A stretch of 64,000 nucleotides of DNA, from NCBI GenBank assembly GCA_018340375.1, contig JAFFJZ010000052.1, positions 806,001 to 870,000 of the forward strand, given 5' to 3'. Origin of the DNA: Gonatopus flavifemur. Taxonomy: Eukaryota > Arthropoda > Insecta > Hymenoptera > Dryinidae. Under the pieces are notes generated by a model that saw only the letters and a list, made by a program, of their open reading frames with translations, did not search any database and was not told where the DNA came from. The position numbers and the translations under genes are program-made. Positions 1 through 64,000 of the stretch are shown here, in pieces. Numbering within the stretch: position 1 is the stretch's first letter; each line of letters begins with the position of its first letter.

Positions 1-2
1 CT

Positions 3-1373
3 GAGATTAGTCTCTGTACAGCTCGACTTGTAAAAATTGTTCAGTCTCAGGCATTCAAGACTGAAATAAAGGCTATTGAGAAGAACGAAATGCTAGCACG
101 ATCCTCTCCACTTCGCCTCTTAAATCCCTTCATAGATGATAATGGCATTCTAAGAGTGGGGGGTCGCTTGGAAAATTCAAGTCTTCCTTATTCCGCGAGG
201 CATCCAATGGTTTTGCCCTCTAAACATTCCTTCACGTCATTACTCATAGAATATGAGCACAAGAGAAACATGCACGCGGGTATTCAAACGACTTTGGCTG
301 CTATTCGCCTAAAATTTTGGCCCCTTTCTGCTCGTAATTCCGTCCGCAGGGTGATTCACCGCTGTGTGAGATGTTTCAGAACCAATCCTCGGTCTCAACC
401 ACCAGTGATGGGCAATCTGCCTGCACCCAGAATTGATGTGCCTCTCCGTGCATTTATGACCGTGGGTGTGGATTTTTGCGGCCCTTTTTTAATGAAAGAG
501 GGCATTCGAAGATGCGCTCGCACACTCAAGGTTTATGTAGCGGTATTTGTATGCTTTGCCAGCAAAGCGATCCATTTGGAAATGGTTGCTGATCTAACAA
601 CTGACGCATTTTTAGGCTCTCTCAAGCGTTTCATCTCGCGCCGAGGACGACCCTCCAATATATATTCGGACAATGGTTTGAATTTTGTAGGAGCTGTACG
701 AGAACTCCGCAGACTTTTCGATTTAGTAAACTCTCCTGAATTAAATGATGCAATCGTGAGCTATGCTGCTGATGAATTGATCAATTGGCACTTCATTCCT
801 CCCAGAGCACCTCATTTTGGAGGTCTCTGGGAGGCCGCAGTGAAATCTTTCAAGTATCTGTTTTACCGTGTTGCAAGGAATGTGCCTTCACGTCAGGATG
901 GATTCAATACTTTATTGATTGAAATTGAGGCGGTTTTGAATTCAAGACCGATCACGGCTTGCTCCAATGATCCTAACGATCTCACGTACTTGACTCCTGG
1001 ACACTTTTTGATCGGTGACTCTCTAAAGGCGTATCCCGAACCTTCATTGGATGGAGTCCCCATTGGTAGACTGTCTAGGTGGCAAAAATTTGAGCAACTT
1101 CGTCAGCACTTCTGGCAAAGATGGCGACGTGAATACTTAAATCAATGTCAACAGTTGAACAAATGGCAAACTGATCCTAAGTTAACATTTCAAATGGGAC
1201 AATTGGTCATAGTTGCGGAGGATAATCAACCTCCATTAACATGGTGTCTCGGTAGGATTTCCGACGTCTTTCCTGGTGCTGATGGAGTTGTTCGTACCGT
1301 TTCGGTTCGCACTACCAATGGTACTTATAAGAGAGCGGTTGCGAAACTTTATATACTTCCTATTTATGATTGA
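3..1373 (+). CDS. BEL/Pao retroelement pol, integrase end (5' partial)
   Basis: This is the C-terminal part of a BEL/Pao polyprotein. The frame is open from base 3, so the true start lies upstream of the window. The integrase zinc-binding region has the expected two His (around HKRNMH) followed by the CVRC pair. The catalytic core follows, with the first Asp in VDFCGPF, the second in YSDNGLNF and the Glu in LWEAAVKSFK. After it comes the usual basic C-terminal domain (LSRWQKFEQLRQHFWQRWR, then GQLVIV and LGRI). No stop or frameshift interrupts the 457 visible codons, unlike the second BEL element at 18-27 kb, so this copy is younger or better preserved. Integrase inserts the reverse-transcribed copy into the host genome. 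The family call is firm; activity cannot be judged without the 5' part. Confidence 0.93.
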   Translation, partial: EISLCTARLVKIVQSQAFKTEIKAIEKNEMLARSSPLRLLNPFIDDNGILRVGGRLENSSLPYSARHPMVLPSKHSFTSLLIEYEHKRNMHAGIQTTLAAIRLKFWPLSARNSVRRVIHRCVRCFRTNPRSQPPVMGNLPAPRIDVPLRAFMTVGVDFCGPFLMKEGIRRCARTLKVYVAVFVCFASKAIHLEMVADLTTDAFLGSLKRFISRRGRPSNIYSDNGLNFVGAVRELRRLFDLVNSPELNDAIVSYAADELINWHFIPPRAPHFGGLWEAAVKSFKYLFYRVARNVPSRQDGFNTLLIEIEAVLNSRPITACSNDPNDLTYLTPGHFLIGDSLKAYPEPSLDGVPIGRLSRWQKFEQLRQHFWQRWRREYLNQCQQLNKWQTDPKLTFQMGQLVIVAEDNQPPLTWCLGRISDVFPGADGVVRTVSVRTTNGTYKRAVAKLYILPIYD

Positions 1374-1817
1374 ACTTTTGGGAAAAAGTTGATTGTAAAA
1401 CGGTAATATTCCTATGATTGATTCATAAGCTGTGAATATGTGAAATTTTCATTCTCTTGACATCAAATCGCACAAAAGGTGCAAAATGGCTTGTAAAACA
1501 GCCTGCCAAATTTAATAACGATAACTTATAAGTTCGTGTTTGTGTCTTCATTATTTGCTTGATATTTGTTTGACTATATTATAACGTTGACTGAAGAAAC
1601 TGTAAGCTTTCATTTTATAAGACATAAAATTATATATGTTGATAATTGAGAATTTGTAATCTGCTTTTTTCTTATGTTAACAGACTGTCATGTTTTTGTG
1701 CCTCGAATATATATTATTATTGTTCATAGGTACATACATTTTGTAACGGTGGGTTCCTGGAACTTCTGATGTAAAGCGATTCGATTGTTGAAAGTGGGTT
1801 CTTTCAAGGGGGGAGTA
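1374..1817 (+). other. BEL element 3' untranslated region and polypurine tract
   Basis: This is 3' noncoding sequence between the pol stop codon and the LTR, AT-rich and without a usable frame. It ends in a purine run, caaggggggagta at 1805-1817. A polypurine tract primes plus-strand DNA synthesis and lies directly before a 3' LTR, which fixes the LTR start at 1818. The spacing of about 430 bases is long for this family but shows nothing else recognisable. Confidence 0.6.
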
Positions 1818-2095
1818 TGTTTGATAGTATGCCTTGATTTGAATTGCGCGCGTATCGAAACTCCGGTTTGATGCTTGGCAGCACTGTCACGAAGGAAGCT
1901 ATGCTTAACGCGAAAGGGACGCGGCAGTTAGTTACACGCTCGCTTTCAGGGCTCGAACACGCTAAGAAGTTTCCCGGCAATTTTCCGCAGTAAAGGCTGA
2001 TAATTAAAGACTCATTAAAGTTATATTCATAAACAATAAAAGCGTGATTTGTAATCACTGGGAGATTTTTCTTAAAATCTATTATTATTCCCGAA
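1818..2095 (+). repeat. 3' LTR of the first BEL element (truncated)
   Basis: The LTR begins with TGTTTGATAG directly after the polypurine tract. It holds a possible polyadenylation signal (aataaaa near 2034). A match to another repeat starts at about 2095, so the LTR either ends there or is cut off there. The 5' LTR is outside the window, so the boundary cannot be confirmed by pairing. The second BEL element seems to begin its 5' LTR with the similar TGTTTAAGTA. Confidence 0.5.
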
Positions 2096-2298
2096 CACCC
2101 TAGGAGCCATGTTTCATAATAATTCATCGATTCAAGCGATAACAAATATTCAAAGACTGCGGAGAAAATGAGGTATATGTGTATGTATACAGCAGAGAAA
2201 ATTTTCTCCGAGATCACCTATTTCTTCAGAAAAAGATTTTTGAAAAATAGAAGGACTTGTCCGATTGCAATAAAAAAAATGGTCCTTGGGGAAGGACC
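2095..2298 (-). repeat. Inverted copy of the repeat head at 7.48-7.69 kb
   Basis: Read on the minus strand, this block matches 7480-7690 closely: a poly-T stretch after a ccttcccc motif, then aggtgatctcggagaaaattttctcc, then ctgtatacata, then cgcagtctttgaatattcgttatc, then gaaacatgggtcctagg. It therefore carries the head of the satellite-bearing repeat and the first bases of one satellite unit, without the tandem array. It lies directly against the BEL LTR. Confidence 0.7.
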
Positions 2299-2429
2299 TG
2301 AATATTCCGGACCAAAATCTTTTCAGAATTCCATTAAGAATCTGCCCTAGTTAAACATCCGATTGAATCCGGTAAAAAAATTCTATCGGAATGAATTGAG
2401 TTTCTGCATTGGAGATTTCCCACTAAGTC

Positions 2430-3420
2430 CAATAAGATACTTTTTTATTGGATTGAATCGGTAATTTATGATTAGCAAAAATTCCGATCAAATCCGATGA
2501 AAAAAATTTTATTGGAATGAATTGAGTTTCTGCATCGGAAATTTCCCCTTAATACCAATAAAATGCTTTTCTATTGGATTTAATCGGTATTTTATGATCA
2601 ATCGAAACTCCAATTGATACCAATGAAATATTTTTTGATGTTATTCAATGGGTATTTTATTATTAATCAAAATTCTGATTGATGTAAATCAATTATTTCC
2701 TAATTGGATCCAATTAAGAATTTGCCAACACCTCTATCTCCGCATATGACTTGAGAAATTCATTCCTACCTGGAGGGGATCCGAACTATCACCGATCTAC
2801 CTAGCTGTAAGACTTGCCTTCTTAACCTCTAAGCTATCCTAACACGCTGCTCCGAAGGGGCATATTGCCAAACATATCCTGGTCAAAGATATCTGATTGA
2901 ATCTAATGACAAAAATGTTTTTCGATTGGATTCAATCGGTTTCTTATGAATAATAAAAACTCCGATTGATACCAATGAAATATTTGTCAAAGGGATTCAA
3001 TGGGTATTTTCTTCATACTGAAAATTGCCACTGATACCAATAAAATATTTTCCAATGTAATTCAATGGATATTTTATAATCAATGAAAATTCCGATCGAT
3101 ATCAATGGGATGTTGTTTAATTGCATTCAATCGGTATACTATTGAACATGAAAATTTTAATGGTTCCACGCGAAATATTTCTCAATGGGATTCAATGGGT
3201 ATTTTATTGATAATGAAAATTCGGATTGATACCAATAAAATATTTGTCAATGGGTTTCAATGGGTATTTTATTACCAATAAAAATTCCGATGAATACCAA
3301 TGATATATTGTCAAATTGGTTTCAATCAGTATTCTATGATCAATGAAAATTCCGATTGGCACCAATAAGATAGTTTTTACTTGGATTTGATCGGTAGGTA
3401 GTTTATTTATTCGAAACCGA
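2430..3420. repeat. Tandem repeat, period about 65 bp
   Basis: Successive copies of the core (accaat/atcaat preceded by gattgat) start near 2971, 3036, 3101, 3165, 3231, 3296 and 3361, a steady 65-base step. Less regular copies occur from 2430 to 2700. Units alternate tattttcaatgggattcaatgggtattttat with atcaatgaaaattccgattgat. The tRNA-like stretch at 2769-2855 interrupts the array. Confidence 0.8.
2769..2855 (-). ncRNA. tRNA-like sequence (tRNA pseudogene or SINE head)
   Basis: On the minus strand an A-box-like TAGCTTAGAGG (2836 to 2826) is followed 38 bases later by a B-box-like AGTTCGGATCC (2787 to 2777). These are the internal promoter elements of RNA polymerase III tRNA genes, at normal spacing. 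The acceptor stem cannot be paired cleanly and no anticodon loop is certain, so this is more likely a tRNA-derived SINE head or a dead tRNA than a working gene. Confidence 0.4.
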
Positions 3421-4605
3421 TAGTCTGATGCAATAAAAGCGATTCTAAAACCGAATTGGTTATTGTCGGAACATAGCTGTACTCGGAAACAAAAGATTAG
3501 TTGAAATAACTATTTAACTTGTGAGCGCATATGGACCAATTTTTTTCGTTGGAATAACCAATTTTTGTATTGATTCAACCAGTTTTCCAAATCAGTCAAA
3601 TCAATTAATAAAATTGTTGTCTGGACGAAAAGAAATGGGTCCATATGCGCTTACAAGTCAACTAGTTGTTTCAACTAATCCTTTTTTCTCATGTAGGATA
3701 TTAGGATCTGTGAACTTTCCGATTATTTCCAATAGATTCAAATGTTGGGATGATCCAACTAAAACCCATTGATCAATTAAATTCATACATTTTCAAATCA
3801 AGTCGGAATTTCCCCATAAAAAACTTATTACTCATCTAATTCCATACATTTCCCCGTTACTTCCAATAGATTGAGGTTATGGAAAATTCCAATCAGAACC
3901 GTTCGCCTCACGGAATGGACAGAATTTCAATCATCCAATCAGATATCTCTTATACAGACCAACAGATCACGCGAAGTCTTATTGATTCAAATAAACAACA
4001 GATTTTTCTATTGGTAAATCCTCGATTCAATCCTATAGAAAAGAAGTCCCGATTAATTCCTATTCATTTGGAATCGGTAGCTTAGCTTTTCCGATTGACC
4101 TTATCCATTCCGATTGTTTTTGAATCGGTTTTTATCGAATCCTATTGGATTTCTTAACCAGGGTGCTCTCAGAAAAGTGTACAGCAATTTTGAATCACCC
4201 AGTATATGAGGTGAGTTTGGTCATATATACCGAATATGTGATTCATTTTTACTAGGGATGACCAGTAATTTATAACATAAAAATTTTCGATACTTATAAA
4301 ACACTTGAGAGAATTCTGAGATGTAGTTCTGAATAGGCATAGCAGACTTCAAGGTTTGAACAAATTCCAATTATTCCTTCCCCTCAACAAAATTCACAGA
4401 AGAAATGATAAACATAGGCCTTCCAATATGGTTTTTTCCCTTACAACGGTGAGAATATTTTCGAAGGCGATAAATGAGAGATATATTTCCTTAGCCACAG
4501 AAAAACCAGTTCAGGGCGTGGAATGACCGCTTGAATGCACTATTCAGGGTTAGACATACCATTTTTTTCTTGAATAACACCGCAAGTGGATACCCTATCC
4601 ACTTA

Positions 4606-4841
4606 CCCTGGTTAAAAGAACCCATCGATTCTGACCAATTCTCAATCAATTACGATTAAACGTGGACAATGTTCTGACCAAATCTCACCAGTGATTTTTC
4701 CATGAGATTTGGTCAGGACTTTCATGTGAATCTCCTTGAATCTGGCCAAATCTCACTAAATTACGATTAAAGTTGGACAATGTTCTGACCAAATTTAATT
4801 GAATTTCATTTGTCGGATTCAATGGATTCTTTTAACCAGGG
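4606..4841. mobile_element. 236-bp MITE with CCCTGGTTAAAAGAA ends
   Basis: The ends are ccctggttaaaagaaccca and its near-reverse at 4824-4841. TA lies directly outside each end (4604-4605 and 4842-4843), the target duplication expected for a Tc1/mariner-type element. The interior repeats a phrase (ctgaccaaatctca) on both strands. No coding capacity. It shares its ends with the element at 2345-4163. Confidence 0.75.
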
Positions 4842-7450
4842 TAGTCAATGGGCTCCCACAAAAATGTTCGCATCCCAATCAACAAATTTCAACAACTGAA
4901 GGATATGTCACGTATAATTCGGACTAAGTTCTTTTCATGATTCCCAATTATCACTCTCATCCAAACTTCCACTCCTTCAAGTTGCTCTTACAAGAAGTTC
5001 AACGAATAATATCCGAACAGGAAAATATAATCAAGCAAACTCCAATAAAAAAAGATGTATATATATATAAGTGGCCTGAAATGAGGCGATGGTGGAATTC
5101 CTCCAATCTCACCTCTCGAAGTGTTAGGCTACTCTCCCATGGACCGGAATTCGTTCCGGCGGAATGACTTTAAACCAATCGCTTTCACAATTCCTTTTAA
5201 AGCGTTCTATCAGAAATCTATAAAAAATTGTGCATTGGTTCAATTTTCATTCCGCCGGAACGAATTCCGGTCCATGGGAGGCCAGCCTTACCATTTGCTC
5301 AAAAAACGAACTAGTGAGAATTTAAGACCAATCGGATATGTTGTGGTGTCACAACGGGCTCGAATTACAGTATTTTGAAACCAAATCGTTGTTTTCCATC
5401 ATTTTTTTGCAAATATTCACCATTTTGTCATTCTGATCAGTATTCAACCGGCGGCAAACGAAAACACGCCAAAATTGACATGGGAAAACGAACAAAAATA
5501 TGTATGATGATATTCTTTCAAGTTGCATACATCGAGTGAAAAATTTTGAAACTCATGCGTAGTTCATCCTGTTGTATTAACCTATGAGACAATAGAATTC
5601 TCATCCTCTTCAATTTTGATAAGCTCTAATGCATTTGGAGATAAAAAACGGTCAGGTATTTTTTCAAAAAATCCTCCAACTTTTTGATTGAGAAGATTTG
5701 CGTATATCGTACCGACGCCTAAATCATACCTCTGCGATATTTCAGAAGATACTGCTAACCAATGTCAACTAGCGACGGAAACGTGAACTACACTATCTTC
5801 TAGTCATTCTCATCGAAACCCGTCGCTATGAAGCGCGTATTCTATTCACAGTGGTCAAATCTAGTAAATTCGATGCGCTGATGTTAAATTCACATTCCGT
5901 GTCTGAAGGAATAGCATCCAAAGGGTAAAAATGAGCGTTTCAGAGGAGTGATTTTTCAAACGATATTCTTTTAGTTACCTTTTGAGATATCGGGAGTTCA
6001 TGAGCGATGCTTTTGAGGTCAGGTTTCTTTTGTTTGTTCCCCTCACGACACAGTTGCCTGTATCTTACCGCCACGTGCTTTTAGGCCAGGCAAATTAGCT
6101 CAAAAAATGCCGTTTGCTGGAACAAATTAAAGAATGGATCAAACCAGGTGGAATCGATAATTGGGATGGTTTAGGTGGAGGGAAAAAAATTTGCAACATG
6201 TAGCTGTTGGGGGGGGATAAACTATGAGCATTAAACAATTTTAGGAGCCTATTTTTTCCCCTAATTCGATGAATATCTCGGAAACTTGACAAGAGATCGA
6301 AAAACTACTACGGCCCTTTTTTGTAGGCAATCAAATTTCCTACAGAAATGATCATATACGAGGTCCCAAAGGTGAAATTTATAATCGACGATTTTGACGA
6401 TTTCTTGGTCCGCTCGAACTTATAAACAAATAAAAAACAACGAATTTAGAGTCAATGAATCAATTTGCAAAAATTTAGGAGATAACAAGACACTTTGAGG
6501 ATCATTTTTCCGGGGTTGCGAATAATTTCGCAATTCGGATTGTTTATTTACAGGCCATGTGGAAATTGATTTGAAAAAAGGTGTTTCTTTATAAAGTCAT
6601 ATCTTTGGCCATTTAAAAGGATTTCGGAGTTAATGAAATCTATTGGATCTTGTAGGAGATGGAATTCTCTAAAACCTTGATCTTCAAAGTTCTCCGAAAA
6701 ATCCATCCCTTTGCTGTTATTAAGCAACAAAGACCACCCCTTTGAGAAAACCAGTCATATCTCTTCACAGAGAAACATTTTTACGATGGGAGATGTTTTG
6801 TTTGTTGATTATTCTAACTTACTTAGGAATTGACGATGGAGAAATTTAAAAAATCTTCATGTCTTTATAAATAATTGCGTTTTCATGCGATTTTGGAAAA
6901 TTCTAAGGGGCTTCATATCGAAAATGATCAGACCTTTCCCTCGCAGAATAGATCACTTATTCCGAAAAAGTCCCCAAATTATTTAAAAAAAATTGTTTAT
7001 AACAATTATTTGACCACTTTATCAATCCAAAATGTGGTCCAAAATATTCCTTGCAAGCCGATTCATCCGATTTTCGTCAAAAAATGCAGTTTCTCGTATG
7101 GATTCGAACTCGCTCAACGCAAATATCGGCTCACAATTTACATCGGCACATTTTTTCCACATTGTTTACTGATTTGTTTATGAAAAACTTGAATTTTTTT
7201 GTGTTTCTCAATTCGAAAAAAATCTGGGAAATTCATTTAATTTCCTCTAAATCCATATCATTGTTCGAAAACTGTGATCTCTCATTTTTAGGCACTCATC
7301 GGTATACGTAGTATACCAGAACGGAGTGCCTATTGCAGCCGCTATCGTACGCTCTGACCGTATGTTCTGAAATATTTGAGTAATCGAATTGAAAGTTGGA
7401 TAGTTTTTCATTTCATGCATAACTGATTGATAATCCGTGGGGTTTTCTGT
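4842..7450. other. AT-rich stretch without a recognised gene
   Basis: Short frames occur (for example 6875-7183) but none has a recognisable domain, splice context or sustained codon bias. A MITE-like palindrome lies at 5126-5288. A weaker inverted pair (tagcgacgg/ccgtcgcta) lies at 5766-5829. The hairpin ggcactc...gagtgcc near 7291-7330 marks the approach to the satellite repeat. Confidence 0.6.
5126..5288. repeat. Palindromic MITE-like repeat
   Basis: A 33-base sequence starting ctcccatggaccggaatt at 5134 is repeated perfectly inverted, ending at 5280. Weaker pairing extends outward (ttaggctac/gccagcctta). The arms flank a 90-base spacer. The perfect arms suggest a young or folded element. 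No clear target duplication is seen. Confidence 0.7.
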
Positions 7451-7451
7451 A

Positions 7452-7480
7452 TGTGTATCTATCTATCTGTCTGTCTGTCC
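7452..7480. repeat. TCTA/TCTG microsatellite
   Basis: A short run of tatctatctatctgtctgtctgtcc tetranucleotides lies just before the poly-T tract that opens the satellite-bearing repeat. Confidence 0.85.
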
Positions 7481-9130
7481 TTCCCCCGAGACCATTTTTT
7501 TTCTATTGCAATGGGACAAGTCCTTCTATTTCTTCTTAATTTTTTTCTGAACAAATAGGTGATCTCGGAGAAAATTTTCTCCGCTGTATACATATACATA
7601 TATCTCATTTCCTCCGCAGTCTTTGAATATTCGTTATCTTGGCTGAATTATTATGAAACATGGGTCCTAGGGGTTTTCGAGGGTGCTGAATCCGAATCTG
7701 GAGTCAAATCCCGAATTCAAGATGGCGGATCCAAGATTGCCGAAGTGAATTTAGTCAATTTTGCATTTGTGGACGGATTTATATGTAACACATGGGTTCT
7801 AGGGGTTTCGAAGGGTGAGGAATTCGAATCTAACGTCGAAAAACGAATGCAAGATGACGGACGTGAATTTAGTCAATTTCGCATGCGTGGAGAGATTTAT
7901 ATGGAACATGGGTCCTGGGGACTTCCGAGGGTGAGAAATTCGGATCTGACGTCGAAAAATGAATTTAAGATGGCGGATTCAAGATGGCGAACGTGAATTT
8001 AGTCGTTTTGGCATTTATGGACGGATTCCCATAAAATATGGGTTGTAGGGGTTTTCGAGGATGCTGAGTTCGAATTTGGGGTCAAATCCGGAATTCAAGA
8101 TAGCGAATACGAGATGGCCGACGTGAATTTAGTGAATTTTGCATTTGTGGACAGATTTATATGAAACATGGGTTCTAGGGGTTTTAAAGGGTGAGGAATT
8201 CGAATCTGACGTTGAAAAACGAATTCCAGATGGCGAGCGTGAATTTAGTCAATTTCGCATGCGTGGATAGATTTATATGAAATATGGGTTCTAAGGGTTT
8301 TCAAGGGTGCTGAATTCGAATCTGACGTCGAATCCCGAATTCAAGATAGCGGATTTATGATGACGAACGTGGATTCAGTCCTTTCGGCATTTATGGACGG
8401 ATTCCTATGAAACATGGGTTCTAGGAGTTTCCGAAGGTGCTGAATTTGGATCTGGGGTCAAATCCCGAATTCATGATCGCGCATCCAACGTGGCGGTCGT
8501 GAATTGAGTCATCTTGGCATTCATGGACAGATTTATATGAAACGTGGGTCCTAGGGGATTTCGAGGGTGCTGAATTCGAATCTGGGGTCAAATCCCGAAT
8601 TCATGATCGCGCATTCAACGTGGCGGTCGTGAATTGAGTCATCTTGGCATTCATGGACAGATTTATATGAAACGTGGGTCCTGGGGGTTCTGATGGGTAA
8701 GGAATTCAAATCTGACGTCGAGAAACGAATTCAAGATGATGGATCCAAGATGGCGGTCATGAATTGAGTCATCTTGGCATGTATGGACGGATTTTTATGG
8801 AACATGGGTTCTAGCGGGTTCAAAGGGTGCTGAATTCGAATCTGGGGTCGAATCCCGAATTTATGATGGCGGATCCAACATGGCGGACATGAATTCAGTC
8901 AACTTCGCATTTGAGGACAGATTTATATGAAACATGGGTCCTATGGGTTTTGGAGGGTGAGGAATCCAAATCTGACGTCAAAAAACGAATTCAAGATGGC
9001 AAATCCAATATCGCACACGTGAACATAGTGATTCTGGCTCTAATGAACAAAATCATATTGTTATATGTAACACGGGTTCTACGGATCTCCCAGGGTGCTG
9101 AATCAAATCCTGGGCTGCAATGTCGGAAGA
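7481..9130 (+). repeat. Satellite-bearing repeat, about 130-bp units
   Basis: After a head shared with 2095-2298, about eleven tandem units follow. The landmark gatttatatgaaacatgggt (with variants) recurs near 7773, 7890, 8020, 8151, 8266, 8396, 8525, 8655, 8785 and 8917, giving steps of 115-117 or 129-132 bases. The short steps lack about 15 bases around the aagatggcgga phrase. Each unit also carries gaattcgaatctg and gaatttagtca. The long open frame at 7559-7996 is a by-product of the repeats, not a gene. Confidence 0.88.
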
Positions 9131-10414
9131 AAATAAGAATTCCGATCTTCCCGTGTGAGCTCTACTGCATCCGCAGACTGTCCAAGAGCTGTCTGACGTT
9201 ATGACAACCACGCACTAGTGAGAACCTAAAAGTGAAGGAAGTAGCTATTGGAACAAATGGAGCCTGAAAATATTCCGATTCATTCCTAAGTTACGCCCAA
9301 ATAACTCTTCGTTACGCTTATCACGTTCAAATGCCTCTTAGCTTACGCTTTTGTCGTGCTTCCAGGCTTCATCTCTCTCAGGACAGTTGAAATTCTGCAG
9401 TTCTCCAGGGACATACACTACCGCCCAATGAAGTTCGGACAACTCTCACGAAAACTTGAAATTTTTGGAGTTGAATATCTCGGTAAGTATTCATCGTAGA
9501 GGGGGGAACCAAAAACCAGCTTGAAGAGCAAACTCTGCCCTTCAAAATGTATATCCACATTTTTCTCATATCTCCATTTTCTTATCAAAAAAATTCACTC
9601 GAAAAGATGATGATTATCGAATTTTTTTTCAATTCCCAAACTCAGGTTTTTTGTTGGGCGATCAGTGCACAAAACAGTGATCTTGATCGTTGGATAGAAC
9701 ATGGATTTAGCTTCAAAATGATTCTTGGTTTTTGTTGCTACGATTTTTTGGTCCCGAGTTCTGCCATTTTTTTGTGAAAAAAGTGACTCTTTCGAAAAAG
9801 TGGTATAACTCCGAAACTATTGACTACACAGAAAATTGTTCGGGAAGAAAAAGTTTCGTTCCAATGTTTTCTACATGTCAGAATTCTTCTAGAATTTTTG
9901 GGATCACTTTCATTTCCATCACTTTTTCGGCCGCTTCAAGGGAAGTTTCGAGCGATATTAAATATATCACCACTCAACGAAGTTCGAACACTTGTTCAAA
10001 ATTTATTGAAATATCATCCATTGTAGTATGATCCCGTAATATATTCATTGATCACTTTGTACTGATATTTTGGTTTATCGATTGGTCTTTTTCAAAGATG
10101 TCAAGATTCATAATATTCTCAAAGCTTTGATTTTACAGGATAATTATAATCATAACAAAAAGTGAGAAAGATTATGTTGGTTCATGAAAGTAAACAATAC
10201 CTCGCTTTCTCGAAGACGAAGGAGCAATAACATTTGCAAATCTAATTTGTCGTGTTAGAAAACACACACATTTACATTTTCCCTCATCACACATCAACAT
10301 TTTTGTTTACATTTTTCTCACTATTCGGATCATGAACAATCTTTCAGTTTCATATTTGGCCTACACTGATTAACTTGTTGAGAATATTTCTCTTTTGTCA
10401 AGTTCTGGTCAAAA

Positions 10415-11474
10415 GTGTGTGTTGAAATGCCTAGAGGAAAGTCTCTTTGTATTGCGATGCGGTCTGCTATAATCGAAATGCACAATCAAAACGATTCCGT
10501 GCGTAAGATAGCTGAAAAATTTCAAATCAGCGAATCAACTGTTTTGGATACCATGAACCGCTTCCGTAGTACAGGAACTGTAGAAGATCTTAGTCGACCA
10601 GGGCGTTCAAGAATCACTTTCCATGCTAATGATGAACGCATAAAACTTATGAGCAAGCGGAACAGAAGAATGACAGCACCAGAAATAACTGCTGAAATCA
10701 ATCGTAATCGCAATCAAACAATTTCTTCAAGTACCGTAAAACGACACCTCCAAGAAGCTGGTCTCCATGGTCGTGTTGCTGTAAGAAAACCATTGCTCCC
10801 TCGTGGCAATAAGTTGAAACGTTTCCAATGGGCTAAAGATCATCTAGCATGGACAGTGGAGCAGTGGAAAAATGTCCTCTGGACAGATGAGTCCAAGTTT
10901 AAGATTTTTGGGCAGAAGAGGAGAATTTTCGTCAGACGTTCTGCAAAGGAAAAAATGATTCCGGACTGTGTAGTGCCCACAATAAAAAATACAGGAGGAT
11001 CAGTATTCGTTTGGGGATTTTTTCCCATGACAGGGGTGGGTGATCTCGTTAGAATCGAAGGAATTATGGGAAAAAGGAAGAATACGAACAAATATTGATG
11101 AGAAATGCTGTACCATCAGGGAAGAGATTAAACGGGAGTAATTTTATCTTCAAGATAACGACCCGAAACACACATTTAAATTATGCAAATCATACCTCGA
11201 AACCTTAGAGAAAACAAAAGTGTTGAAAAATATGATTTGCCCCCCCCCCCCCCAAAGTCCTGACTTGAACCCCATCGAGCTCCTATGGGATGAACTTGAT
11301 GGAAGAATAAGAATCGAGTGTCCTAAGTCAAAAGACCATCTTTGGAGCAAACTACAAGAAGTTTGGTATGATCTCCCAGAAGTAACTATGAGGAACCTAA
11401 TAGAGAGGATGCCTAGGGTCACTCGAGCAGTATATCAAGCTGAAGGAGGATTCTTTGATGAAAAAAAAGTTTGA
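10415..11474 (+). pseudogene. Tc1-type transposase, frameshifted
   Basis: Cut-and-paste DDE transposase of a Tc1 element. The N-terminal paired-type helix-turn-helix region (residues about 15-60, ISESTVLDTMNRF) is followed by a GRSR motif (PGRSRIT) and a second helix-turn-helix. The first catalytic Asp lies in LWTDESKF. The second lies in QDNDPKHT (near 11152) in another frame, and the Glu lies in SPDLNPIELLWDEL (near 11265). The frame breaks at about 11065-11100 and again at the C-tract of 11238-11252, so the product cannot be whole. MPRGK is the likely true start, just after the first in-frame Met. Neighbours are only its own inverted repeats. Confidence 0.92.
11238..11252 (+). repeat. Poly-C tract in transposase
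   Basis: A run of about 14 C interrupts the region coding the WP-like residues before SPDLNPIE. It is a slip-prone site and probably one of the frameshift positions. Confidence 0.8.
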
Positions 11475-12108
11475 AGTTAATGTTCTATTTCATATATTAT
11501 AAGAAATGTTTTGATGAAAGTTTAAATGTATTTTGTGTTTGTTAAAAAAATGAATAATGAGAGTAAACTAAAGTGCCGTGAGGAGTTGGAAAAATCTGTT
11601 TTCTGTGAAAAACTTGGATATCTGAACTTCATTGAGCGGTAGCGATTCAACGCCGGTCGAAACTTCCCTTGTAGCGGCCTAAAAAGTGGTGGGAATGAAA
11701 GTGCTTCCGAAAATTCTAGGAAAATTCTGACATGTAGTAAACATTGAAACGAAACGTTTTCTCCCTTAACAATTTTCAGTGTAGTCAACAGTTTCGGAGT
11801 TATACCACTTTTTCGAAAAAGTCACTTTTTTCACAAAAAATGGCATAACTCGGGACCAAAAAATCGTAGCAACAAAAACCAAAAATCATTTCAGAGCTAA
11901 ATCCATGTTCTATCCAACGATCAAGATCACTTTTTTGTGCACTGATCGCCCAACAAAAAACCTGAGTTTGAAAATTGAAAAAAAAATTCGATAATCATCA
12001 TCTTTTCAAGTGAATTTTTTTGATAGGAAAATGAAGATATAAGAAAAATGTGGATATACATTTTGAAGGGCAGACTTCGCCCTTCAAGCTGGTTTTTAGT
12101 TCTTCAAC

Positions 12109-12672
12109 ATTCACAAAGTTTCTCAATCGAGTGAAAAACCGATGAGTCCCTTCCCATGTATCCCCGGATATCTGAATTGTTCAAAATGCGAGCGAAGCGA
12201 GCACATGTGGGCTACGATTCATTCAAAATGAGCGAAGCGAATTTTGAAGGGGGTCGGATCCCTCTGGTTTAATCCCCGTTAATTGAATTATTTATCATAA
12301 AAAAAAATTCATTTATCATTTTCGACTGAAAAATGAATGCATCGTATATATGAGTACTTCTCAAACACACATCTGTGAATAACAAAACTTCCATCCGATT
12401 GACGGCTTGATTTTCATCAATTTGTTCATAAATGAATTGGACTCTTACTCGCTTTTTCCGAACAAAATGCACTTCTCTTATGTTTTCGGGTACGTTGAAT
12501 ACGGATCTGCGCTCAGAAATATATATTTCTTATTTCCCTTCCGCTCTTCTCCAACAGATTCATAAATAAACAATTTTTCTTCCAATCCGGCCAAAACTAA
12601 GCTGCTTGTCTGCTCGAGATCCTCAAATCGCCACATTTCTCACTCAAAGCCTGATAATTATCGTTTTTGCAT
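12109..12672. other. Intergenic, no gene seen
   Basis: AT-rich sequence with a small repeated phrase (gagcgaagcgag/gagcgaagcgaa near 12188-12240, followed by a gaagg motif). The minus-strand frame at 12269-12472 has no recognisable features. Confidence 0.5.
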
Positions 12673-13003
12673 CTACCCAATCAGAAATTTACAACAGGCG
12701 CAGTACTGCACCAGTACTAGCCAATACTGGCAGGGGACTGGCATTTGTCTGGAATGATAACGCTTCTCAGTACTGGGGATTGAGTACTGATGCCATTCGC
12801 AATCAGTGCAGGGCCAGTACTGGTTTAGTACCCGGCCGGTATTAAGTTCTCAGTACTGGTTTATCAGTACAGGCATATTACTGTATTTTTATGTATCCAG
12901 TACTGATCCCGTCCGTGTTGACCAAGTGTTGGAGACCCAATACTGGCACTGTACTGCACCTGTTGTCAACATTGGCATATTACAGATTTTTTTTATTGGG
13001 TAG
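12673..13003. mobile_element. Short element packed with AGTACT motifs
   Basis: Imperfect inverted ends (ctacccaatcagaaattt... and its counterpart ending attgggtag at 13003) enclose about ten variants of the palindrome-like motif cagtactg, for example at 12690, 12702, 12769, 12822 and 12855. The inner arms also match (acaacaggcgcagtac versus gtactgcacctgttgt). There is no coding capacity. The family is not recognised. Confidence 0.65.
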
Positions 13004-13113
13004 TCCTGAGGATATTCTCCCTATATCACACGGGTTTTCATTCCAAGATGGAATTTTTGGAGTATAGCGTGTACATGATTCATAACGAATTGATTTTTTC
13101 CACTCGTTTTCTC

Positions 13114-15189
13114 CAGGGCTGTGGAGTCGGAGTCGAGGAGTCGTGGAATGATGGATTGAGTCGAAAGTCTCCGACTCCTCTTTCGACTCCTTAAAAAAAA
13201 AGTTAGTTTTCATGAAAGTACGTTAAACAAACATTACGAGAACGTCCTGTAGTATATGAAAAGAACGTTTTCAGAACGTGTTTAGCTGCATTAAAAGTGA
13301 AAATGCTCCAAACATTGGAAATATATGCTTTTGGGGGTTAAGACTTGCAGAACCTAGGCTATGTTTTTAAAACATTCAGAGAACTTCGTGTGCTGTTTGG
13401 AATACGTTTTCATTTCTTTGGCTCATTTTTTCAAATACACATATTCAATCTTCTCAGGTGAATCTCAGGTGCATCAGTTGAGAGATGAAATTTGCATGCT
13501 AAAAATTTTTTTCAATTTTTCTCCAACACAAACGAGGAATCCATATTCTAATTCATGGACAATGTATTTTCACACCTTGATTCGAAGTTCAAAGTGTAAT
13601 GTTTCGAAATCAAATGCATAGAATTCTCTGTTGACATAAATAAGGTGAATACAAAAATGAGAGTAGGAATTGATGTGTTTGTTTTCATAATCTGTTTGGT
13701 AAGAAGGTGCTATAATTCTTTATATCAATGGAACTATAAAGGTATGAGAATGGAGAAAGGGAGTCATAGGAAATCTCTAAGTGGGAATGTAACGTGCCCG
13801 TAAAACTGAGATCATTCAAAGAATTGATTCTTATCAAAATGAAATTTTTCCAATGAGAAGTGTACAAATTTCAAATTAGCCGTTGCAGACTCAAATGATT
13901 CTAAATAAGTTCGAATCATATCTTTGATCAGAGATTTGCACTATCAATCGTTCTGAATGATTCCGTTTCTGCAGGGAGAGCTGAGGTTGTTGCAGCACTG
14001 AAATCCCATATATACGGCATAGGAGTTGAGAAAGAATTCTTAAGAATTCATATTGAATTCATCCGACCCCAATTGAATCCTCTGCGCACTCTTTCTGAAC
14101 TGATTTGCTGTATGAGATTTCTCTCTCTTTTTATCAGTATTACAAGTTCGCAATAAAGACGAAAGTTTCAAATGAAAGATAAGTCCGTAATTATTACCTA
14201 ATTATTCAAAAAGCTCCATACTGCTCATTTCCAACGAATCTTGCTATCACTCCATGCTGATTTGCTTAATAGATTTATTGTCATTACCAGAACGGAAATC
14301 GTTTTAGAGTTGTTTGAGAATCATTCGCAGATTGCGTTGATTCATTGATGTTATTGGAGATCTGACAGATTTACAAACACTAAACAAAATATCGGGAGTT
14401 TTTCCTCACTTTAATGGCGGATTCCATCCCCTGGTTGTGGAAGAATTGTTTTTCCATCAAACATAGGGAATTTTTCCTCCATTTTGAGGAACTATTCCGT
14501 TTTTTGGGTGTTGAATCCTTCAAAAAGTAAGGGCAAACTCTACCAAATCAGGATGTCAAGTTCCCTATTAATGGTGGAAAATTTTTGGTGAAATATTCCA
14601 CATTTATTTTTTACAGTGAAGAATGAAAACATTCAGAAACAAAATATTTTTGATTTATTTATTTTTGTGCTCATTATATTTTGGAATAATCAAGAAACGT
14701 GCTTTTCCATCCACCCTGTTGGTTCTAATTGTTCAATAAGCTGCTGCATATAAAAGCATACAAATATATGTACTGCATCAAATCAACGGTTCATGAATGG
14801 AAGTTTTGGAGAAAATCCTTCGTCGAAAGTTGTTGACGGAGTTTTTTCTAACATTTTGAATATTTATATCTGTTGAACAATGTTGATGGGAGAAATAATT
14901 CATGCATAAAATTTGGAAATAGGACATTAAAATTAGTTACGACTTGGAATTCTGTTATATTGTTTGCATTTTAGCCTCGACATATTTAGCAAATCAAACT
15001 TCAATAATATATCACTCAATAAAACATTGAAACACAGGTCGAAAAACCTCGATAACGAATAATGTCTATCTTATGTCCAAGTTTGGTTCTTTTGAAATTT
15101 GTATTCATGGAAATAAACACTAGAGCCGGAGTCGGAAATTTTAAGTGGTCCGGAGTCGGCTGTGTGAAAGCTTCGACTCCGCAGCCCTG
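13114..15189. mobile_element. Non-autonomous hAT element, 2.08 kb
   Basis: The left end cagggctgtggagtcgg and the reversed right end cagggctgcggagtcg form inverted ends rich in gactcc. The 8-base sequence gttttctc lies directly outside both ends (13106-13113 and 15190-15197), a perfect target duplication of hAT length. The 1.9-kb interior has no transposase; frames such as 13361-13621 show no hAT features. The CAGGG start also fits hAT. Confidence 0.9.
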
Positions 15190-15649
15190 GTTTTCTCAAC
15201 ACCTTGTGGTAAAGTGATCGGTGCGTACGTTCCCGTGATTCCCCCACCACTATACATGAATACATCTAGTAGTACGTCTGGTAATCAGCCAAGAATCATC
15301 TGATCATGAAATGAATCACGGTTTATGCCTCTGCAAAATATTTCGATGTTAATTTGAAAAGTATGAGTGAATAATTCAAATGTTAATTTTAAACAAATTC
15401 TGTGGAAACGAATAAAGTGGATTCGCAGTAAGGGTGTATTTGAATAAAAATCCTCTTTGTTCCTTTCAATCTTTCAGATTGTACATTGTGTGGGCCTCTT
15501 CTTGTGACAAATTTTTGTAGTTCTTAGTACTGAAATTTGCACCAACTGCTATGCCCGAATACCAACCGTATATTAGCTCTTCTATCGTCACCCTTAGCCC
15601 GTCACCTCCCCCTGTACCTGCGTGGACCCTAATGAAATCATTTCATCCG
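15190..15649. other. Intergenic, no gene seen
   Basis: No convincing coding frame or repeat. Confidence 0.5.
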
Positions 15650-15895
15650 CAGTATTCTCAGATTGGACTCGCAAACCTTACACACACAGATGCGGTTGTA
15701 CGTACGGGTGGAAAGGGAGAGGATATGATTGCGCGCGCAACCTAGCATGCTTTTTCTCTTGCTCTCTTGTCAATTATCCAATGAGCAATGGAGAAAGCAT
15801 GTGAGGTTGCGCGCGCAATCATATCCTCTTCCTTTTCACACGTACGTCCGACTGCATCTGTGTGTAACGTTTGCGAGTCCAATCTGAGAATACTG
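15650..15895. mobile_element. Hairpin MITE, 246 bp
   Basis: The arms starting cagtattctcagattgga and ending in its reverse pair over about 100 bases each, including gcgcgcgcaac...gttgcgcgcgc, around a short centre near 15765. The open frames across it are palindrome by-products. The right end abuts the target duplication of the next MITE. No clear duplication of its own is visible. Confidence 0.8.
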
Positions 15896-15901
15896 GTGAT
15901 T

Positions 15902-16129
15902 CCAGGGGGCATCAACTCAATAATGAAATTTTCACAACTATCTCTAGCACCGCTGTACGGGACACCACTGGAATATTTTACATATATTCACTAATACAAA
16001 TTCTGATATGTCTATAATCAGTTGATCAATTGTGTTGGTAAATATATGTCAAATTATTTCCAGTAGTCTCCCGTACGGCGGTGCTAAAGTCACTTCTAAA
16101 AAATTCATTGTTGAGTTGATGCCCCCTGG
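15902..16129. mobile_element. MITE with CCAGGGGGCATCAACTCAA ends
   Basis: Inverted ends ccagggggcatcaactcaa/ttgagttgatgccccctgg. The inner arms also pair (agcaccgctgtacggga against tcccgtacggcggtgct). GTGATT flanks both sides (15896-15901 and 16130-16135), a target duplication of at least six bases. Length 228. Confidence 0.85.
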
Positions 16130-16404
16130 GTGATTTGTGCGAAAATTTTGGTAATAGCCAGACGTTCTATGTGTGTCTTGTATTTCTTCACTACCCCACG
16201 CGAAGAGAGAAACGACGGACCAATTCTTTTCCACTTATATATCCACTATTATATATATTTTCCACTTATCATTTCCACTGATATAACCACGAAACAATTG
16301 CAAGAACGTATGGGATTTTTTCACGTGTTACGTTGAATGATCGCATAAAGTCATAGATATGACATTTGCGGCGTTAGAGAATGACCTTCAAAATCGAATG
16401 GAGT

Positions 16405-17879
16405 AGAACCTGAGGAACCATAGATAACAGAAGAAATTCTCGATTTGATTAATAAAAGGAGGAAATGCAAGAATAAGAGTAGCGAACATGACCAGCAGAC
16501 ATACAAGGCACTGCACAGTGAATAGTGGAACTTAAAGTGATCCCGAATATCAACTCAAAAATGCAGCCAAAAGTAGCGCCTATTCCAACTGAAAGTAAGC
16601 AATGAAAAAGACTGAATTCCAGTCAATTCCATCTTACTTTGGAAATTAAGATGGAATTCTATCTTAATTCCAAAGTAAGATGGAATTGACTGGAATTCAG
16701 TCTTTTTCATTGCTTACTTTCAGTTGGAATAGGCGCTACTTTTGGCTGCATTTTTAAGCTGATATTCGGGATCACTTTAAGTTTCACTTTTTACTGTGTG
16801 AGGAATAAAATAATGAGAGAATCAAGGAAAGCAAAAGAACAATGGTTAGAGGAAAAATGTCAGGATATAGAAGCAAAATTACATTTAGGGAAAATAGATG
16901 ACAAAAATTATATACAGGAGAATAGAGAATAAAATAGAGAGTAGATTAGCGGAAGATCAGTTCGGTTTTAGGAAAAATAGGGGAACGCGGAAAGCAATAT
17001 TAACACTCAGAACAGTAGTAGAGAAAAGTCTAGAGTTGAAAAAGTCTGTGTATGTAGGTTTTGTAGATATACAAAAAGCATTCGATAATGTTGATTGGGA
17101 GAAGATGTTCACGATTTTGAAAAAGGTAGGAATTAATTTCAAGGATAGTAGAATAATATATGAATTATATAATAATCAAACCGCAATAATAGAAATAGAG
17201 GGCCAAAAAGGAGAAGCACTAATTGAAAGAGGGGTGAGACAAGGATGCTCACTATCGCCATTGATTTTCAATTTGGATGTAGAAGAAGCGACGAACGAAG
17301 TGAAGGAGCAATTGCAATTGAAATTACAGATTCAAGGTGGGAATGTAAGCATGCTGAGATTTTCGGATGACATGGCTATATGAGCTACGAGTGGTGCTGA
17401 GCTAGGAAATACTCTCAATACGATAAAAACAATATCACTAGAGAACTATTGTATGAATGTAAATGAGGACAAAACAAAATTCATGATTTGTGCAACAGCG
17501 AGTATCAAGGAGAATGAAAATCAAAATAGATGCAGAGACAATTCAGCAAGTGAAAGAATTTCAATATCTAGGAAGCATAATTACAGAAGACGATGAAAGC
17601 GAGAGAGATATAAGAACAAGAATAGCACAAGGAAAACAGGCCTTCCACCAAAAGAAACAGTTGCTGTGTTCTAGGAATATTAGCTTAGCAGTAAGGAAGA
17701 AATTCTTGAAGAGTCACGTTTGGAGCACAGCATTATATGGTCGCGAAACTTGGACAATTGGAAAAACAGACCAACGAAGACTCGGAGCTTTTGAAATGTG
17801 GTCTTACAGAAGGATGCTTAGAATAAAGTGGATAGAGAAAGTAAAAAATGAAGAAGTAATTGAGGAGGTAAATGTTTAA
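16405..17879 (+). pseudogene. LINE (non-LTR retrotransposon) reverse transcriptase remains
   Basis: Reverse transcriptase of a non-LTR retrotransposon, which copies its RNA at the insertion site. A leading segment at 16405-16513 and its continuation after 16800 (ESRKAKEQWLEEKC) are separated by a hairpin MITE. The core reads EDQFGFRKNRGT, then VDIQKAFDNVDW (first catalytic Asp), RGVRQGCSLSPL and FSDDMAI (near 17363, with Ser in place of the usual Ala). A stop follows at 17381. The C-terminal part resumes at 17490-17879 with the typical EFQYLGS, RIAQGKQAFHQKK and LYGRETWT motifs. No endonuclease domain is present. The clade was not resolved. Confidence 0.9.
16514..16798. mobile_element. Near-perfect hairpin MITE inside the LINE
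   Basis: Arms of about 130 bases (cacagtgaatagtggaactt... and its reverse) are almost identical and meet at a short centre near 16650. It splits the LINE coding sequence, which gives relative age: LINE first, MITE later. Confidence 0.88.
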
Positions 17880-18338
17880 GTATTTTGTTAATTGAAAACA
17901 AACATGTATTTATTTGGTAACGAGCGGCAACTGACTCGATTGCTCAGTGGTGCCGTCTACCACCATAATGAGCGGCTTCGGCAGTGAGTGAAGAGAATAG
18001 CACCAGTGATGCCAGGAAAAACGGTGCGGACCGAAAAATCAGCCCCTCCATTGTTCACACAATAACACGTTCGTATACGTGTGACTCACATGTATACGAA
18101 AGTTTCATCGTGTGCGCGGTAGAGGGGCTGATTTTTCGGTCCACACCGTCTTCCCTAGCATCACTGAATAGCACGCATTTTATCATTCCGCGTTCTGATA
18201 CGCTGCGTTTCGGTCAGTATCTTAACTGTCCAATACAACTGTACAATAATGTATTCCTTTCTGTTTGTTCATTTGGAACAAATTTGCTAATGAATACAAA
18301 TAAAAGTAAACATTGAAAAACAAATAAATTCATTAACA
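17872..18338 (+). repeat. Probable 5' LTR of the second BEL element
   Basis: It begins TGTTTAAGTA directly after the LINE and ends near attaaca, followed by ttaagtggtccttcggctcg, a sequence of the kind found just inside BEL 5' LTRs. aataaaa is present near 18299. Because the 3' LTR is missing, the ends are inferred from these features and from the similar TGTTTGATAG of the first BEL element. Confidence 0.5.
18004..18165. mobile_element. hAT-type MITE, 162 bp, in the BEL LTR
   Basis: The ends cagtgatgccagg and cctagcatcactg are inverted, and the inner arms carry ggaccgaaaaatcagcccctc and its reverse. The 8-base aatagcac lies perfectly duplicated at 17996-18003 and 18166-18173. Length and duplication fit hAT. 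Confidence 0.92.
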
Positions 18339-19265
18339 TTAAGTGGTCCTTCGGCTCGAATGAGTTTATACTTTCTCAAATATCGATGAGGAGGTAAACG
18401 CGTCGGTTTGGACGCCATATTGGCACGTTGTCGGTTCATCGGTGAACGAAGTTTATCGTGCACACGCAAGTTAATTATGAATCATAATCTATTCTTCCAA
18501 ATTGAATAACATGGATTCAATTTGTGGCAATAACAAAAGAAATAAACCAGTGTCTGTGTGAATACAAAATTCACTTGTGAAAAGTGTTTCCGACTTGACA
18601 GAAGTCATAGTTTGGAATTCTCGATAAAATTGTTATCGAAATATTAAAACATTCGTGGAGTGCCAAAAACCTGACGCAGACGGGCGTAAACAATTTTGGT
18701 TATAAAGTGAATCAAATAAAAGAAAGATTCGCCAAAGACTTGATGATCGATTGGCACTACTTTTCGTTGGCGTAATACACGCATACGAATATTACATGGA
18801 GTGCACGTGTGAGTAAGCTGCGCGTTCATTTGGAGAATATCACGTACAAATTTCTCAATTGGGATTTGTGAATACATCATCGATCACGGTTCAATACTTG
18901 GCGACATATTGGCATCATCCAGTAGTATTTCTTCCTTCGGCAACTTTCTTCATTAACAACGATTCAGACGAGATCTTCTTCATCGACGGACGTACAGATA
19001 ACTCTCGTAAGCAGTTGACACCGAATCGCGTCGTTCTTATATATTTACTCATAGAATCTCTTTCAGGGTGAGTTATTCAAATTTCAATTCTAATGTGCGT
19101 AATGTATTTGGATTGAACAAATCTTGTTTATGAATGTAAAGTGAAATAACTTATTATCGTATGATATTACAGGAGAGTATATTATAATTATTCATAATTC
19201 CGTTAATTTTCCTCACTTTTCACTTGTGATTTCTTTGATCGATTGATCCAACTCGAGAAGAAAAA
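18339..19265 (+). other. BEL leader region
   Basis: The stretch between the presumed LTR end and gag has no convincing coding frame. It would hold the primer-binding site and packaging sequence; neither can be placed precisely. Confidence 0.45.
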
Positions 19266-20639
19266 ATGGCATCTAGAGTTAAAGGGTTGATAAAGAGGAG
19301 GGGTTTATTGAAGAAACGCCTCACCGCTTTTAGTAGTTATTTAACAAACCTCCAAGGTTCACATGAAGATGTAAACAATCTTGAAGAGGTAGTATTGATA
19401 GAATTGCAAAGTCGTCTAGATAAACATGAAAATTTATTCAATGAGTTTAACGCATTTCAAGAAGAGTTGGAATATTCAATTGAAAATGAAGATGAGCAGA
19501 TTTTAGAAAGAGAAAGCTTTGAAAATGTTTATTATACGCTTCTGTCTGTGTGTAAGGAGATTTTGGATGTTAATAAAGCAGATGATCGGGATTCTCACTC
19601 TGCATTTGGTTCTGTAAGAACTTCACAACCACAGCCTCCACAGCCGCAAGTAGATCAGACACCACTAGCAAACGTAAGGTTGCCACAAATACATCTTCCA
19701 AAGTTCGATGGGTCTTATGAAAAATGGCTGGAGTTCAAGAACACCTTTGAATCGTTGATCCATAGTAACACGAGATTAGATGAAACACAAAAGTTTCATT
19801 ATCTTCGCGCTTCTACAGAGGGGACAGCTAACAGGGTGGTCAACTCGGTTCAGTTTGCGGGCCATAATTATCAGGTAGCTTGGGATCTGCTTTGTAACAG
19901 ATTTACAAATAAACGTTTGCTATTAAAGAATCATTTTAAATCACTATCATCGACATCATCTCCCCAAAACGAGTCTTCGGAAGGTTTACACAAAATTTCT
20001 GATAGTTTATTAAAACATTCACAAGCTCTTGAAGCCCTAAAATTACCAAGAAATCGATGGTGGGAACAATTGATGATATATTTGTACGCGAATAAATTTG
20101 ATACGGTTACTCATCGCGAATGGGGAGAGCACAAATGTGAAAATGAATTCCCCACCATGGATGAATTCAAATCATTCATTTCCAATAAAGCAGATTTGCT
20201 AGAAACTATAGATTTGAATCAAGACAGCAAACGGAAACAGTCAGTAAAATCAAATGTACAGAAGTCCTTCGTAACGACTAACAATATCTCCTGTGCCTTA
20301 TGCCGAAAATCTCATGGTATTGTAAATTGTAGTCTGTTTTTGAAACTATCTGCTCATGATCGGTTAAAAAAAGTGCGGAAATTGAAGCTTTGTGTGAATT
20401 GTTTGAAGCCTGGTCATATTAGCAAACATTGTAGATCGGGTAGTTGTCGAAAGTGTCTGGCTAAGCACAACACGTTATTGCATTTGGAGGGGAGGTCTAA
20501 TGCGGAAGAGAATATCAATGAAGGTCAGGAAATGACACCCTCAACAACAGGTCAATGTTCAAATTCAGTGACATCTATGCAACCGAATAGTTCGAATACA
20601 AGTTGTAACTTTTCAAGGGTTCATAATGTTCTATTATAA
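19266..20639 (+). CDS. BEL/Pao gag
   Basis: Structural protein of the retroelement particle, 457 codons. ATG at 19266 gives a start MASRVKGLIKRRG. Residues 1-110 are charged and helical. Around residue 145 the phrase LPKFDGSYEKWLEFKNTFE is the typical BEL/Pao retropepsin-leader (DUF1759-type) motif. Near the C-terminus are Cys-rich knuckles: CALCRKSHGIVNCSLF, then CVNCLKPGHISKHC and CRKCLAKHNTLLH. The frame ends at a TAA at 20637. In BEL elements gag and pol are normally one frame, so this stop probably breaks the polyprotein. The coding sequence is otherwise open, without frameshift. Confidence 0.93.
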   Translation: MASRVKGLIKRRGLLKKRLTAFSSYLTNLQGSHEDVNNLEEVVLIELQSRLDKHENLFNEFNAFQEELEYSIENEDEQILERESFENVYYTLLSVCKEILDVNKADDRDSHSAFGSVRTSQPQPPQPQVDQTPLANVRLPQIHLPKFDGSYEKWLEFKNTFESLIHSNTRLDETQKFHYLRASTEGTANRVVNSVQFAGHNYQVAWDLLCNRFTNKRLLLKNHFKSLSSTSSPQNESSEGLHKISDSLLKHSQALEALKLPRNRWWEQLMIYLYANKFDTVTHREWGEHKCENEFPTMDEFKSFISNKADLLETIDLNQDSKRKQSVKSNVQKSFVTTNNISCALCRKSHGIVNCSLFLKLSAHDRLKKVRKLKLCVNCLKPGHISKHCRSGSCRKCLAKHNTLLHLEGRSNAEENINEGQEMTPSTTGQCSNSVTSMQPNSSNTSCNFSRVHNVLL

Positions 20640-23201
20640 TTATCAACAGCGTTGGTCCAATTAAGAGATTTGAAGGGTTTCCCGCATGTCTGCCGAGCTC
20701 TTCTAGATTCAGGGTCGCAGTCTCACTTCATAACCTCTGAACTGTGCGACAAATTTAACTCGAAAAGGGATGATGTGTGTATTTCTGTGATATACTGATG
20801 GTTTCGGAAATTAAACACAGGTGTTCAATCAGTTTCGAATCTTGTTCTCAAGACTTCGAGAAAACAATTAATTGTCTAGTTGTGCCTAATATTTCATCCA
20901 AATTGCTGAGTAACGCAATCAGAATTCCGAATTTCAAAATACCTATTCATCTAAGGTCAGCAGACCCAGATTTCCATATACCTGGAAAAATTAACATGTT
21001 GTTGGGTGCTGAAATATTCTCCGAATTATCATCTGTGGGTCAAGTAAACTTGGGACCGGGACAGCCCACTTTACAGAAAACTCGTTTAGGATGTGTTGTT
21101 TCAGGACCCATGAGTATAGTTAGAAAGAACAATGGACTCAACTGTCATTTTAGCAAAACAATCGATATTCAAAGACAATTGGCGCAATTCTGGGAAGTTG
21201 AGGAACGTTACCATTCAAAGCCCATGCTGTCCGATGATGAGGTTAGATGTGAACAGATATTTGTTAACACTACAAAACGGGAATTGGATGGAAGATTTTT
21301 GGTAATTATACCTTTGAAGGGAGCAGTCACTACATTGGGTGAGTCAGAATCATTAGCATTGAAGAGGTTCTTACCCTTAGAATCTAGACTACAGAAAAAT
21401 CCTCGCTTGAAGTCAATGTACAAAGAGTTCATGGATGAATATAAACAATTAGGACTTATGTCAAGGGTCAAACAAGATAAACATAGTCAGATTCAATTCT
21501 TCATGCCGCATCACGGAGTGCTACGAGAAAATAGTTCATCGACAAAGCTCCGAGTAGTTTTCGACGGATCTGCCAAATCTGATTCTGGTCGTTCGTTCAA
21601 TGATATTTAGTTGGCGGAGCCTACAATTCAAGACGATTTGTTGTCTATTCTATTGCGTTTTCGAAAACATAGCGTGGTTATATGTGCGGATATCGCCAAA
21701 ATGTATCGCATGATAAATGTTCAGCCTGACCGAAGATCTTTACAAAAAATATTATAGAGGTCTGATCCGACTCAGCCAATAGAAGAATATAATTTGAACA
21801 CCGTTACATATGGAACGGCTTCAGCGCCCTTTTTGGCCGTCCGTTGTTTGAAGCAACTAGCAATAGAAAATGTTGACGCATATCCAGAGGCCTGTGAACG
21901 GATATCTCATGATTTCTATGTAGATGACATGCTCACAGAAGCCAATACAGCGGAAGAGGCAATCAAACTTTGCTCAGAATATCTTTAATTTTGGAAACGG
22001 GTTCTTTCAAATTACGTAAATGGTTATCAAATAGTGTTGACGTTCTACGAGGCATTAAAGCAGTTGGTAATTTGTCGGATAACCTATTGTTTGGCGATCA
22101 AGAAAGGTCCAAGACTTTAGGTCTATACTGGTCATCCACGTCAGACGTACTGATGTTTTCAATATCACCACCGGTGGTTTCAGGTTCGGTAACTAAGCGA
22201 TCTATCCTATCAGAAATATCCCAGATTTTTGGTTCTTTGGGATTGTTAAGCCCAATCATAATAATCGCGGAAATATTATTGCAGAGATTGTGGCAACATA
22301 ACTTATCTTGGGACGAAGCGTTACCATTAAGCTTAGACATGAAATGGAGACAACTCAGAGGACAACTCATGGAATTAAACAAATTACAGATTCCTCGAAG
22401 AGTGTTATGCGAAACACCGTCGAACATCGAACTTCACGGATTTGCTGATGCATCCAAGGATGCGTATGGTGCATGTATTTTCGTTCGAAGCACAAACGTG
22501 ACTGAAGAAGTAATTCGAACTTCTTTGCTTTGTGCAAAATCAAGAGTCTCACCAATGAACCATTAACCATTCCCAGATTGGAGCTGTCTGCCGCATTAGT
22601 GCTGGCACAACTATTGGATAAAGTGAAACGTTCGTTGCAATTGAATACTGATAGGATATTTCTTTGGACTGACTCTAGTGGGGTACTTTCCTGGATAAAA
22701 ACTCCACCTCATATGTTGCAAGTTTTCGTCGGCAATAGGGTGTCACAAATTCAAGCTCTGACCAATGTTAAGGATTGGCATCATGTCAGAAGCCAAGATA
22801 ACCCTGCCGATCATGTATCTCGTGACGTTGATCCTATCTCATTGAGGAGGTTGTCCATCTGGTGGAATGGTCCCGAATAGTTGTCATTTAAAGAAGAACT
22901 ATGGCCTAATTTTGAACCTCATGTAGTGGAGAAAATTCCAGAACTGAAAAGGCAAACCACTGCTTTCACCACTGTAGAAACAGGGACATCATTTCCATTC
23001 GACAGATTTTCCAATCTGAGTCGCTTAATTCGTACAGTAGCTTATTATTTTCGATTCGTTTCGAATTGCAGAGATTCCAAAGCACGATTGATTGGATGTT
23101 TGACTGCAAGAGAAATTGATGTGGCCGTAAATTCTGTAATCAAATTATCCCAAAGAGAATCTTTCGAAAAGGAGATTTCGTTGTTGAAGGGAGATAAGCA
23201 G
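20640..23201 (+). pseudogene. BEL/Pao pol: protease, reverse transcriptase, RNase H (broken)
   Basis: Polyprotein region in pieces. The protease active site reads ALLDSGSQSHFI near 20697. The reverse transcriptase includes LRVVFDGSAKSDSGRS near 21550, a premature TAG at 21608, DIAKMYRMI near 21690 and the YVDDML active site near 21919. The RNase H-like part has FADASKDAYGACIF near 22440 and WTDSSGVLSWI near 22665. Breaks occur near 20800, at 21608, around 21750, around 21985, around 22550 and at the TAG of 22878. The pre-integrase segment runs into the foldback element at 23202. The product is not functional. Confidence 0.92.
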
Positions 23202-26200
23202 ACGTCCATTCCGCTGGAACAGCCAAATGAGCACAATCCAATATGAACTATATGAGAATTTTTGGCTTTTTTTTGCTAATTTTTTGCTATAATATCGAAT
23301 TTTTCGCTCCGGTAGTTTTCGAGAAAATGAAGGTTGTGTCAGCGGAACAGTTCCGCTGGAACAACCATTGATATAGGGGGCATGAAATGGTAAAAGGAAT
23401 GCATAGGAATTATTCGCTTTTTATTTGCTCCAAGAATATGCTAGATTAATCTCATTTGAACCCAAGGATAAGGGAATAACAGATATTCGTGAGGAAAATG
23501 GAATACTTGGATATTGGGACGGAGCGATATCGTCATAGGAGAGCAGATTTCTTGAGGACTTTGGCATTGTAGATCATACGTCAGGGAGACAGCTGTGCAT
23601 ACTAATCGAGGTGTGGACGAGGATAAAGTGTAGAAAGAAATTGGAATTTGGAAGTATGAATTATGCTGGAAATCTATACTTGTGAAATATTCACAAAATG
23701 TGAAATATTCGCGATTTTCTAATCACACTTTGTTTTTCGGAGTCAAGGAGACGGTTTTGCCTGAGGTATGAATCGGAATAGTTGCGGTGAACCTCAAACG
23801 ATGAGCTGAGAACCAGCAAAAAAATCCAGGACGGTTTAGAGCAGAGCAAAAAAATCGAGGCTCGCTGGAAATCTCCAATATTCGCGATTTTCTCATCAAA
23901 CTTTGTTTTCCGGAGTCCAGATGCCGTTCTCGCTTCATGTATCATCCGGAATAGTTGTAGTACACCTCCAAAAATGAGGTGAGAACCAGCAAAAAAATCC
24001 AGGAAGGTATCGAGCAGAGCAAAAAACGGCATCTGGACTCCGAAAAACAAAGTTTGATGAGAAAATCGCGAATATTGGACATTTCCAGCGACCCTCGGCT
24101 TTTTTGCTCTGCTCTACACTGTCCTGGATTTTTTCGCTGATTATCACCCGGTCGGAGGGGTTGTGGTTCGAGTATTCTGATGCTTATATGAGGAAAAAAC
24201 GTGGCTTGGTTCCAGAAAACCAAAGTTTGACGAAAAAATCGCGAATATTCGAAACTTCCAGCGACCCTCGATTATTTTGCTCTGCTCGATACCATCCTGG
24301 ATTTTTTTGCTGGTTCTCACCTCATTTTTGGAGGTGGACTACAACTATTCCGGATGATACATGAAGCAAAAATGGCATCTGGACTCCGAAAAACAAAGTT
24401 TGATGAGAAAATCACGAATATTGGACATTTCCAGCGGCCCTCGATTTTTTGCTCTGCTCTACACTGTCCTGGATTTTTTCGCTGATGATCACCTGGTCGT
24501 AAGGGTTGTGGTTCGAGTATTCTGATGCTAATATAAGGGAAAAACGTGGCTTGATTCCAGAAAACCAAAGTTCGAGGAAAAAATCGCGAGTATTTGAGAC
24601 TTCCAGCGAGCCTCGATTTTTTTGCTCTGCTCTACACTGTCCTGGATTTTTTCGCTGATCACCACCTGGTCGTAGGGCTTGTGGTTCGAGTATTCTGATG
24701 CTTATATGAGGGAAAAACGTGGCTTGATTCCAGAAAACCAAAGTTTGACGAAAAAATCGCGAGTATTCGAGACTTCCAGCGACCCTCGATTTTTTTGCTC
24801 TGCTCGATACCATCCTGGATTTTTTTGCTGGTTCTCACCTCATTTTCGGAGGTGTACTACAACTATTCCGGATGATACATGGAACGAAAACGGCATCTGG
24901 ACTCCTGAAAACAAAGTTCGATGAGAAAATCGCGAATATTGGACATTTCCAGCGACCCTCGATTTTATTGCTCTGCTCTACACTGTCCTGGATTTTTTTG
25001 CTGATTATCACCTGGTCGTGGGGGTTGTGGTTTGAGTATTCTGATGCTTATATGAGGGAAAAACGTGGCTTGGTTCCAGAAAACCAAAGTTTGACGAAAA
25101 AATCGCGAATATTTGAAACTTCCAGCGACCCTCGATTTTTTTGCTCTGCTCGATACCATCCTGGATTTTTTTGCTGGTTCTCACCTCATTTTTGGAGGTA
25201 TACTACAACTATTCCGGATGATATATGCAGCGAAAACGGCATCTGGACTCCGGAAAACAAAGTTTGATGAGAAAATCGCGAATATTGGACATTTCCAGCG
25301 ACCCTCGATTTTTTTGCTCTGCTCTACACTGTCCTGGATTCTTTTGCTGATTATCACCTGGTCGTAGGGGTTGTGGTTCGAGTATTCTGATGCTTATATG
25401 AGGGAAAAACGTGGCTTGGTTCCAGAAAACCAAAGTTTGACGAAAAAATCGCGAATATTCGAAACTTCCAGCGACCCTCGATTTTTTTGCTCTGCTCGAT
25501 ACCTTCCTGGATTTTTTTGCTGGTTCTCACCTCATTTTTGGAGGTGTACTACAACTATTCCGGATGATACATGAAGCGAGAACGGCATCTGGACTCCGGA
25601 AAACAAAGTTTGATGAGAAAATCGCGAATATTGGAGATTTCCAGCGAGCCTCGATTTTTTTGCTCTGCTCTAAACCGTCCTGGATTTTTTTGCTGGTTCT
25701 CAGCTCATCGTTTGAGGTTCACCGCAACTATTCCGATTCATACCTCAGGCAAAACCGTCTCCTTGACTCCGAAAAACAAAGTGTGATTAGAAAATCGCGA
25801 ATATTTCACATTTTGTGAATATTTCACAAGTATAGATTTCCAGCATAATTCATACTTCCAAATTCCAATTTCTTTCTACACTTTATCCTCGTCCACACCT
25901 CGATTAGTATGCACAGCTGTCTCCCTGACGTATGATCTACAATGCCAAAGTCCTCAAGAAATCTGCTCTCCTATGACGATATCGCTCCGTCCCAATATCC
26001 AAGTATTCCATTTTCCTCACGAATATCTGTTATTCCCTTATCCTTGGGTTCAAATGAGATTAATCTAGCATATTCTTGGAGCAAATAAAAAGCGAATAAT
26101 TCCTATGCATTCCTTTTACCATTTCATGCCCCCTATATCAATGGTTGTTCCAGCGGAACTGTTCCGCTGACACAACCTTCATTTTCTCGAAAACTACCGG

Positions 26201-26308
26201 AGCGAAAAATTCGATATTATAGCAAAAAATTAGCAAAAAAAAAGCGAAAAATTCTCATATAGTTCATATTGGATTGTGCTCATTTGGCTGTTCCAGCGGA
26301 ATGGACGT
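23202..26308. mobile_element. Palindromic foldback element, 3107 bp, 9-bp target duplication (Mutator-like)
   Basis: The terminal sequence acgtccattccgctggaac is exactly inverted at the other end (gttccagcggaatggacgt, ending at 26308). GATAAGCAG lies directly outside both ends (23193-23201, 26309-26317), a perfect 9-base target duplication. The terminal arms of about 740 bases (23202-23945 against 25565-26308) match almost base for base. The interior is made of tandem units of about 173 bases. There is no transposase; long frames on both strands arise from the repeats. A 9-base duplication and long inverted arms fit Mutator-like foldback elements. The similar terminus at 29281 defines a family. 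Confidence 0.9.
23940..25600. repeat. Tandem array of 173-bp units in alternating types
   Basis: Two related units alternate. One contains ctacactgtcctggattttttcgctgat and a Tyr-coding-like cttatatgaggg phrase. The other contains ctggttctcacctcat and ggcatctggactcc. The marker gcatctggactcc recurs near 24029, 24373, 24893, 25239 and 25584, giving steps of 344-347 and one of 520 (three half-units). Both types share atcgcgaatatt, ttccagcgaccctcg and ttgctctgctc, so the basic unit is about 173 bases and the dimer about 345. Confidence 0.88.
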
Positions 26309-26317
26309 GATAAGCAG

Positions 26318-27027
26318 CTCCCTCCAAAGAACATGCTTCTCAATTTGTCCCCGTTTTCAGATCCTCAAGGTATTTTGAGAGTAGGGGGGCGTCTGCAAAT
26401 GTCCGAATTCAATTACGAAAAAAGACACCCTATATTATTATCGTCAAAGCATGTTTTAACCAAACTCATTTTCAGATCAGAACACAGAAGGCTTCTACAT
26501 GCAGGTCCTCAGTTACTTTTATCCTCAATTCGTGACGAATATTGGCCGATTGGTGGTCTTAACCTTGAAAAACAGACAGTTCATCAATGCACAATTTGTG
26601 CTCGAGCCAAACCCAACCAGATAGTGGCTAAAATGGGTTCCCTTACGAAGACTCGCGTAACATTAGCACCTACGTTTCATACTACTGGAATCGATTATGC
26701 TGGACCTTTTTTCGTAAAGGACAGAAAGGGTCGGGGTGCAAAACATTGGAAATGTTACATATGCTTATTTGTATGTTTTGCGACCACAGCGATACACTTA
26801 GAACTAGTTACAGATCTCACCAGCGAAGCCTTCTTAGCTGCTTTCAGACGCTTTGTTTCCCGTAGAGGTAAACCTATCGAGGTTTGGTCCGATAATGGGA
26901 CAACTTTCGTGGGTGCTAATTCAGATTTGAAAGAATTTTACAATTTTATGTCCAATGAATATCAGATTATTGAAACCTCCTTGCAGTCAGACAGAATCGC
27001 TTGGCATTTCATCCCGGCTTACTCGCC
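26318..27027 (+). pseudogene. BEL/Pao integrase, truncated
   Basis: Continuation of the second BEL element after the foldback. The pre-integrase phrase ILRVGGRLQMSEF and the zinc-binding His and Cys (HRRLLHAGPQ, CTICARAKP) are present. The core has the first Asp (TGIDYAGPFF) and second Asp (VWSDNGTTFVGA). The sequence leaves the integrase at AWHFIPAYSP near 27027, before the catalytic Glu, so the enzyme is incomplete. Compared with the intact copy at 3-1373 it lacks about 150 residues. Confidence 0.92.
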
Positions 27028-27331
27028 GCTCATATATAACTTATATGTAAACTACATTGAATGATATTTAATTCTGGAATTTTTGTCATCCTAGGGACCT
27101 CAGGTGGGGTATATGCTGAGGGCCTCGAGAAGTCTTGAAAAAACCCTGCACGTAGATTCCACAGAGATGTGACGTAGAAATCGGTGGATGTGTTGTTAGA
27201 GGAATAGCTAGAGTTCTTGAACCAAACATTGATTTCCTGAATTATTCTTGACTCGTTCAACATTTTTCATCCTAGTATATAGGAATTACATATAACTATT
27301 CCAATAACATATAAATTATTTTTTTTACTAG
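27028..27331. other. Sequence between BEL break and next fragment, no gene
   Basis: AT-rich, with catataactt and acatataac phrases near both edges. No domain is recognised. Confidence 0.4.
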
Positions 27332-27577
27332 CACATCTATTCACAAAAATTGATTCCTGAAAATCAATTGCAACAGTATTTGGGTGGTCATGCGCAGAAC
27401 GTGGATGAAAGTTTCAACTCTACCGTTTGGCGTCTACCTCCAAAATACATTCATAGAATGGAACTTGAAACAGTTGCAACGTTGATAGTAATCAGGATAT
27501 TGAATGGAAACTATGATCCAATTGCGAGAATATTATTGGTAAGCAAGCAATGGCTTGCACTACGCAGAGTTCAATGA
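27332..27577 (+). pseudogene. C-terminal fragment of a Mutator-like transposase-domain protein
   Basis: The translation contains GGHAQNVDESFNSTVWRL followed by PPKYIHR, then a helical stretch (ETVATLIVIRILNGNY). The pattern [T/A]QN-[V/P]-[D/N]ES-[F/L]N-S-x-[V/I]W ... PK is characteristic, as I recall it, of the C-terminal part of arthropod proteins with a Mutator-like transposase domain. An ag (ttttttactag) precedes the frame and a donor-like gtaagc follows near 27540, so it may be one exon. Upstream catalytic parts are absent here. Two foldback elements with 9-base, Mutator-like target duplications lie in this window, but nothing shows that this protein moved them. Family call is moderate. 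Confidence 0.5.
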
Positions 27578-27865
27578 CAGAAACAACGTGGCTCTCTTCC
27601 CACAAAAGATACCAAGAAAGCTCATGAATAACAGCTCACTAAGCGGAATACGTTGTACAGAAAGCTGGTGAGTTATCGCACGGTGCTGGAATTCTTAATT
27701 AGCCGATGATGAACGGAATCATTTAATTTCTGTACATCGAAGCTTTGAACGTGAATGAGTCCCTTATGATACCTGATATTCAGAAAGACTGTTGAGAGAA
27801 TTCTTAAAAATTCATCCTGAATTCTTTCGAAACTGACATACCGGAGGTAGTGATGCGCAAAATTT

Positions 27866-28358
27866 ATCGATGTTTTTGAATATTCTTATTTTTGGGTAGA
27901 AATATCGATATTTTGTATCGATATTGTCAACTTCAATACACGGAGAAAAAGGTATCTTGAAAAATACCATAATTTATGGATTTTTGGCGTTGGTCTGACT
28001 CGAGTCAAAATATTTACGTGAAGATACCTCTAAAAGTACCATAATGGCTGGGACTTTGATAAGGGAGGTACCATACTTCTTTATAAAAGTCCAAGAAGTT
28101 ATGGGACTGTTAGAGGTTCGTTCACGTAAATATTTTGACTCGGGTCAGACCAACGCCAAATTTTTCAAGATATCTGTTTTCAAGGTATTTTTCAAGATAT
28201 CTGTTTTCTCAGTGTATTATATTGATATCGATTTACTTAATACCCGACAATAACGGGAACTATCGATGTTTGTGAATATTGATATTTTTCGGTAGAGATA
28301 TTATCAACCTTAATATTATATTGATATCGATTGACTTGATGCACGATAATAACGGAGT
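27866..28358. repeat. Two tandem ~100-bp units with ATCGAT motifs, one split by a MITE
   Basis: The phrase atcgatgtttttgaatatt, then a ggtagaaatatcgat-type stretch, then ttgatatcgattacttaataccgacaataacgg-like sequence occurs at 27866-28254 (with the MITE inside) and again at 28262-28358. Confidence 0.65.
27940..28214. mobile_element. 275-bp MITE with CAC(G/T)GAGAAAA ends
   Basis: Left cacggagaaaaaggtatcttg, right (reversed) cactgagaaaacagatatcttg. TA flanks both ends (27938-27939, 28215-28216). The inner arms pair over gactcgagtcaaaatatttacgtg and a near copy. This fits a Tc1/mariner-type MITE. Confidence 0.85.
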
Positions 28359-29280
28359 TCGATATAAATTTAGGGCCAGTCCAATTTGAAACCACCAATT
28401 GAATTCAAAACTTCCCTGCTGAAAATGCCGGCATCACAGGCCTGTCAGATCTGATTAAGAAATAGTTGTTAGGTTTCGGAAGTTTTTTGTCTCCGTAAAT
28501 CCGGTGAAAGAACTGACAAACTTCCTACCCAATTTCCACCGGAATGACCAAATTAAAATATTTCGTCAAAAACTGACAAAAATTTTGCTGCTGAGTTTTA
28601 ACAGCATGTTCCACATTGGTGATTCCGGACAAAATCGGGTGGAGATTTTTTCGGTTTCCGAGTGGATTTAATGGATGGTCGAATGACCCATATTAAATAT
28701 ACATAAATACGTAATTATTATCTATTGTTATAGGAGATATCAATATTTTCGTTCCAATATTTGGGGCAGAATTTCTCAAGCGAACCAGCTAAACAATTTT
28801 TACCTCCTCAATCTTTTTGAAATTTCACTGAAATGTGGTACTAGTTAGTGACTTTCGATCCTATAAAGAATTTTGCTCTGGTACCTCTGGTTATCAAACT
28901 AAAAGGGTCCAAAATTCAGAGATTTCGTTTTATCAGCTCTTTTGAAGATATAATTTCTCAAATTACCTTTTTTTGTAAAATTATTTTCGACATTGTTTTT
29001 TGTAGCTTTTTATCTGTTCTTCACAATGGCGTAATCTGTTTTTGTGAGGAAAAATGTTTTCCAACAAATTTAGCGAGTTTAAAGGGGCTTTTGCATTTTT
29101 TTTCAATTTCGACAATTTTGAAGATTTTTCAAGTTAGCTCAGCTGAAAGCTGGATTCTTCGGCTTTGAAATCGTGTAGGACAAATTAAGCGAAGAGGATT
29201 TTATCTGGAATTCGCAACGGTTTGAAGCGCACGTGTCGCATATCCCTCTTAGCTACTGAACGTTCTGATACGGTTTGTCA

Positions 29281-32200
29281 ACGTCCCTTGCAGTGGAAAG
29301 CCCATAACGACGAAGCCAAATGTAACATATATAGGAATTTGTCGCTTTTTTGTCACTGATTTGTTACCGCATTAGGAATTTTGTCGCTCCCCTAGAAACC
29401 GGAAAAATCGAGGGTTTTCTAACGAAAGTCTTCCACTGGAAAGCCCAAAGTGCTGTATTGGGTGGGATGGGTTAAAATTGCCATAGAAATTTGTCGCTCT
29501 TTTGTCGCTGAAATTTGAGCCCCATTAGAACACTGTTGGCCCAGTCATTTTCGAGAAAAACAAGAATAACTGCAATTGGAGTGGTGGACACGTCAGAGAC
29601 AAGTATAAAGGCGAGTGGCACAGGGAGAATCAATTGACCGCTTCCTAGATTAATACACATGACTATAAGATGCGAGTGGGGATGCGGGGAAAACCTTGTG
29701 ACATACTTGTAACATACTTGTAACAAACTTGTATCATGGATGTAACAAACTTGTGGGGAGGGTGATCGCATGGATTAGAAGAATCGGATGCGGACTGAAA
29801 TGTACACGATCGACTATTGCCTTGATCGACTTGGACTGACTGACTCGAGATTAGGGCTCTGGGTTATATAAAAACGTTTCGGAGTGGATAAGGGTGGGGA
29901 GAAGTGGAAGATAATGACGGACAAGAGATTGGATGATCCAACATGCACTGAAAGAGTTGAAATGAGCGATTCCTACATTGTGAAGGGTGGATGTGGAATT
30001 TTCACCCAGATGTGGTGGCAGCAAAAATCCCCCCTGAGGTTTAATTCCTCCAAAATATAGGAGAAATGAATTTCACTAACGTGGGGTATTTTTGCTGCTA
30101 CCAGACCTTTAGGAGAACTCCACTTACGTTTTTCTGGGTCCGTAATCAAAATTCTGACTATGTTCTTCAACTGTGTGATTGAGTAGGCATCCACCTAACT
30201 GAATCCGATGACTAGCGGAATATTCCAATGAAGAACCGCGAGCGACAGAGTCGCGAATGATAAAAAAAATCAAGGATTTGTTCTTCAGTCGGGACTCATC
30301 AGGGTTTCCTGGGTCTTGGATGAACTTCTCCGATATATTTTTTAGCTTTTTGGTTGATTCGCCATCCAATTGAGAGGAACACAGGAGCGACAGATTATTC
30401 CATGAAAAACCACCGGGCGACGAAATCTAAGATCATTGGAAATCCGAAATCGTAGGTCAGAGGTCGATTTAACGTAGATTTTCTGAGCCTGTAATCAATT
30501 CTCTCACCGATTCTCGGGCTTTCTGGTTCATTGGACTTTTGACAAGTAGGAACCGGCGAGCGACAAAATATTCCATGAAAATTTGCCGAGCGACAAGACC
30601 GAGGATAATTAGAGGTCCGGTATCGTAGGTAAGGGGTCTTTCAACGTGGGCTTTCTGGGTCTGTAATCAAATTTCCCACCATATTCTTGGGCTTTGTGGT
30701 TGATGAGGGTTCCAATAAAGGGAAACTGATGAGCGACAAAATATTCCATGAAAAATCACCCAACGACAAAATCGAGAGTCATTGGGAATCCAAGATCGTA
30801 GGTGAGGGATCGATTCAACGTGGGCTTTCTGGGTCTGTAATCAAATTTCCCACCATATTCTTGGGCTTTGTGGTTGATGAGGGTTCCAATAAATGGAAAC
30901 TGATGAGCGACAAAATATTCCATGAAAAATCACCCAGCGACAAAATCGAGAATCATTGGGGATCCAAGATCGTAGGTAAGGGGTCGATTCCACGTGGGCT
31001 TTCTGGGTAATTCGGATTTCAAGAACTTTCCCAATCACGTGCGTGTAAATTGCTCTCATGACATGTGATTGAAGGTTCTCACAGATTCTTCTAAAACAAA
31101 TTCAAAATTTCACACAGAATATTCTGACCGTGACATTTCAGTATTCAGAGAATATCACTGTGACATTCTGAGATATTCATAAATCCAATGGATATTTTAT
31201 TGAAAATTATTGTGAGCTGTCCAACTCAAAAAACGCTGAGAGTACTCCACAACAAAAACACACTGTTGGTTATATACAGTGTATGGATTCTTACACGTTG
31301 CAAGGAAAAATATGAATTGATCTTGACCGGACGTCACTTCGGCAACGTTCTGATATTGAACATCAAATTACCTCTGACATTTTTTCCGGAAATATTCTGG
31401 AAGTGTATTCATGAAGAAGTTTCTGTGATATATGACGTGCCTCAAGAAGATATTGGAAATAATTCGAAAGATACGTGGGAAAACCCAGCAGAGACCCAGA
31501 AAGCCCATATCGAAGTTACATATTTTCAAGGAACCGGGATTTCCTATCACTCTTGAATTTGTCGCTCAGTCATTGTCGATGGAATATTTTGTGGCTCATC
31601 AGTTTCCATTTATTGAAACCCTTATCAACCACAAGGCCCAAGAATATGGTGGGAAATTTCATTATACACCCAGAAAGCCACGTTGAATCGACCCCTCACC
31701 TACGATCTTGGATTCCCAATGATTCTCGATTTTGTCGCTAGGTGATTTTTCATGGAATATTTTGTCACTCATCAGTTTCCATTTATTGGAACCCTCATCA
31801 ACCACAAAGCCCACGAATATGGTGGGAAATTTGATTACAGACCCAAGAAGCCCACGTTGAATGACCCCTTACCTACGATACCGGACCTCTGATTATCCTC
31901 GATCTTGTCACTCGGCAAATTTTCATGGAATATTTTGTCGCTCGCCGGTTCCTACTTGTCAAAAGTCCAATGAACCAGAAAGCCCGAGAATCGGTGAGAG
32001 AATCGATTACAGGCTCAGAAAATCTACGTTAAATCGACCTCTGACCTACGATTTCGGATTTCCAATGATCTTAGATTTCGTCGCCCGGTGGTTCTTCATG
32101 GAATAATCTGTCGCTCCTGTGTTCCTCTCAATTGGATGGCGAATCAACCAAAAAGCTCAAAAATATATCGGAGAAGTCCATCCAAGACCCAGGAAACCCT

Positions 32201-33208
32201 GATGAGTCCCGACTGAAGAACAAATCCTTGATTTTTCTATCATTCGCGACTCTCTCGCTCGCGGTTTTTCATTGGAATATTCCGCTAGTCATCGGATTCA
32301 GTTAGTTGGATGCCTACTCAATCACACAGTTGAAGAACATAGTCAGAATTTTGATTACGGACCCAGAAAAACGTAAGTGAAGTTCTCCCAAAGGTTTGGT
32401 AGCAGCAAAAATACCCCACGTTAGGGAAATTCATTCCTCCTATATTTTGGAGGAATTAAACCTCAGGGGGGATTTTCGCTGCCACCACATCTGGGTGAAA
32501 ATTCCACATCCACCCTTCACAATGTAGGAATCGCTCATTTCAACTCTTCCAGTGCATGTTGGATCATCCAATCTCTTGTCCGTCATTATCTTCCACTCCT
32601 CTCCACCCTTATCCACTCCAAAACGTTTTTATATAATCCAGAGCCCTAATCTCGAGTCAGTCAGTCCAAGTCGATCAAGGCAATAGTCGATCGTGTACAT
32701 TTCAGTTCGCATCCGATTCTTCTAATCCATGCGATCACCCTCCCCACAAGTTTGTTACATCCATGATACAAGTATGTTACAAGTATGTCAGAAGGTTTTC
32801 CCCACATCCCCACTTGCATCTTATAGTCATGTGTATTAATCTAGGAAGCGGTCAATTGATTCTCCCTGTGCCACTCGCCTTTATACTTGTCTCTGACGTG
32901 TCCACCACTCCAATTGCAGTTATCCTTGTTTTTCTCGAGAATGACTGGGCCAACAGTGTTCTAATTGGGGTCAAATTTCAGCGACAAAAGGGCGACAAAT
33001 TTCTATGGCAATTTTAACCCATCCCATCCAATTCAGCACTTTGGGCTTTCCAGCGGAAGACTTCCGTTAGAAAACCCTCGATTTTTCCGGTTTCTAGGGG
33101 AGCGACAAAATTCTTAATGCGGTAACAAATGAGCGACAAAAAAGCGACAGATTCCCATATATGTTACATTTGGCTTTGTCGTTATGGGCTTTCCACCGGA
33201 AGGGGCAT
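29281..33208. mobile_element. Palindromic foldback element, 3928 bp, imperfect 9-bp duplication (Mutator-like)
   Basis: The ends are acgtcccttgcagtggaaag and, reversed, atgccccttccggtggaaag. The next bases cccataacgac are shared. The outside 9-mers are ggtttgtca (29272-29280) and ggtttacca (33209-33217), a 9-base duplication with two changes. The opposite end of the host element shows the uninterrupted sequence (ggttcgtcataccgttgacg), which confirms the insertion point. The arms of about 1.7 kb (29281-31010 against 31490-33208) are close to mirror images. No transposase is seen. The frame at 31188-31556 in the centre has no features. Confidence 0.88.
30127..31010. repeat. Tandem 174-bp units in the left arm (mirrored in the right arm)
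   Basis: The landmark cgtgggctttctgggtctg and its variants start near 30127, 30302, 30476, 30649, 30822 and 30996, a step of 172-175 bases. Each unit holds gagcgacaaaatattccatgaaaa and atcgtaggt. The mirror units occupy about 31490-32380. Confidence 0.88.
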
Positions 33209-33415
33209 GGTTTACCATACCGTTGACGTGGAATTGATGTGAAACGAACTGTTTTCCAATGAAATATGATTTTTTGATCATGCCAATGATTTCATACAAT
33301 TTTACCGTACCCTTATATCATCAAACTTCATCAATAACAGCTCTTGAAATTATGGAACATAATAATGAATAAATATACATAATATAATAAATATGGGATA
33401 ATTCTGCCCTCTAGA

Positions 33416-33560
33416 ACATACACTGGCTCCTTTCCTGCATAACCCACACACTTCTGCATCGGGGAGAATGTTGGGAAACTTTTGTTGTAGACTCGGAATT
33501 TGTGATCGATTTTTCTCAATTCGATGAACAATTGAAATTCTGTAAACATGTTCAATACAT
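33416..33560 (-). repeat. Inverted partial copy of the element-1 gene exon 1
   Basis: On the minus strand a frame reads FPNILPDAEVCGLCRKGAS and upstream KIDHKF. This matches the exon at 33818-34051 (FPSILPGAKVCRLCRKEAA, KIHHKF), but in the opposite direction. It sits at the inner edge of the left terminal repeat. It is a rearranged duplicate, not a second gene. Confidence 0.65.
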
Positions 33561-33817
33561 CAAACATATCGACGATGTTCATTTGTTGTTCCTTGTTTAT
33601 ACGTATACTTCATACAACTTGATGTCACACGAAAAATCGCATCGCATGAATTGATCTTGAATAGTAAATAAAATTGTTTCAATTCCAAATATGATTCGCA
33701 ATTCGTGATGAGAATCAATTTTTTCTTTCCCAGCTGTTCGATTGTGTTTGTTTGTAGGCAATTCAATTAATAGATGAAATACAGCATTATTGACACAACA
33801 TTTCTTGATTCTCAAAA

Positions 33818-36800
33818 ATGTCTGCAACTCAAAGGTTCGTTAATCGTTGTTGTAACCCTTTGCACAAAATCCATCACAAATTCGAATCGAGTGATTTGAG
33901 AACTATTTCTCCAAATCTACAAAAAAAGTTTCCCAGTATCCTCCCCGGCGCAAAAGTGTGTAGGTTATGTAGAAAAGAAGCTGCTGCTTGTTCTGGAGAG
34001 AAGCCTCCAATTGATGCACAAGATGATTCGTTCGGTCATGTTTCACTCGAGGTATTGATATCATATTTTTAATTGCTAAAAAGACAATTTGTACATCACT
34101 GAAAATGAATAATACATTTATGTGAATTACAATTAATTACTACGATATGTTTCCCATAATTCAGGATGACGATGATGATGGTATTGATGAACATGGTAAT
34201 GACGATGATTACCAGCCATTAGAGAAGAAACCAAGAGATTGTAATATTGTGGAACATGAATCGGCTATGGAGGTTCTTGATCAAATTAAGCAGAAATATA
34301 AAACTCCCTCGAGTGCTTAAAAAGTATTACTCCTCACGCTTGCGCCAAAATCCTGAGGTCGGAAGAGACTTGCCGACGAGTTTGAGACTTCTGAACGCCA
34401 AGCTAGGAAAGCTATCGAACTGGTGAAAGAAAATGGTATTTTAACGTCACCATCTCTAAGGAAGGGTCATTCCTTAGTCAATAGTCGTTAGGCAATAGTC
34501 GTATAATGCCGGGCATGAAAGATTTTGTTTCAGTTAAAAAAGAAGACGGATCACGAGAGCATGTACAAAAGAGATTGATTCTGTGCAATCTTTCAGAGTT
34601 ATATTTTGCTCTCAAAAATCAGAATCCTACTGTTCCGGTCAGTCTCTCTACATCCTCGCAGCTTAGACCTCGTAATTGTGTACTCGCTGGTGCTAGTGGA
34701 ACGCATACTGTTTGCGTTTGTGCACGGAGAGAAGTATACGGTAACCATTACTAAGGAGAAGAGGAATGCGGTGACAGATATTCCAAAATTGTAATGAGTA
34801 CTATTCAAAATCGAAGAAAGTGCGATAAAATGTTTACGTTACCATGGGAACGATAGGTTAACATCGTAATGATCACTAAATCGCGAGTCAGCACTCAATT
34901 CCTATCCCAAAGTTGCGATGAGAACTAGAGCGAATGGTCATCAATCCCATACACTTTTCTCAGTGTGTCCATCACGAGAATGTCTATTTAATGCTTGATG
35001 TCATAGATATTCAAAAATCAACATCCGGTACGAACAATCCAATCGCCACTTATCATGATGCTCTCAAAATGTTTTTATGTCAGAATATATTGCCATGTGC
35101 TGAATGTTATCTCGACGAATGTTTATATGTCCTGGCAAAGAGGGTTTCCAGAATTTTTTACAAACAGTTTTCGAAGACGATTGCATCGACAAACTCGAAT
35201 ATCAAATTTGGCAACAGACTGATCGTAGCACTTTGCGTACTGAAGTTGCAGATGTAGAAGATTTTTTAGAAGAACTTTCTCGTTGCCTTTTGAAACTCAA
35301 ATTCCATTCATTCGTTGCGAAACAGCAGTCATCTTTTCTGAGAAATTTGATGGATAATTCACAAGGAGGAGAATTTTTAGTTTTATGTGATTTCGCGGAA
35401 AATTATGCTTTTGTAGCCCAGAATGATGCACAGGGTTTCCACTGGAACAACGACCAAACGACAATTTTCACCACTGTCATTTATTACAAACAAGGAAACG
35501 AACTCAGTCATCGGAGCATTGCTATTTTATCGGATAATTTGAATCACGATACAATCGCTGTGTACGAATTCCGAAAAATTATAATGGCGTACCTGAAAGA
35601 GCATTTTGAACCAAGAAAAATTTTCTGTTTTACGGATGGAGCATCTCAGCACTTCAAGAATAGATATAATTTTAAAAATCTTTTGTATCATGACAAGGGT
35701 TTTGGAATAGCAGCTGAATGGCATTTCCATGCGACCGCTCATGGAAAAGGCCCACGTGAAAATTTCTTGCTTGCGCCCATACTGACGATGGAAAATAGAT
35801 AGGCGCAATGCTGACATCCAAGGCTTGGAAATCTATATCGAGCCAACGTTGACTGACAAGTGGGATAATGTTGCACCAATGTTGGGAATCATAAGTCCCA
35901 ATGATCAATCCATCATTGGCTCAAGATTGTGCCAATCATGGTTCATCGTTGTCCCAATATCGTTTGGACAAAAGAAATTAACTTCATACAAATAATTTCA
36001 TAGCACGACTGAATATTAATCCAAACGTTGACAACGTTTAGAAGAAATGAGTACCCAATGCAGTGCCAAGCCTGGTCAAAGCTTGGCTCAGGCTAGCCAC
36101 GATCCTCAATTATACGTCTCCAATGTTGTGGAAATTTGAATCGTTTATAGAAACGAAACGAAAATTCAAACTCACAAAACCTGACAAATTATCGGTATTT
36201 ATCCCCAGATTTCAACTTCTTGAAATTGCAAACATAGTTTACAGTTGCACTGCAAGATTTTTTGGTCTATAATATCTGAATATTGTGTTATTCGAGTACT
36301 AATTCGTTTCAATAAACGATTCAAACTTCAGCAACATCGTCTCCATACAAAAATTCCCGCGTCCAATGTCAAAGCGCTATCCTTCGGTATTGTTTCCAAC
36401 GCTCGGTTCGTTTCTCGCAAGCGCTCAATGAACTATTCGGTTGATATATAAGCATCATATAACCTTCTGATTTGAAAATTGTTGTCTTCATCATAGGTCC
36501 TTCATCGATGGAGAGATTTTAGCTGTGCAGACCCATGGACTCGTGGACATCAGAATTTGAATTATACTTGATGTAATTGATTTGTAAGGTAACCAGTAAT
36601 CATTGAGTTATATTAAACTTATAAACACATCTTGTATTGGATTAATCAAATAAGTTTCTTCGTTTCAATGTATACAGAGATTCTCTGGCCCTGGTTGTAT
36701 AAAATATTTTAGGTTCGGGCTGTACTTCTTACCATGTGTGGAGGGGAAGCAATCGATGTCGGGAATATATGACTCTGAATCTTTATTATATTTTTGCAAT

Positions 36801-37616
36801 CGTTCAACATAGAGGTGAACATCGGCACAACATTGGCTCAACGTTGGCGCGGGATTGTCGCAACGTTGAATCAATTTTGGCCGAATATTGACTCAGTACT
36901 ATTATGGTATTGACTCAAATTTAGCAGTCAACATCATTTATGTGTAATGAATGATGGTAACTCCTTTAAATGCATAAAACATCTGACCATTGGCAGACCA
37001 TAAAAAAATTCGTCTATCAGTCTTGGTTCGTAATGAGTACAAGCATGATCCAATTTTGGATTTAGATCGAGCGACAAATTTTTTCAAGGGTTGCCAATGA
37101 TGGCTGATTTGACTGCCATAATCGTACCAATGTTGGTCCGTGATTGGCAGAATACATCAATGGAGCCTGTAACGATGTTATCATTCCAAGCTTGCACCTT
37201 GCTAACCGCCAAGGCTCGGCCAATCTTTGTCAGTGTTGCGCCATCCTAGTGCCAATCGTCAATTTTCACCTGGGGGGCCTTGTAACGGTATCGGTGGTAA
37301 TCTGAAACGACTAGCAGCTCGAGCGAGTCTTCAAGCGAGGTCTAAGCAGCAAATTTTAAATCCTGATGTGCTTTACGAATGGGCAAAGAGAAATCTATCA
37401 AAAACTGTTGTTTTTTTTAGTTCGAAGACAAATCATGAAATCACTGCTAAAAAGCTCAAAATTCGCTTCGAAACTGCAAAAACAATCCCAGGAACGCTCA
37501 AATATTATTGTTTCATCCCAACTTCGAACATGACTTCGCATTTACGAGTCTTTTCGTCATCATTGAATGTAGATGTTTTCCCGAAGATGAAGATTAAAAA
37601 AAATTTATACGAATAA
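33818..37616 (+). pseudogene. Element-1 gene: uncharacterised DDE/RNase-H-like protein (FTDGASQHFKN family), broken
   Basis: The segments in order are 33818-34051 (MSATQRFVNRCCNPL, a Cys-rich KVCRLCRK), then 34164-34480 after a normal intron (acidic DDDDDGIDEHGND; helical REMNANT with stops), 34505-34740 (MPGMKDFVSVKK, LCNLSELYFALK, CVLAGASGTHTVCVC), about 34945-35755 (CAECYLDECL; LVLCDFAENYAF; FCFTDGASQHFKN; EWHFHATAHGKG), and 37267-37616 (CNGIGGNLKRLAARAS). I recognise the motif set from many arthropod uncharacterised proteins. The DFAENY Asp, the TDGASQHFKN Asp and the HGKGPCNG region would fit an RNase-H-like catalytic core; that is inference. A stop in 34164-34480, a break near 34740-34945 and the insertion at 35753 make it dead. 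Confidence 0.75.
35753..37275. mobile_element. Non-autonomous element, about 1.5 kb, in the element-1 gene
   Basis: It starts cacgtgaaaatt and ends aattttcacctgggg, flanked by ggcc (35749-35752, 37276-37279). The inner ends pair imperfectly (gacgatgg..., ggcgcaa..ctgac). It is full of caatgttgg/caacgttg/ccaagcttgg phrases. It splits the coding sequence between HGKG and CNGIGG. The ggcc duplication is uncertain by one base. Confidence 0.7.
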
Positions 37617-38346
37617 CAAATTGCGCTGAATATATCACTTCGAGCAGAATAATTCCATATTTATTATATTATGTGTATTTATTCATGATTATGTTTCATA
37701 ATTTCAAAAGCTGTTATTTATAAAGTTTGATCATATAATGGTACGGTAAAATTGTATGAAATCATTGGCATGATTAAAAAATCATATTTTATTGAAAAAC
37801 AGGTCGTTTCACTTGTATTCCGCGTCAACGGTATGACGAACCGTATCAGGAGATAATGGGAATATGCGACACGCGCGCTTCAAACCATTGCGAATGCCAG
37901 ATAAAATTTTCTTCCCATAATTTGTCCTGCACGATTTTGAAGCTGAAGGATCCAGCTTTCAGATGAGCCAACTTGAAAAATTTTCAAAATTGTCGAAATT
38001 GAAAAAAAATGCAAAAATAACTTTAAACTCGCTAAATTTGTTGGAAACAATTTTTTCTCACAAAAACAGATTACGCCATTGTCAAGAACAGAAAAAAAGC
38101 TACGAAAAACAATATTCAAAATAAATTTATAAATAAATGTAATTTAAGAAATTATATCTTCAAAAGAGCTGATTAAACGAAATCTGTGAATTTTGGACCC
38201 CTGTAGTTTGATAACCAGAGGTGACAGAGCAAAATCCTTCATAGGATTAAAATTTACTAACCAGTAGGTATTACATTTCAGTGGAATTTCAGAAGGATTG
38301 AGGAGGTAAAAATTTTTGAGCTGGTACGCTTGAGAAATTTTGCCTC

Positions 38347-40010
38347 ATTTATCGTATATAAGTGTTCGAGTGATTATGAATATCAATATTTTTATAAGGT
38401 AACTGACCTCAATAGCTAACGCGACCTTTTCAGTTAACATTGAGATAATAAAACCTTTTTTACGAATAAGACGTGTTCAACTCAGGGCCATATTCAGGCT
38501 TAGGCTGTCGAGGCTGGAGCCTAGGGCAGCACATTGTGAGGGGAAGGCACACAGGAGTCATGCAATTTCCAAATTATATACCATTCATACACAATTATAT
38601 TCGATTCATGTATAACCCATATTGAATTATATATAAATTATATGTTATTTGGAAAATTTTTCCACTTGGGATATCACTCGCCCAATTTGATAACTTTCTT
38701 TTTAATATTCGTTCAAAGTGCTTGTGTTCTTGAATGTTCACTAATGGGGTCAGTTACCTTAGATATCGTGCATCTCCAAACAGAAGTTCATTTGAGGCAT
38801 GCTTGTGCTGTGTGGAACCGAATACGATTTCCAGAAAATAAGCAACGACTGCTCGTGATGATGGGAACGAATGATAGGAAATTAACAGAGATAAATAATG
38901 TGTGTGACAATCAAAACTTATGTTGCTATACTGGGGAGCAACCACTGACCAAACTGCTATAGCACTGAATGTAGTACATTACTGAGATTTTGAATGGAAT
39001 AAGTTCCTGATGTAAACGTCAGAGCGACTCATCAAATCAGAGATATCAATCGTACGGAATAACTAAGTCAGTTTAAGCGTTCTTTTCGTAGAATAAATTC
39101 AATGAGGTGGATAGTTTCGAATCTCTTCTGATATACAAAAGTTTTTTTCTCAATTACGGCTTCACATTTCAGCTCAGATGTAAAGTTGCCATAGAAATTG
39201 AAATTTCAGAAAAGCTAATTGGGTTCCTAATCGAATTCATGGAATATTTCATCTCTTCCTGTTTGTAGATGATGCCATCGATGACTAAGTCTTGTGAGGA
39301 ATGGTTCCAAATTTTTGGGGGTTCATTTATGGTCACAGGATTTGAATAAGTCACCTTCAAAAAGAGAAGGTTGATGAATGAATATATTGATCACCAATTT
39401 CTCTAACAATGGTCCCTCGATTCTGAAAGTTCAATTTTCTATTCGCAACAGAATTGCCAATGAATTAAAAAATATTCAAAAATTTCCTCCAAACTTCTGC
39501 ACAATCTTTTGTACTGTTCGTGACAATTGTAGAGTTCATCCACTTTTGGATAAATTTTCGAAGGCATACTACAGTGAAAAACACATTCGAAATGCAAATC
39601 AAAGAATTCAGGAACAATTTTAGGTTCTTTTCTCAGTACAGTCTTAGCTAAGAGTGTGAAAAAGACGTGTCTATATCAAAGGGGTGTGAAAATTACGAGA
39701 GAAATATGCACCTCTTATAATAAAAAAGTATCAAACACAGTCAGTAACAAATTCACTGAATGGATGAATGGAAAAACAGAGAGCAAGCAGTTGCGCGAAA
39801 CCTATAAAATATTGCAGATTTGTGGACATATGTGAATGAAGATGGACAGAATTGAGGAAAAGGAGAATGAATTTTATTTCAGACAGTCGACGAATAAGAT
39901 AACGCGATCTGAGTTGACTGTAAAAATAATTAGTGCCCCAACTAACACTTATTGAATGAATCGCTTGTTGTCAGAGTATATAATTTGATAATGGCGTGTA
40001 ATTTCACAGT
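38347..40010. other. Mostly unassigned, weak open frames
   Basis: A frame at 38642-38962 starts with a hydrophobic stretch (LITFFLIFVQSACVL), and one at 39378-39623 (VQFSIRNRIANELKNIQKF) could be exons. Neither has clear splice sites on both sides or a known domain. Confidence 0.35.
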
Positions 40011-40457
40011 AGGGTGAAAGATGAACAGAAGACTGTGATTGCACATTTTTCGAGTTCCAATGGCGAAGTTCTCCAAGTTCTCCACGTTCTTGGGAGCGAT
40101 GAAGTTACGTATTTACATACATTTATTCACCACCTTGATTGTAAAACATTCTTCGAAGGTATGAAATCATCAACCATGAAATCCCATAAAAATCCGCAAT
40201 ACACTGAGAGATGTAAAAGATTATCCTGTGAAATCGACTTCATTGGAGTTGTTGCTTCGTCTTCTCACATTTTTACAAAGATTCAATTGCATTTGAACGA
40301 TCCTATTCGAATTGCAACAAGAAAGAGACATATTCTTCTCTTCTCATTATTTTCGATCAACAACTACCCAACGACTGGAATTGTTCGAATTGACTATGAA
40401 AACAAATCGAGTGAAATCGGTATTACCGGTTCAAGTTTATCAATATACCTCAATTGA
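40011..40457 (+). CDS. Orphan exon-like frame, about 147 codons
   Basis: A good acceptor (aatttcacag, AG at 40008-40009) precedes the frame, which begins RVKDEQKTVIAHFSS in a phase that needs two bases from an earlier exon. It ends at a TGA at 40455. The amino acid composition is ordinary, with no low-complexity bias, and the frame holds a patterned stretch (CEIDFIGVVASSSHIFTKIQ). I do not recognise the family. An upstream exon could not be placed. It could be the last exon of a host gene or a chance frame; the neighbourhood has no related element. Confidence 0.3.
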   Translation, partial: RVKDEQKTVIAHFSSSNGEVLQVLHVLGSDEVTYLHTFIHHLDCKTFFEGMKSSTMKSHKNPQYTERCKRLSCEIDFIGVVASSSHIFTKIQLHLNDPIRIATRKRHILLFSLFSINNYPTTGIVRIDYENKSSEIGITGSSLSIYLN

Positions 40458-41431
40458 ACGCCAGGATCAAGCATGTGATGATTAGATTAATGAAAAACAA
40501 AAATCCGAACATTCCACTCAATACTCATTCACTCTTCCCACATCAAAATTCAGATTTCACAAGAAATTTCATGAACTTCATTTGAAATGAATGCTATCTT
40601 CCCACGTGGAACAAAAAAAAATTCACAAAATACACCAATGAAAGTACCGTACTGAATCTCGTCTCACCTGGTTGTTCCGCACATTTCGTCTTGTTTGTTG
40701 TCCCTCACCCGACAATCAGGTGTTTGTCTTTTTTCACCCCTTCTTGTCAACCGGTGTCGAGCGACCGGTAAAATATTCACGTATGAAAATTGAAGAGCAA
40801 GCACACAAAACTGTATCGTCCTTGAAGCTCGAACTGCGAGTACGCACTTGACCAGCGCGCGTCGTCAACTGAAGTAAAACCGCAGGAGTACAAGTTAAGT
40901 GGCCCCACGAAGCGCGTCGACAATCGTCGAGCCTGACCGAAGTTGTGCTTTCGAACCGCTGGTTCATCATTCACCGTATATCCTTTCGAGACGTTTCGTA
41001 GTTGGTCCTGCTCGAAAGGATCTCTTTCTCTCACGTGCTGAATTTCATGATATCATAACTTTGTATAAACTTTGGAACTGGGACATTGAACTGTTAAAAA
41101 TTCTAGTAGTCCCTTCAACGCAAGATCATTCAAGTTGATCTGAAGAATCGAAGGATTTCAATTACAAAAAACAGAGCTCTCAATCAATGCAAATAAATGA
41201 CAATCGGGGAATGGAGGATGAGTGAACGACATATGCACCACTGCAGACATTGATTATGTTATACTTGAAGACTAATCGCACCAATGGAGCATTGAGCTGC
41301 TGGTGATGTGATGGCATACGGGGGATGATATATTTATTCAATCATGTGTGGTGTTCTTTCCCAAACAAAATAAACATGTACGGAGGGTACCAATGGATTA
41401 TTACAGTACATAGCTACGCGATGTGCCAATT
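40458..41431. other. No gene; includes a CpG-rich island (about 40730-41035)
   Basis: Within AT-rich surroundings, about 40730-41035 is rich in CG dinucleotides (gcgcgcgtcgtc, cgaagcgcgtcgacaatcgtcgagc). The open frames on both strands there (40777-41034 minus, 40899-41138 plus) are explained by base composition. A promoter or 5' exon of an unseen gene is possible. Confidence 0.35.
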
Positions 41432-42828
41432 GAGAGTTTCCATGCAATAACCACTTGGGCACTCGAGAAGGAGTAAAAGCGGTTGCGTCGAGGGTCGGAG
41501 AAAAGTCGGAATTTCGGAAATCTAAAAATACTGGGTGATAGGGCTTTAAAATTGAATATCAGTAGCTGCATACCACTTTTTTCTGGGATCGATAGTTTTC
41601 TGGAAAAAAATGAAGACTTCCTTATTTTTTCGCACCAAAAGTCAATGTTTTTGAACATTAAACTCGTTTCCATTTGGCCATTTTTCGATGTATCGAAATA
41701 ACCCTTGTGGATTTGGATTCGTGCGACTTCCTCGGAGACAACAATGCCGTGAAAGTTTGTGAAAATCAATAACGAATGCATAAATTCTTAATTCGGAGTC
41801 AAAATCACCTCTCTCATGCTGTACATCAAAGAAGTGGGAGAGGGAGTATGAGCTACAAAAAACTTCCAGCGACAAAGTTGTTCGCTAGGGTGTGGACAAA
41901 CGTTTTGAGAAGTTGCAGATCGATTGGACTGTTTTTCCGCAAAATACAGCGATTTCTTGATCCGCGCGCAACAAAAATTCTTCCTGATTTTGCGAATTTT
42001 TGATGAATGAGACTCATGTTTTTTGGGTCGGACAATTTAAATATCGAACTATTTTTGCAAGATCCATTTGTGATTTCTTTCAGATAAGCAATTATCCGAA
42101 TGGACGGTATGAACAATCGAAGTTTTTATTTGAAAGAAATTACTAACGGCCCTTGTGAAATTAGTTCGATATTCGAACTCTCCAAGCCAAAAAACTTAAA
42201 CCATGTTGGGAATATTGAGTGAATACAATTCTTCCCACAACCCCTGATATTCAGCCGCTAAACGTTTCAAAATCATGAGGAATTTTTGTTGCGCGCGGAT
42301 CAAGAAATCGCTGTATTTTGCGGAAAAACAGTCCAATCGATTTGCAACTTCCCAAAACGTTTGCCCACACCCTAGCGAACAACTTTGTCGCTGGAAGTTT
42401 TTCGTAGCTCATACTCCCTCTCCCACTTCTTTGATGCAAAGCATGAGAGAGGTGATTTTCACTCCGAATGAAGAATTTATGCATTCGTTATTGATTTTCA
42501 CAAACTTTGGCAGCATTGTTATCTCCGAGGAAGTCGCACGAATCCAAATCCACAAGGTTTATTTCGATACATCGAAAAATGGCCAAATGGGAACGAGTTT
42601 AATGGTCAAAAACATTGATTTTTGGTGCGAAAAAATAAGGAAGTCTTCATTTTTTTCCAGAAAACTATCGATCCCAGGAAAAAATGGTATGCAGCTACTG
42701 ATATTCAATTTTAAAGCCCTATCACCCAGTATTTTTAGATTTTCGGAATTCCGACTTTTCTTCGACCCTCGACATAACCGCTTCTCCCGATTCCCGAGTG
42801 CCCAAGTGGTTATTGCATGGGGACCCTC
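41432..42828. mobile_element. 1.4-kb palindromic relative of element 2, AATT duplication
   Basis: Left gagagtttccatgcaataacc, right (reversed) gagggtccccatgcaataacc. AATT lies outside each end (41428-41431, 42829-42832). The arms of about 650 bases run 41432-42085 and 42130-42828 with almost no spacer. Internal phrases (ctgggtgata, aacttccagc.acaaagttgttcg, cagcgatttctt.at..gcgcgcaac) match the terminal repeats of element 2 at 48158, so this is a two-arm deletion derivative without a gene. Confidence 0.88.
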
Positions 42829-45800
42829 AATTGAGGATATTCAATTCTTGTTCAAGTGATGTTCAATTACAGTGTCACACAGACGATTTCATCACTTTTG
42901 ACATCCTTCAATTAAAATACGAGCTGTTGGATGTCGGATGAAAAGTGAGATTCGCGAATGTGACAATACTTCTGAGTATGAGGTTATGTCATTTGATATT
43001 GTATATGCAGACGAAAGGGATTGAGTGAGAGTTTCAAGGTTCGTGTCAAGGTTCACTCTGCATTCAAGATTAAAATGATTCACGATAACTCTGGTTTCCA
43101 TTATGAAATACTTGTTCATGCTATCCTCTGTGGAAAAACCCCGCATGGAGAAAATTTTGTAGTAAAAATTATTATATTCATATCGTAGGCGTGGGATATA
43201 CTTTATTGTGATGGAAAGAACCATGAGTACACTGAGAGAGATAAGAGAGAGAAATTACAGCTCAAGTAGCAACCGAACGTTGTATATGTACTATGAATGT
43301 TCATAGTATATCTAGATATACTATGAACGTGCATAGTATATATGCAACATTCTGATGCTACTAGGGAGTATATATTGTAACTTATGGCTCAATACAAACT
43401 TTTTTGCAAATACAGCAGAGAAATTCATAATTCTTCATATCATAGAATGTAATAATGAGATTGTAGTATATAGTATGAAAAATTATATTTTTTTCGGAAT
43501 ATATCACCGATAAAATTCTTCACTTCTAATAATCAGTTTCATATTTAAAGATTGAGAGTAACAACGATAATATTAGACATTCAGAAGTGTGAATATTGCG
43601 TTATGAACACGATAATATGAATTGCGTATGTTCGTCCTGCAACTTTTAAATATTTTCTATCGATGCTAAGTACTCGTTAGCAATTACGTTTTCGTGGTGT
43701 ATTGTGTTCAACTTTGTAGGTAAGTTCTACAGTGTTTACTGGTTACCGACTGATTCCAATGCAGCCTTGTTAGAGTTACATTTTTTGGTCGTTAACGGCT
43801 GTTTGAAAACATCAACGCTTGCACATAGAAAAAACGAACAGCTTTCAACGTTTCAAGCATTCATCATGTTATCTCAAAAACATGTATAAGATGTCCAAAA
43901 CTCAAAAATTAGAGAATTTTGTTCATATCTCTCACAGAACATAATGAACGTTTGAAATGTTAAGGGGAGGAATATTTACTGGGCACTACACAAGGTGGTT
44001 GGAAATTTCGGACTGTACTCCACGTGCATAATCTTCAGGAGAAGAATGAAAAAATTTTTCTTTGAGCATAATGTTGTGATGAGCAGAATTTTTGAGTTAT
44101 GAACGGAATAAGGTGATCATTCATGTAGCGAGTACGTCGGCTTCTTCAATGATCGAACATTATACTTATGTAGTGGTTACTTGATTAACCATACAGCAGA
44201 AATTTTGCTTCATCTAAAAGATTCCTACTGGATGTGTGAAAGATGTAACAGCTTAGACTGGCGCTGAGATGTCTCCGTTTAAGGAATCTGGAAGAGAGAT
44301 CTGAAGATCTTCTAGATTTCTTGAATTGAGGCATCTTAAAGGTAGTGAAAACTGTTGCATGAAACATTCTTTAAACATACAGTAGAAATTTTTTAGACAA
44401 AGCAAAATTTTTTCTGTGAAGGTAACTCAAGTCAGCTCTAAGACTGAGCATTTCACAAGATTTTATTCCAATAAAAGAAACTCCAAAATAGTAAAAGAAT
44501 AACGCCAAGCACATGAAAATGATCAATATCTACAAAAACAAATCTATAAACCTATTCTCAACAGAAATTTCATTACATTCAAAAATTCGATGCGATACAA
44601 CAGGATATGTACCATCTGAAAAAAAAGATGCGAAATCAATAAGAGCTGCCGAATACATTTGGTTATCCAAGTGGTATGTAAACGATGCTTTGTTTATTGT
44701 AACTCAAACTGTTTTCAATTCTATTCGAAGTGATTCATGATCTTTGAAACACATCATTGTATTCAAAATGAGCATAAAGTGGATTGGAAGAAAAATTAGG
44801 TTCAATCATTAGGCATACAAGAAACACCTCTGACTTATTCTGACCCAAACGTGTTGGTCGTACATTAATGGATTCCTGTCGATTTTCTGCACCATTTTGT
44901 CACAGCTACTATAAGATTTCTATTGGATTTTATGAAAAATTCAACATTATTGGTTTTTATATTATGAAAAAAATACACTGATGAACAAAAAGTTTTCATC
45001 AGAAAACCATGTCGTTCTGTTGAAGCATTTACGGGAATCTATTGGAATATATTGGGCTTTTTCAATGATATTTCTTTTGTTTGTTGATAAGGATTTCTCT
45101 CAAAAAAGTTTCTCTCACCTTCTCACTTTTGTAGAACATCTTTGTTTCTTCTTTGATGTTTCTTCCCTTTTCCTTACCTTTTTCTGAAACATAGAAAAAA
45201 AAGTATGGAAATTTCACAAGCTCGAGGAAATGGATAACTGAGTATACACTGTTAGGAATTTCTTGAAATTCCATGTACTTTTCATGTACATATGTGAATG
45301 AAAATTCAATTTTTGTAAACTGAAATAGGAATCCAAATACATGTTATTGAGTTTTCGAGTTATTGTGCATAAAAATTGAAATTAATGTACAGGTGATTGA
45401 AAAAACTTGGAAAAATTTAATCCATTATAATAACATAATAATATCATTTTGATATCATTATAATTGTAATCAAATCAGAGCTGTACTGGTATCCAACTGA
45501 AAATAACCAAAGTGATCCAAGTTGATTTGCATTTGAAAAAAAATCTGAAAATGCTCATATCTCAAGAACTAATCTTCAAAAAACCGGAAATTCTTGCATT
45601 ATGGCCGCAGAATACGCCCTTGAAATACAATTTTTCTCACTTGGGTCACCCTGTATACTAACGCTTTGACGAAGTCATCCACGTATCCACTTCAACTATG
45701 TATTAATTAGATCACACGATTTGTTCAGTGTTTCTACATCATAAGTACATCTTGATTCACAAATTTGAAGAATGAACGCAAGGTGATATAGGCAGAAAAA

Positions 45801-46104
45801 TGCACCCGTCCGCGTAAGTGGCGGTGGCTAGAGTAATAGGGCTGTGGCATCCGGTTCCGACGCCCCGCGTCCAAATCTTGTGAAGGTGATTTTTTTTTTC
45901 AACGATCTTGAACATGTGCATGAAATTTGAATAACTTGTTATTGAATTTTCAATCATGATTTCTCTCAACAACCATGAACATGTGCATGAAATCTAAAGA
46001 ACTGATTATTGGATTTTCAATACTACTGTACATTATTTTTCATCTACGTGAGTGGAAATTGCTTCCATTACTTGTGATTGAAAATTTAATCAGAAATTTA
46101 TAAC
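42829..46104. other. AT-rich, no supported gene
   Basis: Frames at 42892-43224 (minus), 43704-43889 and 44513-44740 (plus) lack splice and domain support. A small palindrome of catagtatatctagatatactatg lies near 43301. Confidence 0.5.
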
Positions 46105-46702
46105 AGTGTAGCATATGAGAATCCCAAATGAATTATAAAAACAGAACTGTTTGAGAACTTTTGTTAGATTACAACGTTTTCTTAGGAGTTTCAAAAAGTT
46201 GAAAGTTTCTTGAAGGTTCAAAGAATTCCAAAAAGAATTCGATGTGTCAAACATTTGCGAGTTCCGTAAAAATCCCCAAAGAAGTCTCAGAATGTCAAGA
46301 GAACGCATCCCAGACAACACAAGAGTCCTCGTGAAGAGTTCCCGTTTTGCGACCAACAATGAGTTCAATATGAATCAAAATGAACTCTTGATGAACAACT
46401 TGATGTTCAGAAAGAACTTATATCGAATTTCAATAATGAATTGTTCGGGCATTGAATATGTTTTCATTATGAATCCATTGAATTCATGTTGGATTCATTT
46501 TCAGTCGCATAACGGGGACTATTCAAGAGGTCTTAGAGAAGTCTTCATAAATTCAAATTGATCATTTGTGTTGGCTGGGATGAATGTCGGAGGAATCGAT
46601 TTCTTTTAAAACTCTCTAAGAACTCTTTGTATTCTATAGGAATTTTTAAAAAGTTCTGTTTTCAGAATTCATTTAGGATTCTTATGTGTCACCTGGGGAA
46701 GG
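46105..46702. repeat. Imperfect inverted repeat, MITE-like
   Basis: Outer arms atgagaatcccaaatgaatt...aaaacagaact and, reversed, ataagaatcctaaatgaatt...aaaacagaact. The interior is rich in gaattc-like and gaactc phrases. The centre carries a frame (46244-46561) made of repeated NN/MN codons. Ends are approximate. Confidence 0.55.
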
Positions 46703-46921
46703 GAAACTTCACTACGGGTTTTTGGTAAAAAGTTATTGATATAATGTAGGTTTTGCCGAGGGGTCCAGATTCGTCCCTACGTCACTGAGAACATCAATGA
46801 AATTACATCGAAACAAAAAGACTAACGAGTTTGAAATTGAATCTCAGATAACAGATGCTTTTTTTTCAAATTGTGAATTTAGTGTACGAAAGGAAAACAT
46901 CGTTATTCATTTCATTTTCAG

Positions 46922-49900
46922 ATGCCAATTTCATTTGTCATTCTGATCTCAATCTGTATCATCTGGTCTTCTCATCGTTATAGTGATTGATGAAAATTCA
47001 ATTAATTGAATAATTTATTTTTGTTTCTTTGAACGGTATATATCGATAGGAATGGGTGAACGCGTGGTTCCAACATTTGCATCGAGCGAGATGTCACGAC
47101 AGATTACTCCAGGAGATAATACGTTGTAAATATTTATTTTCATTATAGTTTTTAATTTTAATATTTAATTCACCTCCCAATCTGATGTAAATTTCATACA
47201 CTTTGGAAAACGTATTGAAAAAATTCCAATCTCTATATGATTTGTGCTTTTATATATGTTTTTGCAGACAAATCACCGGATATGTCGATTCAGTTTTGGG
47301 ACGAAACATAGTTGGTAGAAAAAGATCATTGACTCTTTTCAAGTTTATTATTAAGAACAATGATTGATGCAGACTCACAGTTTTGCTATGGGAAGACAAA
47401 ATTGCTATGTATGAACAGCAAATAAAAATGAATGAGGTACATGATATATATGTATATATGATGTATGAGACATATCATCCCAGATAACATTTTGGAGCTC
47501 CCTCTTAGATTCACGAACAGAAGCCTATCCATGTGCGTTGTTTTGTGAGCGCACAAGTGGATTGCGTGCAAATCCATGTTAATGTGCATCCAGTCCTGTT
47601 ATTTATGAATTTTAATTTCAAGTGAGAGGATTTGAATTTTTCATATTGCTAAAAGTGAGGTAGTTTTTCTTTTGTGCATGAAATTCCAAGTCTTTGAAAT
47701 CCATGGGGATCTATCACTTTCATCAATAAATATCTTGTTCGTCCATTGGACGAATTATAATTTCCTTTAATTTTCAATTCGGATTAGATTATCAAGTTTT
47801 TTTACGCGAAAGCTACACCCGTTGACGCTGAATACGTCAGAGAAGCAGAAGGATTTCTACCTTATGAACTTTCAGTCCAGAAAAGACCTACTTTGACTTT
47901 TCATGGTCCCTTCAATCTTCAGCACTCACCAATAGTGAAGACTTTGAATATTTCAATCCAATACGCCGCAGCTTACGAAGGTCCAGTCGGTAAATAATGC
48001 CGCACTTCAAATATATCTACATGGAAATAACTTCACACTTCCATTTTCCTGAGATTTTATTAAAACAACTGAGGTAATCATATTCCATTCTCTCTCTCAG
48101 TTGTTGAAGGCTACGTAAGCGTGGAATTTTTACGAATGTCAACTGGCAGCGGTAATTGAGGGTCCGGATGCAAGAACCGACGATACGCTCGAACTGCGGG
48201 ATAAGTATTGTCCAAGCCGTGACGTCAGGGGTCGAAAAAAAAATCGGGATCCCAAAAATCTGATAATACTGGGTGATATGGCTTGGAAAATTGATACAAG
48301 TCTTCCTTTACAATTTTTTCCTATGATCAATAGTTTTTGAGAAAAAAAATGAAAACTACCTATTTTTTGCAACCAAAATCAATGTTTTTCAATATTAAAC
48401 TCGTCATAACTTGGTCGTTTTTTTATGTATCTAAGTGAATCTCACGGATTCTGATTCGTAAGACTTCCCCGATGACGAAAATGTTGAACAAATTTGTAAT
48501 GTTTTAATCCGAAGTGGAAAGCATGTTTTCCATGCTTTGGAATCAAAAAGTGGTGGGAGAAATGAGAGTTACAAAAAACTTCCAGGCACAAAGTTGTTCG
48601 TTAGTATATGGATAAACTTTTTGGAAAGTTTTAGATCGATCGGATTATTAGTGTGCAAAATCCAGCGATTTCTTCATGAGCGCGCAACGGTGATTTTGCA
48701 TGCCTTTACGACGTGTACCCGCTCAACATCGACATCTGTGAGAAAGATTGTGTTTGTTTGATTTCCCAACGTAGATTTATATTTTTGGGTCAGAGAATTC
48801 AAATATCGAACTATGGTATTCTTGTCGTATGCGGTCTACGTAGGTCCTTGGATTGTCGTATGCGGTCCACCGGGGTAGACCGCATGCTGCAGTGCATACG
48901 GTTGCTGTATGCGGTCTACCCCGGTAGACCGCAAGCTGCTTACTATATGCTTCTTGTATGGGGTCTATCCTGAGCAGAGTGCATACGATAAGGGTAAGGA
49001 TTGTATTATGCGGTCTACCCCGGTGGGTGGGAAACGATTTCGATAAACTGCAGCATGCGTAATGGAAAGCAGTTCGAGTGCAGGTAAAAATGCAGAGAAA
49101 TAACAGTCTGGTACTTATGTGGAAACACCGGAACTTGCTGAAATTTGAGTGGAGCAGGAGAATGAGAGGAATAGTGAAAAGAAAATGTTCCACAGAAATG
49201 AAAATAAATGAAAGAGAAAGAGAGAAAGAATAACGTTATGTACGACCTGAATGGCAGCACATTGTACATTAAAGTGTTGGTACAAGAAGTACCTGGAATC
49301 CCACGACGTTATGAATGAAACAGTAAATATGTAGGAAACGTACGCGCGTGTATTCAATGAATTTTCGACAACTACGTGTATGTGCGTACGTGTACGTGTG
49401 AAGAATTTTCATCACAAACCGTTGAATGAAGTTAGAGTCAGGTATCAGTTCGGTTGTGAATTATAGCAGTCGTGTTTGGAATACGTGTCCAGTAGCCGAT
49501 GAAATGTGTCCAGTAGTTTTCATTCCAGTTCCTGCAGTTCGTTTTCTGTACTACTTGCCTGCTCCTTTTCCTATGCTTTGCCGCTTTCTCACGGTAAACC
49601 CCATACAACAGTCGTTACGGAAGCACCTTGCGGTCTGCCCAGGTAGACCCCATACTTCAACCGTCACCGTTGTCGTATGCACTCTACTTAGGGTAGACCT
49701 CATACAAGGAGCATATGGTAAGCACCTTGCGGTCTACCGCATACGACAAGAATACCCGAATTATTTTTGCAAGCCTCCTCACCAATTCGTTTTTTATAAA
49801 TAATTTTATTGCAAAAAACTCACACACTAATGTGAAGAAAAATATTTATATAAAGTATTTTTATCCTTTTTTACATAATTCACCTTCATATATCATAAAA

Positions 49901-52900
49901 GATACTATTTTTTTGTCACATAATAGTTCCGCGTGTTACAGAATAATCAGAGTTATCAATCATAAAGTCAATTGTACTCAATACTGAGCATTTTACCTCA
50001 TATCACAGTTTTCGATAATGCAAGTACTCATCGAATTCGTGGACTGTATTTCCTCTCGTTTCACTTTTTGGTGTTTTTACTTCTCACACTCATTTCTGTC
50101 ATGTATTTTTCAGAATATTCTTTCCCTTTAGGAGTTCAAAACTTCAGCGAAGCCTTCAAATCTTTTATTTTTCCCGCACTTATTCCTATTCGTTCGGCGG
50201 GTGGAGCATTTCTTGAATCATCATATATAACTGACTTGTCGATAAAATACGTCTTTGGAGTGCCCTCATGATTTCCATAAACATCAACATTACCGTTTGG
50301 ATAATACTCAATTATCACGGCTTTTGTAACCTTCAGGTCTTTTTCACGTACAGGAATTTTATGTCTACCCTGCATCACAGATTTAGAATCTTTCACGAGA
50401 CAGTTCTCTCGTTCCACTATAATAAAAGGCGGACTTCTTGCATTCCTGATTAATTCAATGTACTCTTCCTCAGTTCCAATAGTTTCTACCATTTTTTTCT
50501 TCTGACCGTACACTACCGGTCAAAAGTATTCGAGCACCTCTCGAGAAAACACGAAATTTTCGAAGTTTCATATCTCAGCCGGAAATTATCGTACATCCAA
50601 AAATAAAAAACCATTTTGAAGGGTGAAGTGTGCTCTTTCAAGAAACCTTAGTCTCACTCACCTGACTGGAGTTCGTTATTAACCGCGTTCGGTTGAACTC
50701 ACAACTTTTTTCGATTCTTTTTCAACTTTTCAAACCTTTGCATGTTTTTGGGTGATTCTTTCCTGGGAAAATGAGATCATACATTCAATAGAGCATGAAT
50801 TCAGCTTCAAAATGATCTCCCATTCTTTCCCCTCGGATCATTCCTTCCAGAGTTATGTCCTTTTTTGTGAAAAAAGTTGATTTTCAGACAAAGTGCTGTA
50901 ACTCTGAAAGTATCGTTCCAGTCAAAAACTGTTAAGGGGAAAAAAGTTTCGTTCCAACGTTCTCCACATGCATAAAAATTTTGAGAATTATTGAGGCATA
51001 TTTGATTTTCGCCACTTTTCTCATCCTTGGTGGAATATCTTGCAGTCTCGAGATCATCAATCAATTCAAATATTCAACAAAGAATAATCTTTGGATGAGT
51101 CTACAGTGGTGAACATTTTTTTTCTTCGTTGTACATCCATGTTATAATTATGTTTTGTTGGGGACTCCATAGTGACGTGAATTTTGTGGTCAGAATGCCA
51201 GTGACTGTGAATATGAAATCCCGGAAATTTCAAGATAAACCGTGTAGGAATTATGACAGTCGAGCATGCTTATCATAAAATTGGAAAATCAAATTGTTCT
51301 TATTCAAATTATATTTCCAAATCAAAATATGTACATATGTATACAATCAACATTCAAATTCAAAATCAATTCAAATCAATTCAAATTCCGATTTCAAATT
51401 GCAGATTCTTCGAAATAGCCACCTCTTGCTTTTACCACCGCCTTGCAGACTCCCGGCATCCTCGATAATAATTTCTCCGATGTCATAGGAGATATCTGAC
51501 TTCAACATGTTTGCAAATATTGCCATAGTTCCTGGTTGTTCGTTGGTCTCATTTTCCTCACATCTCTATCGAGTTGATCCCACAACAGTTCTATGGGATT
51601 GAGCAGGCCGGTCCATAATCTGCAACTAATGCGCGTCTTCCTTCTTCCGTATGTATCTCGAGCACAATTTCGAAGTATGCTTGGGATCGTTATCCTGTTG
51701 CAGAATAAACCCGTTTCCAATTAACCTCTTTCCAGAAGGTATAAGGTGGTTTTTTAAGATACTATGATATCCCTCTTTCTTTAAAATACCTTCAATTTTG
51801 AATGAATCACCTACTTTTAGTCCTCCAAAACACCCCCATATCATGATTGATCCTCCCCCGTGTTTCACCGTGGGTGTTACACATTGATTAAGCATTCGTT
51901 CACCTTTCATTCGACGGACGTAGACTCGACGTTTCGTTCCAAATAATTCAAATTTTGATTCGTCCGTAAATAGTACTCTCGACCACTCTCCTATGCCCCA
52001 ACTTGAATGTGCGCGAGCCCAATTCAAACGTTTAATTTTGTTTTGCTTACGTAATAAAGGTTTTCGCGCAGCAATACGTCCCATGAGGCCAGAATCTCGC
52101 AGACGACGTTGAACGGTTGAGACAGACAAAGGGGAATCACGAGTTGCATTCAGTTCTTGTTGTAAGTCAGGTTCTGTTCTCATCCCTAGTCGTTTACTTT
52201 GAATACGCAAAAACTTATCTTCTTCTTTCGAAGTAACTCGCGACCTGCCAGATCGAGCCCGATTGGAATTCGATTTTGTACTTAGGTACCGCTCCAGGGT
52301 ATACAATACGGTCGAATTAGTTACACCGACTCTCTTCGAAATTTCTCTCAAAGAATATCCCTCTTCGCATAATGCCACTATCACAGCACGTGTTTCTTGA
52401 CTTGTTTCGCGGGTTTTAGGCATAACTGATAACCCGTAGAATTATAATTGGATAAAACAGTCGCATTATAGGAGGCTAGTCTGTATTTATCACGATTAAC
52501 GCATTGTTTTGCATGAAGCAGTTGCATATGAAATTTATCATTTGTTTGTTTCGATAAATGAATATCGATAGTTTTTTACGATGAATGCATCGTTTTGCAT
52601 GGACAAAAAAATTTCACCACTGTAGACTGATCTGACGATTATTCTTTGTTGAATATTTGAATTGATTGATGATCTCGAGACTGCAAGGTGTTCCACCAAA
52701 GATGAGAAAAGTGGCGGAAATTAAATGTGCCTCAATAATTCCCAAAATTCTTATGCATGTGGAGAACGTTGGAACGAAACTTTTTTCCACTTAACAGTTT
52801 TTGACTGGAACGATACTTTCAGAGTTACAGCACTTTGTCTGGAAATCCACTTTTTTCACAAAAAAGGACATGACTCTGGAAGGAATGATCCGAGGGAGAA

Positions 52901-55900
52901 GAATGAGAGATCATTTCGAAGCTGAATCCATGCTCTATTGAATGTATGATCTCATTTTCCCAGGAAAAAATCACCCAAAAACATGCAAAGGTTTGAAAAG
53001 TCGGAAAAAAAATCGAGAAAAGTTGTAAGTTCAACCGAACGCGGTTAATAACGAACTCTAGTCAGGTGAGTGAGACTAAGATTTCTTGAAAGAGCACACT
53101 TCACCCTTCAAAACGGTTTTTTATTTTCGAATGTACGATAATTTCCGGCTGAGATATGAAACTTTGAAAATTTCGTGTCTTCTCGAGGGGTGCTCGAATA
53201 CTTTTGACCGGTAGTGTACATGCTGAAATTCCTATCACACTAACAATATGAGTGTCCCTCAGCGGGAAACAAATGATGAATGGGAACTTGATATTTCTGT
53301 GACAAGAGTGATGAGAACACCATCACTGTATGATTCTCATTTTGTCCGCCGCATGAATCAGAGAACAGAAATATTTTATTGTAACAATGCAACTCGCATG
53401 ATTCCAAAATAACATGCAGTAGGAAATTGCACACCGTGTTTCTGCCTTTTTTTGAGGATCCTTCCATGAAAAAAAAACATTGAGCTTGGTGATACACTAC
53501 CAGTAGGGACATGAACGTGAACGTTGAATATATGAAGCCAAATCAACCGCAAATCAAACTGAGCCGAAACCGGAAGTTTCGGTAATGGAAGATTCTGTCC
53601 GAAATCGAATTCGAGGCATAAGTTTTCTCCACAAGTTGCTAACATTGTGTCCTTCAAAGTTTTATGTGCTCGAATTTTTCGTTTGTGCTCTTTCGCAGCT
53701 GGTTCATTTTGCTTCTCGAGTTTCTCATTCGCATAACATTCGTCGCAACAATCCGTTCTGGGAACATCGAATGTGAAATTTACAAAATGATTCAAATATT
53801 TAGAATACGTAGATTCTGTTAGTGGAACGTCATCATTTCCAGTTTCGGATTTGTAGTGATCAAGGAATTTTTCATATAAACCCGTTGAACTCAAATTACT
53901 ATCACGAAGATCATTAAATTCCCAAGTCGTATAATGCGATTTTGAATGAGAAAGACTTTGGCAGTGCTGAAGAATAAGCCTTTTCAGATCATTGGTTAAT
54001 GTTGTAAAATGATCAAAAGTTTTCCCACGCATATCCTGAAGGCCTTCATCATTTTTCAGTTTATTTTGGACCGTTAATAATCGAGCTCTTTTGATACCAA
54101 TGACTGCGAGTAAAAAACTTTGACAAATTTCGAATTCACCATGAGCTTGAAACAGATGAGGAAAATAGTGATCCCATCGTACATATTTTACTGAGTCACT
54201 ACCAGCAGCAGACTCTGTCTGCTTCATCAGTGTGCTTGAAAAAAACATTTTGTGACGCATAATCCCCAAGTTTCCAAAAAGTATCGTGCACTTTTTTGTG
54301 GTGCCAGCTCTCAATTTTCGAGAAGCATTTTCTCCCACAGCGAAGGACGATATCCCGAAATTCTCTCGCAGGCACGGTTTTCCCCGTTGTTGAAGATTTG
54401 TATCCTTTCCCCTACAGAATTCAAAAGCAACAGTATAAATCTATCAAAACATCCATACAGCACTAATGTCTCACAGAATATCACAGAAATATTCTGGAAA
54501 TATTGAAACGTCTCAGTATCCATAAGCACACCAGTTCAGAAAGAGTTTGTAACAAATTCATTTGGAACTATGAAAATCCAAAATGCACGCATTGAAAACT
54601 TTTTCTGAACTTCAGTGCTATGTCGGTAATACCTCAAAAATATTACAGAGACATTCTGAAGACGAGGAGGCTTCATATACTGAAAAATATACCTTTCTGA
54701 AATGGGATCAACAGAAAATCCGTTATCCCAACAAGATTCTTGTTTTCTCAACTAAACCTTCGGTATTGAAAATAAAGATGATTCCTGGAATAGAAGGTCA
54801 ACCAAATTCTTTTGTTCGAACCTCAAAAGTCTTGCTGGGATAACAACATTATTTTCCTGATGACATTCCGGAAACATTATTTTGTTGTTTTATACAAAAC
54901 ATTTTTCCAAGTGTAGTGCACCTAATGCAACAAACACAACAAATCACATGTCTTTTGTACAGAGAATTTCTTGTAGCTGCATTCACTGAATGAGTATCGT
55001 TATATTGTAGTATGACATTGTAGTTATTTCAAGTAAATATCTACACGGCACATGTTCCAAATGAACTCCCGTTATGTTCGTTCCGAAAGAATTCGTAATG
55101 AATTCTCGAGAATTCTCAAAAAATTCTTTTTGAATACCAGAGATTCATAAAGCGGTTATTCTAATTTATCATAACAGAGACTTCTGAAGAATCTCACAAT
55201 GGATTCATAAAGGATTCTCCACCACCACATCAAGGCAAGCGTTCTGTGTCGGCATTGATGAAACTCGTATAGGCAGCTACTTTTAAATGTTAGCACAATC
55301 CAATGTCTAATCTAGTTGGACATGATGTGGTCTGTTTAATAGGCCGCATAATGCGTTGGATTTTTCCTGGGAAGTATCAGACTACCCAATGTCTAATCTA
55401 GTTAAATGTATGTTTTGCAGATTTGATTGGAATTCACACTGTCGACATGAGGCATTAAAAACAGGACTTCAATACCAAAATATTAAGTAGGGGGTATTTT
55501 GATTATCACGTTTCATTTGGGGTTCAAAATTTTTAATCAAATACATACTTGGTTTCGAGATTGTTTTGCGATATCACGTTTCCATGAACTTTCATTCCTT
55601 GTTCTTGTTCGGCCTTTTTGTGATTTTTTCGCACTTCGCATTTTCTCATCACACATATTTATACGGTGATGAATGATGAATTATCAATTACTTCAGAAAC
55701 ATTATAAAGAAAAAGCAACACTACAAATTCTTCCTTGTTCATGAATGTTCATGCACGTTGAGAGATGAATATCATGAATGCTGAGTTTTGATGCCAAGTG
55801 ATCAAAACGAAAGAGAATAGAACAACCACGAAGATGGCTGGAGATTGATATAATAAATGAAAAACGTTCGCCAACGCGCCACTTTCAAAAATAGGATAGA

Positions 55901-58900
55901 TAGTATTTCATCAGTGGCAGTTTTCATCAAGAATTAATTCATTAGATTTTCAATTATAATTTGTGTATATATACACGCAACATGGATTTCTGAATTATCA
56001 ATTCGCCTAAAAGATTCATGAAAAAAGAAAACAATGAAATTTAAGTTTATCAACATGAATCGCAAAATCGTATGAAAAGAGAAAAGTATCTGATTTCAAA
56101 TTTTGAATCTCAAAAAAACCTCCGATCTTGCTAATTCCACGTAATCAATATATTTTTCAGTACTCCTCCGTCTCACTTACAAGCAGATACCCATGGTTTT
56201 CCTTCACTGAAATAATTTTATTGCTCGCACTAGACGATCTGACGTCGTTGATAATTCAGTTTTTGGATCTCATTAGAATTGTTCGATTTTCCAATTCCTC
56301 AATCTAAAGAATCTCAATCTATGTGAAGAAACCAAATTATGAGAATTATTTTTATCTCTATTTAAATATCATAATTATATTTAAATAAAAAATTCGGATA
56401 CTGAAAAATGATATGTACAAAATTGATCAGTTACAGGATAAGAAATCTTTTTTGTTCCAATACTTTTTTCATTATATCAATATTTTGTATATGTCATTGT
56501 TTTGAACCAATCGATGGTTTATTATAAACTTGAATGAGCAACCTTGCCAAAATAGTTTGATTCCCGGATATAAAACTTCTTCCTCACAAGGATGAAAAAC
56601 TTCATTAATTGGGACAATTTTTCTTCAAAGTCAATAGTTTGACCATAAAAACGTTATAAACAATGGAATTGTTGATAAAAAAAAAGAGAATTCCAAATCT
56701 AGCAAATATAGTTCGATATTCGAATCTTATGACTCAAAAAACATAAATCCACATTGGAAAATCGAACGAATACAATTTTCCCTGCGGACTCTGATATTTA
56801 ACCGGTACGGAATGCAAAATAACCGTTGCGCGCTCATGAAGAAATCGCTGGATTTTGCACACTAATAATCCGATCGATCTAAAACTTTCCAAAAAGTTTA
56901 TCCATATACTAACGAACAACTTTGTGCCTGGAAGTTTTTTGTAACTCTCATTTCTCCCACCACTTTTCGATTCCAAAGCATGGAAAACATGCTTTCCACT
57001 TCGGATTAAAACATAAATTTGTTATAAATTTTTACAAATTTGTTCAACATTTTCGTCATCGGGGAAGTCTTACGAATCAGAATCCGTGAGATTCACTCAG
57101 ATACATAAAAAAACGACCAAGTTATGACGAGTTTAATATTGAAAAACATTGATTTTGGTTGCAAAAAATAGGTAGTTTTCATTTTTCTTCTCAAAAACTA
57201 TTGATCATAGGAAAAAATTGTAAAGGAAGACTTGTATCAATTTTCCAAGCCATATCACCCAGTATTATCAGATTTTTGGGATCCCGATTTTTTTTTTCGA
57301 CCCCTGACGTCACGGCTTGGACAATACTTATCCCGCAGTTTGAGCGTATCGTCGGTTCTTGCATCCGGACCCTCAATTGTAGTTTTTCCAGCGGTGCCAT
57401 CACCGATGAAACGTATCAACTCCGAGTTCAGATTTCAAACCACAGAGACGTCTCTTTTTTGAAATGAGTGCACATGTAAGGGCCAATGGGAATATGAAGA
57501 AAGATAAATGTAGGTTTGAAATTTTTTCAATCTCATATTGAGAAAAATATTTTGAATTCAAACTTGTGGTATGGTTGGATATGGCGAAATTCAAGACGAG
57601 ATTGCGTCAGTTTCATATAAAAAAAGAAAAAATATATATAATCGATCTAACCACACTGCCCAAGTGGCATCGGGATATACTACAGGTTGGTTGAAAAGTT
57701 TCTGCGCTCGAAATGGAAGAATACTGTTTTTTTTACGAAATATATTTTTTTATTCAATATAATCTCCTAGAAGCTCAATACACTTGTTCCAATGATCTTC
57801 CAATAATTTTATCCCACCTTTATAATGGTTTTCCCGTAAGCTCTGCAAAATAACCGTCTACGGCTGTTATGGCCTCTTCATTCGACGAAAAATGCTCTCC
57901 ACGAAGGAATTGTTTGAGATTTCTGAAGAGATAGTAGTCGCTAGGAGCCAAATCTGGCGAATACGGTGGATGTTCAAGCAATTCGTACTTGAATTCTTTG
58001 AATTTAGCCATCGTCAAAACACTTTTGTGAGCAGGTGCATTATCTTGATGAAAAATGATTCTTTTCTTCTTTAAACTAGGTCTTTTCTCACGAATTTTTT
58101 CATCCAGCTGATCCAAAAGGCTGCAGTAATATTCGGAGTTGATTGTTCTACGTTTCTGAAGATAATCAATGAACAAAATTCCTTTTGCATCTCAAAAAAC
58201 TGATGCCATAACCTTCTTTGCTGATCGTTGTGACTTCACCTGCTTTGGAGCTGAACAACCAGCTTCGGTCCACTGTAAACGTTCTTGTTTCAATTTAGGA
58301 TCATGGTGGTAGATCCGAGTCTCATCCATAGTTATGAAACGACGCAAGAAGTCGGTTTTATTCTGCTTAAAACGCTCCAAATTACGCTGAGAAATTTGTT
58401 TTCGATCCAGTTTTTGTTGAATTGTTAACGTGTGCGGCACTAACTTTCCAAACAGTTTTTCCATACGTAATTCTTCATGTAAAATATGGAGTACTCGTTC
58501 GTCTGAGATGCCTATGGCATTAGCAATTTCACGCTTAGTCAAACTTGGATCTCCACTAACCATATAATGTACATGCTCAATGATTCCTGCTGTGGTTGCA
58601 GTTTTTGGTCGTCCTTCGCGTGGATCGTTTCCAAGGCTAGTACGACCACGTTTAAATTCACCAGCCCAAAATTCAACGGTGCGTTTTGAAGATGAGGACT
58701 CCTTATACACTTCTAACAATTGTTCATAAATTTCCTTTGCTTTTAAATCCTTCAAAACGAAGAATCTAATGACTGCACGATATTCAATTTTCTCCATATT
58801 AAGAAAAATCAATGACACGTCAACTTCATATGGCTTGTAAACAAAGAACGAATTGTTAGAATGACTTGTAACTTTGCATGTGTTTCCAGGACAGATATAC

Positions 58901-59761
58901 CAACTTGAGAAAAAAAAAGTTTTGAGCTAGCAGTGCTATCTCTTGGTGAGCGCAGGAACTTTTCAACCAACCTGTATGTATGTTCTACGAATATTCGAAG
59001 TATATTCCATGCACATTCTAATGAGACCATTTTATAGGTGCTATGTACATTCATCGAATATACGTAGTCGAATATACGATCGTACGTCAAACGAACGTCG
59101 ATTGAATGGATATCGTACATTTCGAATATCCTATGCACATACCAAGTATACGTAAAATAGTCTCATTCGAACATTCTATGAACGCTCATTGTATGCTCTT
59201 TGAATCTTATTCGTACATTCTATGAACGTTTCTATTTCGTATATACGTTGAACTTCCATTGCTGCTTGGGTGTAGATTAGTTCATGTGATCGTATCTAGC
59301 GGTGAGTTTGCTAGCGGTGACTTATTATTTTCGGGAGGGACTACTACATCCAGATGAGAAAAACAGATTGTAAAATCAAAATCGGAGTAATTGGAAGATT
59401 TTTAATTCATTTTTCTGAATTGGATTTATTTTTCTTAGTCCCTTCCGGAAATAGTGAAAGTCACCGTTAGCGAACTCACCGCTAGATACCATCCCATAAT
59501 TAGTTGAACTTTGCGACAGATTTTGTCACATTCAAATCCCGGAAGTATTGAAAGTTCATTGCGTTTTTCTCAGTGTGTGCACTTTCTAATACCTCCATGT
59601 TTTATATGAAAATTGTTCTTCCCACTATTACAGATGAGACTTTCTATTTACAAACTGAAACCGTTGATAATTCATCGTTAATTGATGAAACACAGATGTC
59701 TGAAGAACAACTTGCCAAGGGTTATAAGGCTCCATTGAAATTCCAACCTCCACAAAATTAA
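46922..59761 (+). CDS. Candidate secreted-protein gene, interrupted by element 2
   Basis: A candidate host gene. Exon 1 at 46922-46982 starts at an ATG directly after an acceptor, so a 5' UTR exon lies upstream; it codes a signal-peptide-like start (MPISFVILISICIIWSSH). Exon 2 is 47050-47125 (GERVVPTFASSEMSRQ). Exon 3 begins at 47268 (QITGYVDSVLGRNI) with a weak donor near 47310. Exon 4 is 47788-47989 (GFLPYELSVQKRPTLTF, NISIQYAAAYEG), donor gtaaat. Exon 5 starts at 48101 (VEGYVSVEFLRMSTGS). A last exon at 59634-59761 (DETFYLQTE, KGYKAPLKF) matches in phase if exon 5 ends at 48151. Element 2 lies between. The beta-strand-like pattern recalls Ig-fold or macroglobulin domains, but the family is not recognised. 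The phases agree, except that the exon 3 donor is poor. Confidence 0.5.
48815..49756. mobile_element. 942-bp element with GGTATTCTTGTCGTATGCGGT ends
   Basis: The outer ends pair (ggtattcttgtcgtatgcgg and reverse). CGAACTAT (48807-48814) and CGAATTAT (49757-49764) flank it, an 8-base duplication with one change. Several copies of tgcggtctaccccggtagac and its mirror occur near each end (about 48840-49025 and 49600-49740). The uninterrupted target (cgaactatttttgcaag) is present in the related element near 42045. An 8-base duplication fits hAT or P-like elements. No transposase. Confidence 0.85.
50511..53216 (-). mobile_element. Tc1-type transposon with 0.6-kb inverted repeats
   Basis: The ends cactaccggtcaaaagtatt are exactly inverted at the other end (53216). 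TA lies outside each (50509-50510, 53217-53218). The inverted repeats extend about 609 bases each (50511-51119, 52608-53216) with few mismatches. The transposase is between them. Removal of element plus one TA restores an open frame in the host gene. Confidence 0.95.
51502..52423 (-). pseudogene. Tc1-type transposase, small lesions
   Basis: Cut-and-paste transposase, start MPKTRETSQETR at 52423. The N-terminal helix-turn-helix (SLREISKRVGVTNSTVLYTL) is followed by RSGRSRVTSKEE and a second helix-turn-helix. The first catalytic Asp is in LFTDESKF, the second in LQQDNDPKHTS, and the Glu in NPIELLWDQLD (near 51590). Around 51600-51630 about ten bases are missing before LNPIE and the frame shifts, so the protein is broken. 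The first 260 codons are open. Other sequence between the arms (51120-51500) holds no gene. Confidence 0.92.
54339..56689. other. Internal noncoding part of element 2
   Basis: The region between the gene and the right terminal repeat. Frames at 54311-54529 (minus), 54536-54751 (minus) and 54583-54843 (plus) are unsupported; they lie in sequence with repeated cagaaatattctg-type phrases. It would hold the 5' end and promoter of the DUF7869 gene, which were not located. Confidence 0.5.
57379..57467 (+). other. Possible remainder of the interrupted exon
   Basis: If element 2 and one AATT are removed, the frame of exon 5 (48101-48157) runs straight on here: SFSSGAITDETYQLRVQI, then a TGA at 57465. 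No donor in frame precedes the stop; a good donor (gtaagg, at about 57476) lies beyond it. ITDET recurs in the final exon at 59620-59650, which hints at an exon duplicate. A competing view is that exon 5 ends at the gtaatt donor (48152) and this is intron. Confidence 0.4.
57683..58974 (-). mobile_element. mariner-type element, 1292 bp
   Basis: The inverted ends caggttggttgaaaagtttc and, reversed, caggttggttgaaaagttcc; TA outside each (57681-57682, 58975-58976). The length is typical for a mariner. Transposase lies between. Confidence 0.93.
57780..58797 (-). pseudogene. mariner-type transposase, one stop and one frameshift
   Basis: Start MEKIEYRAVIRFFVLK near 58797. The N-terminal helix-turn-helix region with GRP (GNDPREGRPKTAT) is followed by the first catalytic Asp in ITMDETRIYHH, the second in HQDNAPAHKS and the third in HPPYSPDLAPSDYYLF, the D,D34D pattern of mariner transposases. 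A TGA at about 58192 stands where a Trp codon (TGG) is usual after MASVF. A one- or two-base shift near 57830 displaces the C-terminus, which resumes as HYKGGIKLLEDHWNKCIELL. Otherwise complete. Confidence 0.94.
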
Positions 59762-61120
59762 TAAGTTTTGTTACAACTTTTTATTTTATAAACAAACAAA
59801 TCGTAACACCCGCAAATCAATGTTCAGTGAACTGATTATCGAAGCTTTATTTTGTGTTAAAAATTTCTTCTTAGTTGGTGTTATATATCTTCTTTGCCAT
59901 ATGTTTTCCTCTATTGTAATTTCATTGACTTGAATCCATTCTTTTTCAATGATTCATTTATGGAAAAAATTTTCTTCACAAAACAGTATATACTGTGGTA
60001 ACTTTTTTCCTATAATTCATCATTTTAATGAAAATAATTGTATTGTTTACATTTCTATTCTTGTTCACAAACCAGTGAAATTGAAATATTTCAAAAACAA
60101 TTGTTGATTCTCCTTGATTTCCATTCCTCTTTTGGATTTAGAGAGACAATATGATGAGTGAAGTAGAAGTGATTATTTTATGAATGGATGTGGATACTCG
60201 CTATTACAGGAGATTTATCAATCGATTTCATAGACGCAAGTTTTCTTTAGTTTCTCTAAATTCTTACACAATACAAGTCAAACGCTCAATTACTATCTCA
60301 TACTGTACGAACATTTTTTTTCACGATAATATGAACGGAATCAAATCCCTTGCGAAAAACTACTACATAGGATTCGTATTATGTTTTGTTTACCTAATCA
60401 TTTAATTTTATTTGTCCGTATCATTCATTTGAGACATGATTAGTTAATTTATTCGTTTTATGTAAATTATTATTATTATTTCTTTTCATTCCTTTGTGCA
60501 GCTTAAGATTTGTAATTTTTTCTACGATCACGTGTTCTCATCTATGATTTACAAGAACGTATACGAAAAATATGTGTGCGTGTGCGTGTATGGGCGAATA
60601 ATAATTTCGAATGGACAACTAGAGGGAGATGATGAGGACATGAGTCTGCAGGAGGTGTATTGAATGAAAGTATTTCTTAGAATCAAAGAAATATTCTTTG
60701 TTTTGATGAATTCTCTTTCTCTGTGTATATATCAACACGGATTCAAAGTACCTTGTATATAATCTAAATGTGATTGTTTTCTTGTTTATATTCTTGACAC
60801 ATCGTGGTTCCGAAAAGACATTCAATTCTTTCTTTCTTCCTCTAATGACAGTATGCCATTCACATCACTTGAAAACGTGAAACAATATTCATCTACTACG
60901 TTAATATTTTTTGTTCTCTTTGAACTGCGATAAAAAATATATTTAAAACATTATTGGATGTTGGTATCATATTCAAGGAAAGTTGTAATTGAAAGTTCAA
61001 CACACTGAGCGGACATCTGATCATCGATCGAAATTTTAAACGGTCAGTAAGCTCGTGTTATCTCGAAATAAAATTCACCAAATCATTATTTCATGGATTT
61101 TTTTCCATTCGAACTCATTG
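59762..61120. other. AT-rich, no supported gene
   Basis: The probable 3' UTR of the secreted-protein gene lies here. The frame at 60184-60405 ends in a hydrophobic stretch but has no splice or domain support. Confidence 0.5.
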
Positions 61121-61226
61121 CCCACATAGCACTGAAAGTTCTCTAAACGTTGTCAGAACCTTTAGAGAACTTTAAACGTTATAGAAACGTTCTCAGAATG
61201 TTCTCAAAACTTTCATGCTATGTGGG
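61121..61226. mobile_element. 106-bp MITE with CCCACATAGCA ends
   Basis: Perfect ends cccacatagca/tgctatgtggg enclose repeats of gaacgttc/aaacgtt phrases (gaaagttctc, agaaacgttctcagaa). This kind of small MITE is common in animal genomes. Confidence 0.85.
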
Positions 61227-61885
61227 TGTGTAATCTTATTGTTCATTATTATTCTTATTATTTTCGGATATGACAGAACTTGTGCAATATTCGTATAAAA
61301 TCAATTATAATTTAACAATCGATATGTTTTGTTAATTACTTCATGACTTTCGTATCGATAAAACATCAAATGTCAATAACTGTTCAGGGATGAGTGATTA
61401 TCAAATCTTCAGATTTATATTAGTGAATGAAGAATCAATTGAAATCTGCAAACTCTGTTATTGTTATACTCAGACATTAGGTTCGATCATCAGTGGTTAA
61501 TTAATTTATGAGTCTTGTTAATAAGTGACAAGTGATATAAAGAAAACGGATAATAATAGCAATCAAAAACATTAACGAACAAAGTATTGATGAATTATCT
61601 GGAATAAAAGTTGTTTGTGAATCTTTACAATCAACGATATAGCAGGCGATTTCATAATTTGGAATCTTCAACAGTGAATGTGATTAATCAAATTGTTGAT
61701 TAATACATTGGTGGGACTTGGAATTTGGTCGCTTGACTTTGGTTTGGAAATTCTTCCGTCAAAAGTCGGTACCACAAATTTCAGTGAGTATCATTTCATA
61801 TTGTATTCTTTCTCAGATTGTAAAATTATCGATATTGCAAATGAGGTGCACTTTCCATAATTTCCACCACATTGCTTTTTCTTAG

Positions 61886-62037
61886 TGTGCGCTTGAGTTG
61901 TAAGCATTATTTGATACGTCAAAGAAATGAAAATGTGCCACTATTGGTGGAACATTGGCAGACATTGAAATTGGTAATCAATCAACGTCAAAATTATGAT
62001 CGTAAAAACCTGCGTGTTACAATGCATCAAAGTTGCG
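61886..62037 (+). CDS. Isolated exon of an unknown gene
   Basis: Strong acceptor (attgctttttcttag) and donor (gcg|gtagtg) bound a 152-base open exon with ordinary codon use: VRLSCKHYLIRQRNEN, LLVEHWQTLKLVINQRQNYD, MHQSC. A donor gtgagt at 61784 would close an upstream exon in a compatible phase, with a 102-base intron, but no start codon is found there. The family is not recognised, and later exons would lie beyond the window. Confidence 0.45.
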
Positions 62038-62345
62038 GTAGTGAGTTCACATAAACGAGATTCTACAATCAGGACTACTTAGATTATTCAGATTTCCATA
62101 ATAATGGCAGTTTCGGGATACATCAGCATTTATAGACATCTGTCCTATAATTGATGGTAAATTTATTTCCTCTTGGCGGGAAGGTGATCCTAGAATCAAT
62201 AGGTGCTCACGATATTTTCGGATCATGATCTTCATCCATTTCTTGGGCAATCAATAAAAAATTTCGAAAAATATTTTCCGACTTTTTGATTGATCGAAGA
62301 ATGGATCAGGATTGAGATTAAAAAAAATCGTAAGCACCTAATGTT

Positions 62346-63200
62346 TTGCTCATCTATTTTTGTATGATTCTGTACACAGGGTGTTTCACAATTCATCATT
62401 CACATTTTCATAGCATATTCTACAGTCAAAACACAACAATTTCCCGTTCGAAAGAATTTGATTTTAATCTCAGTTTTTGCGATATGAGCATTTTTAAATT
62501 TCTTTGATCCGCTAATGAAGATCGTAATTTTTGCGCTTTCTCCCTCTCAGCATATACTACAATCCTAAATTGAAGGAATTGTGATCCCGTATGAGTTTCA
62601 GCTCAACTGATTCAAAGCAATTAGATGGGAAAGAAGGAATGTGATAAAAGTGGTGATTTTTGCAAATGTGCATATCTCATCTTTCGAATCTCCAATTTGC
62701 ATGAAATTTGTTTCATGTTCTAATGATATGGTCTCATGCTGGTCTCATATAATTTCCAGTCAAATCGGTTGGGAAGTGAGAAAAATTTTTCCCCCAAACC
62801 TTATATTTTTGGGGAGTTTTTTGAGGATGTGTCTTCATTATATTGTGATGATCCAATTTTACGGAATCTAGCTTCGTTCAAATCAGCCGACTGATGCACA
62901 ATGGGGTGAGGGGCCAAAAAACTGGGCGAAAATCTAGCCAGCCGGCAGAAAGAATGTAGTTTGTGGATGAATGAAGCAATACTTCAATTGTCAGGATTCA
63001 TAACAAGAGGGCCTGATTCCTTTTTTCTTGCTCTTGTATACCAGTTCAAAGGTACCTTTTTTGAGATATAATTCGCGTGACTGAGAAATTGTGAAATGAT
63101 GACGATGTTCTAAGTAGGGACGCATCTACACAGGGTGTCTCAGGATTCATCATTCGGATTTCGCAGAAGCGGTGTATTCTGCAGCCAAAATGAAATAATT
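62346..63200. repeat. Two direct copies of an ACACAGGGTGT repeat end
   Basis: tacacagggtgtttcacaattcatcattc (62371) and tacacagggtgtctcaggattcatcattc (63127) are followed by similar sequence (gcatattctacagtcaaaa / gtgtattctgcagccaaaa; aatttcccgt..; tcagtttttgcgatatga / tcagtttttgagctatga). Related ends occur at 4195 and 45648 (caccctgtata). It is a dispersed repeat. Confidence 0.6.
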
Positions 63201-64000
63201 TCCCGTATAGAAAAAGTTTTTTGGAGGCTCAGTTTTTGAGCTATGATCATTTTTAGACTTTTTTTCAAATCCAAATATCTCAAAAGCATCGTGTGCGGAG
63301 TTGGAGAACGGCGGTCTCTGCTAAAAAATTCCACTACCCTATGATGGTTTGTTCCGAAGCCATAGCGATTTGTAATTTTCGAACTTTCAGCCAATCACTA
63401 TTCAGCAACTTCAAATCTTAATAGCTCTGAAACAAACAATGATAGTACAGTTGAACTTTTTTCCAGAGATTCGCCGTTTTCCAATTTAGCCAATGGTGTC
63501 AAACTGAAGTTTGTAACGGTGCGAACGGGTAATAATACATTCGTACGGTTACAACACCGCGTGATAGTCCAAAAAAATACATAAGTTTACAATAAAATAA
63601 ATAAAAAGTTAATGATAGAATTAAGAAGAAGAGAAGGGCTATCACATTATGGAATAGATCAAAAGAATCGATCGTTTAAGATACAGCGAAAAGTCGTCGA
63701 ACGAACGCGTTATGAAAAAATGTAAACATTGTCGGTACACGGATATGATATGTATTGGAACACCTACACGCATAACTAGTGTAAGAGCGATGACATAATT
63801 GCGTTCGGTCGACGAAAATCGTGAAAGGAGAATCACATGCGAATGCCCTACATATATTTCTCAGAAAGAATTGAAGAGCACAAAAAAATAAGTAATACAT
63901 AATTCATAAAGATGAAAGATCCCTTTTCAATGTATCACAAGTAGCTCAAATAAGATCTTATACTTTGAACTCAAAACTTTATCGAATCTTAATCGAGATC
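63201..64000. other. No gene seen
   Basis: AT-rich. Minus-strand frames at 63140-63394 and 63642-63900 show no recognisable domain. Confidence 0.5.

Follow-up and report, generated by a model that had tools for sequence, protein, structure and literature searches.

The window analysed here is a stretch of 64,000 nt from contig JAFFJZ010000052.1 of Gonatopus flavifemur, and all coordinates given below are positions within it. Between 48158 and 57374 it holds a degraded cut-and-paste DNA transposon of 9.2 kb (nested insertions included), with DUF7869 very probably the catalytic part of its transposase. The ends reported in the first-pass annotation, GAGGGTCCGGATGCAAG, are exact at 48158 on the forward strand and at 57374 on the reverse strand, and the AATT target duplication is indeed read on either side (48154-48157 and 57375-57378). 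The terminal inverted repeats (TIRs) announced there are also present, but alignment places them at 48158-48814 (plus strand) and 56708-57374 (minus strand), that is, at a length of about 660 bp rather than the claimed 690 or so. The left and right TIRs are 91% identical over 677 aligned columns, and no match to them was found among phages.

Two insertions are nested in the element. A foreign insertion of 942 bp (48815-49756) with inverted ends GGTATTCTTGTCGTATGCGG sits directly inside the left TIR; it is flanked by CGAACTAT and CGAATTAT, and is missing in the relative L071. The other is a Tc1-like element (50511-53216; TIRs 94% identical), which lies within the DUF7869 gene between TA duplications at 50509-50510 and 53217-53218. 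It carries a transposase reading frame of its own on the minus strand (51626-52441), recognized by a profile match to HTH_Tnp_Tc3_2; its own TIRs and TA duplication rule this gene out as the enzyme of the surrounding element.

The DUF7869 gene is on the minus strand. Its second exon is split by the Tc1-like element into a 5' part (53219-54411), laid out from reading frames and genome relatives and comprising three frames and an in-frame stop, and a 3' part (50136-50508), which encodes the C-terminal part and includes the stop codon. The SDSCGGQN motif is encoded at 53339-53362 on the minus strand, as had been noticed. Judged by conservation, three Asp codons stand out: 53604-53606 (in EFDFGQN), 53357-53359 (in SDSCGGQN) and 53234-53236 (in CDRNF), the last being adjoined by the in-frame stop. 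The 100-aa frame containing SDSCGGQN scores 23.3 bits (E 5.4e-5) against the DUF7869 profile, below the Pfam cut-off of 26. Since the coding blocks are in different frames, an in-frame stop is present and the Tc1-like element interrupts it, the gene is not intact; and because that element has its own transposase frame, the description of DUF7869 as the single gene holds only once the nested element is discounted. A putative first exon (55549-55656), encoding a basic N-terminus (TRTRNESSWKRDIAKQSRNQ), and a putative intron (54412-55548; GTATGT ... TGTAG) can be proposed from frames, splice-site letters and the first exons of L116 and L119, which are similar; neither figured in the earlier account.

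A shorter element of 1397 bp at 41432-42828, 84% self-complementary over its whole length, had been described as a derivative with the same ends and the same AATT. AATT is indeed read on both sides (41428-41431 and 42829-42832), but the ends, GAGAGTTTCCATGCAAT and GAGGGTCCCCATGCAAT, are merely similar. Its arms are only 70-72% alike to the TIR of the 9.2-kb element, which rules out a deletion product of the same family; by alignment it belongs to a related family, in which it represents a gene-less copy.

The 17-bp end was counted in the genome with up to two mismatches allowed, using the reversed 17-mer as a control. Its abundance exceeds chance, because 483 occurrences (259+224) were found as against 12 (6+6) for the control. 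Twenty copies were read with both ends paired, and every one of them (20/20) is flanked by a perfect 4-bp duplication. The first-pass annotation had expected AATT at each copy, which is the case for 15 of the 20; the other five carry a different 4-mer, albeit always a duplicated one, so that strict AATT specificity is ruled out. AWWT describes 18 of the 20, the remaining two being GATT and AGTT, and TTAA is duplicated in none (0/20). When the 20 pairs, the loci repeating them and the window were left out, the flanks of 19 further ends in other fetched loci read AATT (12), ATAT (3), AAAT (2), CATT (1) and AAGT (1); the three ATAT flanks belong to weak matches in L115 and L118 that are unlike element ends.

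Unoccupied targets, which had been suggested as a check, were found elsewhere for two insertions. One lies within the window, where a LINE-like sequence at 17700-17815 (minus strand) matches the target site of the window-family copy L081 at 90% across the junction, with a single AATT. The 20 paired-end copies have the exact ends, and no DUF7869 match was obtained in 17 of them. A DUF7869 gene is found in only three, that of L070 being part of a nested element from a different family, and most copies would therefore need an enzyme supplied in trans.

Genome searches for the gene itself revealed stops in 25 of the 33 window-family rows. The proposal that the gene belongs between such ends stood in part: at 20 of the 29 window-like loci TIR sequence lies within 1.5 kb of the gene, but some loci lack it. 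Wider reading of four of the nine loci without a near TIR uncovered a one-sided TIR at two and none at the other two; we read loci without TIRs nearby as decayed copies. Three further DUF7869 families were identified, each with its own diverged TIRs. In all four of their fully read copies (L116, L117, L118 and L119; 4.4-5.8 kb, TIRs of about 870-960 bp), the gene is enclosed by the copy's own TIRs, the main exon is free of stops and AATT is duplicated on both sides, 4 bp in 4/4. The DUF7869 gene is the sole frame of at least 100 aa in L116 and L117, whose proteins are 98% identical. Of the five proteins taken into the profile scan, those of L116 (44.3 bits), L071 (39.5), L118 (36.9) and L119 (35.2) exceed the gathering score of 26, unlike the window piece scored above.

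Structure prediction, likewise proposed at the outset, bore out the expectation of an RNase H fold: the predicted core is closest to the mariner transposases Mos1 and SETMAR, with 8-10% identity over the core, and contains three near-invariant Asp, including those of SDSCGGQN and EFDFGQN. These residues (D300, D379 and D420 in P0003, with spacings of 79 and 41) are placed in the model as a putative DDD triad. With Foldseek alone, no match reached E ≤ 0.001; the best was Mos1 at 2.0e-3, and the list also includes UvrC, Argonaute and endonuclease V, which are likewise RNase H-like. A common fold does not prove function. A search of solved structures by sequence returned one match, which at E 0.98 is not useful. 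Scanning viral, bacterial and archaeal contigs with conserved-peptide patterns yielded no relative, the 57 pattern matches in viral contigs being taken as chance and not used. The DUF7869 family is seen in many insects, and the named relatives among the matches listed come from insects and one mollusc, under the names uncharacterised, hypothetical, unnamed or DUF7869 domain-containing. No amoebozoan protein, through which DUF7869 might have been linked to the published dictyostelid Sola2, is named among the best 120 of 160 matches; as the list stops there and most entries are unnamed, this is weak evidence.

That DUF7869 is the transposase of these elements, as the first-pass annotation had argued, is a conclusion in which we place high confidence. 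It is very probable because the gene is kept between diverged TIRs and is accompanied by a predicted RNase H core, a DDD triad and consistent duplications; TIRs, duplications, the two unoccupied sites, residue conservation and the four copies in three other families, in which the gene is the main or only content, are directly observed. A passenger or accessory role for DUF7869 would require a true transposase that is encoded elsewhere and acts in trans. The 17 paired-end copies without a DUF7869 match must indeed have been moved in trans by something, yet the retention of the gene between its own TIRs in diverged families, its standing as the sole sizeable frame in L116 and L117, and the predicted catalytic core make a passenger role very improbable. 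The chance that the enzyme is the pogo-like DDE_1 protein of L068 is negligible: this protein does lie between the same 17-bp ends in two of the 20 copies (L068 profile-scanned, L082 by likeness), but in both it belongs to a nested insertion that has ends and a TA duplication of its own. The two insertion places differ, and L066 displays both of them without a pogo-like element. These junctions rule it out.

With DUF7869 as the transposase, we infer both the cleavage chemistry and movement in trans. The protein would bind the long inverted repeats and, by means of the three Asp in its RNase H-fold active site, cut at the 5'-GA ends. Once released, these ends would be joined with a 4-bp stagger to an AT-rich target of 4 bp (generally AWWT, with a preference for AATT), and repair would create the duplication. 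Gene-less copies, which retain the ends, would depend for their movement on the enzyme that complete copies encode.

Sola is a known, little-studied class of transposons. The elements described here probably belong to this superfamily, group Sola2: published descriptions agree with the DDD enzyme, the duplication of 4 bp of AWWT, and the lengths of both elements and TIRs. The 4-bp duplication (20/20 paired-end copies and 4/4 copies of other families) and a DDD transposase with an RNase H fold, here deduced from conservation and the predicted fold, are shared with Sola2 as far as the available descriptions go. According to excerpts of the respective papers, Sola2-type elements have an AT-rich AWWT target (PMC3627910), which compares with the AWWT preference here (18/20), and Sola elements are mostly 2-9 kb with TIRs of 11-1124 bp (PMC10741241), a range that accommodates L116-L119. 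In contrast, the dictyostelid Sola2-type elements in the former excerpt have TIRs of only 12-13 and 21 bp, as against about 870-960 bp here (PMC3627910). Tc1/mariner elements such as Mos1 and SETMAR differ in their TA duplication, whereas ours have 4 bp of AATT/AWWT and TIRs several hundred bases long. Kolobok and piggyBac share the 4-bp duplication, but their target is TTAA in the portion of PMC9587614 available, unlike any paired-end copy here.

Alternatively, the 4-bp duplication and the DDD triad shared with Sola might have arisen convergently, and DUF7869 elements would then make up a separate superfamily of DNA transposons. The word DUF7869 was not found in the literature searched, the relatives listed have no functional name, and other superfamilies also give 4-bp duplications, such as the TTAA of Kolobok and piggyBac (PMC9587614, in part). 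Nevertheless, the length of the duplication, its AWWT bias, the DDD enzyme, the size of the elements and the range of their TIRs all fit Sola/Sola2 traits in the published excerpts, and Sola2 is reported among insect MITEs in the accessible part of PMC5199201, so that we consider a separate superfamily unlikely. Equally doubtful is its fuller version, a eukaryotic cut-and-paste superfamily distinct from Sola and defined by DDD, the AWWT 4-bp duplication, TIRs of ~1 kb and a cysteine-rich N-terminus, some of whose copies in this genome were active recently and may still be so.

The elements are probably new families within a known kind, and what they add is chiefly a functional role for a Pfam family that has no name. 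DUF7869 (PF25273), to which L116, L118, L119 and L071 belong by score, has no assigned function in Pfam, in contrast to the transposase role supported here. Such a role would flag uncharacterised and hypothetical gene-set entries as likely transposon genes and would supply a profile for masking. A direct test of such a transposase is possible because the genome holds nearly identical copies, L116 and L117, with stop-free main exons.

The element at 48158-57374 has the ends that the first-pass annotation gave it, an exact GAGGGTCCGGATGCAAG at 48158 and its inverted copy at 57374, each bordered on the outside by AATT, and the TIRs (48158-48814 and 56708-57374) are 91% identical over 677 aligned columns. 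The gene with the SDSCGGQN motif is indeed present between them, but it is broken by frame changes and an in-frame stop, and is interrupted by a nested Tc1-like element (50511-53216) that is flanked by TA and has TIRs 94% alike. Its remains lie on the minus strand, with a putative exon 1 at 55549-55656, then a putative 1137-bp intron bounded by GT and AG, and exon 2 running from 54411 down to 50136. The codons of all three conserved Asp residues survive, and the protein piece bearing SDSCGGQN matches DUF7869 at 23.3 bits, just below the Pfam cut-off of 26. Adjoining the left TIR is a foreign insertion of 942 bp (48815-49756), with inverted ends GGTATTCTTGTCGTATGCGG and flanks CGAACTAT and CGAATTAT (7 of 8 bases alike), which is missing from L071, a relative fetched like the other numbered loci from the same genome; by its appearance it is an independent element that carries no gene and is flanked by a duplication of 8 bp. 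Elsewhere in the window, 9694-9926 and 11682-11913 resemble the nested Tc1-like element's TIR (~70-72%) and are probably, from this likeness, further Tc1-like copies.

The 1.4-kb relative at 41432-42828 does exist and is bordered by AATT at either end. Its terminal sequences (GAGAGTTTCC and GAGGGTCCCC), however, proved similar to those of the window element rather than the same. With arms 70-72% like the window TIR and ends no more than similar, it belongs to a related family as a gene-less member; a direct deletion product of the window element's own family was rejected.

A search of the genome (636 Mb, 402 contigs) with the 17-bp end, allowing up to two mismatches, returned 259+224 matches, and the backwards pattern 6+6. 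From the first 100 places listed, all exact, we drew every pair of neighbouring plus and minus ends less than 10 kb apart, 20 pairs altogether, leaving out four wider ones. The flanking 4 bp are identical in 20 of 20 (AATT 15, AAAT 2, ATTT 1, GATT 1, AGTT 1; AWWT in 18), and the elements therefore make a 4-bp duplication with a strong preference for AATT. The earlier expectation of AATT at every copy thus holds for 15 and is refined rather than refuted by the other five, since each of these has another perfectly duplicated 4-mer. AATT also occurs at 12 of 19 further ends (up to three mismatches) in other loci already fetched, three of the 19 being weak matches unlike element ends, and two extra pairs (L060 and L101) have AATT on both sides. 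One window-family element (L072, 201-2643; 2443 bp), bordered by AATT on both sides, consists of one palindrome that is 98.5% self-complementary from end to end. In L071 a second TIR-like sequence (7475-7668) directly abuts the element, and through this contact the two share one AATT.

When the flanks of each of 27 elements were joined and matched against the available sequence, two clear unoccupied sites emerged. The site of L081 is empty both in L119 (89% across the junction) and in the window at 17700-17815 (90%), where AATT occurs once; this target sequence also lies next to L119, together with a LINE-type frame. The inner element of L070 (761-6266; AATT on both sides) is inserted in an arm of a window-family element, and its site is empty in L066 and L076, among others (94-99% across the junction in four alignments). 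Matches of L071 were excluded because of the abutting TIR-like sequence. The remaining elements had no unoccupied-site match, as expected for single-copy flanks. The stretch 17687-17835 of the window is related to DNA beside L119, with its LINE-type frames, and beside L081.

Which gene belongs to the ends had to be decided among several. DUF7869 genes occur in three of the 20 paired elements (L070, L071 and L078), that of L070 being part of the inner element with its own diverged ends GAACCCACGGGAAGAAG. Reading frames, listed for six of the longer pairs, included a pogo-like gene in L068 and L082, with a DDE_1 match for L068, the one of the two that was scanned. These pogo-like elements (L068 1170-4239; L082 1382-4544, approximate) lie inside gene-less AATT elements; they are nested insertions, since they have their own ends (GGGGAGAC) and TA on either side, and sit at different positions, both of which are unoccupied in L066. 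Two adjacent frames of L071 (4574-5664), which we take to be mariner-like, fall in a stretch missing from the window element and are probably another nested insertion.

In a six-frame genome search with the window protein, 83 of 1346 candidates were scored, so that the counts are lower bounds: at least 85 matches, with at least 33 at 65-86% identity (window family) and at least 52 at 43-46%. Stops interrupt 25 of the 33; the matched stretch has none in 32 of the 52. Four loci of the second kind were read widely: L116 (4387 bp) and L117 (4386 bp), which share the ends GAAGGCCTGGATTTAATAAC except for one base at one L116 end; L118 (5779 bp), with ends nearly those of the inner element of L070; and L119 (4719 bp), whose ends are GAGCGGCCGGATCTAACAAC, with a single differing base in one of them. 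In all four the element is flanked by AATT, its TIRs (~870-960 bp) are 97-99% identical, and its one DUF7869 gene has a main-exon frame that measures 549-553 aa between stops. No other frame of at least 100 aa is found in L116 and L117; the next-longest is 107 aa in L118 and 148 aa in L119. A basic first exon lies upstream in L116 and L119, and partially in L118 and L071. Between families the proteins are 47-55% and the TIRs 69-74% identical, so that gene and ends diverged together; the strongest evidence for DUF7869 as the transposase lies here. Beside the L117 element, a frame at 6884-7603 matches the solved DNA-mediated transposase 6pqn, presumably Transib (E 8.6e-36).

Not all copies of the gene have ends nearby. 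Among 29 window-family gene loci (L086-L114), 20 have TIR sequence within ~1.5 kb on either side. The window itself is one of the remaining nine. Wider reading of four more (L120-L123) showed a TIR on one side in two and none within the 8.5 kb read in the other two, which nevertheless retain internal parts of the element. We infer that gene loci lacking TIRs are decayed copies.

The element is thus confirmed, with the corrections given above, and the proposal that DUF7869 is a transposase is supported by genes lying between their own TIRs and AATT and diverging with them; we consider it very probable for these elements. Its value lies in giving a function to an unnamed domain. In published descriptions, Sola elements have a DDD transposase, a 4-bp duplication, a size of mostly 2-9 kb and TIRs of 11-1124 bp (PMC10741241), and Sola2-type elements have AT-rich AWWT duplications (PMC3627910); the elements described here share every one of these traits. 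Membership of Sola2, resting on shared traits rather than homology, is likely, and the elements are most likely new families of that group. The word DUF7869 occurs in no paper of the library searched. Among the matches listed, the named relatives come from insects and one mollusc, and are called uncharacterised, hypothetical, unnamed or DUF7869 domain-containing.
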